This document shows, one piece after another, positions 1 through 64,000 of a stretch of DNA of 64,000 nt. Both the position numbers and the translations under genes were made by a program. Numbering within the stretch: position 1 is the stretch's first letter; each line of letters starts with the position of its first letter. The stretch spans positions 2,604,001-2,668,000 of the forward strand of contig NC_134036.1 of the NCBI RefSeq assembly GCF_964204645.1. Direction: 5' to 3'. The notes beneath the pieces were generated by a model, which was not told the origin of the DNA, made no database searches, and saw only the letters and a program-made list of their open reading frames with translations. Source of the DNA: Tubulanus polymorphus. Lineage: Eukaryota > Nemertea > Palaeonemertea > Tubulaniformes > Tubulanidae.

Positions 1-2
1 AT

Positions 3-1571
3 GTCAAGGTCACCGTACAAACGAAGGTCACGTTGAGGTCACGACGTCATGAATCGCCGCTGGAGTTCATCGTCCAGAAATACCGATGCGGACTGCGGCG
101 AGGAGTCGACTCGCTAACAATCCGAAACGCCGAGTCCGTTTCCGAGTCCGGTTCGGCGATAGAAATTAACGTGACCTTGACCTCGCACTTGTACATGAAA
201 CCGCTCGTAATGGCGGCGAAGAACTATAGCACGATCGACGAAATCGAAATTTTGATGTCGACGAAACGCGCCGCGTTGCGATGCGTGTTTAACGCGACCC
301 CTAGCGGCGACGATTCTTCACCGACGGCTACATTTCTGCACATCACGCAGCGTGTGACGTCAGAAGTCGCCGCGTCGCCGACTAGAGTCACGTGTAGAAG
401 TCGCAAGTTCATTATCGGTACTAACTCGAAATTCAGTTTGTATTGGTCACCGTCGTCAAACGATGCGTCGTTTCTGGGCACGATTTGCTCCGTCGAGGCG
501 GACACCTGTTTAATGAAGGCGGCGCCACTGTACGGAAACCACACACGAATCACTGCGGCTTACACGGAATGCGCGACTACGCGTACCCGCAACAAAGTAC
601 TGGGGACAATAAACAGAGGAGGGAGCGGGAGTCACCACCAGGGGGCGGCCGCTGTTCAAATAATGGCGGAGGCACTTAACATCGAAATGAACCTGCACGA
701 AATAACGGGCGGGGCGACCTCTATCGTCGGTCTCTTGGCCGTTGTGGTCGTCCACGCCGTCGTGCCGGCGCTGAAATCCTCCACGCCCAGTTACATGTTC
801 CTCAACGTCTGCCTGGCGGCCATCTTGAGCAACGTACTGCAACTATCGAATCAATTTGTCGCCGGTAGAGACAGTGTCGTCTGCGATCTGTACGCTGCTG
901 GTAAACACTACGCCTGGCTGGCGATATTCGTCGCTTTAAACGCGATGGCCGTATCCACCGTACGCGAGCTCCAACACGCCGCTAGTGGCGACCTCCAGCG
1001 GCCAAGCGCGCGTACTCTCACCACGTTCAAGTACCTGGCTTACACTTGGTTCACCCCGCTGCCGATAGTCGGCGCCACGGCGTTTTTACATTTTCGCCCG
1101 ATCGTACCCACGCTTTACAAGAACATCTATAACATCGACGGCTTCTGCGAGCTCTCCACCGACGCGATCGCCATCTATACGCTGGGTATAGAAACAGGCG
1201 TTGTCTTATTGGTCAATCTAGCCCTATTCATATTCACGGTCTATCTAGTATTCGCTCATGGGGTCAGCCGGCCGTGGATTCGCAACCTGATATCAGTTCA
1301 TATACCAATGTTTGTCGTCATGTCGACATCTTGTCTGGTTATCTGGTTGACAACGGTGCTGATTGCCACAGGTAGTTCCGATAGTCTAATTCTGAAGATA
1401 TTTGTTATAATCGTCATAGGGTATTCTAGTGTAGTTACGACAGTAGCGTTCCTGTTGAACCCTCGAGTCGTCCGGTTGACCTACAAGCACGCGGTCGCCG
1501 CCTGGAGGCGTCGCGAGAAACTACGACAGCCGCAACAACGCCATCCTCCCTCTGCAGGGACTCGAACCTGA
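3..1571 (+). CDS. Adhesion/secretin-like seven-transmembrane receptor, 5' partial
   Basis: The reading frame is open from base 3 to the TGA at 1569-1571 with no intron, so the start and more of the extracellular part lie upstream of the window. Counting residues from base 33, seven hydrophobic segments lie near residues 225-247, 257-274, 294-311, 337-357, 386-411, 421-447 and 455-480. A Cys at the start of TM3 (CDLYAAGKHYAW) and one in extracellular loop 2 (GFCELS) match the usual receptor disulfide. The spacing and the HY/W pattern of TM3 resemble adhesion and secretin (class B) receptors. The preceding 200 residues are Thr/Ser-rich; I see no clear GPS cleavage box. The ligand is unknown. 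The last residues (after QPQQR) come from an inserted repeat, see 1543-1880. Family assignment is from the pattern only; another invertebrate-specific 7TM family is possible. Confidence 0.7.
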   Translation, partial: VKVTVQTKVTLRSRRHESPLEFIVQKYRCGLRRGVDSLTIRNAESVSESGSAIEINVTLTSHLYMKPLVMAAKNYSTIDEIEILMSTKRAALRCVFNATPSGDDSSPTATFLHITQRVTSEVAASPTRVTCRSRKFIIGTNSKFSLYWSPSSNDASFLGTICSVEADTCLMKAAPLYGNHTRITAAYTECATTRTRNKVLGTINRGGSGSHHQGAAAVQIMAEALNIEMNLHEITGGATSIVGLLAVVVVHAVVPALKSSTPSYMFLNVCLAAILSNVLQLSNQFVAGRDSVVCDLYAAGKHYAWLAIFVALNAMAVSTVRELQHAASGDLQRPSARTLTTFKYLAYTWFTPLPIVGATAFLHFRPIVPTLYKNIYNIDGFCELSTDAIAIYTLGIETGVVLLVNLALFIFTVYLVFAHGVSRPWIRNLISVHIPMFVVMSTSCLVIWLTTVLIATGSSDSLILKIFVIIVIGYSSVVTTVAFLLNPRVVRLTYKHAVAAWRRREKLRQPQQRHPPSAGTRT

Positions 1572-1880
1572 TGGCATCGCTACACTCAGCCACGGCACGA
1601 ACCCCTGCATCAGTAGACCGGGTGCGCATGTACATGCGCAGCTTTCCGAACGAAAACTGGCGGCACCAATCAGATTGCTCGTTGTATTATCGCTGAGGTA
1701 AATTTCAAGGAATAACTATAAATGGGAAAAACCCGGGCTAAAATAAAACGGGATTTCTGATTGGCTAAAAATCACATCATCTGAACTGCGCATGTATCTG
1801 CGCACACGGTCGATTATGGCAGGGTTTCGTGCCGTGGCAATCTCGATGCCATCAGGTTCGAATCCCTGCCGGGGGAGGAT
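1543..1880. mobile_element. Inverted-repeat element with tRNA-like heads, flanked by a target-site duplication
   Basis: The two ends are inverted copies of a tRNA-like sequence. Each has a perfect Pol III B-box type motif: GGTTCGAATCC on the + strand near 1854-1864 and GGTTCGAGTCC on the - strand near 1558-1568. Each also shares GTGCCGTGGC and GATGCCATCAG. The left end on the - strand has an A-box-like TGGCTGAGTG. The + arm can pair GGCAGGG with CCCTGCC as an acceptor-like stem. Between the arms is an AT-rich core with a short GCGCATGTA-type inverted pair. The outer ends are ATCCTCCC and GGGAGGAT. The element is flanked by GCAACAACGCC at 1532-1542 and 1881-1891, a direct repeat that marks an insertion. 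A second copy is at 26751-27070. Confidence 0.75.
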
Positions 1881-1910
1881 GCAACAACGCCAGAAACTAT
1901 CAACAACACC

Positions 1911-2010
1911 TGATCAGCAAAAATAAGCAACCGCTACACCGCCAGAGACCCTTGTCACGCGCTACCCGATCAGCAAAAATAAACACCCGCTACACCGCCA
2001 GAAACCCTCG
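1911..2010. repeat. Two-copy direct repeat after the receptor gene
   Basis: A unit of about 57 bp starting GATCAGCAAAAATAA and continuing through CGCTACACCGCCAGA occurs twice, near 1911-1951 and 1968-2008. The second copy holds an AATAAA (1978-1983) that could serve as a polyadenylation signal for the receptor gene; another AATAAA lies at 2163-2168. Confidence 0.5.
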
Positions 2011-2053
2011 ACATGCACGATCAGTTTCGATTTTTGCTTTACGTCATTCTTAA

Positions 2054-3110
2054 TGAAAAACAAGAAAAGCGCCATAAAATTCAAGAGGGCGGATTTCTAT
2101 AATATTCAAGAAATACCCTGGTCACCACGTACGATTCAGATGGATTCCGTGTAAAATGTCGTAATAAAAAGACTAATTAAAAAAAAAGAAAAAACGTTAT
2201 ATATCATTTATTTTCATTTTTTTCGGAAATGATGACATTGAGAAGAAGGATGGGGATCGACACAATTCTAAAAATCTGTTGCAACTGAAAAACGTCGGCA
2301 ATCATCGAAATAGAGGAGAGGAACGAGACAAGAGAGAGGAGAGAGGAGGAACATCATTTTCCAATTTTTTTTTTCATGTTTTCATAGAAATCACCATGTC
2401 GTTTATCTTCGCGAATACGGAATGAGGAGAAAACTTTTTTTTTTGTAAATATTGCATCGCACGCGGTGATTAGGCTAACAGATGATTGAACAATTTTTTC
2501 TCATTTCTGCTTAGCTTAAAAGTTGACCTAGCTGTCTATCTAGTCTGTACATTACTATATTTTTAAATCGAGATCAAACTAACCATAGCCAGACCCGGCA
2601 GCTATTAGAAATGAACTGATTACAAATTTTATAGCAGTTTACAAAATTACAAATCCGAAAGTTATAGAAATGAACTGATTACAAATTTCAGTGTTGCGGT
2701 TAATAAAACTGACCCATTCGATTAGGAGCAACAAGGGATCATTTTTGTTTAGCCTTAACTACTTATCTGACCAATTTCAGATTGAATTTCTTTCGTAAAT
2801 AATGAATTTACGATTAACGCACAAAACGGCTCGGCTCCCGACCGAAACGAAGCACGAATTAAATATCAAGTTGACGCGTTCTTAAAACGTTTAAACGATA
2901 TTTCAAAATCGTCACAATTGAATATCGACGTTTGGTTTTATCTCGTCTCTCCTTTCTCGAGATATGGACTCATTAAATCTATACTAATCTTCGGCTTCGA
3001 GCGTCATCAATTCTCTACCAATCTTCGCGATACTACGATTTAAACAACGATAGTTTGATGAGTAGTTTTTTTCTCAATCTGTCTCGTCTGCATGGGACAA
3101 CAGCGCGAAT
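2054..3110. other. AT-rich intergenic stretch
   Basis: No coding signal on either strand. It contains homopolymer A/T runs and a GAGAGGA-rich stretch (2311-2350). A near-duplicate GAAATGAACTGATTACAAATTT occurs near 2609 and 2664, the two starts being about 55 bp apart. It presumably contains the 3' end of the receptor transcript and the promoter of the peptide gene at its right end. Confidence 0.5.
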
Positions 3111-3235
3111 CCCGGTTGCATTTAAACAACAGAGTGACAGCGGAGAGCAGCAGGTGAGAACAGGAATCGTCAGCGCTGGTTGGAACTCGAGATACTACGG
3201 ACTAGGAAGGAGATAACAGCCAACAAACACACGAG
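3110..3235 (+). other. Probable 5' untranslated exon of the peptide precursor gene
   Basis: A purine-rich stretch without ATG-led coding ends in ACACGAG followed by GTGAGT at 3236, a strong donor. The matching acceptor TTTTCAG ends at 3851, directly before the ATG of the peptide precursor. The transcription start is not defined; I place the left edge only roughly. Confidence 0.5.
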
Positions 3236-3643
3236 GTGAGTACGACAATTTTAAAGCCTTGAAAAAAATGTTCCGTTAAGAAAATGCGATACTACAGTAG
3301 ACTCCGTATAACAGAGTTCTATTTGGACCATAGTTTTTTTTAAAGAGTTAACCGAGTACCGACTTGGAGGTCGGGGAATTTTGTAGGATTTAGATTTCAT
3401 CTAACTTTAGAATATACGACAATTCACAGGAATAAATTAACTTCCGCAAGGAATTTCATCGCTTTGGGACAAGATTTTCAACGTTATTCATCGAGATTTC
3501 AAACATCCGCAAAGATTTTTATTACATCTTTTCTCATCGTAAAAAAACCATCCATTTCAACTCTATGCAAAACTATCGCCAACTATTTTCGTAAAAATGT
3601 CCGGATGCAAACTGGACAAAACCATTCCTCCTAACAGGACAAA

Positions 3644-3732
3644 AACTGTCAATGTAAACAGGGCAACAACTGTCAATGTAAACAGGGCAACAACTGTCAA
3701 TGTAAACAGGGCAAAAACTCAATGTAAACAGG
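3644..3732. repeat. 24-bp tandem repeat in the 5' intron of the peptide gene
   Basis: The unit AACTGTCAATGTAAACAGGG plus CAAC occurs about three and a half times. It creates spurious open frames on both strands (VNVNRATT and its complement) that I do not call as genes. Confidence 0.85.
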
Positions 3733-3851
3733 AAGACAATGTCCATACGAATAGGGAAAATATTGTCCATGAAACTGGTCTGAAAACTGTCCACTAATAT
3801 CGATGGTATTGTAATTCGAACCAACTTTGATAATTCATCGAATATTTTCAG

Positions 3852-4619
3852 ATGCAGATGAAGATGTTACTGGCGGCAGTAGGAATAATAGTGATAGTCG
3901 CGTTATTCAGCGTCGAGGGGGTGAACGCCAAATATGGAAAAGACACAATGCCTTTGAGAATCACAATCAAAGATCCAGAAAAAACTGTAGCCAGTGAGTA
4001 TGACGTCATAGGGGGATCAATACACCATCTTTATGAGAATTATCTAAACTATCGCATCAATTTGACAATGTCATACTGCGATTTTATGAAGGTAGTAATT
4101 TTGATGAATTACCACAACAATTCGATGACGTCATAGGAGGATTAGTAGAGGCAGCCATCTTGTCAATGATATCATAGGAGGTTTTATGAATACTGTGTCA
4201 ATTTTATGATGATGATTGGGGAATTAAAGGAGGCAGCCATCTATTCTGCAGGCTTATTTGATGATGTCAAAGGGGGATTTTTCGATGTCATAGAGGGCAG
4301 CCATTTTCTCTGAAAGTTTCCGAGCGAAACTAGTTAAAATTCCCTCAGAGACGGGTTATCACCGATATTGTTGACCGGTTTCCACGCATTCAAGAAATAA
4401 GTCTTCGTTTTGTGTATTTTTAGATGAAAATGAGAAAAGAGATTTGAACAGCGAGCAAGGTTTGTAGATAGCCAATATTGCTTATTCCAGTTAACAACAA
4501 AAAGCTTACATTTTCGTAAAATAAAAAATGAACATATTTTTCTTCTTTTGTCAGTGAAACGATCGGCGAGACCCGACTGGAATTGTTATATGTTTAACTG
4601 CGTCGACACCGGGCGATGA
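3852..4619 (+). CDS. Neuropeptide-like secreted precursor, 80 residues, three coding exons
   Basis: Coding exons are 3852-3993, 4424-4459 and 4555-4619, with donors GTGAGT and GTTTGT and acceptors TTTTTAG and TTTTGTCAG. The lengths 142, 36 and 65 keep one frame to TGA at 4617-4619. Residues 1-26 form a signal peptide: Met/Lys start, long Ile/Val/Ala core, and a likely cut after VNA. A short acidic spacer follows with two Lys-Arg sites (NENEKR and SEQVKR). The C-terminal product is SARPDWNCYMFNCVDTGR: two Cys enclosing four residues, then Gly-Arg before the stop, which after trimming would leave an amidated Thr. In layout it resembles urotensin-II precursors (one cyclic peptide after a dibasic site at the very end). 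The ring CYxxNC also resembles vasopressin/oxytocin, but no neurophysin follows. The family is not settled. Confidence 0.75.
3994..4340. repeat. Cluster of TGAYGTCATAGGGGGAT-type dispersed repeats
   Basis: The intron after the first coding exon of the peptide gene holds at least five copies or part copies of a motif close to TGATGTCATAGGGGGATT (near 4000, 4123, 4164, 4260 and 4281), often followed by AGGCAGCCATC. Similar copies are scattered through the VPS13 introns. Two copies read TGACGTCA, the palindromic CRE sequence. Confidence 0.6.
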
Positions 4620-4714
4620 AACGCGTTACACGTAGGTGGCGCTTCGGTCTTCTACTACCATGACGACGATGAATTATCAGTAGAAAAATCTTGTACATAT
4701 AATAGTGATGCTTG

Positions 4715-4720
4715 AATAAA
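4715..4720 (+). terminator. Polyadenylation signal of the peptide precursor gene
   Basis: AATAAA lies 96 bases after the stop codon and is followed by an A-rich stretch. Confidence 0.6.
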
Positions 4721-5070
4721 GAAAACAAAAACAGCTAGCTAGCTACCGGTAGCTAAAACGAATGTTCGTTTCAATGTTGAATTATTTTCAGGGTTTTCTT
4801 TAACCCAAAATTGTAAGTTATCAACAGATGTTCTAGTTCGGACAAAGGAGCGACGGTTGAAAGGCTGATGTCTTAAATCTCTAAACAGAAGTTTTTTCAA
4901 CGATCTTTTCAATATTTCGAAACAAAAATCTTCACAAAAAAAAAACGTTTCTTAAACCAAAACTTGGCCGAAATCAAACAAAATGAACCAGAGAAATTAA
5001 AAACGAAATAAAAAAATTTTTTGTTAGAATTTTAAATTTTTTTCACACTCACATTTTAAACGATTTTTTT

Positions 5071-6582
5071 TCACAATTCGTCGCGATTGTCCTGCATCGG
5101 TTCCTGTCGATCAGATGTGGCTCCCTCTGGTGGCGGCCAGCCGCTGTCCGATGACGACATATATTTCTCTTGTACGTTGGCGATTTTCTCGTATTGGAAT
5201 TCCGCGCCGACCGCGCACGACAACAACTTGTGAACGTCGCGTTCGTCTGCATCGCTCGCGAACACGTAGCCATTCGCCGTGTCGATCTGTTGCGTTACGC
5301 GCAGAACGCTTTGTTTATCTTGAACGTCCAACGGGACGAACGTCACCAGGCTGTAGTCCTCGACGACGCCTAACAATCGTTCGTTGAGTTTTTTGAATTT
5401 TTTGAAAAATGGATGATCCTGAAAGGAAACAAATGAAAATGAGTTGGTATTTGATCAGAATACGGAGAAAGTGAGAGGGTAAATAAATATAAAATCCCAC
5501 ATTTTTGAAAGAATAAAAAGTTTATTTGGATTGTACCGACTGTACCAAAAAGTAGAAATTGAGTATTTCTCAAAATTGAAGGAGCTTCTGATATTTTGCT
5601 CAAACAAAAGGAGTTTCAAACACCTTTTTAAGAGTATTTTCCTTTTAGAAAGAGATTTAAGGAATCAAGGAGTCATATGGACCTCGTGAATCTAAAAATA
5701 TGACCGCTAAGAATTTAACAGGATAATTTGAGCTTTTTCTGTGGAACTGGATCAAGAATAGTTTCTCTGATTACAGGATTCGATCTAAGGAATAAAGGCC
5801 ACTTGCCAGTGCACATCCGAAATTTCGCTTACCCCCTCAAAAAATCAACTTGCCCTACAGAGACACCTGACATGTGTTAATGATACCCTAATCGCCCTAA
5901 CAAAAATAAACATGTCCCGGGCAATCGTCAAGTGCTTAGATCCTGTGATAATGTGAATCATACTTACGTTTAGATGATCTAGAATGTACGACAGGTCGAG
6001 AACATCGGTGAAATAATCGAGATTATACGACAAACGACCTCCGCGTTCGATTAAATCGGCTTTAGAAAGAACGTTCACTTGCGGCAACGATATCTGCAAC
6101 ATCGTCGATAGCGACGTCAACAATACTGATATAAACTTCGACGGATCGTTACAATAATGCGAGTCGACCAGGTGAACGGCGACCAGTCGATAGTCGCAGT
6201 CGTCGACCAGCGATTCGAACACGCGTTTAACTGATCGGTGATGCGTGTATAGCTCCACCTGTCCGGGGCAGTCGAACAGAACGTATCGTCCTGGAAACGC
6301 GGAAAGTTTCGATTTTAACCACGCGAGGTTCTGTTCGAGGTATTCCATGCAGTAGATTAACGCTCCATTCGGACCGAGATGCATCGCGTCCATAACGTCA
6401 GAGAGCGAGACGAGTTCGGAAAGGTCGACCGAACTGGCGTACGGTACTGAGTCGTTAGCAGGGTCGAGGTTAACGACGATCGCGTCGCGTCCTAGGTGGC
6501 GCAGGAATTCACAGACGGCCGCGCAGTACGTCGTTTTACCGGAACCAGGCGGACCGATTACAACTTGTCCGAACTGAGCCAT
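5071..6582 (-). CDS. GPN2: GPN-loop GTPase 2
   Basis: Two coding exons, 5968-6582 and 5071-5418, joined in frame by donor AAC|GTAAGT and acceptor TTTCAG|GATC, give 320 residues; relatives are about 310. GPN-loop GTPases act in assembly and nuclear import of RNA polymerases. Visible motifs are the P-loop [11 protein letters not shown] (residues about 10-20), NLDPAND, the family GPN signature within [18 protein letters not shown], the switch DCPGQVEL, and the base-recognition element LSKADLIE. The second exon continues with [31 protein letters not shown] and NVQEKY, matching the GPN2 subfamily rather than GPN1 or GPN3. The Met at 6582 directly precedes AQFGQVVIG; the ORF upstream of it is 5' UTR and intron. 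The C-terminal tail is acidic and variable. Confidence 0.95.
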
Positions 6583-7330
6583 CGTCGCCCGGTACTGATT
6601 GATACAACTCACTGAAAATGAAGCAGAAAAAAAACAAAACATCAATATCAACAGATTATAAATTACATTTACAAGTCACAACAAATTACATTCAAATAAC
6701 GTTCTAAATCAAGCCTAAATGGACATTGTTTTCTTGTTTGCATCTAAATTGTGTTTCGAATTACATTTCACTTATAAATTACTCTATAAACCGAATAATG
6801 GTAAAAAAATGGAGTATAAACTTCCTTGGCCTCCAAGCCTAGCCCTAGAGTAGAGGTCTAGCTTAGCCTACCCACCCGCTATCTAAATGTACCAAACTCA
6901 GTAAAATACTTCAAAGAAACATACATTTCAGAAATAGTAGAATTGCTTTGACTAATGGTCTGAGAGAGTGTAATAGGGCAGCGAGGGTCAGGGAAAGCGG
7001 AACGACACGCACGCGGGTTGGGGTGAATTTTGACGGGTTTTATCAGCTGTAGCGCTCTATTCAGAAGGTGTCACGCGCTTCCATACATTAAATGTTATAA
7101 CTAACTTTCTTTTAATTACACTTACCTAATTGAAAACTGGTCTCGACGCTGAAAATGAGATAAAACGTCGCTTGAATTGACGTTTTTAGGCTAGAAATTT
7201 GTTTTTTCACATTGTTGAGTCTCCACACATAAGTCGCTTTTCAACCGAGTGGTCAAATTCAAAATCACTATATTGTTCCTGTCAGTTTTGGCAGCACTAG
7301 ACGGTTCATTCTCCTGGCGGGCGGGCTACG
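6583..7330 (-). other. GPN2: GPN2 5' leader, leader intron and promoter region
   Basis: Twenty-nine bases of leader (6583-6611) precede the start codon and are bounded by TTTTCAG. A strong donor on the - strand, CAATTAG|GTAAGTG, at 7121-7127 marks the likely end of a noncoding first exon lying just to the right. Around 6980-7020 and 7300-7330 the DNA is CG-rich compared with its surroundings. No TATA box was evident. Confidence 0.5.
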
Positions 7331-7339
7331 GTGACGACT

Positions 7340-9480
7340 GTTTTGTCCGTGAAAGTTAGAAATTACGAAATTAAAGTCCATTATCGCCCAGCTATTTAAT
7401 TTTGCGAACAAAACCACAAATAAATTCAAAACCGCAAATGAATTAATAATTCATTTGTCTTGACATTTTACCCTGCTTTAGAGCCGTTTTTGGTGCAATG
7501 AATAATTGAAGAACTCGTCAAAAATGGACCTAATCTTAGTACCTAACTTCGACAAGATGTTTGAATATTGAGCCTTTTACAGCTGGGTTAGGGATTTTTG
7601 TATTTGGAGTTTCTTGATGGGTCAATTTCCAAGGAAATTGCTATTACTTTGACGAGCAAAGATTGAATCATGAGAAGAAATCAAATCATGAAAATAACAA
7701 GACAGGTTTTTTTGAGCATATATTTATTAATTTATTAAGCATAATCTTCTTTTCATTTCTTTATAATAGTAATAGACTTACAACACCAACAAGAGTAGTC
7801 AATTTTTGGCTAACAACAACATTCTTCCGGTTTCAGTAAATACCGGCCTACTCATCAATGTATACAGAATATTTAATTTCTTAATTTGTTCCAACAATTT
7901 TAGCATTTTTATCAAAGCAATCACGAAGATATAATAAGAATTCTCTTCTAGAAAATTAATAAGATCATCCAGACATCAATCATCTAATGGCCATTTGACC
8001 ATTTAGTTTTTTGTTTTCCAACTGGTAATTTAAATATAATGTCATTAGGGAAACTGAGGGTAGACATTTCCTTTTTTCAAGGGTTTAAAAGGGACTAGAT
8101 GTTGAAGACACTGGTAATAAAACCTGTCATCTTGGGTATGATTATGCGTAGGGTAGGCCTAAGGGTACTAGAGGATAAGGAACACTGTTTCATGGCTGAG
8201 AGTGAGTGATTTCACGAAGAGATGACCAACTCTGAACGAAGTTTAACGTTATAAAAGTAAAGCAAGAAAACCTTTTTTTCTTCTAAGTAGCTTTTTCTTC
8301 GTGTAAAGTTATAGAAAAGCTCAAATTAAAGCAATTGAATTCACCTTCAATTCAGTTTGAAAACCAAACTCTGTGTGAAGCCTCACAATCTACTTTACTG
8401 TTAGCCACCTTCAAAATTAAGCTACCACTCTTTCAACCCATCTTTAAGTTTCTACTTTTTTTAAAGTTACAATCATGGTACAACAAAAACAACAACGGAA
8501 TAAACAAACAATAAATGTTTTCTACATTGCATACAAACACATTTCGTAACATGCGCACAAGACAATAATCATCCCAACATAAATAAATCAAATTCTAGAA
8601 AATAAAAATGGCGAATACATTTCACAATAATCAATTTCATAAAATAATATAATTCTCTACTTGTTTTCAACAACTAAAATTTTATAAAGTAATTTCTTCT
8701 CATATTCTCCTAACTATAATTTAATGAGCTATATTATACTAATTTCCCTTCCATAGATTTTCTATTATTCTGACCCTTATACAGACAGAAAATCCGCTAC
8801 TTTTCCAGGAGAAATAACCCCTAATTTTACGAGTAATTTCATATACATTCAAGTTCTTACTATATACCAAGTTATGCAGCGGAACAAGTTTTAAATCAAA
8901 GTTCTATTTGAACTGTATAAAGAAAAGCCACAAATTCAACCAGAGGTGAAAAGCTTAACTAATTTCATACGTTAGATTCTTCTACCCATCCTGAAACGGG
9001 TACCAAGCAATTGGAGCTATCTAACTAACAATATTTCACGGCAGTTCATCAAAGTTCTATTCCTGACCATATAAAGATTCATGAAGAAGTTTTAATAGAT
9101 ATATCTGATAACCTATAGTTATCACGCTACTTCATGGACATTAGTCCGGACCATAATATAGTCATACGATAAACTATCATAACATCAAGCAGCAGTTAGA
9201 TCAAGCGGACATTACCGTAGTAACCATTTGAAATTTCATTTTTAACGATCTTAAATGTCTTTAAATACGTCATCACAAAATTTTGTATTACTTTGAGTTT
9301 TGTTATAATATGTTAAATTGAGCCCAGGTTAGAAGTACGAATTCACGATTTCGTTATTTATAGAAGGCCCATCCTCCCTCCACCCCGTTGACAATTCATT
9401 CCACATCAATCTACATTCAAGAAATAAATAAAGCTTGGTATAAAAATCAAACTTCTTCAGAAGGTTTTTTCTTGGAAATA
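7340..9480. other. AT-rich spacer between the VPS13 3' end and GPN2
   Basis: About 2.1 kb with no coding signal on either strand and no clear repeat array. The two flanking genes lie on the same strand, so this should hold only downstream flank of VPS13 and upstream flank of GPN2. Confidence 0.5.
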
Positions 9481-9486
9481 CAGATG

Positions 9487-9492
9487 TTTATT
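9487..9492 (-). terminator. VPS13: Polyadenylation signal of the VPS13 gene
   Basis: AATAAA on the - strand lies 67 bases beyond the TAG stop (9559-9561), implying a very short 3' UTR. A CAG/GCAGCAGCAACAG stretch on the + strand here is antisense to that UTR. Confidence 0.55.
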
Positions 9493-9558
9493 TGATGAAA
9501 GTTCAGCAGCAGCAACAGCAGGAGGAGCCAGGGAGCAGAGGTGAAGGAGAAAACGTTT

Positions 9559-12500
9559 CTAAAGTTCTTCTCTTAGTTTCACCATCGCTTCATGAATTTT
9601 CTCAACGAGCCACTGGAAAGAAAACATATCAATTACATCGTGTATACTATGTAGATTACATTGGCTACCCACAAAGAGCCGAATCTAAATATTAGTCCAG
9701 GCTGGTTTTATAGACAGGCATTACCTTTAACCCGGGGGTTAACTCAATTGAAAATGAATTGAGTTAACCTTCGGGTTAAAGGTAATACCAGTCTATAAAA
9801 CTCGGCCCAGATCTTTAAGCGCGTTCATGGCATTGCTCCTGTATATTTACAGAACCTCATCAGCATCAAGACATGTAGCGGCACAGAACTACAAGATCTG
9901 TTAATAAAAATATGTTTGTGGTACGTAGAACACACACAAGGTGCGGTGATCGTAACTATCAATCTTATGGACCTGGTTTATGGGATGCACTGCCTGTCGA
10001 GATATTTGGGAGTTGATAACATCGAGGCATTTAAACTTAGTTAAAACGTGGCTATCTAAAAGCGCCTTCGGAGTTTTCGGAATAGCGCTTTACGAAAGAC
10101 TCTCATCATTATCAACAATTAATCCAACAGATTCTGTAAATTCGATTTGAATAAATTAGAATCAGTTCTTACCTCGGCAGTTTTCATATCAGTCACTTGC
10201 ACCACTTTTCCCACCGTGCTGCTTCCGAAAAGCTTCTTTTGTTTTTCCTGCAAAACGAAGATATTGAAATGCATAAAGAATGGTATTCATCCCGCTATGT
10301 GATTGGTGGAAGAACTTCGTCCTGCAATCTGATTGGTTGAGGAACCTTATTCTGCAACCTGATTGGTCAAGGAGCCTCATTAAAAAATCTGATTGGTTGA
10401 GAAGCCTCATTCTGCAATCTGATTGGTTGAAGAACCTCGTTCTGATATCTGATTGGTTGAGGATCTTCGTCCTGCGACATGATTGGTCAGGGACAATTTC
10501 TTCAATGACATTTTATTGGCAATTTTTGTCAAAATAGGAGAAGTCCTACGATAGCATCAAAAAAGTTATATATAGTGATATGAAAAATCCAGATTCGTCA
10601 AAGTAGAGATGAATTAAGATGAATTTCATTAAGTCTATGGTTATTTACACTATAGACAGCCATGGGGAATGATCACAAATAAAGCAAGAAAGTGAAGATT
10701 TGTTACATATGGCAAGAAACAAGTAGAGACAATTTGCCAGAATCAGAGTCCACAGCCTAGCATTTCCACTTACCCGCCGGCATAGCAAGAAGGACCGGAG
10801 GTCGCGACGAACAGATGGATGTTTTGTACCCTGAAGAGGGCAGCAAAAACACTTAAATATTGTAAGCTATAAGGGTATGGCCGCGAAAATTTGTCAAGCT
10901 CACACCACCAGCAATTGGACTCCTTTCTATAAACACACTACACATCTTACCCCAAAACCACAAAACTATATACGCCTACCAGTGGACTTATGTAATGATT
11001 AGAAATAAAATTCACCAATGATAATTTTGATACATTTCTAACCTCAACAATCACCACACATCATAGAAAATAACATATTCATGCAAAGCAGTTTTCAGTA
11101 CCGATATGCAAAAAATTTCGACCGAAACAGCAACCAAAAACCACAATTTATTCATTAGAATAAAAGGAAAATTTTTTAGTTTTTGATTTCAATATCATTA
11201 TTCGTTACCTTTGCCTCAATTTCAGGCTGGAAAAGTTCATGTATGATAAGAAATGATTGGTTAATTTTGAGCAATACCAGAAAGGACAGGATCACTTCAA
11301 TTTCGCAACGGGGCATCTCTTCTAATCAAGTCAAAAAGTACAGAGTTCAGAGTTCTCTTAGAATCATTGCAATCAGATATATCATTGCAAGCAAAAAGGA
11401 TTAAAAGCATCAACGGAAATCATTTTTGGGTTCACACGTTTTTGACACTGACAACAGAATTATCAATCCAACAGAAATTAATGATCATGCATGTAATCTC
11501 TACAGGCACATGTTTCGACAACATTACACGCACATGTACATGTCCAAAACATACAGCACTATTCTACTATCTAAATATCTTCGACGATTCAGTAAAATTA
11601 TGATGCGTTACTAATGATGACCTTTTCATTCTCAATAACTTCAACCATTCAGTAAAATTATGATTAGTTACTAATGACAACCTCAATAGCTTCACATTTT
11701 CAGTAAAATCATGATCAGGTTACCATCTCAATAACTTCAATCAGTGATAAGTTGTTAATGATAATGAATGTAGATCGCAATGAACCCATTGGTAACATAC
11801 CTTCAGCAATATTTGAACTCCTTTTGATGTTAGAGATGGCGGTTCTTTCAGATCAGACCACATATAATGCCAGTCACAATCCCACGCACCGAATATCTCT
11901 CCTTTTGACACAAAAATCAACCGTCTACAGAAATTAATGACATTCAGTTCTGATTAATAGGTTATAGTTCAACCGGCACACATTCCAGATTCTCCTTTCA
12001 GGTTATGGTTTCATTAATTACCTGTTTGTTACTAATAGAATGTGTTTATAGTCTTTGGTTAAAACGATATGAGCTACGTATTTGTCGCCCATGAATTTGC
12101 CTTTTTCCGTTTCCTGAAAAACATTTAGAGAAACATCCAACTTTAGATCATCTAAGTCTTTATGCAGTTCCGAGTCTAAACGTTACTTCAGAAAATGTTC
12201 TACGGTGGAACCTCTTTAATACGGATCTTGTGGGCTTAAGTGAAATTGTTGTATTAACCCTTTCAGTGCGTCTACACCGCAGTGCGGTGTATAAATCAGT
12301 GATGGATTTTGCTAGTACACCGCACAGCGGTGTATTGATGTAATTAGTAATTTGTAATTATCTCTATTGAAAAATGGCAGCAAGTGTCAAACATAGTGAA
12401 ATATTAGTAACTAACGATACACCGCACTGCGGTGTAGACGCACTATAGTGGTATTCCCGTTGTTCAACACACTAGGGTGGAATTTTTTAGAATTTTCAAA

Positions 12501-12870
12501 TTTTCTCCAGCACTAGAGGGTATTAATTAGTCAGCACTGAAAGGGTTAAAGGGGTTTGGTATTATTCAAAGCTTGATTAATATGAATATGTTAGTTGAGA
12601 CATGCTGGAAATCATTGTAATAAATGAGGTTTGTCTTTAACAGAATCGCATTAATGAGTTTCAAATGTAGCTTGGCTTCAACCAATCTTTCATGAATTCT
12701 CAGAAAAATTGTACGTCTACATGATCGCCATCTAGCGTCCGGGGTTGATACTAACCTGAAGCACGTTATTTCCCTCGGCTTCGCGATGTCGATACGGACG
12801 TAGAATGCCATCTGGTGGCAAAAACCGCGGCGGGCGAAGACGATGAACCTCATCGGTATTTTCAGCGACC
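9559..12870 (-). CDS. VPS13: VPS13 exons 71-75: PH-like C-terminal domain
   Basis: Exons 12756-12870, 12022-12113, 11801-11924, 10173-10247 and 9559-9612. The domain starts with [18 protein letters not shown], continues with [19 protein letters not shown] and ends [17 protein letters not shown] followed by TAG. The last exon has acceptor TTTCTTTCCAG. In vertebrate VPS13A this end of the gene has alternative last exons. I saw no second terminal exon here. Confidence 0.93.
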
Positions 12871-15800
12871 CTTTTAACACAGGAAAATTTTCTTATTCAG
12901 AATCCGAGCTAGGTTTTCATATTTTAGATCAGGATTCTCGACATATTTTAGAAATTAAGATTTCTACTCTTTTAATTACCTTCTCATTACTTCAAATGAA
13001 CTACTAGCAAAGTCTACTACACCGCTGGCTGGTCGCGTGATAGCTCCAACTAGACCTTTACCCATTCCTTAAACGGCAAAAAACAGAAACATAACATATC
13101 ACGCGTTAAAAGACATCAGCAACATCCGGAATCTACTTCGACATTTAAGCGAATCGCTATGTGGTACTGTTATCTGAAGCGTACTGATGATATTGTGTCA
13201 ATTTAGCAGGGCTGCCAACATATGAAAAGTGCTATCAGCAACAAATTGAATTTTTTGTCAATAACCATTGATATTATACTAGTAGCACTTATTAAGACAA
13301 GTGAATCGCGTATTATCACTGCATGTAATATGTATTGATATTCACAAGTCGATGCAAACCTTTGAAGAAGCCTTCGACTCCTTCCTTTTTAGCACCTTCC
13401 ACCGGACGCATGACGATTCCGGTAACACCATCCACGACACCCTGAAATAAATTGAAAACATAGAAAGAAACAAAGACTTAAGATCGTACATTAGTTTCTA
13501 ACTATTACTGAAAAAGACCCGACACAGAAGACAGATCCAGACCACACTACCCATAAAATTGTCCCATAGTCCCTTATCCTTATAGATCCAGACCCCAGTG
13601 CCCTTAAGTCCCTTATCTTAATAGAACCTGACACTCCTGAACCCTTAAGATCATCCCCTAGTTCTGTGGTTTTATAGAACCAGACTCCTGAACCCTTCAG
13701 ATCATCCCCTAGTCCATTATCCTTATAGAATCAGACTCCTGAACCCTTAAGACTAGCTGGACCCTTACCATGACTAAACCTTTGCCACCGCGAGCGAGAC
13801 CCTCGCCGACATTCGCCGGTCGTTTATTCATTTCCTCGCGACGTTTTCGTTGATAATCTTCGTCCATCGTCAACGACGCCAAACCTTTACCCAACGTTCC
13901 AGTGATTCGCGAAACGGCTCCGGCAGCGCCACCTAATGTCAAAATATGAAACAATGACTACGTTTACAGAACTGATTAAATTTTGTCGATGATTTTAGAG
14001 ATAAACGCTGATTAATTCCAGAAATGTAACTAAACTGCGGATTGAAGCTTACCGACTGCGTGTCCGATGAGACTTCGAACGCCGAGAGCAAGACCTTCGG
14101 CGAATTCCTCGGGACCCTGAATCGCTCCCTGATATGGTTCATAAAACAGATCTTCAATACCTGAAAAATAATATCAGAATTTTTAGCAACTGTTCTTGAT
14201 TCAGGCAGCACAAGTCCATGGTGTAATCAGTCAAAGATAGCCTAACAAGTAAAACAAAGAAGAAGCGACAAATGTTTAATGCTAATGTTGTTTGCTTAAA
14301 TTTAACCAACCCATAAATACCATACTACCAGTAGATCTCAGTTCTATTTGTCACTCCTTCATCAACTAATTATGTGTTGAACTTATAAGCAACTTGTCTT
14401 CAAATAACCATTGATAAAACACTATACCCGTGTTGTGACGATGTTGAGAATCCCACAATAATCTCTAGACCCAACCTAGTCATTTAAACACTAAACCTCT
14501 AGAATCTAATCCTCTAAACTGTATAGAACCATCCCCCTAGACCCTACCCCTCTTACACCTGGGGCCAGTTGCACAGTCGTGACTTAAGTCAAAAAGTTTT
14601 CTTAAATCTTAAGACTGGTCTTAAGTTGTTAGATTGGCTATAGAACTAAGTTGGTCTTAGACTGGTCTTAAGTCTAAGCCATGACTATGCAACCGGCCCC
14701 TGATACTACAATCTAGTAAATCCTAACCCTCTAAATCCAAACCCTCTAAACTCTCTAACGTACTAACCCTCTTGAATATCTAACCTACTAAATCCTAATC
14801 TTCTAGACCCTAGATCCAATAGATAATAATATTAAGTCTGAAAATATTTCTTGAGCTAGTAGTTTACCGTCGTCTGGCCTTTGTAAATCGAATATCATAA
14901 TTTCCTTTCGATCTCTTACCTTGTGCTACTCCTCGTATGACGCCGAATGGATTGCCCAACACATCGAGCCCGAGGACGAGTACGTACATCTGTTTGATAG
15001 CCTGACCCGAATAATGAGACACCATCTCACCGGTCAGCTGCTGTTGATTGTAAAATTTGTATTTTCTCTCGAAGAACGCCAACCTACAGAGATAAACGGT
15101 TATAATTGAAACATCAATTATGTATTCATGAATTCTGTTGGTTTTTGTCTATAGTTCAATTGAAAAAAGCCACAATTATGAAGAATATCTAAGAGTATTG
15201 ACGTTTTGACTCAATTCTGAGCCATTTTAAAAACTAAGAGAGTAGTAACGTTTAGACTCAATTAATTCGATGAGCCATTTTCTAAAACCAAGAGCAAACT
15301 TTAGAATATTGGGCTCACGGCAATAAAGTCGAAAGGTTGATACTCTTTTAATATTTGTAAATCTGTGTTTGAAAATTCTGTAATTATTTTTTTTTTGTGT
15401 AACTCACTTGAACACTACGTCTTGCACGTCGGTGAGGACGACTCCAACACTTTGTAGGAACAGATTGATGAAATTCATACCGACCGGGGTGGCGCTCTTG
15501 TTCCCATTCTCTTCTGAAGAATCGGATCCTTGCAACGAGAAACTTATGTGAATCTGAAAAAAAAATTGTTTAAGATTTCTCTCAAATTCTGCGGAAAGAT
15601 TCTCAATGACTTCAACGATTCAATAAAATTATGATCAGCTACTTATGATGATCTTCTCATACTCAATAACTTCAACAATTCAGAAAAATTATGATTAGTT
15701 ACTCACTGTAATGTCACCTTGTGATGAATGTGAGTTTTATTTTAACTTTGTATATAGAACTTAAGCTAAATAAATTTCAAATGCTTGAAAAAATAATAAA

Positions 15801-18800
15801 ATTCAATGATTCAGTAAAATTATGATTAGTTACTTATGATGACCTTCTCATCCTTAATGAATTCAATGATTCAGTAAAATTATGATTAGTTACTAATGAT
15901 GACCTTCTCATTCTCAATAACTTCAACTATTCAGTAAAATTATGATTAGTTACTAATGACGACCTTCTCATTCTCAATGCCTTCAACGATTCAGTAAAAT
16001 TATGATCAGCTACTTATGATGATCTTCTCATTCTCAATAACTTCAACAATTCAGAAAAATTATGATTAGTTACTCACTGTAATGTCACCTTGTGATGAAT
16101 GTGAGTTTTATTTTAACTTTGTATATAGAACTTAAGCTAAATAAATTTCAAATGCTTGAAAAAAATAAAAAAATTCAATGATTCAGTAAAATTATGATTA
16201 GTTACTTATGATGACCTTCTCATCCTTAATGAATTCAATGATTCAGTAAAATTATGATTAGTTACTAATGATGACCTTCTCATTCTCAATAACTTCAACT
16301 ATTCAGTAAAATTATGATTAGTTACTTATGATGACCTTCTCATTCTCAATGACTTCAAAAGATTCTGTGAAATTACGAGTAGTTACTAATGACGACCTTC
16401 TCATTCTCAATAACTTCAACTATTCAGTAAAATTATGATTAGTTACTTATGATGACCTTCTCATTCTCAATGCCTTCAAAAGATTCTGTGAAATTACGAG
16501 TAGTTACCTTCAAGGGCGAGAAATGAAGATCGTCGTAGAAGTTTTTCTGTCCTTCGGCGATGAGACTTCCAACGTCGGACTCCATCAACGAACTACTAAC
16601 CATCAAAGCATCTTCCTTAAATTTCTCAGACTGTCGGAAAAAAAAAACGTAGATTGAAATAATTAATAACCGATATCTGAATTCTTATAGAATTTAGAGA
16701 AATCGAGGTATGTTTTTTGCATTTTCAACGAAAGTTTCCACCGATAATCCTGACATGCTGCTTTCTTGCTGCACTCATATGTGAAAACCAAACCTCGGAT
16801 ACAACAACCACAATAAATCATTCATTATCCATGCTTCATCAATGTTAAGAATTTCTTCTCATAAAATAATACAATGCTTCATTAATTACCCTTTACCAAA
16901 AACTCGGGCAAAACTTTAAATATTCTTGATAATCGTAATTTTGAATACATCTGCACTCAGTTCGACAGTTTGTGAGTTTGGGTATTTCTCACAGATGTGG
17001 ACTGAGGTACAGAGCCCAGTTCTACAGCGCTGTGAGTTAGTACTTTCAGAGATACCAGATCTCCAACAGCCATAGAACTAGGTGTCTCATTCACAAACCC
17101 TAAACCTTTTTGAAACCATGCTTTATTTGCGAATTAATAATAAAATAAAATATTTCATCCATAAAAATACGTTGCCGCTAAACAAATGGAACCTGTCTCC
17201 ATAGTGATAATATATTCCGTGATCCGGTTTCCTTGGCAACCCTGTATCTGCGGTGACGAGAATATTTCAGTGATCGATAATAAGTTTCCATGGCGATATA
17301 AATGAGCAAAGCGCGCGCATGGCGATCAGTGCTGTATAACAATGACTACTACGACCCACGCGATGTTACCATAGCGATATACGCACCCGGTAATTCAGGT
17401 AATAAAGAGTTATTATATTCCAGATATCGTGTTGTAAATTGCCGAGTACTCGACGCGAATGAATCAACAATCGACTCGTAACCGACGGCAACATCGAACG
17501 TAAATAGAACGCCTGAATCGAGAATTTGAATCGAGTTTTTTTCGTTCGTTCGTTTTTATTGAGGGAACATTTTGTTGATCGTCATAAGCGCCCTCTCTTG
17601 GAGAGAAATGTAAACTAACGAAAAGAAAAGCAAACAGAGCTGCCAACAGCTGAAAAGTTGCTATCAGTAACAAATTGAATTTTCTAATGAAACAAAAAAT
17701 GTTCAAACTCATCAGTAATCAAAGGGGTAGACCCTCAGAAACAAATCAAATCAGTATTTCTAAAATAGTAACAAATACTGAAAATTAGGAACAGTTGGCA
17801 GCTCTGGGCGTTTATAAATCCTAAAATTTGAAAAAAGAATTTTGCTGAAATGAAATAAACCTCACAAAGCGACCTCTTCGATAATTTGATCGGTTAAAAA
17901 TCAACGATCGACCGATTACGATTTTCCGAGATTAGAAAAAAAAGCTCGTAATAGATTTGTAGTAGATATCGTTCCTGCTGTGTTCACCTGTGACCTTCAC
18001 CTGTGATCGCCATGCCGGATGCACCGCGAACGCACGCAGACCCTGGCGAGTGAGCCGTCGGAACTTACCACACGAATCAAGTCTTTCTCGTTCGTAAACA
18101 ATAAGTCGACGTTTCCTAAATGTCCTGGTTTATGGACTTCGATTACCTGTATGTATCATAGCAACACGTGATTGCGAAATTCAACAATATAAAAACAATC
18201 TCCGGTTTACACCGGGTCTGGATTATTGTAAGCAGGCCGTCTCGTGAAAAAGATTAACTCAAAATTTACCGCTTCATTGCTAGTCGTGTAGCCAAGTAAT
18301 GAGGTACCGGACGCAGACACCAGATGGCGCCGTGAATTGATTGTCTAAGGAGAAAAGTAGATTCCCAAAACTTAAGTTAATTGTATAAGAAATTGAAGCG
18401 CTGTAACCTAGGGACCACTAGCGACACCTGGTGGATCCATTCTCGGCGCTGTAGTGGTGACGGTACCTCATTTGGTTAAAACTTTATAAGGAAAACTTTT
18501 TCATAGAGTCTTCTTTCACTTACATGCGGTTTAAGCTCAACCCAATCGGCGATTAGCTCACGCACAATTTAGCTTACAATTCTATGGTGATCACAAAATT
18601 AAAAGCGATCACTAAATCTTAAACAACTAACTCATCAACGTGAAGCGCAAATAAACCAATCAATCGAAATAAATTTTTTGAAAGCACATTAGTAAATACT
18701 TCATCAACAAAGTCAACAAGGACCTGCAGTTTCTCAAAAAAGTTCAACTCATTCAAATGTATATCATAGGAGTTGATTTTTTAAACTTTGTCCTGAGAAA

Positions 18801-21800
18801 TGGCCCTAGATTGATGACCGTAAACACGTACAGCTTAAGACAACTAAATGTGCTTGAACAAACATTATGAATTATTACCACATGGCCCTCTTGGTATCCC
18901 TATCATTTTTAGGCGAAGAACCAAAGAAGATCAGAAGAGACACATTTAAATTAACATTTTGATTACGATCGGAAAAATTATAGCTAAATTCATAATTCTA
19001 AAGAGGAAGAATATACACTGTACTTACATAGTCTGGTTCGGGTACAGATGAGGCAAACAGCCCGATGAGTTGAGTGAGGAATCCTTGATCAACTTTCACC
19101 GACATTTCCTGGACGAGCACCTTAAAATACCTGCAATTAGAAATCAAACACTCTCGGGTAATCAAGCGCAGAAAAAGACTTTTCGAAGAGTCCTTTTCAG
19201 AGACTCTTGGTTTCTAATATTCATGAATTCGATCTCATATCTAAGATTCCCCCCTTACAATATGAAACATTATTGATAAAGAACTTATAAAAGCATTGTT
19301 AAAGCTTAGGAGATGAGATTTTAAAACAGAATCAGTTGGGCTATATTCAGCTATTCAGCTATTCAGTTTAACAAATATTCTTCGGAAGGAAATTCCATAA
19401 ATGAGGTGTTAATGTAGCTAATAAAGGCTTTTTTGTCAAGTATAGAGGTCTGTGATGTCATAGTTTGTTTCTCAACGAGTGCAAGATATCACAAAATAAC
19501 TAAATTCGAGGATTTATAAACTTAGAGCATTTGTCATGTTAATCACTTATTGTGTTTATTAATCAATATGGCCAGGTCAAGTCGAAAAGCATAAAAGCAC
19601 ATGGCTGCATGACCTCTATACATCATAAGCTCCTTATACCTCCTCATCTCCCACTCTCTCCTCTCTCCCTATCTCTCACTCTCCTCCCTCCCTATCTCTC
19701 ACTCTCTCCTCCCTCCCTATCTCTCATTCTACTCCCTCCTTATCTCCTTATCTCTCACTCTCTTCTCCCTCCCTATCTCCCTATCTCTCACTCTCTCCTC
19801 CCTCCCTATCTCCCTATCGCTCACTCTCTCCTCCCTCCCTATCTCCCTATCTCTCACTCACTCCTCCCTCCCTATCTCCCTATCTCTCCTGCTCACCTGA
19901 ATTGCACGACCGATGAATGTTCATTTTTACGCAGCATGATTGTCGCCTCGGTGAACGGTTTCGGTACGGATTCGGCGGCGACTGATTTCGGAGGCGGAAT
20001 CGGTGCCAGAACGGTCGGGAAAACACAACCCGGAACCTGACTGTCCAACTGCAATATACAACAATTTATCTTTAATAATATACTTGACTCTCTTCTATTC
20101 AAGAATTTTTTATCTTTGAATCATTGTGGGATTTCTCTCGTCATACCACAATTTATCTTTAATAATATGCTAGACCTTTCTTGGAGTCCATAATCAGAAA
20201 ATTGACATGATCATAAAACAGTAGATCCTTTGAAGGAAGCTTTCATGAATCCCTCTTTGACATAATGAAATGATGGTAGTTCGTATAGATAGTTCCAAGA
20301 AAGATGCACAATAGACCTTAAACACCAACTCTGGCATTTCCAGAGTACCATTAACATGTACCACATTCCAGTTGACCCAACCTTCTTCTCTGCTGAGCAC
20401 ACTGAAACACCAGCTCTGGCAAGCATACAACCCTCACCCTACTGAGCACACTGAAACACCAGCTCTGGCAAGCGTACCTGTAAACGATGTATTTTCGCGT
20501 GGAATTGAACTTGATGCGGAGAAGTTCGATATTGCAGGAAGATTCCCGTTTGGAACGAACGACGTATTTGACGTTTATGCGGTTTATACATCATCAACTC
20601 ATTAAAATCAACCTGAAAAATATCAAGACAAATCGCTGAAAATTATGTTACATGGTGCGCATCCTTTTACAGGGTAGCGACTTTTATCTAAATTGCTTTT
20701 TTCCCCGACTATTCCCCGATTATTCCCAGACATGCACGTTGTTTTCCCTGACTCGATCAGCTAAGAATCCAATCGATCAACACAGTCAAATACGTAAGAC
20801 ATAAACAGAAACTTTTTGATCATATGTACAATCTAGCAGTCTCAAAATATTTCCTGGACTTCTCCCAAATTTTTTAGCATTTCCACAAAATTCCCTGACT
20901 TTTTCAGTGGCCACTCTGTTTTCATGAACAGAGACTCATGTTTTACATAGCAGCATAAAAGACACCTCAAAAATTCCTTCTCGCGCATTGCTTACCTCGA
21001 CTTTATCTTTGTCTCCGAGGATCATGCGCGGATTCGGAGTTTCCCCGATCGATATTTTATCCTGATAAACCTGATACGCCGCTTCGATCAAACGATTGAA
21101 TTTATTCTTCAGGGCTTTGTAACGTTTTCGTTTCTCTTCCCAAACAACACCAGAACTAGCAACGACGCAAAAAAGCACGAATCAAAGTTCAGCGTTTAGA
21201 TAAAAGACAAGTTTCGATGTTCGTAATAGAAGATGGATGCCTCCTAAATCCCCCTATGACATCATCTTACTGTCTCTCTCACCTGGTGATTGCGAGATAA
21301 GCAATTTCCATGCGACTGTAGTTGTTCACTAAAGACAAACCAAATCCTTTTAGAGACACTTTCAAATCCATATCCACTCTTTCAACATCCGTCTGTAGAA
21401 GACAAGGTAGACAAATTCAATTACTCAGGGATTTTTCATCTTTAAATTTAAAAGTTGGTTCTACAACTGACTGCCGGTAGTCCTAAAGATTTTCCTGGGA
21501 AATTCAAACGCTCACCTCCTCCGCAGCAGCTACGATTGATATATCTTGCGTAAATAGCAGCACCCTCTGGAGACCATCGAGGAAACTAACCCAGTACACT
21601 TTACTGTTAGTGTCAGCGAAGAAATTGCCACAACCGTCCTGTTGCATGAAGAAGAAAAGTTATATTTTTGAAAGGATCTCCGAACATGAATTGGAAAATG
21701 ATGTTGTTAGAAAGGATATCTTGATAGACATCATCAAAATAAGAAACATCTAGTTCCAAAAAATCCAAAAGTTGTCAAATTTGCTGCAAAATAGCAGAAG

Positions 21801-24800
21801 ACAAACCTTGATGAGGTCGGTTTTCTCTCTGCGATCTCCGCATTGCCAATACATCTCTCGTTTACCGGTCGCGTCCTGCCAGGCGTAGAGCACGGTCGTA
21901 CCAGCGGGCAACGTCTCCTGTTCCTCAACACCACTAGTAAAATAAAACAAACACAACATATTCAAAAATTCCTAACAAATGTTCATGAAGTTATTGGCAA
22001 TGAGAAAGACATCATTAGTAAGTGTCATAATCATAATTGAAGTTATGCAGAATGAGAAAGTCATATTTAGTGACTGATTATAATTTCACTGAATCAATGA
22101 AGTTATCGAGAATGAGAAGGTCGTCATTAGTAACTTATCATAATTTTCTGAATCAATGAAGTTATCGAGAATGAGAAGGTCGCCATAAGTAACTAATAAT
22201 AATTATACTGAATCAATGAAGTTATTGAGAATGAGAAGGGCGTCATAAGTAACTAATAATAATTTTACTGAATCAATGAAGTTATTGAGAATGAGAAGGG
22301 CGTCATAAGTAACTAATAATAATTTTACTGAATCGTTGAAGTTATCGAGAATGAGAAGGTCATTTGTTACAAGTAACTAATCATAATTTCATTAAATTGC
22401 AAACATCACTGAGGACATAACATATCCATATAATGCAAATAGCCAACTAGTGATGTCAAAGAACCGACCAAAGACATTCACCACAAAAAAACCAAACATC
22501 TTTAACTTACTTTTGATAATATTTGATTGGTAATGATGTATGATTGACTAGTTGAACGTTTGCCATCCCGTCGTGATATTGATCTAACATGATAATCACT
22601 GCCGATTCCGATATCTGAGTCTCGATACTTATTCCTCCGTACTACAATTATATAGAACATTGTGAATATATAAAACATTACCCAGTCAATCATCCTCGTT
22701 GACCTTGACCTATAGCGTTGACAAACTATCCCCTTGCTCATCTAGATCCTTCTTTTAGGACCAGTATTTCATTTTTGCTGATCTGTGGCCGTGTGTCTAA
22801 GACCATCAAAGTTCTATAGCTAATCTGACAGCTTAAGACCAGTCTTAAGATTTAAGACAACTCTTGAACTTAAGTCATGATTATGGAACCGGCCCCCCAC
22901 AGGGGTAGCTAGTCGTTTTTGCTTTTAACTCACCTCCTCTTCCAGTTTCATTAAAGTATTGTGAGGTTCGTTGAAAATGAACGGTTTTGTTTCCATGTTC
23001 GTATCTTTCACTTTGGCCTTCATTAACATCTTCTTTTGGCTTTGAATTGGCCAAAACGGTACACACTGTAAAAAACCGATATTCCGGTCACGGTTCTGAT
23101 GATCAAATTTGAGTTTTTCCCAATTGTCCGGGAACAAATGAATTAAACCCACATCCATTATCCATTCAGGATTATGAAGTTGTCAGTATCCAGTATCAAT
23201 TTGATTTTTAAAATTCCAATCAAGAAAACACAGGAAAGAATGAAATTAAACATATTCTAATGGTGAAATCAGAAACTTCTTGTTTGTTTCATTTCATTTA
23301 TTACTATCACAACAAAAAGCTAGTACCCTCGGAATACCGGGATACTGCCAAAATCAAGCCCTGTTTTTCTCCTCATTATTAGAATGTTTGCTGCCAGCAT
23401 ATTCCAAGCTGGCGGCAAACATCCTAATAAACGCGGTTTCGATGATATCGTATAAAATACCTCTTTAGGCGGGCAATCGACCCAGTGCGCGTTATTCGAC
23501 GCCATCTCGTTCGTTACCTCGATGCTCGAGATCGTGTACGTCGCTTTATTAACGATCATATAATACGGAGTGAACGTCACGATCTTCGTCAATCCGGAAT
23601 TCGACAGCGAGATCTTCACGCCGACCTCGTACGTGTAGTGTTTGAATTTACACGTTACCGTACCCGAACTACCGACCGTATCCAACGAGAATTTATCCGA
23701 CCAGTCGCTGTCGCATACTTTCAACGTTACCTGAATGATAATGACGATAAAAAAGATTTCAATGTTTGACTTGGAAGGATGTTTGATTTGGTAAGGCAAA
23801 GGAATTTGACTTAATAATGGTTAAGAGTTTGAATTGATGATATGAAGAAGTTTGACTTCTAATGCCAAGTAGTTCGACTTATTAATGGAAGAATTTTGAC
23901 TTGGTAATGCAGGGAAATTTATTTGAATTGGTAATGGAGAATAAGTTTTCTTGGCAATGGAAGAGGGTATGGCATGGTAATGGAAGGTTTGACTTGGTAA
24001 TGAAGAAAGCCATTTTCTAGAAACTCAGCACAATAGGTCCTTTATCTATTAACTTTGTCACCCTTGGGGACATTTTAGAAAAATTCAATTTTCTCTCATA
24101 ACGTAGTCGACAAAAAAGCAAAACACACTCAGTTAACAATTTATGATAATACATCTTTCTACCTTTGAACACAATAAAAAAAGGTTTTGAAAAGAAGATG
24201 GGTTGAGATAAAAAGCATTGATATCCGTGACTCTACTACCAACACTGCATTATAATACTTCCATACCACAGGCGCGTTTGAACCATTAAAAGGAGGACCC
24301 CATTGAAGACTACCCTTGAACACGAAAGTTTTCAAACTCCTAAAAGATGTCAAACATGCGCGTGCAAAAAGACTACATCTACAAAAGTAAATCTCTGTAT
24401 TCCATGAGTCAAGTATTGATGAATCCCATCACCAAAAATGGCATCGAGGATACAAACAAGTATGTAGTATAGAGGACACATTCAAACTTACTCTTCTATC
24501 AATCTAAAAATGGGTGAAGGCAATATAAAACAATACCATGCATAAATTAACATCTAATTACCATATAAAAGTGTATCTATCATTCTCATAAGGTGGTGCA
24601 TATATTAACATCTAATTACCAGATTATCGAGTTGCATAAAGTGACATCTAACATCAAAATGTGCATCGATTTACATAAATTATCATCTCATATTCAATAA
24701 GTGCATACATTTGCATACATTAACATACATTATTATACATTACTATATGGATCTTATGTTCTAACATAAATAATATCCATAACCACCTTGAATAAATACA

Positions 24801-27800
24801 AAACCAAAACTTGATTATAGTGCATGGTGGCACCAATAAAGGTTACTACTAACACCTTCAGAAAAGTCGATATAAAAGAAGTTGGTGTTACATGAAATGA
24901 CTATGCGTAAACCACTGATTGTGCTCCATCCCGAAAGCAATTTATGTTTCAATAATTCAGTTAGTAAACAGAAAATAACAACAAACCATGACAACGTTTG
25001 AAATTTCGTTTATTCTAAACTTGAAACCGAACATGCCACTAAAACACTGAATTCTCCACCTAGTGAGTGAAACACAAACTAAAAACAACACCAAACCTGA
25101 TGCAAAGCAACGAATTACCAAACTTACTTTGCCCGACTTTTTCCACGGTTGTTTGTTTTTCTTTTGCGACTTGTTGCGATTCAGCGTACCGGTACTGCCG
25201 GCCGTCGATGACGCATCATCTTTTGACAACTCCTCCTGATAGATGGCGCATTGGTAGGGACGAAAATGAAAAGGATATAACGCATATTGTATGAATTGGA
25301 TCGGGGAATTTAGTACGTACAAAGGTTCTTATCTCTCTGAAATTAAAGCCTCCTTTTTATTTGATCAATACAATCTGGCATTAAATTTCTAAGGCTAAGA
25401 GAATGGCAGACGGACAAGCATACCACTACCGAGAGTAAAACGAACTAAAAAACGTGTTTCAAAACCTCTAAACTGAAGAGAAAAGAAAATTTCCGGAGGG
25501 GGTCATTTTTACTACTCTCAACTACCACAGCTATACGATATTAATGGATGAATGAACGAAAAAGAAAGGGCAAAAATTGACTTCCAATGAAAATAAGAAT
25601 CCTAACTAACAACAGAAATTGACTTCCAATGAAAATAAAACACTACAAATGATTTACGTTCTGACAGTCATATGATGCTGAAGATGACATGAAAAGCATT
25701 AACCAACCCCATTAGTGTCCATGCACTTCAAGGAAAAATACCGTAAAAACTTGACATATATGTACGGACGAAACTAGGGGTCCAAGGATACAACGCCATG
25801 CCTACTCGGTGAAATGCTTCACTACCTGACATTTGCAATAATCAAGACAATTGATCAAAGCATCTTCAAGATTTTCCATGAAAACTTGTGCAAAAGGCCA
25901 CTTGCTAAAAAGTTGTTCACCAGTGGATAGTTGACATAGTGACAATGAAAAGTTCATGGTTAACTTATGGCATTTATCGGCCAGTTATCTTTTTACCAAC
26001 TTTTGAACAACTGCAGCTCCTGATTTTCTTCCGAAAAATGCTAATTCAGTGAATGCACAAATGAATGGACAGACAGCTGACAGATCAACGTACAAAAAGT
26101 GAATACAATGGCATAAATCCCCTTATAACATCAAAATCAATACCAAATTCATGAAAAAATCGTTACACATTGTTTTGATGATGTCGTAGTGGGATTTACG
26201 GAGACGCCCGTCTTATTGAAACCAACATTTCCACGGTTACCGAGACAAAACAACATGCATTTATCGACGAAATTGGATCAACTACAAACGTAGTTTTTCC
26301 GCACCTTTTCGTGATGAAAGGAGGAGGGTTAATATTGTTTTTTTTTTTTTTTTAATTTGCTACCATGACGATTACGATAATGAAAACAATACGAGAAAAC
26401 GAGCGGTTCTCCTACCTCGGTCGCGTGACTCGACGACGGCGATTTCAGGCGGAAATGTTTCTATAAATAAGCGCGCGACGCGAACGACGGGAGTGAACGA
26501 GAAAATAGAGAGAAAGGAAGAAAAATGTCGCTATTATTAACGATGAAATTAAACACAAACACAAACAGCGCACGACGACAACAACAATGATGCACATTTC
26601 AAAATTTAAATTATATTTTGGCGTTGCGTAAAAAAATGTCGGAGATCATCCTCGTTTATTCTCCATGATGAAATAACCCTTGTCCATGGTCGTTAAAAGT
26701 TCAATACAAATCGATAATAAACACATGCCTAAACTCAGTTCCATATTCATCATCCTCATCCAGCAGGGATTTGAACCTGATGGCATCGCTCGAACCTGAC
26801 TCAGCCGTAGCATGAAACCCTTCCCCACTAGACCCCAGTGTGCAGGTACATGCGCCGATTGCTTGTTGTGTAATTAGAGGCAAATTTCACCGATAAACTA
26901 GAACTGGAAAACCCAGGCTAAAATGAAATGGGATATCTGATTGGATAATGGTGGCCTCATCTAAGCTGTGCATGTAGCTGCACACTCGGTCTATAGTGTT
27001 GCTGGGTTCTGGGTTTCGTACCGTGGCGAGTCTTGGTGCCATCAGGTTCGAATCCTTGCTGGGGAAAATTATATTCATGAGCTAAAATGTGAATTCATTA
27101 CGTCTACGGACCCTTAACTCTTTACCAACAGCCATGCGAAGAGCCTGATCTTCTGAAATTTAATAGATGAAATCCGAACTCCTTTTAAAAGAAAACCATC
27201 CTCTATCCGAGCCAGTGTTAACATACGCGAACCCCTTTTGTCATAATCGTTGCTGCTCAGAATTCTAAAACCATGCCAACACCTCATGACATATTGGAAA
27301 AAAGAACCACTGTCAACATGCGTCCATGCATATAGGAAAAAATGAAAACACAGACGCAGAGTAAGATTCAATTGGAGAAAAGATGGCTACCTTCATAAAA
27401 TCCCCCTATGACATCATCCCTGTAGTAGTGCAAGATCCAGGGGCAGAGTTTTACAGGAGGAGAACAAACAAATGAAAAGGGCAAAAGGTGTTTCTGCCCC
27501 TCGTCTATGGGATAGTTTGCCGAAACACATTAGGGCTACATCATCTTTTGAGGTTATTAAATCATTGGTTAAACCATTTTTATTTAGAGAATATCTTTTT
27601 AACTAATTTTATATCTACTAATCACGTCAATTTTATCTATTATTGTAAAGAGCTTTGAGATTATTCTTAATGAAAAGAGCTTGATTATTACATTTACTCT
27701 GCCTGGATTTCCAGACCCCCCACAATGACAGGAGCAAGTCCGCCTTGTCCTACTGTCTGGATCCGCCCCTCAGCATATCACTGTATCAGCTTAATGATGT

Positions 27801-30800
27801 CATAGGGGGATTTATGAAGGAGTATCTTCAGGATATTTTCTAAAATCCATAACTCATCGTTTTAAAAATGTTACATTCCCGATCGGGCGAGCATTGTGCG
27901 TAGAATATACGTCGATAAAAACCTGCGTGATCAAAGTGACACCTTGCGATGCGAATGAGAACTAAAATACCCATGGATAGAAATATAGAGAAGTAAAAAA
28001 CCCGCGAAGTTCCGACCGCTGGCGAGTGAGTAGTCGTATACTTACCGAACTCCCTTTACCGGTTGATTTTTTAGTCGCGACCGTTTTGACGGCGGGATGA
28101 TAGAGATCCTCTTCGTCCGAGTCGACGTCAAAACTCGATGCGTCTTTCTTCTGACGGAACAAGCGGCGCGCGGAGAACGCGGTGAGAAAAAGCGGAACTA
28201 ATAAACGAACGACGGAGGCTAGGGTTACAGGGGGGGGTGGGGTAACCTCGACCCGAAAATAATCTTCTGTAAGGTCGCGCGTGTTGGATTGCATGGGTGA
28301 AAATAATGGTTACAATGAAAAACATTTTCTAGTAAATCCCTTCACCGCGTATGTAAATATGCACACAGAAAGAGGTCATTCTAACAATGTTACACAAACA
28401 AGATGCTCATTTGACTTAAAAGTGGTACTTCATCTATTCATGTATCTCAAGGGCTAAGTGAAAAAAATCCCAATTCAAGGGAAAAATTAACTCGAGTTGG
28501 AAAATGTCACAAAATCCTGAAATGCTTATATTGAATACTGAATTATATCGGCATCGATTTTAAAAGTAGAATTTCACGAAGTATACTTTTCCGCACAATA
28601 ATCATTTCAATTTCAAAAGCTTCCACTGTTTCTAAACCAGAACGAAACAAATTCAGCCCCATCTGGCAGATTATAGTATCATTTCTCTTCAAAGCCTTGA
28701 ACCCGAAATCAAATTCAAATGTGACGATTACGGAAGTGACAGTTGAATTACGCCCGCACCCGCACCCACCGGGGATCGAACCCAAGTCTATGCGTAACAC
28801 AGTTACCTAACACTATATACATTGTAGGCAGACACATTGGCTCCAGATCACACACATCAATCTATCAACAAATATCCACACATTTTTTTCGATACGCACC
28901 TTTTTCTTTTCGAATACTTTTTTCGGTTTGTAAGCGAACAATACCGCCCCCTGTTGACCTTCTGGGTGTTCGTAGACGATGTCATCGGTCGACTGAAATC
29001 GGGAGAAGATAAAGAAACTTGTTGAATGAGAATATTTCATTTCGCGATGAAACAAACATTGAAGATTGATTTTTAGAAAATTAAGACTTGAAAACGTCAT
29101 TGAATAATGAAATGACATACTAAAATGGATGTGAAATTCTTTTTCGAAGATTCTTGACGCAGGCAAAGTTTTTGTTGAATTTTGAATTTTGAAGTACATT
29201 TATTTAAGGAGCTTGGAAAAATTGGAAATGCATCTTACTTCGTCATTCAATATAGTGCATGGTTTTTAAAAAAGCTTTTCCACCATGATCTAATATATCT
29301 ATATATATATTGGACCGAGTTCAGAGGAAACAATACTATATTTATCTATGGTGACATAACAAAAGGCCTATGCCTACAGTCAATTGAAATATATCGATAA
29401 ACATTGATACCATATTGCAGTACATTGGTAAGCCCAGTCTTCAGACTTCTACTGAATTCTATATTTCTAAAGTACACATGGATCTAAATACTACTGAGCG
29501 GGTTTTCGCTCCAAAAGGTGGTGAAATATCCCACAAACTGGGTCCTCTAATTGTAAAGCATTACCACGAAAATAAAAAACAATTAGATATTTCATAAAAA
29601 ATAAAAGTATCAAAAAATATATGCTTATCATTTCATAACTATCGCGCAACGTGCGAATTACAGGTGACGCATGATTTAATGAATGATAGATATTTGACCA
29701 TCAATAATGAAAAGCGCTAAACTTATCTAATGAAGATGGAACCGTTCAGAAAGATGAATATCTCCATGAAGTACCTTATGACATCTAGAGATTTCATGCT
29801 CCATATTTTCCTGAAGCCTTAACAGGAGCAGATCCAGGATTTTCAAAGTGGAGGGGGGAGCTCAGCTGGTCTAACCACAGAAAATTTCGAAAAAATTACC
29901 CTCTCTTTCAAGTATTCTAAGTTTTTTTCAGGCATATATTGTCATATATTCTAAGTGTCCTGTACTTTTAAATGTAACATTGAAAATCGGAAGATTTATC
30001 ATACGAAGGAGGTTCCCCCCTGGATCTGCGTCTGCTTAAAACAATTAGGTTTGAATCATTATCTTAATGAAAACATGTAATAACCAATAGACAATGTGAG
30101 ACTCCGCCCTCTGGTGACAATATCTGACTCAAATCTAAATAAATCAAATGAAAAAATATCGTAGGTGTATAAATCGATGATGTCATAAGGAGATATAACA
30201 CGGACGCGGCCATCTTTCCGACGAAACGGTACTACAAAATACCCGCATGACAATAAAAGCATCACGATGAAATAATAAATGTTGCAGCGGAACTAAAAGC
30301 ATGATTCGAGGTGTTTAAAGGACATTGACATTGACGAACCTCCTCCTGGTGAGTTTGCTATAAAACGCGTGCGTGCAGCAGCCGAGGGGATAAAAAATAT
30401 ACCGCTGTCAAATTCAGTTTTTTCAATTTCATCTCCAGGAAGGGTTTATTTAGACCACTTGTTGTTTCATATCTTCTCGTAATGCGACCAAGATGACCTA
30501 TATGGCCAGTTGTATAGTCAGGGTGGCCACTTTGGCGATTTTTCCCCATCTTTTCCCTAACTATTTTCTGACTGATTTGTTTTCACTTGTGACAATTGCA
30601 CTTTGTTTTCCCTGACTTGATCTGCTAAGTATCTAATCAATTAAGGCAGTTGTAATACGTAAGACATAGACGGACACTGTTTGATTTTATGTGTGATCTA
30701 GCATTCTCAACAGATTTCCCTGATCTTTAGCTTTTTTTCTACAAAATTCCCTGATTTTGTTAAAAATTTCCTGACTTTTCCCTGGTTTCTGGGTAAGTGG

Positions 30801-33800
30801 CCACCCTGACCCTGTTCCTTCAACTTTTTACTCACTTTAATTATCAACCTCAGATTATTCCATCCAATTTTTTATTTCTATGCTTCACAAACAAAGCTTA
30901 TTTACCAGAACTAAGGGTTTTTCGAAGCTGGGACTTAGGAGGCGAATGAATCCCCTCTAAGATAATCTCATGAATTCTGGAATATTTACCTTCTTTTTAG
31001 AACAATGTCTAATTACTGAGTGCTTGAATTGATTAATCAATTATTCATTTATTCGTATAATCAATCATTTATCATGCATTTAAAACTGTCAATCATTAAC
31101 ATGCTCACGCCCACAAATCCATGAAACCCTTCACTAGCATTGTGAGATGAATAGCCTACCTTGTAAACTAACGGCAGACCGGTTTTGTTGACCATCCAAT
31201 ACGGCGAGTAAAGCGCCACCTCTAGGAAACCTTTCGACCTTTTCGTGTGTAAACCAAGATCCTGTATCATCAAAAATTCATAAATCTTCATGTAATTTTC
31301 AATTTCAGATTTATAATCACTTCAAAAATTTGAGACGAGATTAAGTTCCTAAAAGAATCTATCTACAAGATGGCACAATCTGTTGTCAGTTACCAATGAT
31401 CTACTCACCATAGTAACTGTACTGTACCCGTCTGGGGCCTCGAACGTCCATACGGCCAATTCTTGTGCGTTCGGGTCAAAGTTAATGTGAGCATCCCAGT
31501 CTCGACCCCGGTAGTTCAAAATCTATGGAAAAAAATTTTTTGAAAAAATTTTCAAATAATCTGTTCTAGAAATCTTTTTGAGAATTTGTTTCTGAAAAAT
31601 TTTTGAATGTATGAATTTCGAGCTTACTCGTATCTCCATGCTTGTTTTACCGACGCACGCGTTGTACAGAATTGTTTTCTGTCCGGCCTCAAGTGAAATC
31701 TGTGTAGCTGTCCCCTGTTCGAAAAAAAAACAACATCTAATTATCAATAATCAACAAAAGGGCTTCTAAATCTTATACACCCACTCTATGGAATTCCTTT
31801 CCCCAGTCATAAAGGGAATGCCCATCGGTTCCCTTCGCTGATTGTGTGGTTTGTTTTTTGAAATGTCTTCTCAAGTGATGTATCGTGCAAAGATTATTCT
31901 TACAATAGTCGTATGCTATATAAACTATCATAATTATTATCATCATTATCATTATTATTAACATTATAATCCTAAACGAGAAAATTAATTATAATTGAAT
32001 CATTTGACGCCTTTGAAGAAATAGATAGCTAGTAGGATAATCTTATGCGGTCGAAAGAAATCGTTTCAATGTGCAGAATCAGGGGTCATAGTTGCAAGGG
32101 CTCGATGGTTATCATTGCTTAGATTTTATTGCCGCCATTTTATAAAGCATCAAAAACTATTTGAATACGTACCTCTAGTATATAGTCGATCGTCATCGGC
32201 AGAATATTCTCAAAAACGATCGTAGGATGCAAATGAAGAGTGTAGGTTTTGGCAGTTTTATCATTGGTCAATTCGAATAAAACGTCGTCAACTTGTGGAA
32301 TCACCTTGAAAAAAATCCCTTAAAAATCTTTAAACTTGTGGCATTGTACGGGCTTTGGCTATTCCCAGTCATCAATATTCAATAGGCCAAGTCTGTAGAC
32401 TACTGGTAATTTGAACTGAAAGATGAAGGTGACTTGAGGAAACTTACGTTGAAGAAGAAAGGCTGATAGCCGGCTTGTTTACTTTCACAAGTGACAACTT
32501 CTGATTGTCCGTTCTTCAAACTACGCCACAATAAACCTGTACCCGATGCCTTGTATCGTCTGAATATATAGAAATCAGAATTTTAGCATCTTGAGCAAAG
32601 AGAACAACTAACTATTCCTAGCTATTATAGGTTTACAACCAAATACCATCAAACCTTGTATCAATTAAACCAGCAACTGTCCCTGAATCAGTAAAGAGAT
32701 CAACTAACTAATCCTAACCAACATAGGTTTATATCCAAATACCATCAAACCTTGTATAAGTTTCTCAATTTAGAACTTTTAAAAAGATTCTCATACCGCG
32801 ACACCACTTTCATTTGACATGCTTTTTTTAACTGACTTTTTCATGACATGAACCTGATTTCCTTGACTGATGTACTTAGAATCCGATCAATTAACACAGT
32901 CTAATACGTAAGACATAGAAGGAAACTTTGATTCTCCACGCGATCTACCAATCTCATTTAATTTCCTTGAATTAAGATTTTTTACAAAATTGCCCGACTA
33001 TTCCTGACTTTTTTAAAGAGAAGAGATTCCCCTGATTTTTCCAGTGGACACCCTGTCATCAATCTAAAATTCTATTCATTTTCATTTCTCTTCGATCAGC
33101 TTGTTGCAGAAGTATAACTGTTATAATACGTACACATCGTTGTGAGGTTTGAAGTAAAGTTGATTAGGCGCCGTGTAGACGACATGCAGCGGTACGTTAA
33201 ACGTCTCGTCCTGATTGAGTTCTCCACATTTATCCAGATGTCCGTCTTCGGTTTTATAGAACAAATCGATACCGACAGGAAGATGATTCTGAACCTGTGA
33301 ACGAGAAAATAATCACCAGTCAGAAACGATGAAGATACAGAAGGCGGTCTACGAGGGAAATCGATAAAAATTCAGCAGGAAGATGATATTGAACCTGTGA
33401 ATAATATATACAAAGTAATTGACAATTTCACGAAGCCTTAACAGGGGTGGAACCAGGATTTCAAAGGAGGGAGGTGCTCTGTTGGTCTAGCCACTGAAAT
33501 TTCGAAAAATTTGTCTCTTTTTCATGCATTCTGAGTTTTTCCAGGCACCACTTGATCATCTAATATATTCAAAATGTACCCTGTACTTTGAAATGGAAGA
33601 CGATTTTGAACGTGTGAATAATATATACAGAGTAATTGACAAAAGTATGACTGAAATCGATGAAAATGTTCACCTGGATGATTGAACGAAGAGTGACGTT
33701 TTTACAGCCGAGTTTAGCTTCCGTTTGACAGATGAGAGCCCAGATGTCGCCCGGGTAACTCTGCTGGTTTATATTGAACGATCGCGTTTCGGCTTTTTGA

Positions 33801-36800
33801 ATTATGAGTTCACGATTGGCCCCGAACTGTTCGACCTACAGCGAGAGAGGTAGAGAGATACATGTAACAGAGATTGAGTCACACAAACATTAAGTTAAGG
33901 AGTACACAAGGGCCACAGTGCAATGCAGAATTGGCTTAACTTCTCCATTTCTAGATGTAATTGAACGCAAGATGAAGTACATTCCTTTTAAGGATTGAAC
34001 TCGAAAAGTAAATTTCTTTTAAAGACTGAACTGGAAAAAGAAGTAAATTTCTTTTAAGGACTGAACTGGGAAAGCAAGTATATACCTTTTAAGGACTGAA
34101 CTGGAAAAGGAAGTAAATTCCTTTTAAGGACTGAATTGGAAAAGGAAGTAAATCTCTTTTCAAGGACTAAACTGGAAAAGGAACACTCCCCAAGGGCGCT
34201 ATTCTGACAATTGTACAATGCAAAGGCCTATCAGAAGCCTCTCTCCATAGGATACATTTTCACATTTATTCTTACCATCAGTAACATTTTCCGTTCCTCT
34301 GATTCTTGTTGCGAACTCGTACAAACCGACTGCATCTTACGCATTTTCTTCTTCTTCTCGTTCTCCAGATTGTGCAGCGGTAGTTTCTCGCCGGACTCCA
34401 ACGCGACGACCTGGTTACTAGCCGCGTTCTCGACCGGTTGGAAACGTACGTCGGGTTTCAGTTTGATTGACAGGCCGCTGTCATTGATGATGCAATACGG
34501 CGCGATAATCTCCGCCTCTTGCACTTTAGTGTCGACTAAATAGTAGGCATCGCTGAAGGCCTGTGGAATCGATCAAAAAAATATTCTCAGGTTTAGTAGA
34601 CAGGAGAGACATCCTCAGAAACAATTGAGTTAAATGTCATCTATATCATCATAAATATCATCAATTTACTAAGTCTGTATGTTCCATGTATTACATTTGT
34701 AATTTTGTATTCAATTTAATTTAGGATGAAATAAATATCATTATCATCTAAATCTTTTTTGTTCATTTCGGTTTTCATTTTTGTGGAATAACGAAGAATA
34801 TATATTTTATCAAATAAATCCACTTTGAAAGGGGTACAACCCTTCTTTTCTATATATACCGTGCATATATGGAAAACCTACAGCAGTTAAATGTTGTTCT
34901 GGGCCCAGTTCCACAGAAAGGATTAAGACCTAAATCGATTTAAGATAAACTGAATTGATGAAGAAATTAAATCGATTTAAGAGTTAAACCTTTTTGTGAA
35001 ACTAGGCCCTGATGATAGATTTACCTTTCCGATACTGGTCAGTAATTCTAACAGGGATTTACTGACAGTAATCTGCAACATGTCGCTCGATTTTACGTCG
35101 ATGACCATTTTAGGAGGTTGAGTGATGATCTGATCAACCTCGGGATCGTCTGGATCGATCAGAGGTACTTCATCATTCTGATGAATCTGAGCGAAGAAAA
35201 GTGACAGACAAATCACCTCTCTAGTCAAGTATCTGTGAGCTGAACACAAAGGCCTACGACCCAGTTAATCACTTCTTTAGTCAAGTCTTGATGAGCTGGA
35301 CCCAGTTCCACAGTTGTGAGTTTGAGTTAACTCCGAGTTAAAGTAAGTTCATTTTCAATGAGTTAGCTCAGAGTCAAATCTTAACAACGAACTGTGGAAT
35401 TGGACCCTGAACAATTATGAACAAGAAGGCCCACAACCCAGTTGTCACACCGAGTTAAATTTCAAAATAGTAAACATCACTATTACATCATTATCACTTA
35501 GTTATTAATTCCTTTTTCTCAGGGCAATCCCCCTATCAGGCTCAGCCCCTAGGCTTGGGGTTATCCTTCTCATATATGTACCTATTCATCTATGAAATTA
35601 TATCAAAAGAAATTATGTTTATAATCTTGTACATATTATAAGTAAATAAATCATTCATTCATTCATCATATTTCTAATCATTCTAAAAAACTGCATGAAC
35701 GAAGTATTGTTTTGAAAATACAAATCCTGTGAATGAGCAATTAATTGTATACGTACCTCGATAGACATTTCCCACGGACGATGTTGTTCTTGGCCCTCTT
35801 CGACGGGTTCCAGTAACGGTTCCCAAACTGCCAATCGTTCATTGTAGTAAGCCACTTCACATTTCATACTACACGTTACAAACAACTAAAAACGAAAACA
35901 GAGACATGTTATGATTTATGGAAATCCCTTCATGGGAAAGCATTTTGTATGTTATAATACTTCATTAGATTGGCATACGATGTTAGGTAACTTATGAACC
36001 GAGCTGAGCTGAGGTGAGCTTACCTCTGAACTCCAGTCGCGAACATCCGCGTTAAATCCTGCTTCGAGCATCAACATCGGAACTGTTCGTCGACCTTGAC
36101 CTGCTTCTAGTTTTATCACGATACTCGCTATTGTCATCATCAACTACGGTGAACAATGATGATGATAATCTTTAATAACATTATTCATCACATTCATCAG
36201 GAATGTTAAGGAATCAAACAAAAGACATAACATTTGTAGATGCCACTAACCTGTTCTCCTCTTGTAGGCGTCTTAATGGCTGGTTCCAAAGCCATTAACT
36301 CGGTTTTGATATCAGCGTCTTTATCTAGAGTAGAGGACAATTTCTGTTTTAGGGCAGAGAAAGTCTATAATCATAGGACTATGGATTGGTGTCAAAGCAC
36401 ATATTTTATTGGCTAAAATCACATATATGTTATGTCAGAACACTCATTGGCAATGTTCTAATGTATCAAGGTACTCATTGGCAATGTTCTAATGTATCAA
36501 GGTACTCATTGGCAATGTTCTAATGTATCAAGGTACTCATTGGCAATGTTCTAATGTATCAAGGTACTCATTGGCAATGTTCTAATGTATCAAGGTACTC
36601 ATTGGCAATGTTCTAATGTATCAAGGTACTCATTGGCAATGTTCTAATGTATCAAGGTACTCATTGGCAATGTTCTAATGTATCAAGGTACTCATTGGCA
36701 ATGTTCTAATGTATCAAGGTACTCATTGGCAATGTTCTAATGTATCAAGGTACTCATTGGCAATGTTCTAATGTATCAAGGTACTCATTGGCAATGCCCA

Positions 36801-39800
36801 GAGCCATTAAAGTAACCACTGGCAATGTCCAAAGACAGCAAAGCACTCATTTACAATGTTCTAAGGTGGGAAATGTATGTGGAAAAGGTTATAAGGTGTC
36901 AGAGCACCCATTGGCAATTTTCTACAGTGCCCGAGCACTTGTTGGAAACTAAAGATATAAAAGCACTCATTGGTGATGTCATAAGGCATTAAAGCCCATT
37001 TGCAACCCCAAATCTATCATAGCCTGTATTGGCAATGTCAATGGCATCAAAGTACTTACTGGATAGCCAAATCTTCCAAATAATGATAGCATACTTTGGA
37101 AGTGATTGGAACCATATTTAAACTGAAAATCTTGATATCTAATACTCACTTATGTTAATAAACCACAAGTTCAGGTCTGATATTTTTTTGACAGCCCACA
37201 ATTCAGCCGGTGCTCTGTATTCTCCATCCTTTAATTCTTCAGCCGTCTGAAAATTTACGAAAAAGCCATAAAAACATCGGACTCTGGAAATAAAAACGCC
37301 GGGTTCTGGTGTTTCATTTTCAAACTTTGAAGACTTAAACAACATAGACATAGAATGTTAATAAATTTGAATTCTTAACATTTTTTCAGAGGATTTTGGT
37401 TCAGAACATTTCAATGCTTATGAATTTGAATTCTTTATTCTTTTTTCCCGATCACCACCATAGATAATATACCATCCATGCAGTTTCAGTGCATTGTACG
37501 ATTTCATCACCAGCTGACAACATAAATATTACACCCATTTCATTTGCTCAAATACCATGAGTGCTCCCTTCATGAGCTACAATTCAAGCTCTTAACACTT
37601 CCAAAATCCTGTTGACTCCTCAAGCGAGTCTGGGACATTTTGCTATTATCTCTTCACATTTTAGCAACTGTTGCTTCCTAAAACCTTTCCTTTACCTTTC
37701 ACCAGAACATTATAATGTTTCAGTAAATCTTACAACACTTATAAACACCCTGTTTTACGATGATAAACTGCATATAAGTTAATTCATAGTGCCGAATATA
37801 TGGCAAACCCAACCACTGAAATGAATATTATGTTGCATGCTTTTTGTTGTGGATTCCATAGTTTTCACTTGTCAATCAAAAACAATACTTTTGAGAAATT
37901 TTCCTCAACTCAGCATCTTACATAAAGGCCTGCCAAAGAAATATTTACAGTAACCACCAGCAGTGGCCTGATTATTGTATCATTGGCATCATATACTCAA
38001 TTGGTTAGAAACAATTCTCGTTATTGTTCATTTTAGGGACAGATTCTAAAAAGTTTAGCATTTTTCATAGCAAATCTAGCGAAAAAACATCAAAGCTTGA
38101 AGTGAAAACCTATGAATTCTTTGTACTAGAAAATATCCTGAGATGGAAATGTAGAATAAGGCAGAAAATTTAAAAAAAAACACAAGAAAAATAGAAGAAT
38201 TTTTTATAAGATAAAATGGAAGCGATTCAAAACCTTTTCATCCTGAGGAGAATCCTGAGAGTTCTAACATAGAAAACAAGACATGGAGAAAAATGTCAAA
38301 TAAAAGAAACGAAGAAATGAACATAAAATCAAGGATATACTGGTGTTTGGATTGGATTGATACTGTCTAGGGATGGAATATACACGGAGAGATGGAGGAG
38401 GAGTTTATCGGATGGAATATACACGGAGAGATGGAGGAGGAGTTTATCGGATGGAATATACACGGAGAGATGGAGGAGGAGTTTATCGGATGGAATATAC
38501 ACGGAGAGATGGAGGAGGAGTTTATCGGATGGAATATACACGGAGAGATGGAGGAGGAGTTTATCGGATGGAATATACACGGAGAGATGGAGGAGGAGTT
38601 TATCGGATGGAATATACACGGAGAGATGGAGGAGGAGTTTATCGGATGGAATATACACGGAGAGATGGAGGAGGAGTTAATCTATATGGAATTTATCACT
38701 GATTAGACTGAAATTCAGCGTACTCCTTGTTGTTCAATCGACTGTAAAAAAATCATTTACACATTTACAACACTTTAAACATGATGAGGTTTAGTTTGTT
38801 TGAGACAAAAACTTGATTTAAACCCACTTTACACAAATCTAAAAGACTAAAGGCTACAAGGATTATCAAGATTTATCAAGGATTAAAATAGAATCAAAAT
38901 TGATACTTGATTACTGCACAAGACATTTAGATAGACATTACATCATCTTATCAATGTATACTTAATAGTTCTTATATAAGACATTATATTATTTCATCAA
39001 TTTCGTTTATTGCTTGGGCATTAGATATTTTCAAATGTCTTTAAAAATCAAACCGATCAAACAACTTAAGAAGAAAGTTATCGCAAAACATGACATCATT
39101 GATTAAAGAAACGGACAAGAAAAAAAATTTATCTGAACAATTCGTGCAAATAAAAAATGACTGAGAATTTGATTAGAGATTTTTTTCTATCCGTATACAA
39201 TGAGAATGAAGTGATGAATTTAAACGTACCGGTCCAGCGCTCAGTTGCGCGGAGATTTTCGTGATCGTCTGCAGAGTCTGCGGCGAAATCGTCAAAATCA
39301 AATCGGTCATATTGATGTCGATGTGATGATCCTTTCCCGACGGCGCGTTACTGACCAACGACATATCGCACGGGCTCATTATCTACAATATAATCAACGC
39401 CATCTAGTGATGAATCTGATAATTAAATACAAATTGAACAAATATAGATACAGTAGACTCAACCTTAAGCAGTATCAACTATTATTCAACTATTCTCCTA
39501 TAAACTCTACAAGTACAGGGTTAGGTGTCAACTTAGTTAGTTACCTATCAATCTAACTTTTATAATTTGATGGGCTTCTATATATGCGGTTTATGAAAAT
39601 ATCGGATTGTGAAACTAAACAATAGACTCAGCGAAGATATTTTTAAATTCTGAAATAGTCCCGAGACAAGGGCTCATGATGACTTTTTGGATTGTAACCA
39701 CAGGGTTACTTACCGACTATTGCCACCTTTGTATAATGTTCATTAAAAATTGACTAAATGTATACCTTCATGTATTCGGTAACATCATGCATTTCATTCA

Positions 39801-42800
39801 ATAACAAACAAGGAATGAACAGCAACAGTAGAATCCGCCTATAGTGGTGTACAGGTATAGATTTTTGGATTTTTTCATATTGAAAGTTAGTAGGGACAGA
39901 AAATCTATCGGAATACCGAATGGATTGGTACCGCTAAAGACGGATTCTACGGTATCATCCATGACCGAAGAGAAACTGGTCGTTACCTGCGTAGTTGCCC
40001 CAATACGTTTATCTTTGTCGTACGGCCCGGCGTAGATCTGCAGTTTACTCACGCTGCCCAGCATGTTCTGCGTGTCAGATGTCTGTCGCATCTTGAAACT
40101 CACTTGTGTCTAGAATATGAAAAGAGATGAGGTCACCATCACAACTCCAATTTTTCTTTTGGTGTCGATTCTATATATCGTAATTTTTCTTTTGCTATCA
40201 ATTCTATTTATCCTAATTTTTGAACAAGTAAATCTAGTTATATTTCTCGGACACTTTTCAAAAAAGAACATTTTCCTTCCATGCAAGAAACATATCAATT
40301 TTGATAATCATCAAGATCTTCTTGGCAAAATCAAGAGACAAACAGTAAAAGAAATGTCATACGTCGAGAATCAGGGCTTGTGAATCTTTACTCATCGGAT
40401 CCTCGACCAGGACGATTTCCGGATCGATGATTCTGATCTGTACCATTAAATCACCAGTAGGAGGCGCTGCAGCAGGTACAGTCTCCGTGACCGCTGAAAT
40501 GGATCAAGTAAATGATAGGTCAAGTGTGAAAAAGTTTGAATAATGAAAATGGGATGGAATTTGATATATGCAAAAAACCTGAACCCAGTTACACAGGTCT
40601 TCACCTAAACTAAGGATAAATAGTAACTTGACCGAACTTGGATTAATTGAGACCGGCAAAATTGGTCTCAGGTAATGCAGCTATCAATGTGAACCTCGAC
40701 CCCCCCCCCCCATCTCAACTGAACAACAAACTGCGACATTTCCTGAATGGGCTGCCATAAATGCATCCAATGTTGCGATTTGTTGCCAATTTTAAAAGCT
40801 TCAAAGGCGTGTTCAACCTCAATAGTTTTATTATCATTCAGTTGAATTGTGAGTGGAAATATCTATTGATAGTGTTGAATATGTGAGGTAGGGGGGGTCA
40901 GGATTCATATTGATAGCTGGATGAAAAAAGTCCTAGTGAAAGAAAATTATTTCGTTATCATTCATTATTTTACCTTTTTGCTGTTGTTGCTGTTTTTGTC
41001 TCTCCTGAAATTCAGCGACGAGTTTCTCTTTCTGTTTGAGTTTCTCCTCTTCGGAAAGCTCGGGCGGTTTCGGCATCCCCTTCGTGAAAAAGTCGCCCAA
41101 CGTCAACAAGAATTCCAAACACACGCAGATGTACAAACTCGTCAAATCGATCGTGACTGAAATGCGATGAAGAAATAACTAGCTGGTGAAGGTGATGACT
41201 CTTTCAAGTGAGAGGAAAACTCATCGTGAAGGCAACCCTGGTTAGACCGTAATATAAGGGCAGTGGCCTGGGCCGAGTTGTGCAGTCATGACTTAAGTCC
41301 AAAAATGATCTTAAATCATAAGACTGGCATTATATTGTTAGATTGGCTAAAGGACTTGGTGTTAGACTAAGCCAAGACTATGAAACTAGCCCATGGCTTC
41401 TAACAAACCAGATTCTCTATCGTAGAAACTCAAGGCAGCGCAAAGGCAACCCTGGTAAGTGAGCTAGATAAATATTCACCTTCTTTGTTCATCTCTTTGT
41501 CCTGATTGAAGTTCAGCTGTAACATACGTTTCTCCGAACCGTCACCGGCGACCGGTGTCGCGTCCTCCTGCAGCGACGGTGGCAACTCCTTCTGTAACTT
41601 GGCGCGTTCCGCCTGCAATTGTTGTTCTTTACCCGTACCGGCGCGTTCGATCATGCTGCATCAGCGTAACAATGAAAATAACGACAAGAAGAGACACGTG
41701 TCAATATGATTAATAATAATCGATGTGATGATGAAAATGTTGATGTCACTAAAGAAGATAGTCATAGAAAGACAATGTAAGTAATACATGTTAACTCGAA
41801 AATTATGATTTTGTCACGATGTATTTATATAATGTTTTCTGACAATCAGCGAAGAACAAAGATGAGCATTTTTTTTTTTCGTAAAAGTTTGTTGGCAGAA
41901 AGTCATTCAAGCGCTTTATTAGCAAAGAGCCAAACCCGCTCCAGCAATAGCTGCTTGATTATCCAGCCTTAGCCCAGCAACATTACTCAGGCAGCAGCTA
42001 TACCATGTGACCCCCCCCCAGCCCAACCCTATCAGCAGCTGAGCACACACAGCCTTAGCCTAGCCTTGGTCAACCAACATTTCTACTAAGGCAGCAGCAA
42101 CCGTGTGACTTGCCCCCCCCCCCCCCCAACCCTATCAGCAGCTGAGCAAAATGTTGCATGGAGAACAATAGATGTAATACACACAAGAACAACAAGATAC
42201 AGTTACAAACAGGAGAATGAGAGATATAGATAGATAGATACTCGAGATATCGATTGTGTAATTCACTTCAAACAACTTGTGTACGGTGTGTATTCAAAAC
42301 ACGGCAAATCAAATCTGTCTGTGCAGCAGTATATGTGATCAGGAAACATAAGCTTTGAGGGGTCAGTTACGTGAAAAGGAGTGGGAGGGTTGTTTGGTTG
42401 TGGAATGGTAAGGTAGATGCAATAAGTTTGTTTTAGTTGTTTTGGTAAAAGCATTTAGGGTTACTGATTCAGGGACAGTTGCTGGTTTAATTGAGGACAT
42501 GTAGTTAAGTGGATGGGTAACTGATTCAGGGATAGTTGCTGGTTTGATTGGGGACACATAGTTAAGTGGATGTTTCTTGCTGGTTGGGTTAGGGCTTTAA
42601 TATCAAATAGGTCAGGATCATGTATGTTGCTGGAGTTGAACTGATTATGAGGACAGTGTTCAGTAAGTGATTGATAGGCGGATTGGTACAGATGGTCAGA
42701 TGGACGGTTGGTCCTGTGGAACTGAGTCCAGATCATTCTATGAGAAACCCAATGTTCAAGATGGTTGGTATTAATGTAAAAGCCATATCAAAACAGGTTT

Positions 42801-45800
42801 AGCGCTAGGGTCTTTAAGGAGCGTGTGTTAGTGGTTGGATGTGTTACGAAAAGGGGAAATAGGAAATTAGGAATTTAGGCAAAACCGAGTAAAAATCAGC
42901 TGAAAGTAAGTACAACAATGATAAATATAGATAGATTATCCCAAAATCCAGCTACCCTAAAAACAGACTAAAATACAATATGAAAAAAAATGCCACGGAG
43001 GAAAAAACTAAAATTTTCAAATGCTACGCAGAGATTTTGTCCAGCTCCCAGATTGAAGTAAAAATAAGCAAGAAAATGAAATGGGATATGAAACAAAATC
43101 TGAAAAGATGAGGTGACAGTTCGCTCGTGTGAAGATGACGATTTCGGCAGTTTCAGAGTGAGCAGTTTTTTGATAGTCGCAAAAAACAGATGCGCGTTCA
43201 AGATACTGACGTTATGCACAAGAGCAGAGTTGTTTGAACATGTAGCAAATTTTCCGATGAAGATATTACAAACTGTACATGAACATGTCTACAAATGTCA
43301 CATTTGTCACACGGAGTTCTACAAAGCTTTTCAATGTTTGTAACTCTCTCAAACTTGACATCTGTTCAGCACATTCAAAAGGTGATTATCCACATTTGAC
43401 ATGTGTCATGACTTCACCTGAGACATTTGTAATTGAGATGAACTACAAACACCAAACACCAGACATTAGACATTGAAACCAGCACACTTTCAGAAACTGA
43501 TTTTCCACACTTCACATGTGTTCAGTGCTTCACCTTAATTTAAAATGAACAACAAACACCAGACATTAGACATTTTATCCAAAAAATACTTTACTCCCGA
43601 AAAACTGTGTTCAGGACTTCACCTAGGACATTTCTAATTGAACTAATAAAAGAATGAACACCTGACAAGACGTCACACAAAACATTTTCTGCTGCCAACT
43701 ATTTTTGCTACATGTATCAACAACTCTTGATCAACATTTCAAAAAATAATGACGAACTCAATACATGCAAACCTGTCGTGTACAGATTCATTACCTGATT
43801 GTATGGCCACTGTTGTAAAATTTGAGTAAGAAAATAAAATTGAACAGGATGCCACAAAGAACATTTTCAAAATAAATTTCTCTAAAAATTCATCCAGGAC
43901 TTAATAATAATATATAACTTGAATATTTCCGATATAAATCTCAATAACCTTTTAGCAAAATAACTGTATTTAGCAAAGAACGAGCAGAACTGAGATTCAA
44001 TAAATCGCGATCTAAATTAACTTTTTTTTTTCAAATGAAGCAACAAAACAATTTACGATCGTGTCACATTTAAAAATAAGCAAAATCATCTATCAATTTT
44101 TTTAGTGCACAAAACATTGAATTAATCATGGGGAAAATTTTAAGGGCAAGGCCTGTCAAAAAAATAAATTGTTAAATCATTAACCGTGGGTTTCGTTCAT
44201 TAATTTAAATACTGAGATTAATGTCAGTTTCTACCGGTCAAATATCAATCATCAGAACTATTGAAAATTCAAACAGTAAAATCATCAACTGTGGGTTTTG
44301 TTGAAATGTAAACATTTTCGTGAACTGATTTTAAAATGGAGACAAATTTCAAATTTGACGACGAACATTTTTATCCTCACAAAACGAATGATCCGAATAT
44401 TCTTAAGAGACGTCGACTTACCGAGTGATTTTTTCGAGAGCGCCAGGTCGAGTATCGTCCAGTTCCATCGTCACCATATAAACCTCAGCCGTCATCGACG
44501 AATCGGTTTTCATATCGAGACCGACGTTTAGTTTTTTCAACGCAAACGACGCGAGCGTTTTCTCCGGGTCGCGACACACGAGACCGGTGCCGCACGCTAG
44601 GTGACTCGTACCGAGATACAGCATGATTCCCGTACGTTCGATCGTGAACGCCAGTTCTAATCGAGAGAACACTTTATCGTCGCTCGCGACGACGAGTTCT
44701 TCGTCTTCACGAATCGTTTCGGCGACTTTTTCGTCGAGTTGTTGACCACTAGTTGGCGCCGGTGCTGCAGAGAAAATGACTTGAAATGAATGTGGATAAT
44801 TGTAAATTGAAAGTTGCAAATTGAAGATTGTTACAGGGTGGCAACAACTAGAGTCTGTTCAAATGCGCTCCAAACTTGGTATTATTATCCCCAGCCTATA
44901 ACTCTATTCATGTATCAGTCTTTCTGATATATCAGATATTTCTGATACCCTGAGTTTTCCCCGACAGTGGCGCCACCCTGTGTTAACTGGAAATCGTCAA
45001 GATAATGAGATACAGTCATACTAGATTATCATAGTTGGGATGATTATGATATTGTTGACTCATCCAAATGATGAGTTACACTCAGTAAATTGATTTTTAA
45101 ATACATATTGGGTCTGAATTCAAATTAATATTTACACTGCAAAATGGAGAAAAGTAACTTTCTAGTTGTTCACTCGTAATTTATTATGAAATCAAGATTT
45201 CACGAAGCCGTTCCACACTTACTGGTCGGTGTATCGGTAGAGGGAGACACCGGTTCAGCCGGGCTCGGCGGAGGTTGACCTTCCGTTATATTTTCGTTCA
45301 ACACCAACATCAACATCGTAAAGTCATCTTGAGACAAAGTCAACTACAAATAGAAGATCATTGTTGAGATTAATTTGACTTCAAGAGTCAGGGACATCCA
45401 CAAGGAGTCGACTTACAATGACCGAGTTCATTTTTCCTTTGATGCTCATTTCAGGGAAGTCGGTGTACCAACTGAACGTCAAGTTTCTGATGATGTTCAA
45501 CTCGATTGAAACCGGTTCGAGAATCAGACATTCCGTACTGGAGACGCCTTCGCTGAGAATCGATCTGTCACGAGAGAAAATACACAAATAGATCAAGAAT
45601 TTTCATATGATATGTTGTATTGCAAGGACAAGTGATGCACAGAAATGCCAATGAAACATTAGATTAACTATGACTTATGTAATGCTATTGCCATTATCGT
45701 AAGACTTTTTGATCCTATCTTAAAAATTCAGCTAAGGAGACGAAGACTTAGACTTAAGGGGAATGAAACATTTGCCTGACCGACTTAAACAAGAATCGAA

Positions 45801-48800
45801 TTCTAAAAATTCAGCTTAGAAGAGAAAGATTTTGGTAGGAAAATAGAACTTTACAATTCCGGACCTAGAAATTCCTTCTAAATAGGGGATGAAATATTTG
45901 CAAGAGTACCCGATTTCAGCTAATTTTGAAGAGAGATTGATATAGGAAAATGAACTGGAAAGTTCCGGCTCGAGAAATTTCTTCCAAATACGAATGAAGT
46001 CCAATTCTCTGAGTGACAGCAATTACGCGAGTTTGATGGAAAAAATTTCAATCATTACAATCTACATGATTTTAATTTACCTGATAATTTTCAAGTTGCT
46101 CAGTTCGATGGTCATACAGTCGAATATCGCTGGTGAACCGTCGCGCGATTTCCGTTCGCCCAGTTTGAATTTGTTTTTCAAACTCAACCGACCGAGATCG
46201 AGGATGAGAACGTTCGGCGACGACGAATTCTGCGGCACGATGATCTCCGGAGCTTGTAGTTCGATATCCAGGGAAACTCGCGTCGCTTTCTCGTGAAGGT
46301 TTTTCGCCTGTTCGGCCGCAGTTTCGGCTAGAGCGTCCGACGCTTCGGCCATTTTGGCTTTCGCGGCTTGGAAATTGTCTGAGAATCTCTGCAGGAAATG
46401 AATCGATAAGATCAAAATTTGTGACAAACAATAAATCCGAAGTCCCAAAATTGTTGTATAGTTAGAATGCTATAATTAGAATACTAGAGATATTTCAGCC
46501 CTAGAAATAAATTCCTTTCCAAATATGTCAGCGCTCTTGTTTCCATAACTTAACTATGTGCAATTATTTGTGTTTTATTTCATATTTATTTACTGTCTAT
46601 TTATTTGACATATCATTTTCGACTCAAGAAATATATCTAGTATTTTTGCCCTAAAAATAGCCTTTCAAAGTATGTCAGCGCTCTATTCCCCATAACTTAA
46701 CTATGTGTACAGTGATTGTTGTCTTATGTTATATTTATTTGCTGTTTATTTATTTGACATACCATCTGAGACTGAAGAAAGGTGGTAGGAGCAACCAGAG
46801 ATATTTCTAGTATTTTAGATAAACTCTTTAGTCTTTCAATAATTGTGGTACTTGACAGTTCTTTGTAGGAAATTTTCAGAAACTCAATTTTCTGGTTTGA
46901 TTGTTATCGGTCACTTCAATTGTTTCTAATGACAACAGTTCGAAATCAACCGTTTTTATCTAAATCTATTTCGCAAAACTGGAACCAGTTCATTACAATG
47001 ATAAGGGTATGATGAAAACAGTTTCTACTTTGAACCCCAAACCTTTAAAAATTGTCAAGTTAAATTAGACTTACCAATAAATTAGAGACAAACTTGTTGA
47101 GGAATATAACCTGCATACAACCAAACCGTACGACTATACTAGTGTCTACTACGTGCATGTTAGAGTAATTAGCGCCATCTGTGGCTTCATTAAACACTAC
47201 GATCTCGGCGTCCAACATTTCTCCTTGTTTCATTGACAAAATCTTTAAAGGAAAAATTCAAATTTTTCATGAAACGCAAACAATTCTTTTAGTCCGAGTA
47301 TTTTTTACAGAAATCGACTCAGGGATCAAAACTGACCTTCGGATAAAGTACATTCGGAGTCGGGTCGAAAACGATCAGATCTTTCAAACCAACATTCACT
47401 TTTATTTTATCTTTACGCATTTCAACTTCTGTCTTTAAACCTTTAGAAACAAATAAAAACCTCACAATCAAAAACTGTTTATTCAGCGCTGAAAGGGTTA
47501 ATTAGTCTCAGTTTCAAACTGACCTTCTATTTTAATGTCTGCAATGAATGAGGACAGCGACGCGATTCCGACTGAAAATTCATCCAATTTCGCCGTCACT
47601 TTTAAATCGATCAAATCAGGATCAATTTTTCTACGTCGCGCTGAAAAAAAAGAAGTGATCATTTCGAGTTAAGTGCTGGCAACTAAAGCAAGGCTCAAAT
47701 TATACAATTCAACAGTAGATTCTCTATCACTCGCTTTTTTCTCTGAATTCAAAATTCAAATTTTAACCGACGATGACGAACCTTTCGTGATGAGTTTACT
47801 CTCGCTGATCGTACGCACGAGATTTCCCGACACCGACGACAACCGCCGCGTCACTGGTATCTCAGTAGGTGGCGCCGGTGGTGGTTCGAGGGCTTTAGTG
47901 AATTCCATCAGATGAAGCAGCGCCTCCTGGTGGAGCATCACCTCGAGAGCGGTAAAGTGAACTTCGATTGATTGTTCCGTGTGTTCGTAAATCGTCGCGA
48001 AGTCCGGACCTTTTTTGTCGGCCTGAAATGAATTTTTCCGAATTTAAAAAAAATTAACTGAAAATTTTGACGCAACAATTTTGAAGAATTACACAATGAA
48101 ATGATGCATGTGAAATGGATAGGCTTTGACCTCTTCTTGACAAAAAGGGCAACTGCAATGAGATGGCAGGGGTCCTGCAACCCTGCGAGAGAGATAGTTA
48201 CCTTCACATATTGAATTGATAACAGTTTTTTACCGGAACCTTCTCGAATCGGAGTGTTCACCAGATTGATCAGCGGACCGTTCTCCAAAGCTGCAAAATA
48301 TGAAATCAAGAAATTTCAAAAAATATATGCCAACTATTTCTAAGATCCCTTATGCAGGGCTGTGAAACTAACTAAAAGCGCTATCAGTGACAAATTATTT
48401 TTTCGGGATCATTTCATTGAGATATGAAAGAAAATGTTCAAAATAATTGGTTATCAAGGGGGGTAAGACACTCAGTAATATCTTTTATATTTCTGTTCTA
48501 ATTGGTCAGAAATCATCAGTAACATCTTTCACCAATTTCTGTATATCTCAAATCAATCAAATCAGTATCTCTTGTTATAAAAATACAAATACTGAAAATC
48601 AGGAACAGTCTATAGCTCTGCTTCGGCAACTAAGGTTTCATAGTTCTTGACTTGAAACATCAGAAACGAACTACCGGTAATGATTTTAAATTCTTTAGAA
48701 TTTGAGAACTTCGGGGCCCGCGTCCCCTGGAGGATGACACGTACCTTTAAACTGTAGATGTTGCAGATAGAGGCCGCCGAGGTATGTGTTCACTCTCATA

Positions 48801-51800
48801 TCAAACGTCCTCATTTCGACCTCCGTACCGAGCGTATCGATAACGAGTTTAATTGTTGGAATATCGAGGCCGTTTTGTCTTTGAAATACGTTCAAACAAA
48901 TCTATGAAAATATGTCAAAGAATTCGTTGCAAAATACCTACAGACTAATAAGATGGTTATCATTATCATAAAATTTCTCAGACAGAGCACTTTAATTTGA
49001 CTTGCTTCTTCCCTGACTTGATCTGCTAAGAAGCTAATCAATTAACACTGTCAAATATGCGTAAAACATAGACGGAAACTGTTTGATTATAAAAGTGATC
49101 TAGCAATCTCAACAAATTTCCCCAACGTTTCCCTGATTATTAGCTTTTTCTATAAAATTCCCTGACTATCCCCTGATATGCACACATTGTTTTCCCCGAC
49201 TCTACCTGACTATTCCCCGATTTTTAGCTTTTTTTTTTTACAAAATTCCCTGACACTTTTAAAGATAATTCCCAGACTTTCACTGATTTCTAGCTATTTT
49301 ACAAAATTCCCAGATTTTTCCCTGATTTACAGGTATGTGGCGCCACCCTGTCAAAGAACTCAAGTCGAACCTCTTTAATGACGAACGTTAATTTTAAATC
49401 GGTGCATTGAACGTTATCCGGAGTTTCCTCTTCGTCCGATTTCTTTTTCTTCTCTTTTTTCCCCTCGTCCTGAAAACAAATTCGAGAAAAAGAAAAATTA
49501 TATCGTAATAATCATCGTAATAATTAAATAATCATTAATTTCAAATGTGTGAACTTACGCTGCTCTCGTCCGAAGAGCTTTCGTAGCCCGGTGCTTTCGG
49601 TACGGCCGGAACGTTTATCTTCGTCAGCGCCACCTCAGCCGGTAGATCGTCGGACTGAGAATAAAATCAAACACGAATCAAGATGGGTGACTTGAAAAAT
49701 CCCCCTATGACAACATCAAATCAATGTAATGAGGAAGATACTTTTGAATAGGCGTCTAACTCCATAAATCCCCTTATAACATCTTCAAACTGCGCTATGG
49801 TAACTGTATTCATTAATCCCCCTATGACATCTTCAAATCAATGTAATGAGGAAAGATACTTTTTGAATACCGGTAGGTGTCTTACTCCATAAATCCCCCT
49901 ATGACATCATCAGATTGATGCCGATCTCGGTACAAATCCCTGATTTAGTAGAACGTACCTCGAATACAACAGTTTCTTTAAAGTCGGGTGATGGTTCCGG
50001 AAGCGGGATACTCTGACCTAGTTTAATAATCTCTTGTAACCGATGATCGGACATGTTTAAACTGAGTAGAGGTAATTCACCGACTACCTTCATTCTGAAA
50101 TATACAAATACACCGGATATATCAGTGACCACAGACACAGGGTGGACACTTAACGTGGGGCCAGTGGGTGGGTTCAGGTCATGATACAAAGGTCCCCTTT
50201 GGCTTAGGGTGATTGGAAAACAACCCTTACATTTGAAATATATCTGAATTCCAGGTTCTAGGTTTTTAGTAAAATATTTTAAATTCCTAGAATTTTCACT
50301 GATTTTCTCAACTACATTTTTCGTAATTCCCTGGGGCCGGTTCCATAGTCAAGACTTAATACAAAAAGTGGTCTTAAATCTTAGGACTGGTCTTAAGCTG
50401 TTAGATTGGCTCTAGAACTTAGTTGGTCTTAGACGGTCTTAAGTCTAAGCCCTGACTATGGAACCGGCCCCTGAGTTTTCCAAGTTTTCCAGATTTGCCA
50501 GACCACTCTGATAGAGACCTGCGCAGATAAAATAATATTGCAATTGATAATTTTGTAACTCACTTTGGAATTCGAGCGTCGTTCATAATCATCGATTTAT
50601 GTACGTTTAACGCCAACTTCATCGGACGTAGGATGTGCATCGGACTGTTATTCTGTTGCCGTGCCGACTGCCAATCACCGCCTGCCGTTATTAGAAAGAC
50701 GGAGAAAGATTAAAGACTGAAATTTCAATACAATCGAGAACCACCGAGGGGAATTCCGGATGAAATAAACGCCACCTACCTGATTTCGCGTAAAGTAACT
50801 GGACGCTTTGTAGTTCGATGTTAAATCGATCGTAGGCTCTTTCAATCACGTCTTCAAACGCCATCTACAAATTTTCAAATTCAACAAATAATCAAATCTA
50901 GATCCTTGTTTTCTTCATTTACGGGGATGAGTACCTTAGAATATATCATCAATGTGAGCAAGGAGAGTTTTCTTTCAAAAAAAATTCTTTTATGAGATTT
51001 TAGAAAATTGTTATCTGACCCCAGAAAATTACTTTTTTGTCGCAGTTATGGCTTTTTGATTTCAGGATTTTTGTCGACTCAAATTGGGACCTTTTATCAA
51101 ATCCATTTAAATATGAAAGGGCAGGAATGGGCAAAGGGTACCCTGCAACCAGTTTTGTTTAGAACCAAACCTATGTTCATGTATTAAGAATATATGAAAC
51201 ATGCTTTGTGACGGATAATGATAAAATGTTATCTTCATCTGTATGGAAAAATATACGATATAAATGATAAGAACATTTCTGTTATCAACTGAATGCGAAA
51301 CACCTTAAAATACCACCATAAAATGATGCATTACGAATTGAGTGTTCAGAAAGATTTAGAAATGAAATAAGATGGTATAAAAAAAGTTATTTCATAAAAA
51401 TCAAAATATTTTAAAACTAAATTAAAACAAGAAGAAATGTAACTGATTGAAAAAAAAAAATGTGCTAAAAATCCATTTTTCCATTTAAAAAAATGTTGAG
51501 TAATCCATCTTTCTGTTTTATCCATTTTTAAATATATTATCCTAGTTTACTAACAGGGTCCAGCTGCACAAAGCTAATTAAAAATTGATTCAATTATTGA
51601 GTTCTAAAATGAAAAGGCGTCAACAGTTACTATCAAAAACCATGATTTTTTTTTCATGAAACTGGTCCCTGATAAGATAAACCTTCAATGAGTTTCAGGT
51701 ATAAGGGTTTATCAGTTGGTTTCTACAGTGTGTTCCCATGAAATTATCTTTTAGAGTTAGGTCTTGTTTTGTGCATATTTTAGCAGTGACACCATTTACC

Positions 51801-54800
51801 ATAGATAGAAACCCTTTTAAGACCGTGTTGCTTTTCAAAACCTTCAAAACCTCTATGATGCTTCAGCAATGCAGGATGATTTGATACCTTCATTTTATGC
51901 CGCGTGATTTGAACAACCTTTTTTTTAACAACCTCGCCCCATTTCGACGACTGGTGGCCGGGAACAGACAATATATAATACAGGTTAGATTTCTTATTCA
52001 AGAGGATATAACAGGCAAAACATGAAAAAAAATTCTGAAAAGTTATTTTTGCCGAACATCGAAAAATCGTTTTTAGACGACATATGCATAAATAGTGATA
52101 AAAACAAGAACTGATGATGAAAAAAACATTTCATACATTTACGTGAATCAACATTCAAAAACTGCTTCTGGTTAAGAGATACAAAACATTAAACATCGAT
52201 ACAAATTTACGTCTAGTAGAAAATGTTACAAAGAATGTAAATAATTCAAGGGCCCGTTTCAAAGACTCGGAATCGTAGGGATATATCGTCAGCCCAAGTG
52301 AATCACCACGTAGATGAATTATGAAAGGTCCCTCGCTGAAACCTGGTCTAAGAAACCGGGCCCAGAAATATATATACTTTTATTAAATCAAAATGACAAC
52401 CAATCAGAGTTTAATTTACCTGTTTTTTACGACCCTATATCAAGAAATTTGCAGAAAACATAAATACATAATTCTGACTAGCAAAAAATATCGGCTTCTA
52501 AACTTCTAGATGTGTAAAATCTTAATCAAACATTAGTCAACTGTAGTATACCAGCTTGACATGAGGGAACACAGTACAGTTGATACAGGTATGAACGACA
52601 ATAGTCTAACCATCGCAGAGAAGCAAATTCAACAAAATATTTAATGCAATACATTATAAAATGAGCTCAGCACTTATAAAATCTACAATCAATGATAGAG
52701 CCATATTGTACTAGAGGAGAGGAGCTCAACACTTATAAAATCTACAATCAATGATAGAGCCATATTGTACTAGTCTAACCGTTGTGGCTGGCTAACATAA
52801 ATGGCTGCCCGTCAGCCATCTTGATTCCAATCATCCTAATTTTTGGGCTGCCCATGTGGCCATACTAGTTACACGTACACACCAAATATCAAATCAATTC
52901 ATCGAAGTATTTTCAGAATTTTCCCTGAAAACCTTAAAATTATGTAAAAGTATTGACTTTTACAAGCATAAATGGCCGCCAATCAGCCATCTTGATTCTA
53001 ATCATCCCAATTTTTGGTCTGCACATGTGGTCATACTAGTTACACGTACACACCAAATATCAAACCAATTGTTCAAAGCATTTTCAGAATTTCATATAAA
53101 AACCCTATAAAATATGTGTAAGTATTGATTTTGCAAGCATAAATGGCCGCTTGTCGGCCATCTTGATTCCAATCATTCCGATTTTTGGTCTGCACATGTG
53201 GCCATACTAGTTACACGTACACACCCAATATCAAGAAAATTGATCTAAGTATTTTCAGAATTTTCCCTGAAAACCTTAAAATTATGTAAAAGTATTGCTT
53301 TTGGCAGCATAAATGGCCACCAGTCGGCCATTTTGATTCGAATCATCCCAATTTTTGAGCTGTACATGAGACCATACTAGTCACAGGTAGACACCAAATA
53401 TCAAGAAAATGGATCAAAGTACTTTCAGAATTTTCCCTGAAAACCTTAAAATTATGTAAAAGTATTGATTTTTGCAAGCATAAATGGCTGCCAGTCGGCC
53501 ATCTTGATTCGAATCTTTCCAATTTTCGGGCTGCGCTAATAAGATGAGAGGGGTCACATTGATAGCTGAATCTGCGTAGCGTATCAACTGAGATTGCTTT
53601 TGACGATTGAAAATCTTAAATTATTCGAACAAGAATGAGCAAATGAGAAAGACTAGTTCTCTTACCTGTTGTAATTCACCGACTTCCGGAACTTGATTTT
53701 TTTCGCTGACGACAGTTAAATTACCAAGATCCAAAATTAAACAATTCACATCTCTGAAAAATGAGATTGATCTTTAAAGAGGCAGATCAGCTATGAGATT
53801 GTATTGGGAATGGTCGCGCAATTGGAGATAGCAAGAACCTGTAGCCAGCAGTGAACTTATCAATGGTCAGCTATACAGAGCGGCCACTTTCTGCCTATTT
53901 GAAAATTTTCCAGAGATTCCCTGATTTTTCCAAGTGGTTACACAAAATTCCCCCCTGAATGAATCAGAGAAATTTCTACATTCAAAATGTTACAATTCAT
54001 CCATATTTCATTTAATCAGGTTCTGATAAAGAAACATGTAGTCAATAGTATTATCCGAATTCCCTCAAAATTTTTTCCTCAAGAGTTTTTCCAGGTTTTT
54101 AGTAAAATTTGCCTAAATCCTCAAATTTCCCTGATTTCTTTTCTAGATTTTTCCGATCGCCTGAGTTTTCCAGGCGAGTGGCGCCACCATGTTCGCATGC
54201 GTGTGTGATTGTAATGATACGTACTTGGTATAAACACCTTTCTCAGGTACGATCACGTAACTTGGTTTCACGTCGATGCTGATATCCGTGTATTTATGTT
54301 CCTGAATCGCGTGCTGTAAACCGGTCGCCGAGATCTCCTTGAATTCCTCGAATTTCGACATCGCCGCCGCTGACAATCTGAAATTACATCAGCTCGTCTT
54401 AAATATCTCCTAATCAAAGATATTTCAAAATTTCGCCTGAAAACCTTTTAAATATGTGAACGTGTCCATTTTGGCAAGCATAAATGGCTGCCCAATGGCG
54501 ATCTTGATTCTAATCAACCCAATTTTTGGGCTGCACATGTGGCTAGACTAGTTACACGTACAAAACAAATATCAAGCTAACTGAACGAAGAATTTTCAAA
54601 ATTTCGCATTAAAACCTCAAGAATTGGTAAAAGTGCTTATTTTGCAAGCATAAATGGCCATCTTGACTCCAATCAACCATATATATTTGGTTTGCACATG
54701 TGGCCAGACTAGTTACACGTACACCCTAAATGTCAAGACAATTGATCAAAACTTTTCAAAAATTTTGCATGAAAACCTACATAATATGTGATCACAGACC

Positions 54801-57800
54801 CCTCCAAAGAAGTCTGCTTCCATAACTCCCTATGACACGACAGGTGGAGACTGATATTGATCTCAGTATTTCAAAGTTAATGAATAAAATCCACTGTTGA
54901 TGATTTAACAGTTTTATTTTCTAAAAGTTTAAAAGGCTTGGACTAAATTTCATCATCAGAGAACTGAAAATTTGATGATGAAGTTTAGACAACAAAACTT
55001 CAAAACTATCAGAAAATAAATAGTTAAATCAACAACTGTTGGTTTCCTCATTATCTCCCTACACTATGATATGAAGATAAACTTACTGTTTCAGCCGCAC
55101 TGATTCTGGAGGCTTGAAGAAGTTTGCGATTTGATTGATTGTGTGCTGTAAGAGCAGAAAACATGAAATTAACTTTCCATTCTATGCAAATGAGATGCAA
55201 ATGCAAATTAGATATGATAGCTTACAGCGTCATAGATAATCTCCAGCGGTCGAGCGCAAACTCTAATTCGAGTGTCCGCTTCGCCATCTAGTGGATTAGT
55301 TTCGAACTGCACGTCGAGCAATGAGAAAATACGATCTTCCTCAGAATTCTGGGACGATACGATCCGCGGTGGCGATTTACCCTTACGCGCCATACCCTGT
55401 ACGTCTAGGGCGTCCATCTTGGCGTCGACTCGCAGGGCGCTCGCCGCCGGTCGTTGGCCGATATTAGCGTAGACATCCGTCAGCGACAGTTTCAGAATTT
55501 CGGGAGATTTCCTGAAAAACCAATTTTTAATCAGCCTTACTTGCATGCATATACAATCTAACACGGTGGCACCACTTTCTTCAATTTGAAAATTCCCTGC
55601 GCATTCCACTTTCCATGAAACGAAATTCCCCAAGAGGGAACCTGCAGGAGAATGGATCAGGGAATCTTACTTACACGAGTTCCTCGTCTTCGAGTGTCAA
55701 CGAAAACGCGTTCAATCGGAACAAGAATTTATGCGCAACATACTGAAAACAATAAAACAAGATGTTTTCGGTAAATATGAACTATTCAGGGCCCAGTAGC
55801 ACTAATGTGTATTTCAACTTGACTTGGGAGGATGTTAGGTGGCCTAGTTCAGTCAGTTCTTGTGGTACATACTTGATATAGGTCTCAATAGGACCAGCAT
55901 TGATGGGCAGTTAAACTAAAACATTGATTTAATCTTAAGCTGCCTGTCTGTCCTGGTCATATTAAGACCTTTATCAGGTATGTACTAGCAAAACTGACTA
56001 AGCTAGGCCACCTGACATCCTCGCGAACCAAATTGAAATGTCATAACCCGGAGCCCTTATTCTTTAGACTCAACTAATAGTGTTAATAAGCTTCACTTAC
56101 ATCGACGGGTAAATTTTCGTCCACCGCATTTTCCTGGTATCCGATGGCGCCGTAAAGTTTTGCTTTCTCCTCGGGAGTCATAGCTTTATAGAATTCCTCT
56201 TCTACATCGATAAAAACAACAATAGGATTTCAATGAATGTTTGTCTCATCGTTATCATTACTACTAGTTGACACAGGGTCCCCAATACAGATCAGTCATT
56301 CATGGATTTAAGGAGTTTTAAAGGAGAGAATTTCAAATTTTAAGGAAGCGCCTGCACTTTCATATCCCAATTACTGTAGACTCTTCTTAAATCGGTACTG
56401 TTCATCTCAGTAAATTTATTTGTGGTTTTGTAAGCAAAATCACAGACGGACGGAGGCCTGGTGGTGGCCTATTGGTGTTTTCATCCTATACACTACCTAA
56501 ACTCAGTGCCTAATTCGGTAACAGCCTTATTGGCGAAATTTACTGATTTAGGCATGGTTCGCTGTACAAGTACAAACAATTCTAATTGCCTATTTCTCTA
56601 AATTAAAGCAGTTTTAAAGAAGTTTTGTGTATTTTGCTTAAATTGAAGGAGTTTCAAGCACCTTACAAAGCATTTTCGGTTTAGAAGGAGATTTTAAGGA
56701 ATCAAGGAGTGGTAGGGACCCCGATACATCTTAAAGGTTAAGTGAAATGATATCAATACCAATATTAATGATAATCGAGTTTGAAATAATAAAATTTGTA
56801 AACTTACGTATTTCGTTTGCTTTCTTGTCTTCTGCACCTTTGTTACCGCCGAACCATCCTTTAAACCAGCCGCCTCCTCCGCCGGACTTCTTTCCCTCAC
56901 GTTTCGCTTCGAGTTTAGCTTGTTGCCGTACCAACGTGATGTTCATCACGTCCATCAGCTTCTCACATTCCTTCACGGATAAAAAACAAAAATGATGAAT
57001 TGACATATGTTTGATTTATTTTTGGCTGCGTTTACTGTTTAACATGAGCGGAGTTTCAATTTTAATTTACTATGATAATGAAGAGCGTTGGCACTTTTGT
57101 TTTTCGACTACGACTTTCGATCGTGACAATCGAAGATGCCAACACGCCATCTGGTGGTGGGATAGCTGATGCATTCCTTACCTCGAAATCCTTTGATTCA
57201 TCTTTTGATAGTTTCTTATTCAGTAGACGTTTTTTGTACATGTCCTTGTAGCGTTTCAGACGATCGCGATGCGCTTTCATGTTCTGCCACGACCACATCT
57301 TCTTACGTCGTTTTATGTTACCTTCCATCGTACACGTGTACGCGTAGTGCCACCTGGTGATCAAATGAGAGAACATTAGACGAAAGGAGAGTTGATGCAC
57401 ACTGCTATTTAACAAAGTTGATCCTTCCAGTAAGGATCAAGGGGAAGCAAAATGTTTATAACACCAAATCATCTCTTTTTCAAGGAGTCAGCAACCTTTT
57501 CCAGAAGTGCTTACAATGCTAAATCCTCATTTAATAAAGTTGACCCTTCAAGCGAGGATCCAGGGGCAGCAAAATACTTATGACATCAAATCATCAATCA
57601 TGATGTCATAGGTAGATTTTAATGAGATAGCCATCTCTTTTTACAAGGAGCAACCTTTTCTAGGAGTGCCTACAACACCAAATCATCATTTATTATGTCA
57701 TAGGTGGATTTTGGGAACAGCCATACTTTCTACAAGGTGTCAGCAACATTCTCTATAAGTGCTTCCAACGCCAAATCATCATTTATAATGTCATAGGTTG

Positions 57801-60800
57801 ATTTTGGGAACAGCCATACTTTCTACAAGGTGTCAGCAACATTCTCTATAAGTGCTTCCAACGCCAAATCATCATTTATAATGTCATAGGTTGATTTTGG
57901 GAACAGCCATATTTTCTACAAGGTGTCAGCAACATTTTCTATAAGTGCTTCCAACGCCAAATCATCATTTATAATGTCATAGACATGGATTTTGGGAAAT
58001 AGCCATCTTTTCTAGAAGAGGTGCGACGATGCTAAAATAGAATTCTCACCATTCTTTCGCGTGTCCTTTGTACGGAACGTCTGGACGTCCATATTTTCTA
58101 TAAACCGAGGTCAACTGCATGCGTTCCACTGATTCTAACATTTCCAATACATTCTGGTACTGTGTACGATAACATGAAATCAACGAAAAATTTTAGTTCA
58201 ATAAACATTTGAAACGAAAACTGAACATAGAAGAGACCAATGTGCTCTTCAAGAAGAGGAATTATCTATACTTTCTCTTTAAATCGCCATATTTGGAATT
58301 TTCTCCCAAATTTTCATCTTCTGGAAAAGCACAATCAAAAAGTCTCTTCGAAATAAGAAGAAAACTGAGCATATTCTAAGAAACTAGGACCGTTGTGCTT
58401 TTCAAGAAGAGGAACCTATACTTTCTCTTTTGATTGCCATGTTTGGAAATTTCTACAAATTCTTCCATCTCAAGAGAAGGCAGAAATCTTCATCTTCTGG
58501 AAGGGCACAATCGAAAAGGCCCCTTCGAAAAAAGGCATCTCAAGAGAAGGCAGAAATCTTCATCTTCTGGAAGAGCGCAATCGAAAAGGCCCCTTGGAAA
58601 AAAGAATATTCCGAAGGACGTACTTGTTTTTTACTGAGGTGAACGCCAATCTCTTCGAACACAACGTTAAGCAGTATTTTCGGTACGGTGAACTCTAACG
58701 CTTCAGGTTTCGTGTTCAACGTCAGCTGCACCTTTGATCTGATCGGGTTTAATACTGTAATAAAAAACGAAAAACTGTTAAGGACACCAAATAAAAAAGG
58801 AAAAGCTGTAAAGGACACTGAATGAAACGAAATCTACTAATCAACTAAATAATCGGGTCAAACCCTATTCTAAGATCAAATGAAACTAAAACCTATTTTT
58901 ACAAAGTTACGGATGAAATTGATCACTCTTTTGATGAACTGTTAGTATCTATCATATATTTGTTTGGCCCTTATGAACAGTAATAGCTGGGAATAGGAAA
59001 GTTCAATGATCTACCTCTTTCACCAAGAGAATATCTAATTTACATGATTGTTGGTTTAAAACGGAATTTAAAAGAGCTTTTTGTTTACCGTAGTTGAGGT
59101 TTGTTTTATTCGTGGCTGATGCGATTGAGTCTTTCATGTTCAACTGAAAAAGACAAATTGAACATTTATCGTTTTTCATCTTTATCATAGCCACCTTCAG
59201 AAATACTGAATACTGAATACAGATAAGGATCTGTATTCCTGAAGATGACAATTAGGTTATATAGTCGAAATGTCGAATCAATGAATTATCAGTTTAAAAA
59301 GTGTTTCAGGGCTGCCAACCTCTGAAAAGTGCTACCAGTAACAAATTTTTTCAGTAAATATCTCCAAATTAATCAGTAATCACCAGTAAAACCTACAGTG
59401 ACATCTTTCATATTTCTGTTCAAATTAATCAGTAATCAACAGTAAGACCCTTGGTTACATCTTTCATATTTCTGTTCAAATTAATCAGTAATCAACAGTA
59501 AGACCCTCATCTAACATATTTCATATTTCTCTATGCATCAACCAAATCTAATCAAGTATTTCTAGTTATAGATAGTAACTTATACTAAAAATGAGGAACT
59601 GTGTTGGCAGCTCTGGTGTTTCATCAATAGTAGCTATCCCTGAACCGCGTTGTATCAATACTGACCAGTAGTTGTTCTTTGGGTAATTCACTATAGAGGG
59701 CAGTGTCGCTGTTCCAGTAAAGCGATAGACAGTCGAGTTGGACCAGTTTGTGAATGGTCGAAACGGCTTCTTTGATTATGCATGGTTTCCAGCTATCGTT
59801 GGTCGTCTGTGAAGAGAATGGAAATTTCCAAAATGAAATTGGGAACAGGAAAAGGGAAACGGCAATGAAAAGTTATTGATCCCAGCGAACAGTAAGCTTA
59901 GAACATCCATAACACTGGACCTCTTGAAGCACTTTCCAAATGCGTGGAAAAAACCACTTGGGCAAAGATGGAAGCCATCACTTCTATTAGCGGGAATCAA
60001 ATTAATACCCATTGCCGTTTTTCACTTCATCCAGTTTCTCACTTCCCCATCTTAGAACATCGTTTTAATGTTCGCAACATAACACTGGAACTCTTCCTCA
60101 AGACTTGAAGCGCTTTCCAAATGCGTGGTCTGACCTAGTTAATAATGGCAAGTTTTTTTATGGTCAACCACTTAGGCAAAGATGGAAGCCACCACTACTG
60201 CAGGATAGGATAAGAAGGATGTTTAAGAGCTGAACACCATTTGGTAACACCCTAGGATCAATAAATACCACAGGACAGGAAAACACAGATCCCAAGAAGG
60301 ACATCATTTCCCAATGCCTCATAATCACAGATGCTTAAGAAGGAAATGATTTCTGAACTCTCAGGTGAAAATGGATGCCAAGCGTGTTTTCCCTTTATTT
60401 AGGAGAAAGAAATAAAACCAGTTTTTCCAAGTGGACAAGTCAGCCACACGGCATAGGGGACCATCTTTCTATATGGGTTAGATCCTAGCCAGATGATGCA
60501 AAGCTTGATCACTTCGACCTCATGCATTTGACCATTACAGTGGCGTTGGAAGTGCAGCGACTGCAGCAGTAAAAGCCATGGCAATAATTTACTGAATGAC
60601 GTTTTTTCTCTCTTTGAATACAATGTTTTTGACGAAATTGAAGTAAATTCGCCACGGCAACGTATTAGATAGAACCTGTAAAATTGGCAATTGGCCACAG
60701 CAATCAAAAATTGCTTCTAAACGCGTCTGCATTATTAGCTGCAGAGTCAGACGCTATAAGGGACCACGGTTCTATATGGGCACCACATGGTGCAAAGCTT

Positions 60801-61909
60801 GATTACTTTGACCTCGTGTATTTTACCATATTAGTTGCCGCGTTATCATTTTTAACTTACCTCGAATGAAAGTTTATCGAGAGTGACGCCGATCGATATC
60901 GGATGAGCCGGATTCGTAAATCGATCCTCGTAACGAACGTGTATCCGATTCACGATCACCTGGAGATTTTTTATCACCTGAGTTGCGAATTTTTCGGCGA
61001 ACGAATCTTTCTTCACTTCTTTCGGTTTGTCTGAATAGTATAGAGCGACGACGCACGGCTTTCAGAAAGTAATTCTCGTGTTTTAAAAATGACATTTAGG
61101 CAATGTCGGCTGAAGAACTTAGTTCGACATTTTTAAGGATGCCAGACGATCACATCAGCAATGGGGTAGCGGTAGATGGCGCCAGACATAACACTGGGTC
61201 ATTGGCAGTGAAAATCAGTTAATTTTCAATGAAATTAGGCCTTGATTTTTAGGCTTCCAAATTTGTCATTTGTAAATTATCAAACAAGTCATTGAATAGA
61301 TTTCAGATTTGCTTTCGCACTCAGTTTATGGCGTAGATTTCACTAAAAGTTGATTTACTAATGAGAAAAGTTGACTTGAATTTAAATGAAATGTTGAAGG
61401 AAATTGAAGTGCAGTAACCGAGTACCACTAGCAATGCCTTGTGGATGCCTCGCTTGCCACAGTAGCATTGCCCGTATGCCGTTGTAGAACTTTTTGCAGA
61501 AAAATATTAATTTTGTTGATATTGTCATTAATGATGGGTTCGAATAGTTTCATCACACACAGTTGAACTCCAGGGTAATTAATGGGAAAACCATTTAAAT
61601 AAGTTAATTATGATGATGGATGACTTCATGAATCATTTCCTTTTTTGTCTCGAGCATAAAAAACCAGCTCCAGGGCAACAAAATCATTGCATAAATTTTA
61701 AAAACTTTCTACATCAATGGATTTCAATTCTAAACCAGTAATCCATCGATTAAGATTCTTCTTAAGTTGATTACCAAATGAAATAAATTCTAAATGCTTC
61801 TTACCTTTTTCCTCAGCTGCAGCCTTCTCAGCCTCTTCTATTCGTGTCAGCTCTTTTTGTTTGGAATCCTGGGCGGATTTTTCTTCTTTTTCCGCGTCAT
61901 ATTTGACAC
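9559..61909 (-). CDS. VPS13: VPS13A/C-family bridge-like lipid transfer protein, 5' partial
   Basis: Seventy-five exons (one, 38234-38254, tentative) were placed by matching the - strand to the VPS13A/C protein order and requiring GT-AG sites and matching phase at every join. The total of 9,863 coding bases stays in frame to TAG at 9559-9561 and gives about 3,286 residues. With the missing 100 or so N-terminal residues it would be about 3,390, between human VPS13A (about 3,170) and VPS13C (about 3,750). VPS13 proteins form a hydrophobic groove that carries lipids between membranes at contact sites. C-terminal segments such as [28 protein letters not shown] and [15 protein letters not shown] read closer to VPS13C, but invertebrates usually have one gene for A and C. 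No stop or frameshift was found. The first exons are not in 61910-64000. Confidence 0.95.
9698..9810. mobile_element. Foldback element near the VPS13 3' end
   Basis: A near-perfect palindrome. The left arm TTTTATAGACAGGCATTACC through GGTTAACTCAATT is repeated inverted on the right, with only about 10 bp between the arms; the right end carries CTCGGCCCAG. It lies between the last two VPS13 exons. Confidence 0.7.
9811..10100 (+). pseudogene. Degraded 3' end of a non-LTR retrotransposon reverse transcriptase
   Basis: The + strand reads [15 protein letters not shown] and, after one frameshift, [20 protein letters not shown] then a stop. This is the typical end of LINE (CR1/L2-like) proteins, where a GDR..F....P.LWN.LP pattern precedes the C-terminus. 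It is broken by the shift and stops and sits in a VPS13 intron. Confidence 0.65.
10296..10510. repeat. 36-39 bp tandem repeat rich in CCAAT boxes
   Basis: Seven copies of a unit containing TGATTGGTTGAGGAACCT lie just upstream (in gene sense) of exon 10173-10247. Each copy carries an inverted CCAAT (ATTGG). Open frames here on both strands are by-products of the period. Confidence 0.8.
11560..11760. repeat. 60-bp repeat, first cluster
   Basis: About three diverged copies of the unit CTTCAACNATTCAGTAAAATTATGATTAGTTACTAATGA... CTTCTCATTCTCAATAA. The same unit recurs at 15600-16510 and, inverted, at 22005-22390. Confidence 0.75.
12254..12549. mobile_element. piggyBac-like MITE with TTAA ends
   Basis: The ends are perfect 16-bp inverted repeats, TTAACCCTTTCAGTGC and its complement, each starting in the TTAA that piggyBac elements duplicate. 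Inside are three copies of the palindrome ACACCGCANTGCGGTGT (12274-12290, 12317-12333 as CACAG variant, 12419-12435). There is no open frame. A single matching end (GCTGAAAGGGTTAA) lies near 47485-47500. Confidence 0.8.
12980..16630 (-). CDS. VPS13: VPS13 exons 64-70: ATG2_C-like region
   Basis: Exons 16508-16630, 15408-15553, 14920-15083, 14053-14160, 13769-13932, 13360-13441 and 12980-13067. The most conserved stretch of the protein lies here: [69 protein letters not shown] and LARGGKGLV. These Gly-rich amphipathic helices resemble the autophagy protein ATG2 and target relatives to lipid droplets and mitochondria. All joins are in phase. Confidence 0.95.
13207..13300. mobile_element. Partial CAGRGCTGCCAAC element
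   Basis: Starts CAGGGCTGCCAACATATGAAAAG and follows the family of 17635-17806 for about 90 bp; the other end is not recognisable. Confidence 0.5.
14561..14700. mobile_element. 140-bp inverted-repeat MITE, GGGGCCRGTT ends
   Basis: Starts GGGGCCAGTTGCACAGTC and ends GACTATGCAACCGGCCCC. The inner part repeats GACTTAAGTC and AAGACTGGTCTTAAG motifs. Close copies are at 50333-50471 (139 bp), 41269-41394 and 22785-22896. Confidence 0.8.
15600..16510. repeat. 60-bp tandem array with a larger ~371-bp repeat
   Basis: The 60-bp unit with TTCAGTAAAATTATGATTAG runs up to the donor of exon 16508-16630. A block including TCACTGTAATGTCACCTTGTG appears at about 15701 and again about 371 bp later, so the array has grown by larger duplications too. 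Confidence 0.85.
17635..17806. mobile_element. hAT-like MITE, CAGAGCTGCCAAC ends
   Basis: Perfect 13-bp terminal inverted repeats CAGAGCTGCCAAC / GTTGGCAGCTCTG bound 172 bp without coding capacity. Related copies are at 59307-59615, 48355-48620 and 13207-13300. Confidence 0.75.
18069..21392 (-). CDS. VPS13: VPS13 exons 58-63: region after the VAB domain
   Basis: Exons 21283-21392, 20996-21155, 20478-20612, 19897-20048, 19028-19130 and 18069-18146. Family blocks are [49 protein letters not shown] and [18 protein letters not shown]. The last exon (26 residues ending TNEKDLIRV) is 78 bp, phase 0 on both sides and bounded by ATACAG and GTAAGT. Its end aligns loosely with KLIQQDIDAL of VPS13C, which supports it as coding, but it could be a cassette exon. 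Confidence 0.88.
19640..19890. repeat. CT-rich microsatellite
   Basis: Repeats of CTCCCTCCCTATCTCCCTATCT run to within 10 bases of the donor of exon 19897-20048. The long Pro/Leu/Ser open frame over it is an artefact of composition. Confidence 0.9.
20670..20918. mobile_element. CAGGGTGGC-family MITE
   Basis: Starts CAGGGTAGCGACTTTTA and ends CAGTGGCCACTCTG. The interior has TTCCCTGACTTGATC-like and AATACGTAAGACATA motifs shared by the copies at 30519-30808, 32790-33055 and 48975-49350. Confidence 0.7.
21516..34560 (-). CDS. VPS13: VPS13 exons 41-57: VAB adaptor domain and SHR-BD signature
   Basis: Exons: 34276-34560, 33674-33835, 33134-33294, 32448-32559, 32173-32304, 31628-31714, 31409-31522, 31160-31261, 28900-28992, 28046-28150, 26416-26460, 25128-25235, 23461-23730, 22934-23065, 22511-22641, 21807-21933, 21516-21638. 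The VAB domain recruits adaptor proteins and has six repeats, each with a key Asn. I see all six: [63 protein letters not shown] and [12 protein letters not shown]. The last exon ends the region with [15 protein letters not shown], the SHR-BD signature. Exons 28046-28150, 26416-26460 and 25128-25235 encode an extra Ser/Asp/Lys-rich stretch between repeats 4 and 5 that human proteins lack. Exon 26416-26460 (15 residues) is the least certain of the set. Confidence 0.92.
22005..22390. repeat. 60-bp repeat, third cluster, inverted
   Basis: About six copies reading GAAGTTATCGAGAATGAGAA, the reverse complement of the unit at 15600-16510. It sits in the intron between exons 22511-22641 and 21807-21933. 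Confidence 0.85.
22785..22896. mobile_element. Shortened copy of the GGGGCCRGTT MITE
   Basis: Ends ATGATTATGGAACCGGCCCC and carries AAGACCAGTCTTAAGATTTAAG; the left end is lost. Confidence 0.6.
23376..23430 (-). repeat. Short perfect-length hairpin in a VPS13 intron
   Basis: Two 23-nt arms (23376-23398 and 23408-23430) are inverted copies with two mismatches around a 9-nt loop. It lies about 30 bases into the intron after the donor of exon 23461-23730. Confidence 0.7.
26751..27070. mobile_element. Second copy of the tRNA-headed inverted element
   Basis: Same order as 1543-1880: CATCCTC, an inverted B-box (GGTTCAAATCC on the - strand), a CATGTACC-type core with GGCTAAAATGAAATGGG, and a + arm with GGTTTCGTACCGTGG and a perfect GGTTCGAATCC. 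It is flanked by ATATTCAT at 26743-26750 and 27071-27078. It lies in the intron between VPS13 exons 28046-28150 and 26416-26460. Confidence 0.75.
27440..27700 (+). pseudogene. Non-LTR retrotransposon 3' end
   Basis: Reads [20 protein letters not shown], then [20 protein letters not shown] and a stop, the common end of CR1/L2-like reverse transcriptase proteins. It is followed by a 3' tail with ATTGTAAAGAGCTTTGAG, a motif seen at the ends of such LINEs. Only this end is present. Confidence 0.65.
28755..28830 (-). repeat. tRNA-like SINE fragment
   Basis: The - strand has TTGGGTTCGATCCCCGGTGG, a Pol III B-box in a tRNA-like T arm, preceded by GTTAGGTAACTGTGTTACGC. No complete tRNA cloverleaf can be formed, so I call it a tRNA-derived repeat rather than a gene. 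Confidence 0.4.
29822..30033. mobile_element. MITE-like element with AGCAGATCCAGG / CTGGATCTGC ends
   Basis: Starts GGAGCAGATCCAGGATTTTC and ends CCTGGATCTGCGTCTGC. A related part (GGAACCAGGATTTCAAAGGAG, then TGGTCTAGCCACTGAAATTTC) lies at 33430-33600. Confidence 0.55.
30519..30808. mobile_element. CAGGGTGGC-family MITE, best copy
   Basis: Bounded by CAGGGTGGCCACTTTGG and AAGTGGCCACCCTG, 290 bp. The interior is full of TTCCCTGACTT-type motifs and includes AATACGTAAGACATAGACGG. No open frame is present. Confidence 0.8.
32790..33055. mobile_element. Diverged CAGGGTGGC-family copy
   Basis: The right end GTGGACACCCTG and interior AATACGTAAGACATAGAAGG match 30519-30808; the left end is degraded. 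Confidence 0.6.
34905..35015. mobile_element. Foldback element with GGGCCCAGTT end
   Basis: GGGCCCAGTTCCACAGAAAGG opens and CTTTTTGTGAAACTAGGCCC closes it; inside, AAATCGATTTAAG occurs twice, inverted around a short centre. Confidence 0.65.
35025..48901 (-). CDS. VPS13: VPS13 exons 20-40: central repeating groove region
   Basis: Exons: 48745-48901, 48202-48290, 47782-48022, 47524-47640, 47337-47440, 47075-47242, 46081-46388, 45417-45564, 45223-45343, 44422-44764, 41480-41655, 40974-41156, 40363-40493, 39987-40109, 39230-39382, (38234-38254, tentative), 37150-37246, 36251-36324, 36024-36143, 35757-35885, 35025-35186. Family blocks include [17 protein letters not shown] followed by [14 protein letters not shown] (46081-46388), MTS-like [15 protein letters not shown] (40974-41156), [14 protein letters not shown] and [18 protein letters not shown]. 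The donor of 47782-48022 is AAAG|GTTCGT. Two downstream GTs would put a stop in frame, so this one is used. A Gln/Lys-rich stretch ([11 protein letters not shown]) and a Pro-rich stretch (EPPPAPP) are probably loops outside the groove. Confidence 0.9.
35515..35670 (+). repeat. LINE-like 3' tail with ATTC microsatellite
   Basis: TAGGCTTGGGGTTATCCTT followed by ATAAGTAAATAAATCATTCATTCATTCATC looks like the 3' end and short tandem tail of a CR1/L2-type LINE. No coding part is seen. Confidence 0.45.
36440..36800. repeat. 31-bp minisatellite
   Basis: About eleven nearly identical copies of a 31-bp unit containing TCATTGGCAATGTTCTAATG lie in a VPS13 intron, with degenerate copies continuing to about 37030. 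Confidence 0.95.
38234..38254 (-). other. VPS13: Possible 21-bp microexon of VPS13
   Basis: Bounded by CTCTCAG and GTTTTG on the - strand, it would add DSPQDEK in frame between AGP (39230-39382) and TAEELKD (37150-37246). The donor is weak, and the frame also holds without it, so it is only a suggestion. Confidence 0.3.
38373..38681. repeat. 39-bp minisatellite
   Basis: About eight nearly identical copies of a 39-bp unit containing GATGGAATATACACGGAGAG and ATGGAGGAGGAGTTTATCG. Because 39 is a multiple of three and the unit lacks stops, several frames on both strands stay open. I do not call these as genes. Confidence 0.95.
41269..41394. mobile_element. Diverged GGGGCCRGTT MITE
   Basis: Starts TGGGCCGAGTTGTGCAGTC, has GACTTAAGTCC, and ends AAGACTATGAAACTAGCCC. 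Confidence 0.55.
41940..42135. repeat. Two-copy direct repeat with poly-C runs
   Basis: A unit with CAGCAGCTATACCATGTGACC, a run of C, and CAACCCTATCAGCAGCTGAGC is present twice, offset by about 110 bp. Confidence 0.6.
42400..43790. other. Intron stretch with short local repeats
   Basis: No coding signal. ACTGATTCAGGGACAGTTGCTGG recurs about 60 bp later (42465-42580). Around 43350-43600 a block with ACACCAGACATTAGACATT recurs once. The rest of this 2.8-kb intron (41656-44421) is AT-rich. Confidence 0.45.
44834..44980. mobile_element. Short CAGGGTGGC-family element
   Basis: CAGGGTGGCAACAACTAG and CAGTGGCGCCACCCTG bound about 147 bp with no open frame. Confidence 0.6.
48355..48620. mobile_element. 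Copy of the CAGRGCTGCC element
   Basis: Starts CAGGGCTGTGAAACTAAC and ends AACAGTCTATAGCTCTG, with the shared interior GCTATCAGTGACAAATT. Confidence 0.55.
48975..49350. mobile_element. CAGGGTGGC-family copy
   Basis: The right end GTGGCGCCACCCTG at 49337-49350 is clear; inside are many TTCCCTGA repeats and a ...GCGTAAAACATAGACGG match to other copies. Confidence 0.6.
49371..50094 (-). CDS. VPS13: VPS13 exons 17-19: charged linker at the FFAT position
   Basis: Exons 49959-50094, 49559-49654 and 49371-49469. After [16 protein letters not shown] comes a disordered, Ser/Glu/Lys-rich linker ([10 protein letters not shown], then [15 protein letters not shown]). In human VPS13A and VPS13C the FFAT motif that binds VAP on the endoplasmic reticulum lies in this linker. 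No EFFDA core is present here. The nearest candidate is GYESSSD, a weak phospho-FFAT-like fit. Exons 18 and 19 are both phase 0 and multiples of three (96 and 99 bp), so they could be skipped in frame. Confidence 0.88.
50333..50471. mobile_element. 139-bp inverted-repeat MITE
   Basis: Ends are GGGGCCGGTTCCATAGTC and GACTATGGAACCGGCCCC, a perfect 18-bp inverted pair. The interior matches 14561-14700. Confidence 0.85.
50564..61909 (-). CDS. VPS13: VPS13 exons 1-16 (of those visible): N-terminal groove region
   Basis: Exons in transcript order: 61805-61909, 60861-61030, 59666-59806, 59089-59143, 58624-58754, 58050-58159, 57182-57353, 56808-56970, 56101-56201, 55675-55742, 55226-55511, 55087-55145, 54225-54377, 53666-53753, 50780-50864, 50564-50681. 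The first begins with two bases that complete a codon, then [10 protein letters not shown]. Recognisable family blocks are [13 protein letters not shown] (exon 2), the Trp pair at the exon 6/7 join (KEW-WHYAYT), [13 protein letters not shown] (exon 8), [16 protein letters not shown] (exon 11), [10 protein letters not shown] (exon 12) and [14 protein letters not shown] (exons 15-16). This part forms the lipid-groove end that docks on the endoplasmic reticulum in relatives. The chorein start itself is outside the window. Confidence 0.93.
50882..52780. other. Large AT-rich intron, no gene seen
   Basis: The intron between VPS13 exons 53666-53753 and 50780-50864. It holds two foldback-like pieces (51556-51680 and 52252-52371, the latter bounded by GGGCCCGTTTC and AAACCGGGCCC) and no supported coding. 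Confidence 0.5.
52790..53545. repeat. 171-bp satellite-like tandem array
   Basis: Four full units and part of a fifth, each about 171 bp, start at CATAAATGGC (near 52797, 52968, 53139, 53309 and 53480). Shared blocks include GCCATCTTGATTC, CTGCACATGTGGCCATACTA and GTTACACGTACACACC. Two more units lie at 54470-54790. Confidence 0.85.
53876..54190. mobile_element. CAGGGTGGC-family copy, degraded ends
   Basis: Shares CGGCCACTTTCTGCC, TTCCCTGATTTTTCC and ends GAGTGGCGCCACCATG. A sister copy with the same interior lies at about 62128-62430. Confidence 0.5.
54470..54790. repeat. Two further units of the 171-bp satellite
   Basis: CAAGCATAAATGGC starts recur 171 bp apart (about 54470 and 54641) with the same GTGGCCAGACTAGTTACACG block; the second unit is internally shortened. 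Confidence 0.75.
55787..56058. mobile_element. Large foldback element
   Basis: CAGGGCCCAGTAGCAC with GGAGGATGTTAGGTGGCCTA on the left is mirrored by TAGGCCACCTGACATCCTC and CCGGAGCCCTTA on the right, with about 130 bp between the arms. Confidence 0.65.
57590..58010. repeat. About 92-bp tandem repeat
   Basis: Units with CAAATCATCATTTATAATGTCATAGG and TACAAGGTGTCAGCAAC occur four times; the array contains the TGTCATAGG core of the dispersed repeat seen at 3994-4340. Confidence 0.75.
58225..58615. repeat. Local duplications beside a VPS13 exon
   Basis: A unit with GAGAAGGCAGAAATCTTCATCTTC and CGAAAAGGCCCCTT occurs twice 73 bp apart (58470-58610). A CTTTTCAAGAAGAGG block is also duplicated (58240 and 58398). 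The array abuts the donor of exon 58624-58754. Confidence 0.65.
59307..59615. mobile_element. hAT-like MITE, CAGGGCTGCC ends
   Basis: CAGGGCTGCCAACCTCTG and GTTGGCAGCTCTG bound the element, and GTGTTT flanks it directly on both sides (59301-59306 and 59616-59621). A unit with ATTTCTGTTCAAATTAATCAG is tandemly repeated inside. Confidence 0.7.
59880..60850. repeat. Direct duplications in a VPS13 intron
   Basis: A block with CTTTCCAAATGCGTGG and GGCAAAGATGGAAGCCA occurs at about 59925-59980 and again at 60110-60190. A second block with TCTATATGGG and GCAAAGCTTGAT...GACCTC occurs at 60465-60540 and 60770-60830. No coding signal is present. Confidence 0.55.
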
Positions 61910-64000
61910 CTTTGAAACAAATAACAGTCAAGCAGAGAATTACAAAACTTTTCAATTAATTTTCACGTAGAGAATAGTTGGCATTATTGATGAACTTCAT
62001 GTAGGACCTAAGATACAGTGAAACGAAGACATAGATATCAGGGGCTGAGGAACTGATTGTAATCAATGATTATGCTCATGTTGAATAGGATTCCTCCAGA
62101 TGATAGGGCTGAGGAACTAATTCAGTTCGGCCACTTTCCACCCATTCATAAATCCCCTGATTTTAACGAGTGATTACACAAAATTCCCCCCGACTGATTC
62201 AGAGAAATATCTAGGTTTAAAATGTTACAATTCATTCATTTTTCGTCGAATCACGAACTGATAAAGAAACTTGTGGTCAATACCATCATTCAAATTCCCA
62301 GAATTTTTACAGGTTTTTTGTCAAATTTGTGAAATTCCATGAATTTACCCTGATGTTTTCTATATTTTTCTGATTCCCCAAGTTTTCCCAAATTTTTCCC
62401 TTTATTTGCAATCCACTGACTATCATGTTTTAGAGGAAACCTCCAGATGATGGGTGCTGAGGAACTTATTAAAGGATTCATATATTTTCGAAGAGAACAT
62501 CAAGAACTAATACTGATACGGACGATAACCTTGATAAGTGGACTGATTTGGCGACAGTGAAAGTAATAAAACATTCTGGAGGGTGGTTGTTACTGGGCCG
62601 TTTAGAATTTCTTGCCGTTTTCACGCAAATATTGGAAAAATACGAAACCGGATACTCCCGGATACTTCTGGATACTCGGATAGCTGGTAAAAAGGATCTA
62701 TATATATTAACTCAAACTCGATGATAATCACACACACACACAACAAATACAACCCACAGTCACAGCTGAATAATATAAATGGGAAAAATATCCTGAAGAA
62801 GTGTATTTGAACAGTCATCAATATTTATATAAAATACTCTCAGCGCGGGTTCCATGTTGGAAGTGATATTCATTAATCGTAGTTCAGTTCTAGTAGAGAC
62901 TGAGAGCCATCCACAACGGTGACAAAATATACAACGTAAACTTCATTTCCTCGCAAGTACAGTTCATGAGTACAATGTGTGGTTATCTATGATTCGGCTT
63001 GCAGTGTTCTCCGTATATGCCAGAAAGGGGGCTGCATTCATTGCTAAGTGTGGCAGCTGAAGTAGCAAGGCTTTCAATCCCCCCGAAAAAAAATTGTTCA
63101 CAGTAGCTCAATAAATTCATTTTAAAGCAATTATCAGCATTGATAGATTACTGACATCCATTCTGGTAGGGGCAGCGGGTATTTAAGCTTAATTTTGTAA
63201 TCTTCTATTTTTCACAGTAGCTCAATAAATTCATTTTAAAGCAATTATCAGCATTGATAGATTACTGACATCCATTCTGGTAGGGGCAGCGGGTATTTAA
63301 GCTTAATTTTGTAATCTTCTATTTTTCACATTGGCTCAATAAATTCATTTCAAAATACTGACATCCATTCTGGTAGGGACAGCAGATATTTCATGAGGGG
63401 TGGCTGATTTTCAGAGGGGTGGATTTGAAAATAAAAAGGGGTGGCCGCCCCTCTCTAAAACCTGTTAAATATCTAAATCCTGGTTAACTTGGAAAAAAAC
63501 AGAGAATTTAAGTGAAATGAATTTTTTTTTTGCAGTTTTTGGGAAAAACCTTACAGTTTCAAAATTGAACTGTCAATTTCCCTATAATCAAAATATTTGT
63601 ACCGTTTTCATATTCTATTGGTCTTATCTTCAAATCCATATTGTTTTCAACCTTTTTCGCTATCATTTTACCAGATAACTATACATTATATTATACATAT
63701 AGTGAAGTCATATAAGTATTAATACCCCAGGAACTGAAGAGATAAGACAAGACAAAAGTTTATCCCTAATCTTATCATTCACTCTAGAGTATAATACTTA
63801 AAACACTCAAATGAAGTATGCGTACGTGTGATAAAATTAGAAAAACTTCGCATTAAAAATGAATATGAAATCTTTTCATTTTATGATTCTTCATCCATAA
63901 CATTATATATAAATTAAAAAGTCAATGGCCTTCGGAAAATGTTTCAATATGCATCGACACGTAACGAATGTGAAATGCAGATTAATTTATTTCCTACAAA
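61910..64000 (-). other. VPS13: VPS13 5' intron, no exon found
   Basis: I searched the - strand for the chorein start and for the block before VKYD and found neither. The stretch holds a CAGGGTGGC-family copy (62128-62430), a CA microsatellite (62730-62742) and a 114-bp direct repeat. Confidence 0.6.
63098..63390. repeat. 114-bp direct repeat
   Basis: A unit with TTCACAGTAGCTCAATAAATTC and GACATCCATTCTGGTAGG occurs twice in full, nearly identical, plus a third partial copy. Confidence 0.85.

Follow-up and report, generated by a model that had tools for sequence, protein, structure and literature searches.

The palindromic element at 1542-1881 of the window, by which we mean the whole 64,000-nucleotide stretch of the Tubulanus polymorphus genome analysed here, is a short non-coding DNA transposon with a copy number of roughly two thousand. 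We estimate at about three in four the probability that it is a foldback MITE belonging to an AcademH-like DNA transposon with a helicase gene, and that a putative DUF6589 transposase acts on it in trans. The first-pass annotation had described an inverted dimer with a tRNA-like head at each end, and had proposed three possible origins: a SINE dimer, a foldback DNA element that captured tRNA sequence, or an uncommon terminal-repeat element. Support for a foldback or terminal-repeat DNA element comes from four features: target site duplications (TSDs) of 8-9 bp, terminal inverted repeats, the absence of a tail, and the existence of long coding elements that have the same ends.

The two-headed inverted architecture ascribed to the window element is confirmed (Table 1). 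Positions 1542-1881 are palindromic over most of their length: the outermost arms (1542-1579 and 1844-1881) are 92% complementary and the inner arms (1589-1641 and 1786-1838) 83%. Direct reading places a B-box-like motif in each arm, 16 bases from the terminus and pointing outward, so that the motifs at the two ends lie in opposite orientations. RNA folding, one of the checks suggested at the outset, gave -184.4 kcal/mol for 1542-1881 against -99.9 +/- 5.9 for 100 dinucleotide shuffles (z -14.4), and z -9.6 for the second window copy at 26751-27070. The AT-rich core was likewise borne out, GC content falling from about 0.61 at the element ends to 0.35 near the centre. Two inverted CCAATCAG motifs in this core (about 1666-1764), with CTATAAAT between them, look by eye like Pol II promoter motifs.

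Table 1. Features of the two element copies in the window
Feature	Position	Strand	Basis or remark
Left TSD CAACAACGC	1533-1541		same 9-mer at 1882-1890
Probable foldback MITE, young 339-340 bp family	1542-1881		29 other fetched copies 97.6-98.2% identical
Left arm, terminal inverted repeat, L type	1542-1641	+	pairs with 1786-1881
Left-arm B-box-like motif GGTTCGAGTCC, outward	1558-1568	-	direct reading
AT-rich core, partly palindromic	1642-1785		28-nt arms 75% complementary
Right arm, terminal inverted repeat, R type	1786-1881	-	arm pairing; L/R arm comparison
Right-arm B-box-like motif GGTTCGAATCC, outward	1855-1865	+	direct reading
Right TSD CAACAACGC	1882-1890		matches left TSD
Left TSD ATATTCAT, second copy	26743-26750		8 bp
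Second copy, older, more diverged, same architecture	26751-27070		70-81% identical to 39 other scored genome copies
Left-arm B-box-like motif GGTTCAAATCC, second copy	26767-26777	-	direct reading
Right-arm B-box-like motif GGTTCGAATCC, second copy	27045-27055	+	direct reading
Right TSD ATATTCAT, second copy	27071-27078		8 bp, matches left

TSDs of 11 and 8 bp had been reported for the two window copies. The second figure stood, while the first copy, given element ends at 1542 and 1881, has a TSD of 9 bp: the count of 11 bp arose because one terminal element base per side was included. The insertion also falls within the last codons of a 512-aa open frame (33-1571), and the element provides the final nine codons and the stop; with the element and one TSD removed, the frame would terminate in QKLSTTPDQQK and not in HPPSAGTRT. 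By eye the frame is hydrophobic and receptor-like, and it has no Pfam match at E<=0.1.

That both window copies keep the same architecture held as well, down to the asymmetry between left and right arms. Compared arm by arm with the young-family consensus, the second copy reaches 78.5% identity on the left and 78.7% on the right, while identity between the two arms is 70.4% within the consensus and 60.8% within the second copy itself. At alignment columns where the consensus arms differ, the second copy's left arm agrees with the left at 26 and with the right at 13; its right arm agrees with the right at 40 and with the left at 18. Since the second copy keeps this L/R asymmetry, the two-armed form predates the split of the two copies.

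With the whole element as query, the 267.8-Mb assembly from which the window comes gave 2,023 candidates, of which 40 were scored. All 40 align over positions 1-339 (one over 2-339) at 97-100% identity, and 35 of the 40 variable alignment columns among the 30 fetched copies vary in a single copy. These best 30 copies are full length and near identical, have the ends CATCCTCC...GGAGGATG, and carry no tail at the element end; their first and last nine bases hold two variable sites, with one deviating copy each. The youth of the family is thus a statement on its best-scoring copies. The census of copies, consensus and TSD lengths that had been recommended as a check gave perfect TSDs of 8-9 bp in 24 of the best 30 copies, 18 having 9 bp and 6 having 8 bp. 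Two more have a 9-bp TSD with one mismatch; in the remaining four, 4 to 7 of the 8 or 9 flanking bases agree, which is not a good TSD. A TSD can be counted one base longer wherever the adjoining target base is identical to the terminal base of the element. A 21-base end motif, allowed up to two mismatches, occurs at 3,806 places in the genome (1,948 + 1,858), against 0 and 0 for a genome-wide control with the reversed motif at the same threshold. Terminal inverted repeats, a nearly fixed TSD length, a size of 339 bp and a high copy number are all features of MITEs, and its length suggests that the element lacks coding capacity.

It had been argued that the two-headed form would be an artefact if most genome copies were single-headed SINEs, with the window copies arising from chance head-to-head insertions. 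Examination of contig C1 speaks against this. The first 100 end-motif places listed were all exact, and 82 of them lie on C1. These 82 include 22 outward-facing pairs, 18 of which measure 303-309 bp across the motifs, and no pair that faces inward. Of the 38 ends left unpaired on this contig, four are accounted for by an element that encloses a nested copy (L092, two ends), by L028 and by a copy whose alignment covers its full length; the loci of the remaining 34 (L056-L089) were retrieved. Alignments, complemented by inspection by eye for the degenerate loci L058, L060 and L072, revealed a second, opposite head in 30 of these 34 loci; in L068, L073, L085 and L087 none is visible in the stretch read. 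In total, 55 of the 59 C1 elements having at least one exact end motif are two-headed. Size variants with the same ends range from about 98 to 519 bp, and L066 is a palindrome of about 65 bp without a clear TSD. Perfect TSDs of at least 8 bp flank 11 of the 40 later-fetched loci (L056, L071, L077, L082, L084, L086, L090, L091, L092, L094 and, by eye, L064); many of the remaining loci look older. At L092 (G000:C1:4922600-4923360), one foldback element is nested in another, the outer of the two having the 8-bp TSD CGCTTGGC.

The 519-bp variant (L091) has about 180 extra interior bases, and this interior provided a route to long elements with the same ends. Used as a 191-base query, it occurs at 13 places in the genome, seven of them complete (95-100%). 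The partial places, which led to the long elements, comprise three with positions 63-191 only, one with 1-57 and two with 24-57; such parts lie 6.7 kb apart on C8 and 26.6 kb apart on C3. The C8 copy measures 7,170 bp (L096:487-7656) between the same ends as the MITE. Helicase frames lie on its plus strand (PF00270 at E 4.7e-8, PF00271 at E 1.2e-17); the minus strand has a convergent gene that encodes DUF6589 (E 1.8e-9), together with a C2H2/BED zinc finger match that is weak and falls below the cut-offs. A TAA falls inside the DUF6589 match, no single unspliced frame was seen spanning the putative transposase, and the flanks show no matching TSD (AAGTATTTC versus GGTCCCGCC). In the stretch read (L096/L097, G000:C8:3319400-3330100), the right end of this copy lies in a tandem duplication with a spacing of 2,727 bp, 1,631 bp of it being read at 99.9% identity. 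The C8 element also contains a third end-like piece (L096:5889-5955, 67 bp, 88%) with its terminus on the right, and an end-like inner piece is present in the C3 copy too (L099:148-216).

The C3 copy spans 27.1 kb between the same ends, CATCCTCCCTCTGC...GCAGAGGGAGGATG, with the 8-bp TSD GAATTTCA on both sides. It was read over its two end regions, about 19 kb apart: the blocks adjoining both ends share 92-97% identity with the C8 copy, and on the left there is a helicase frame (PF00270, E 6.7e-10). For a third long copy, on C2, one end and one helicase frame (PF00270, E 3.5e-16) are visible in a stretch (L100) that lies mostly beyond the element's end. Both MITE ends are therefore found in the C8 and C3 coding copies, and one end in the C2 copy. 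The helicase is of RecQ type: TIGR00614 matches partial frames at E 8.2e-13 and 3.2e-11, below the model's whole-protein cut-off, and the solved structures matched best by the helicase frames are WRN, BLM and RecQ.

Compared with the left end of the C3 copy, positions 1-150 of the MITE consensus are 94% identical; at the right end, positions 199-339 are 89% and positions 176-196 100% identical. As judged from these alignments, the MITE corresponds to the left ~150 bp and the right ~164 bp of the long elements, joined, and is apparently an internally deleted relative of them. With ends 89-94% identical to the MITE consensus, the C3 copy is a relative and not a direct parent. The suggested search for an autonomous partner thus led to long helicase-coding copies with the same ends, as candidate relatives of such a partner.

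A genome-wide search for DUF6589 gave seven matches, six of them over the cut-off (12 candidates), and none within the C3 copy or near the C2 copy. Of four DUF6589 loci fetched, C8 alone has the MITE ends, which are absent from L101, L102 and L103 in the stretch read. At the diverged locus L101 (DUF6589, E 1.4e-9), tblastx and frame analysis identified helicase-like frames adjoining on the opposite strand. A piggyBac-like frame (about 823-2757, by eye) lies beside or inside this DUF6589/helicase locus (G000:C10:6536500-6542500).

Other superfamilies could in principle have supplied the element. Mutator-like elements (MULEs) commonly have long terminal inverted repeats and a TSD of about 9 bp, and the genome contains 56 MULE transposase matches; the window element could then be a foldback MITE of a MULE, with the helicase elements being relatives by their ends only. 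We consider this very unlikely, as the window-element ends occur in none of the 10 MULE loci fetched from those 56 matches, whereas three helicase-encoding copies do carry them. A Merlin-type partner was also considered, and 43 candidate matches are listed in the genome. FB, Galileo, sea urchin TU and foldback MULEs are known foldback elements. The window element resembles such foldback elements and MITEs in being short, palindromic and abundant, and in forming a size series with the same ends; it differs in that the long copies here carry a helicase and not a P-type or MULE transposase.

The helicase gene and the TSD of about 9 bp make the AcademH lineage a good, if incomplete, match. Passages on AcademH describe an encoded helicase and a TSD of 9 or 10 bp (PMC10045372), and name PF00270 and PF00271 among its domains (PMC10799480). 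The elements studied here are like AcademH in their terminal inverted repeats, in the helicase gene of the long copies and in a TSD close to the 9 or 10 bp given in the AcademH passages of PMC10045372. They differ in that the MITE TSD is mostly 9 bp with a minority of 8, and that of the C3 long copy is 8 bp; furthermore, those passages make no mention of a B-box-like end motif such as that of the window element. Intact relatives of the long elements would be, or would have been, autonomous Academ transposons of the AcademH lineage or close to it, and the DUF6589 protein would be a putative DDD/E (Academ) transposase. A literature search linking DUF6589 with a transposon found no paper, and the terms Academ, DUF6589 and tRNA are absent from the text of PMC12730594. 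In the literature covered on MITEs and on inverted elements whose ends resemble a tRNA or carry Pol III signals, the Academ passages of PMC10294476 included, nothing was recognised as the window element.

The most likely mechanism for mobility of the MITE is as follows. The transposase of the long elements, presumably the DUF6589 protein, would bind the outer part of both MITE arms and, somehow helped by the helicase, would move the DNA lying between two such ends, short deletion derivatives included. Acting in trans, it would cut both ends and insert the element at staggered sites 8-9 bp apart. Deletions at the centre of the palindrome may then generate the shorter forms.

What remains distinctive is the B-box-like motif. 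The first-pass annotation had placed a Pol III B-box in a tRNA-like context at each end: the B-box is well supported, the wider tRNA likeness weakly. ARAGORN found no tRNA in the window, Rfam found none at gathering score, and the two Rfam matches to the element at E<=10 are not tRNAs. In the genome, a tRNA-Ser/Leu pattern identifies 32 places and an RF00005 search 60. When the two outward arms were aligned locally with five genomic tRNA-Ser/Leu stretches, each of the ten scores was reached by between 0 and 102 of 1000 shuffles; the best, of a tRNA-Leu with the left arm, was reached by none. In the two printed arm-tRNA alignments, the longest common run is the B-box. A possible A-box in the left arm, TGGCTGAGTGT, matches 7 of 8 specified positions and lies only 24 bases before the B-box, and the right arm offers 5 of 8; neither is above chance (equalled by 489 and 4810 of 5000 shuffles for the left and right arms, respectively). 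The suggested search for Pol III terminators revealed no T run after the B-box inside the element, so that a transcript would leave it. Overall, the option of captured tRNA sequence has the good B-box in its favour, and the ARAGORN, Rfam and A-box results and the outward course of transcription against it; a tRNA origin of the ends is weakly supported.

These observations also bear on the inverted SINE dimer, in which two tRNA-headed retroposons fused head to head would be copied by a LINE. This origin was rejected, and we regard it as extremely improbable. The window element does share a tRNA-type B-box with tRNA-derived SINEs and their dimers, at both ends, and its alignments with tRNA-Ser(AGA) were reached by only 5 (left arm) and 8 (right arm) of 1000 shuffles. 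However, the motifs point outward and the A-box match is at chance, which leaves no internal Pol III promoter reading inward from the 5' end, and a Pol III transcript would be out of the element within about 60 nt. The variable-length TSDs and the A-rich or repeat tail of SINEs were not found either: TSDs are nearly all 8-9 bp, the best 30 copies are full length, and the same ends occur on long DNA-transposon copies with coding capacity.

A further proposal, which could be compatible with the foldback MITE explanation, is that the terminal repeats carry a working Pol III/TFIIIC site, with TFIIIC binding or outward Pol III transcription serving mobility, targeting or chromatin protection. The right arm contains 13 bases of tRNA-Ser(AGA), CAGGTTCGAATCC, exactly, and the left arm contains them with one change. 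Moreover, conservation within the outer arms of diverged copies is highest at positions 13-38 (0.96 and 0.95; the adjoining part has 0.85 and 0.79), although the contrast shrinks when only aligned letters are counted (0.96 against 0.93 and 0.91). The 14 left arms of L031-L045 give 0.98 for the motif region against 0.89, or 0.94 over aligned letters. Most copies in this count were chosen by an exact 21-mer match in the motif region itself; the count left out the arms of L001-L030 and L046-L055 and the right arms of L031-L045, and excluded arms with 97% or more identity to the consensus (5 left, 7 right). The chance-level A-box and the failure of ARAGORN, and of Rfam at E<=10, to find a tRNA weigh against a functional Pol III site. 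In addition, the TTCGAA core of the motif is near-palindromic, and a site for a transposase protein dimer is therefore an equally good account of it. We thus view a working Pol III/TFIIIC site as unlikely. Under the foldback MITE explanation, the outward B-box-like motifs, also present in the terminal repeat of the long elements, are most simply part of the transposase binding region and not a working Pol III promoter.

An unusual-looking repeat can thus be settled as a DNA-transposon derivative, linked to long elements that encode a helicase and probably belong to the AcademH lineage. The explanation is an ordinary one; if anything about the feature is unusual, it is the B-box-like ends. There is a small chance that a helicase-type DNA transposon built a TFIIIC-binding B-box into its terminal repeats, in which case the transposase region and the host Pol III machinery would meet at both ends. 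If so, the MITE burst would have scattered several thousand outward B-boxes, potential extra TFIIIC or insulator sites, through the genome, and a functional motif would link DNA transposons with TFIIIC. Independently of this point, a single genome that combines a young burst of near-identical, two-ended copies with a size series and with long relatives offers a good natural system for studying the role of the helicase in transposition and the portion of the end that is required.
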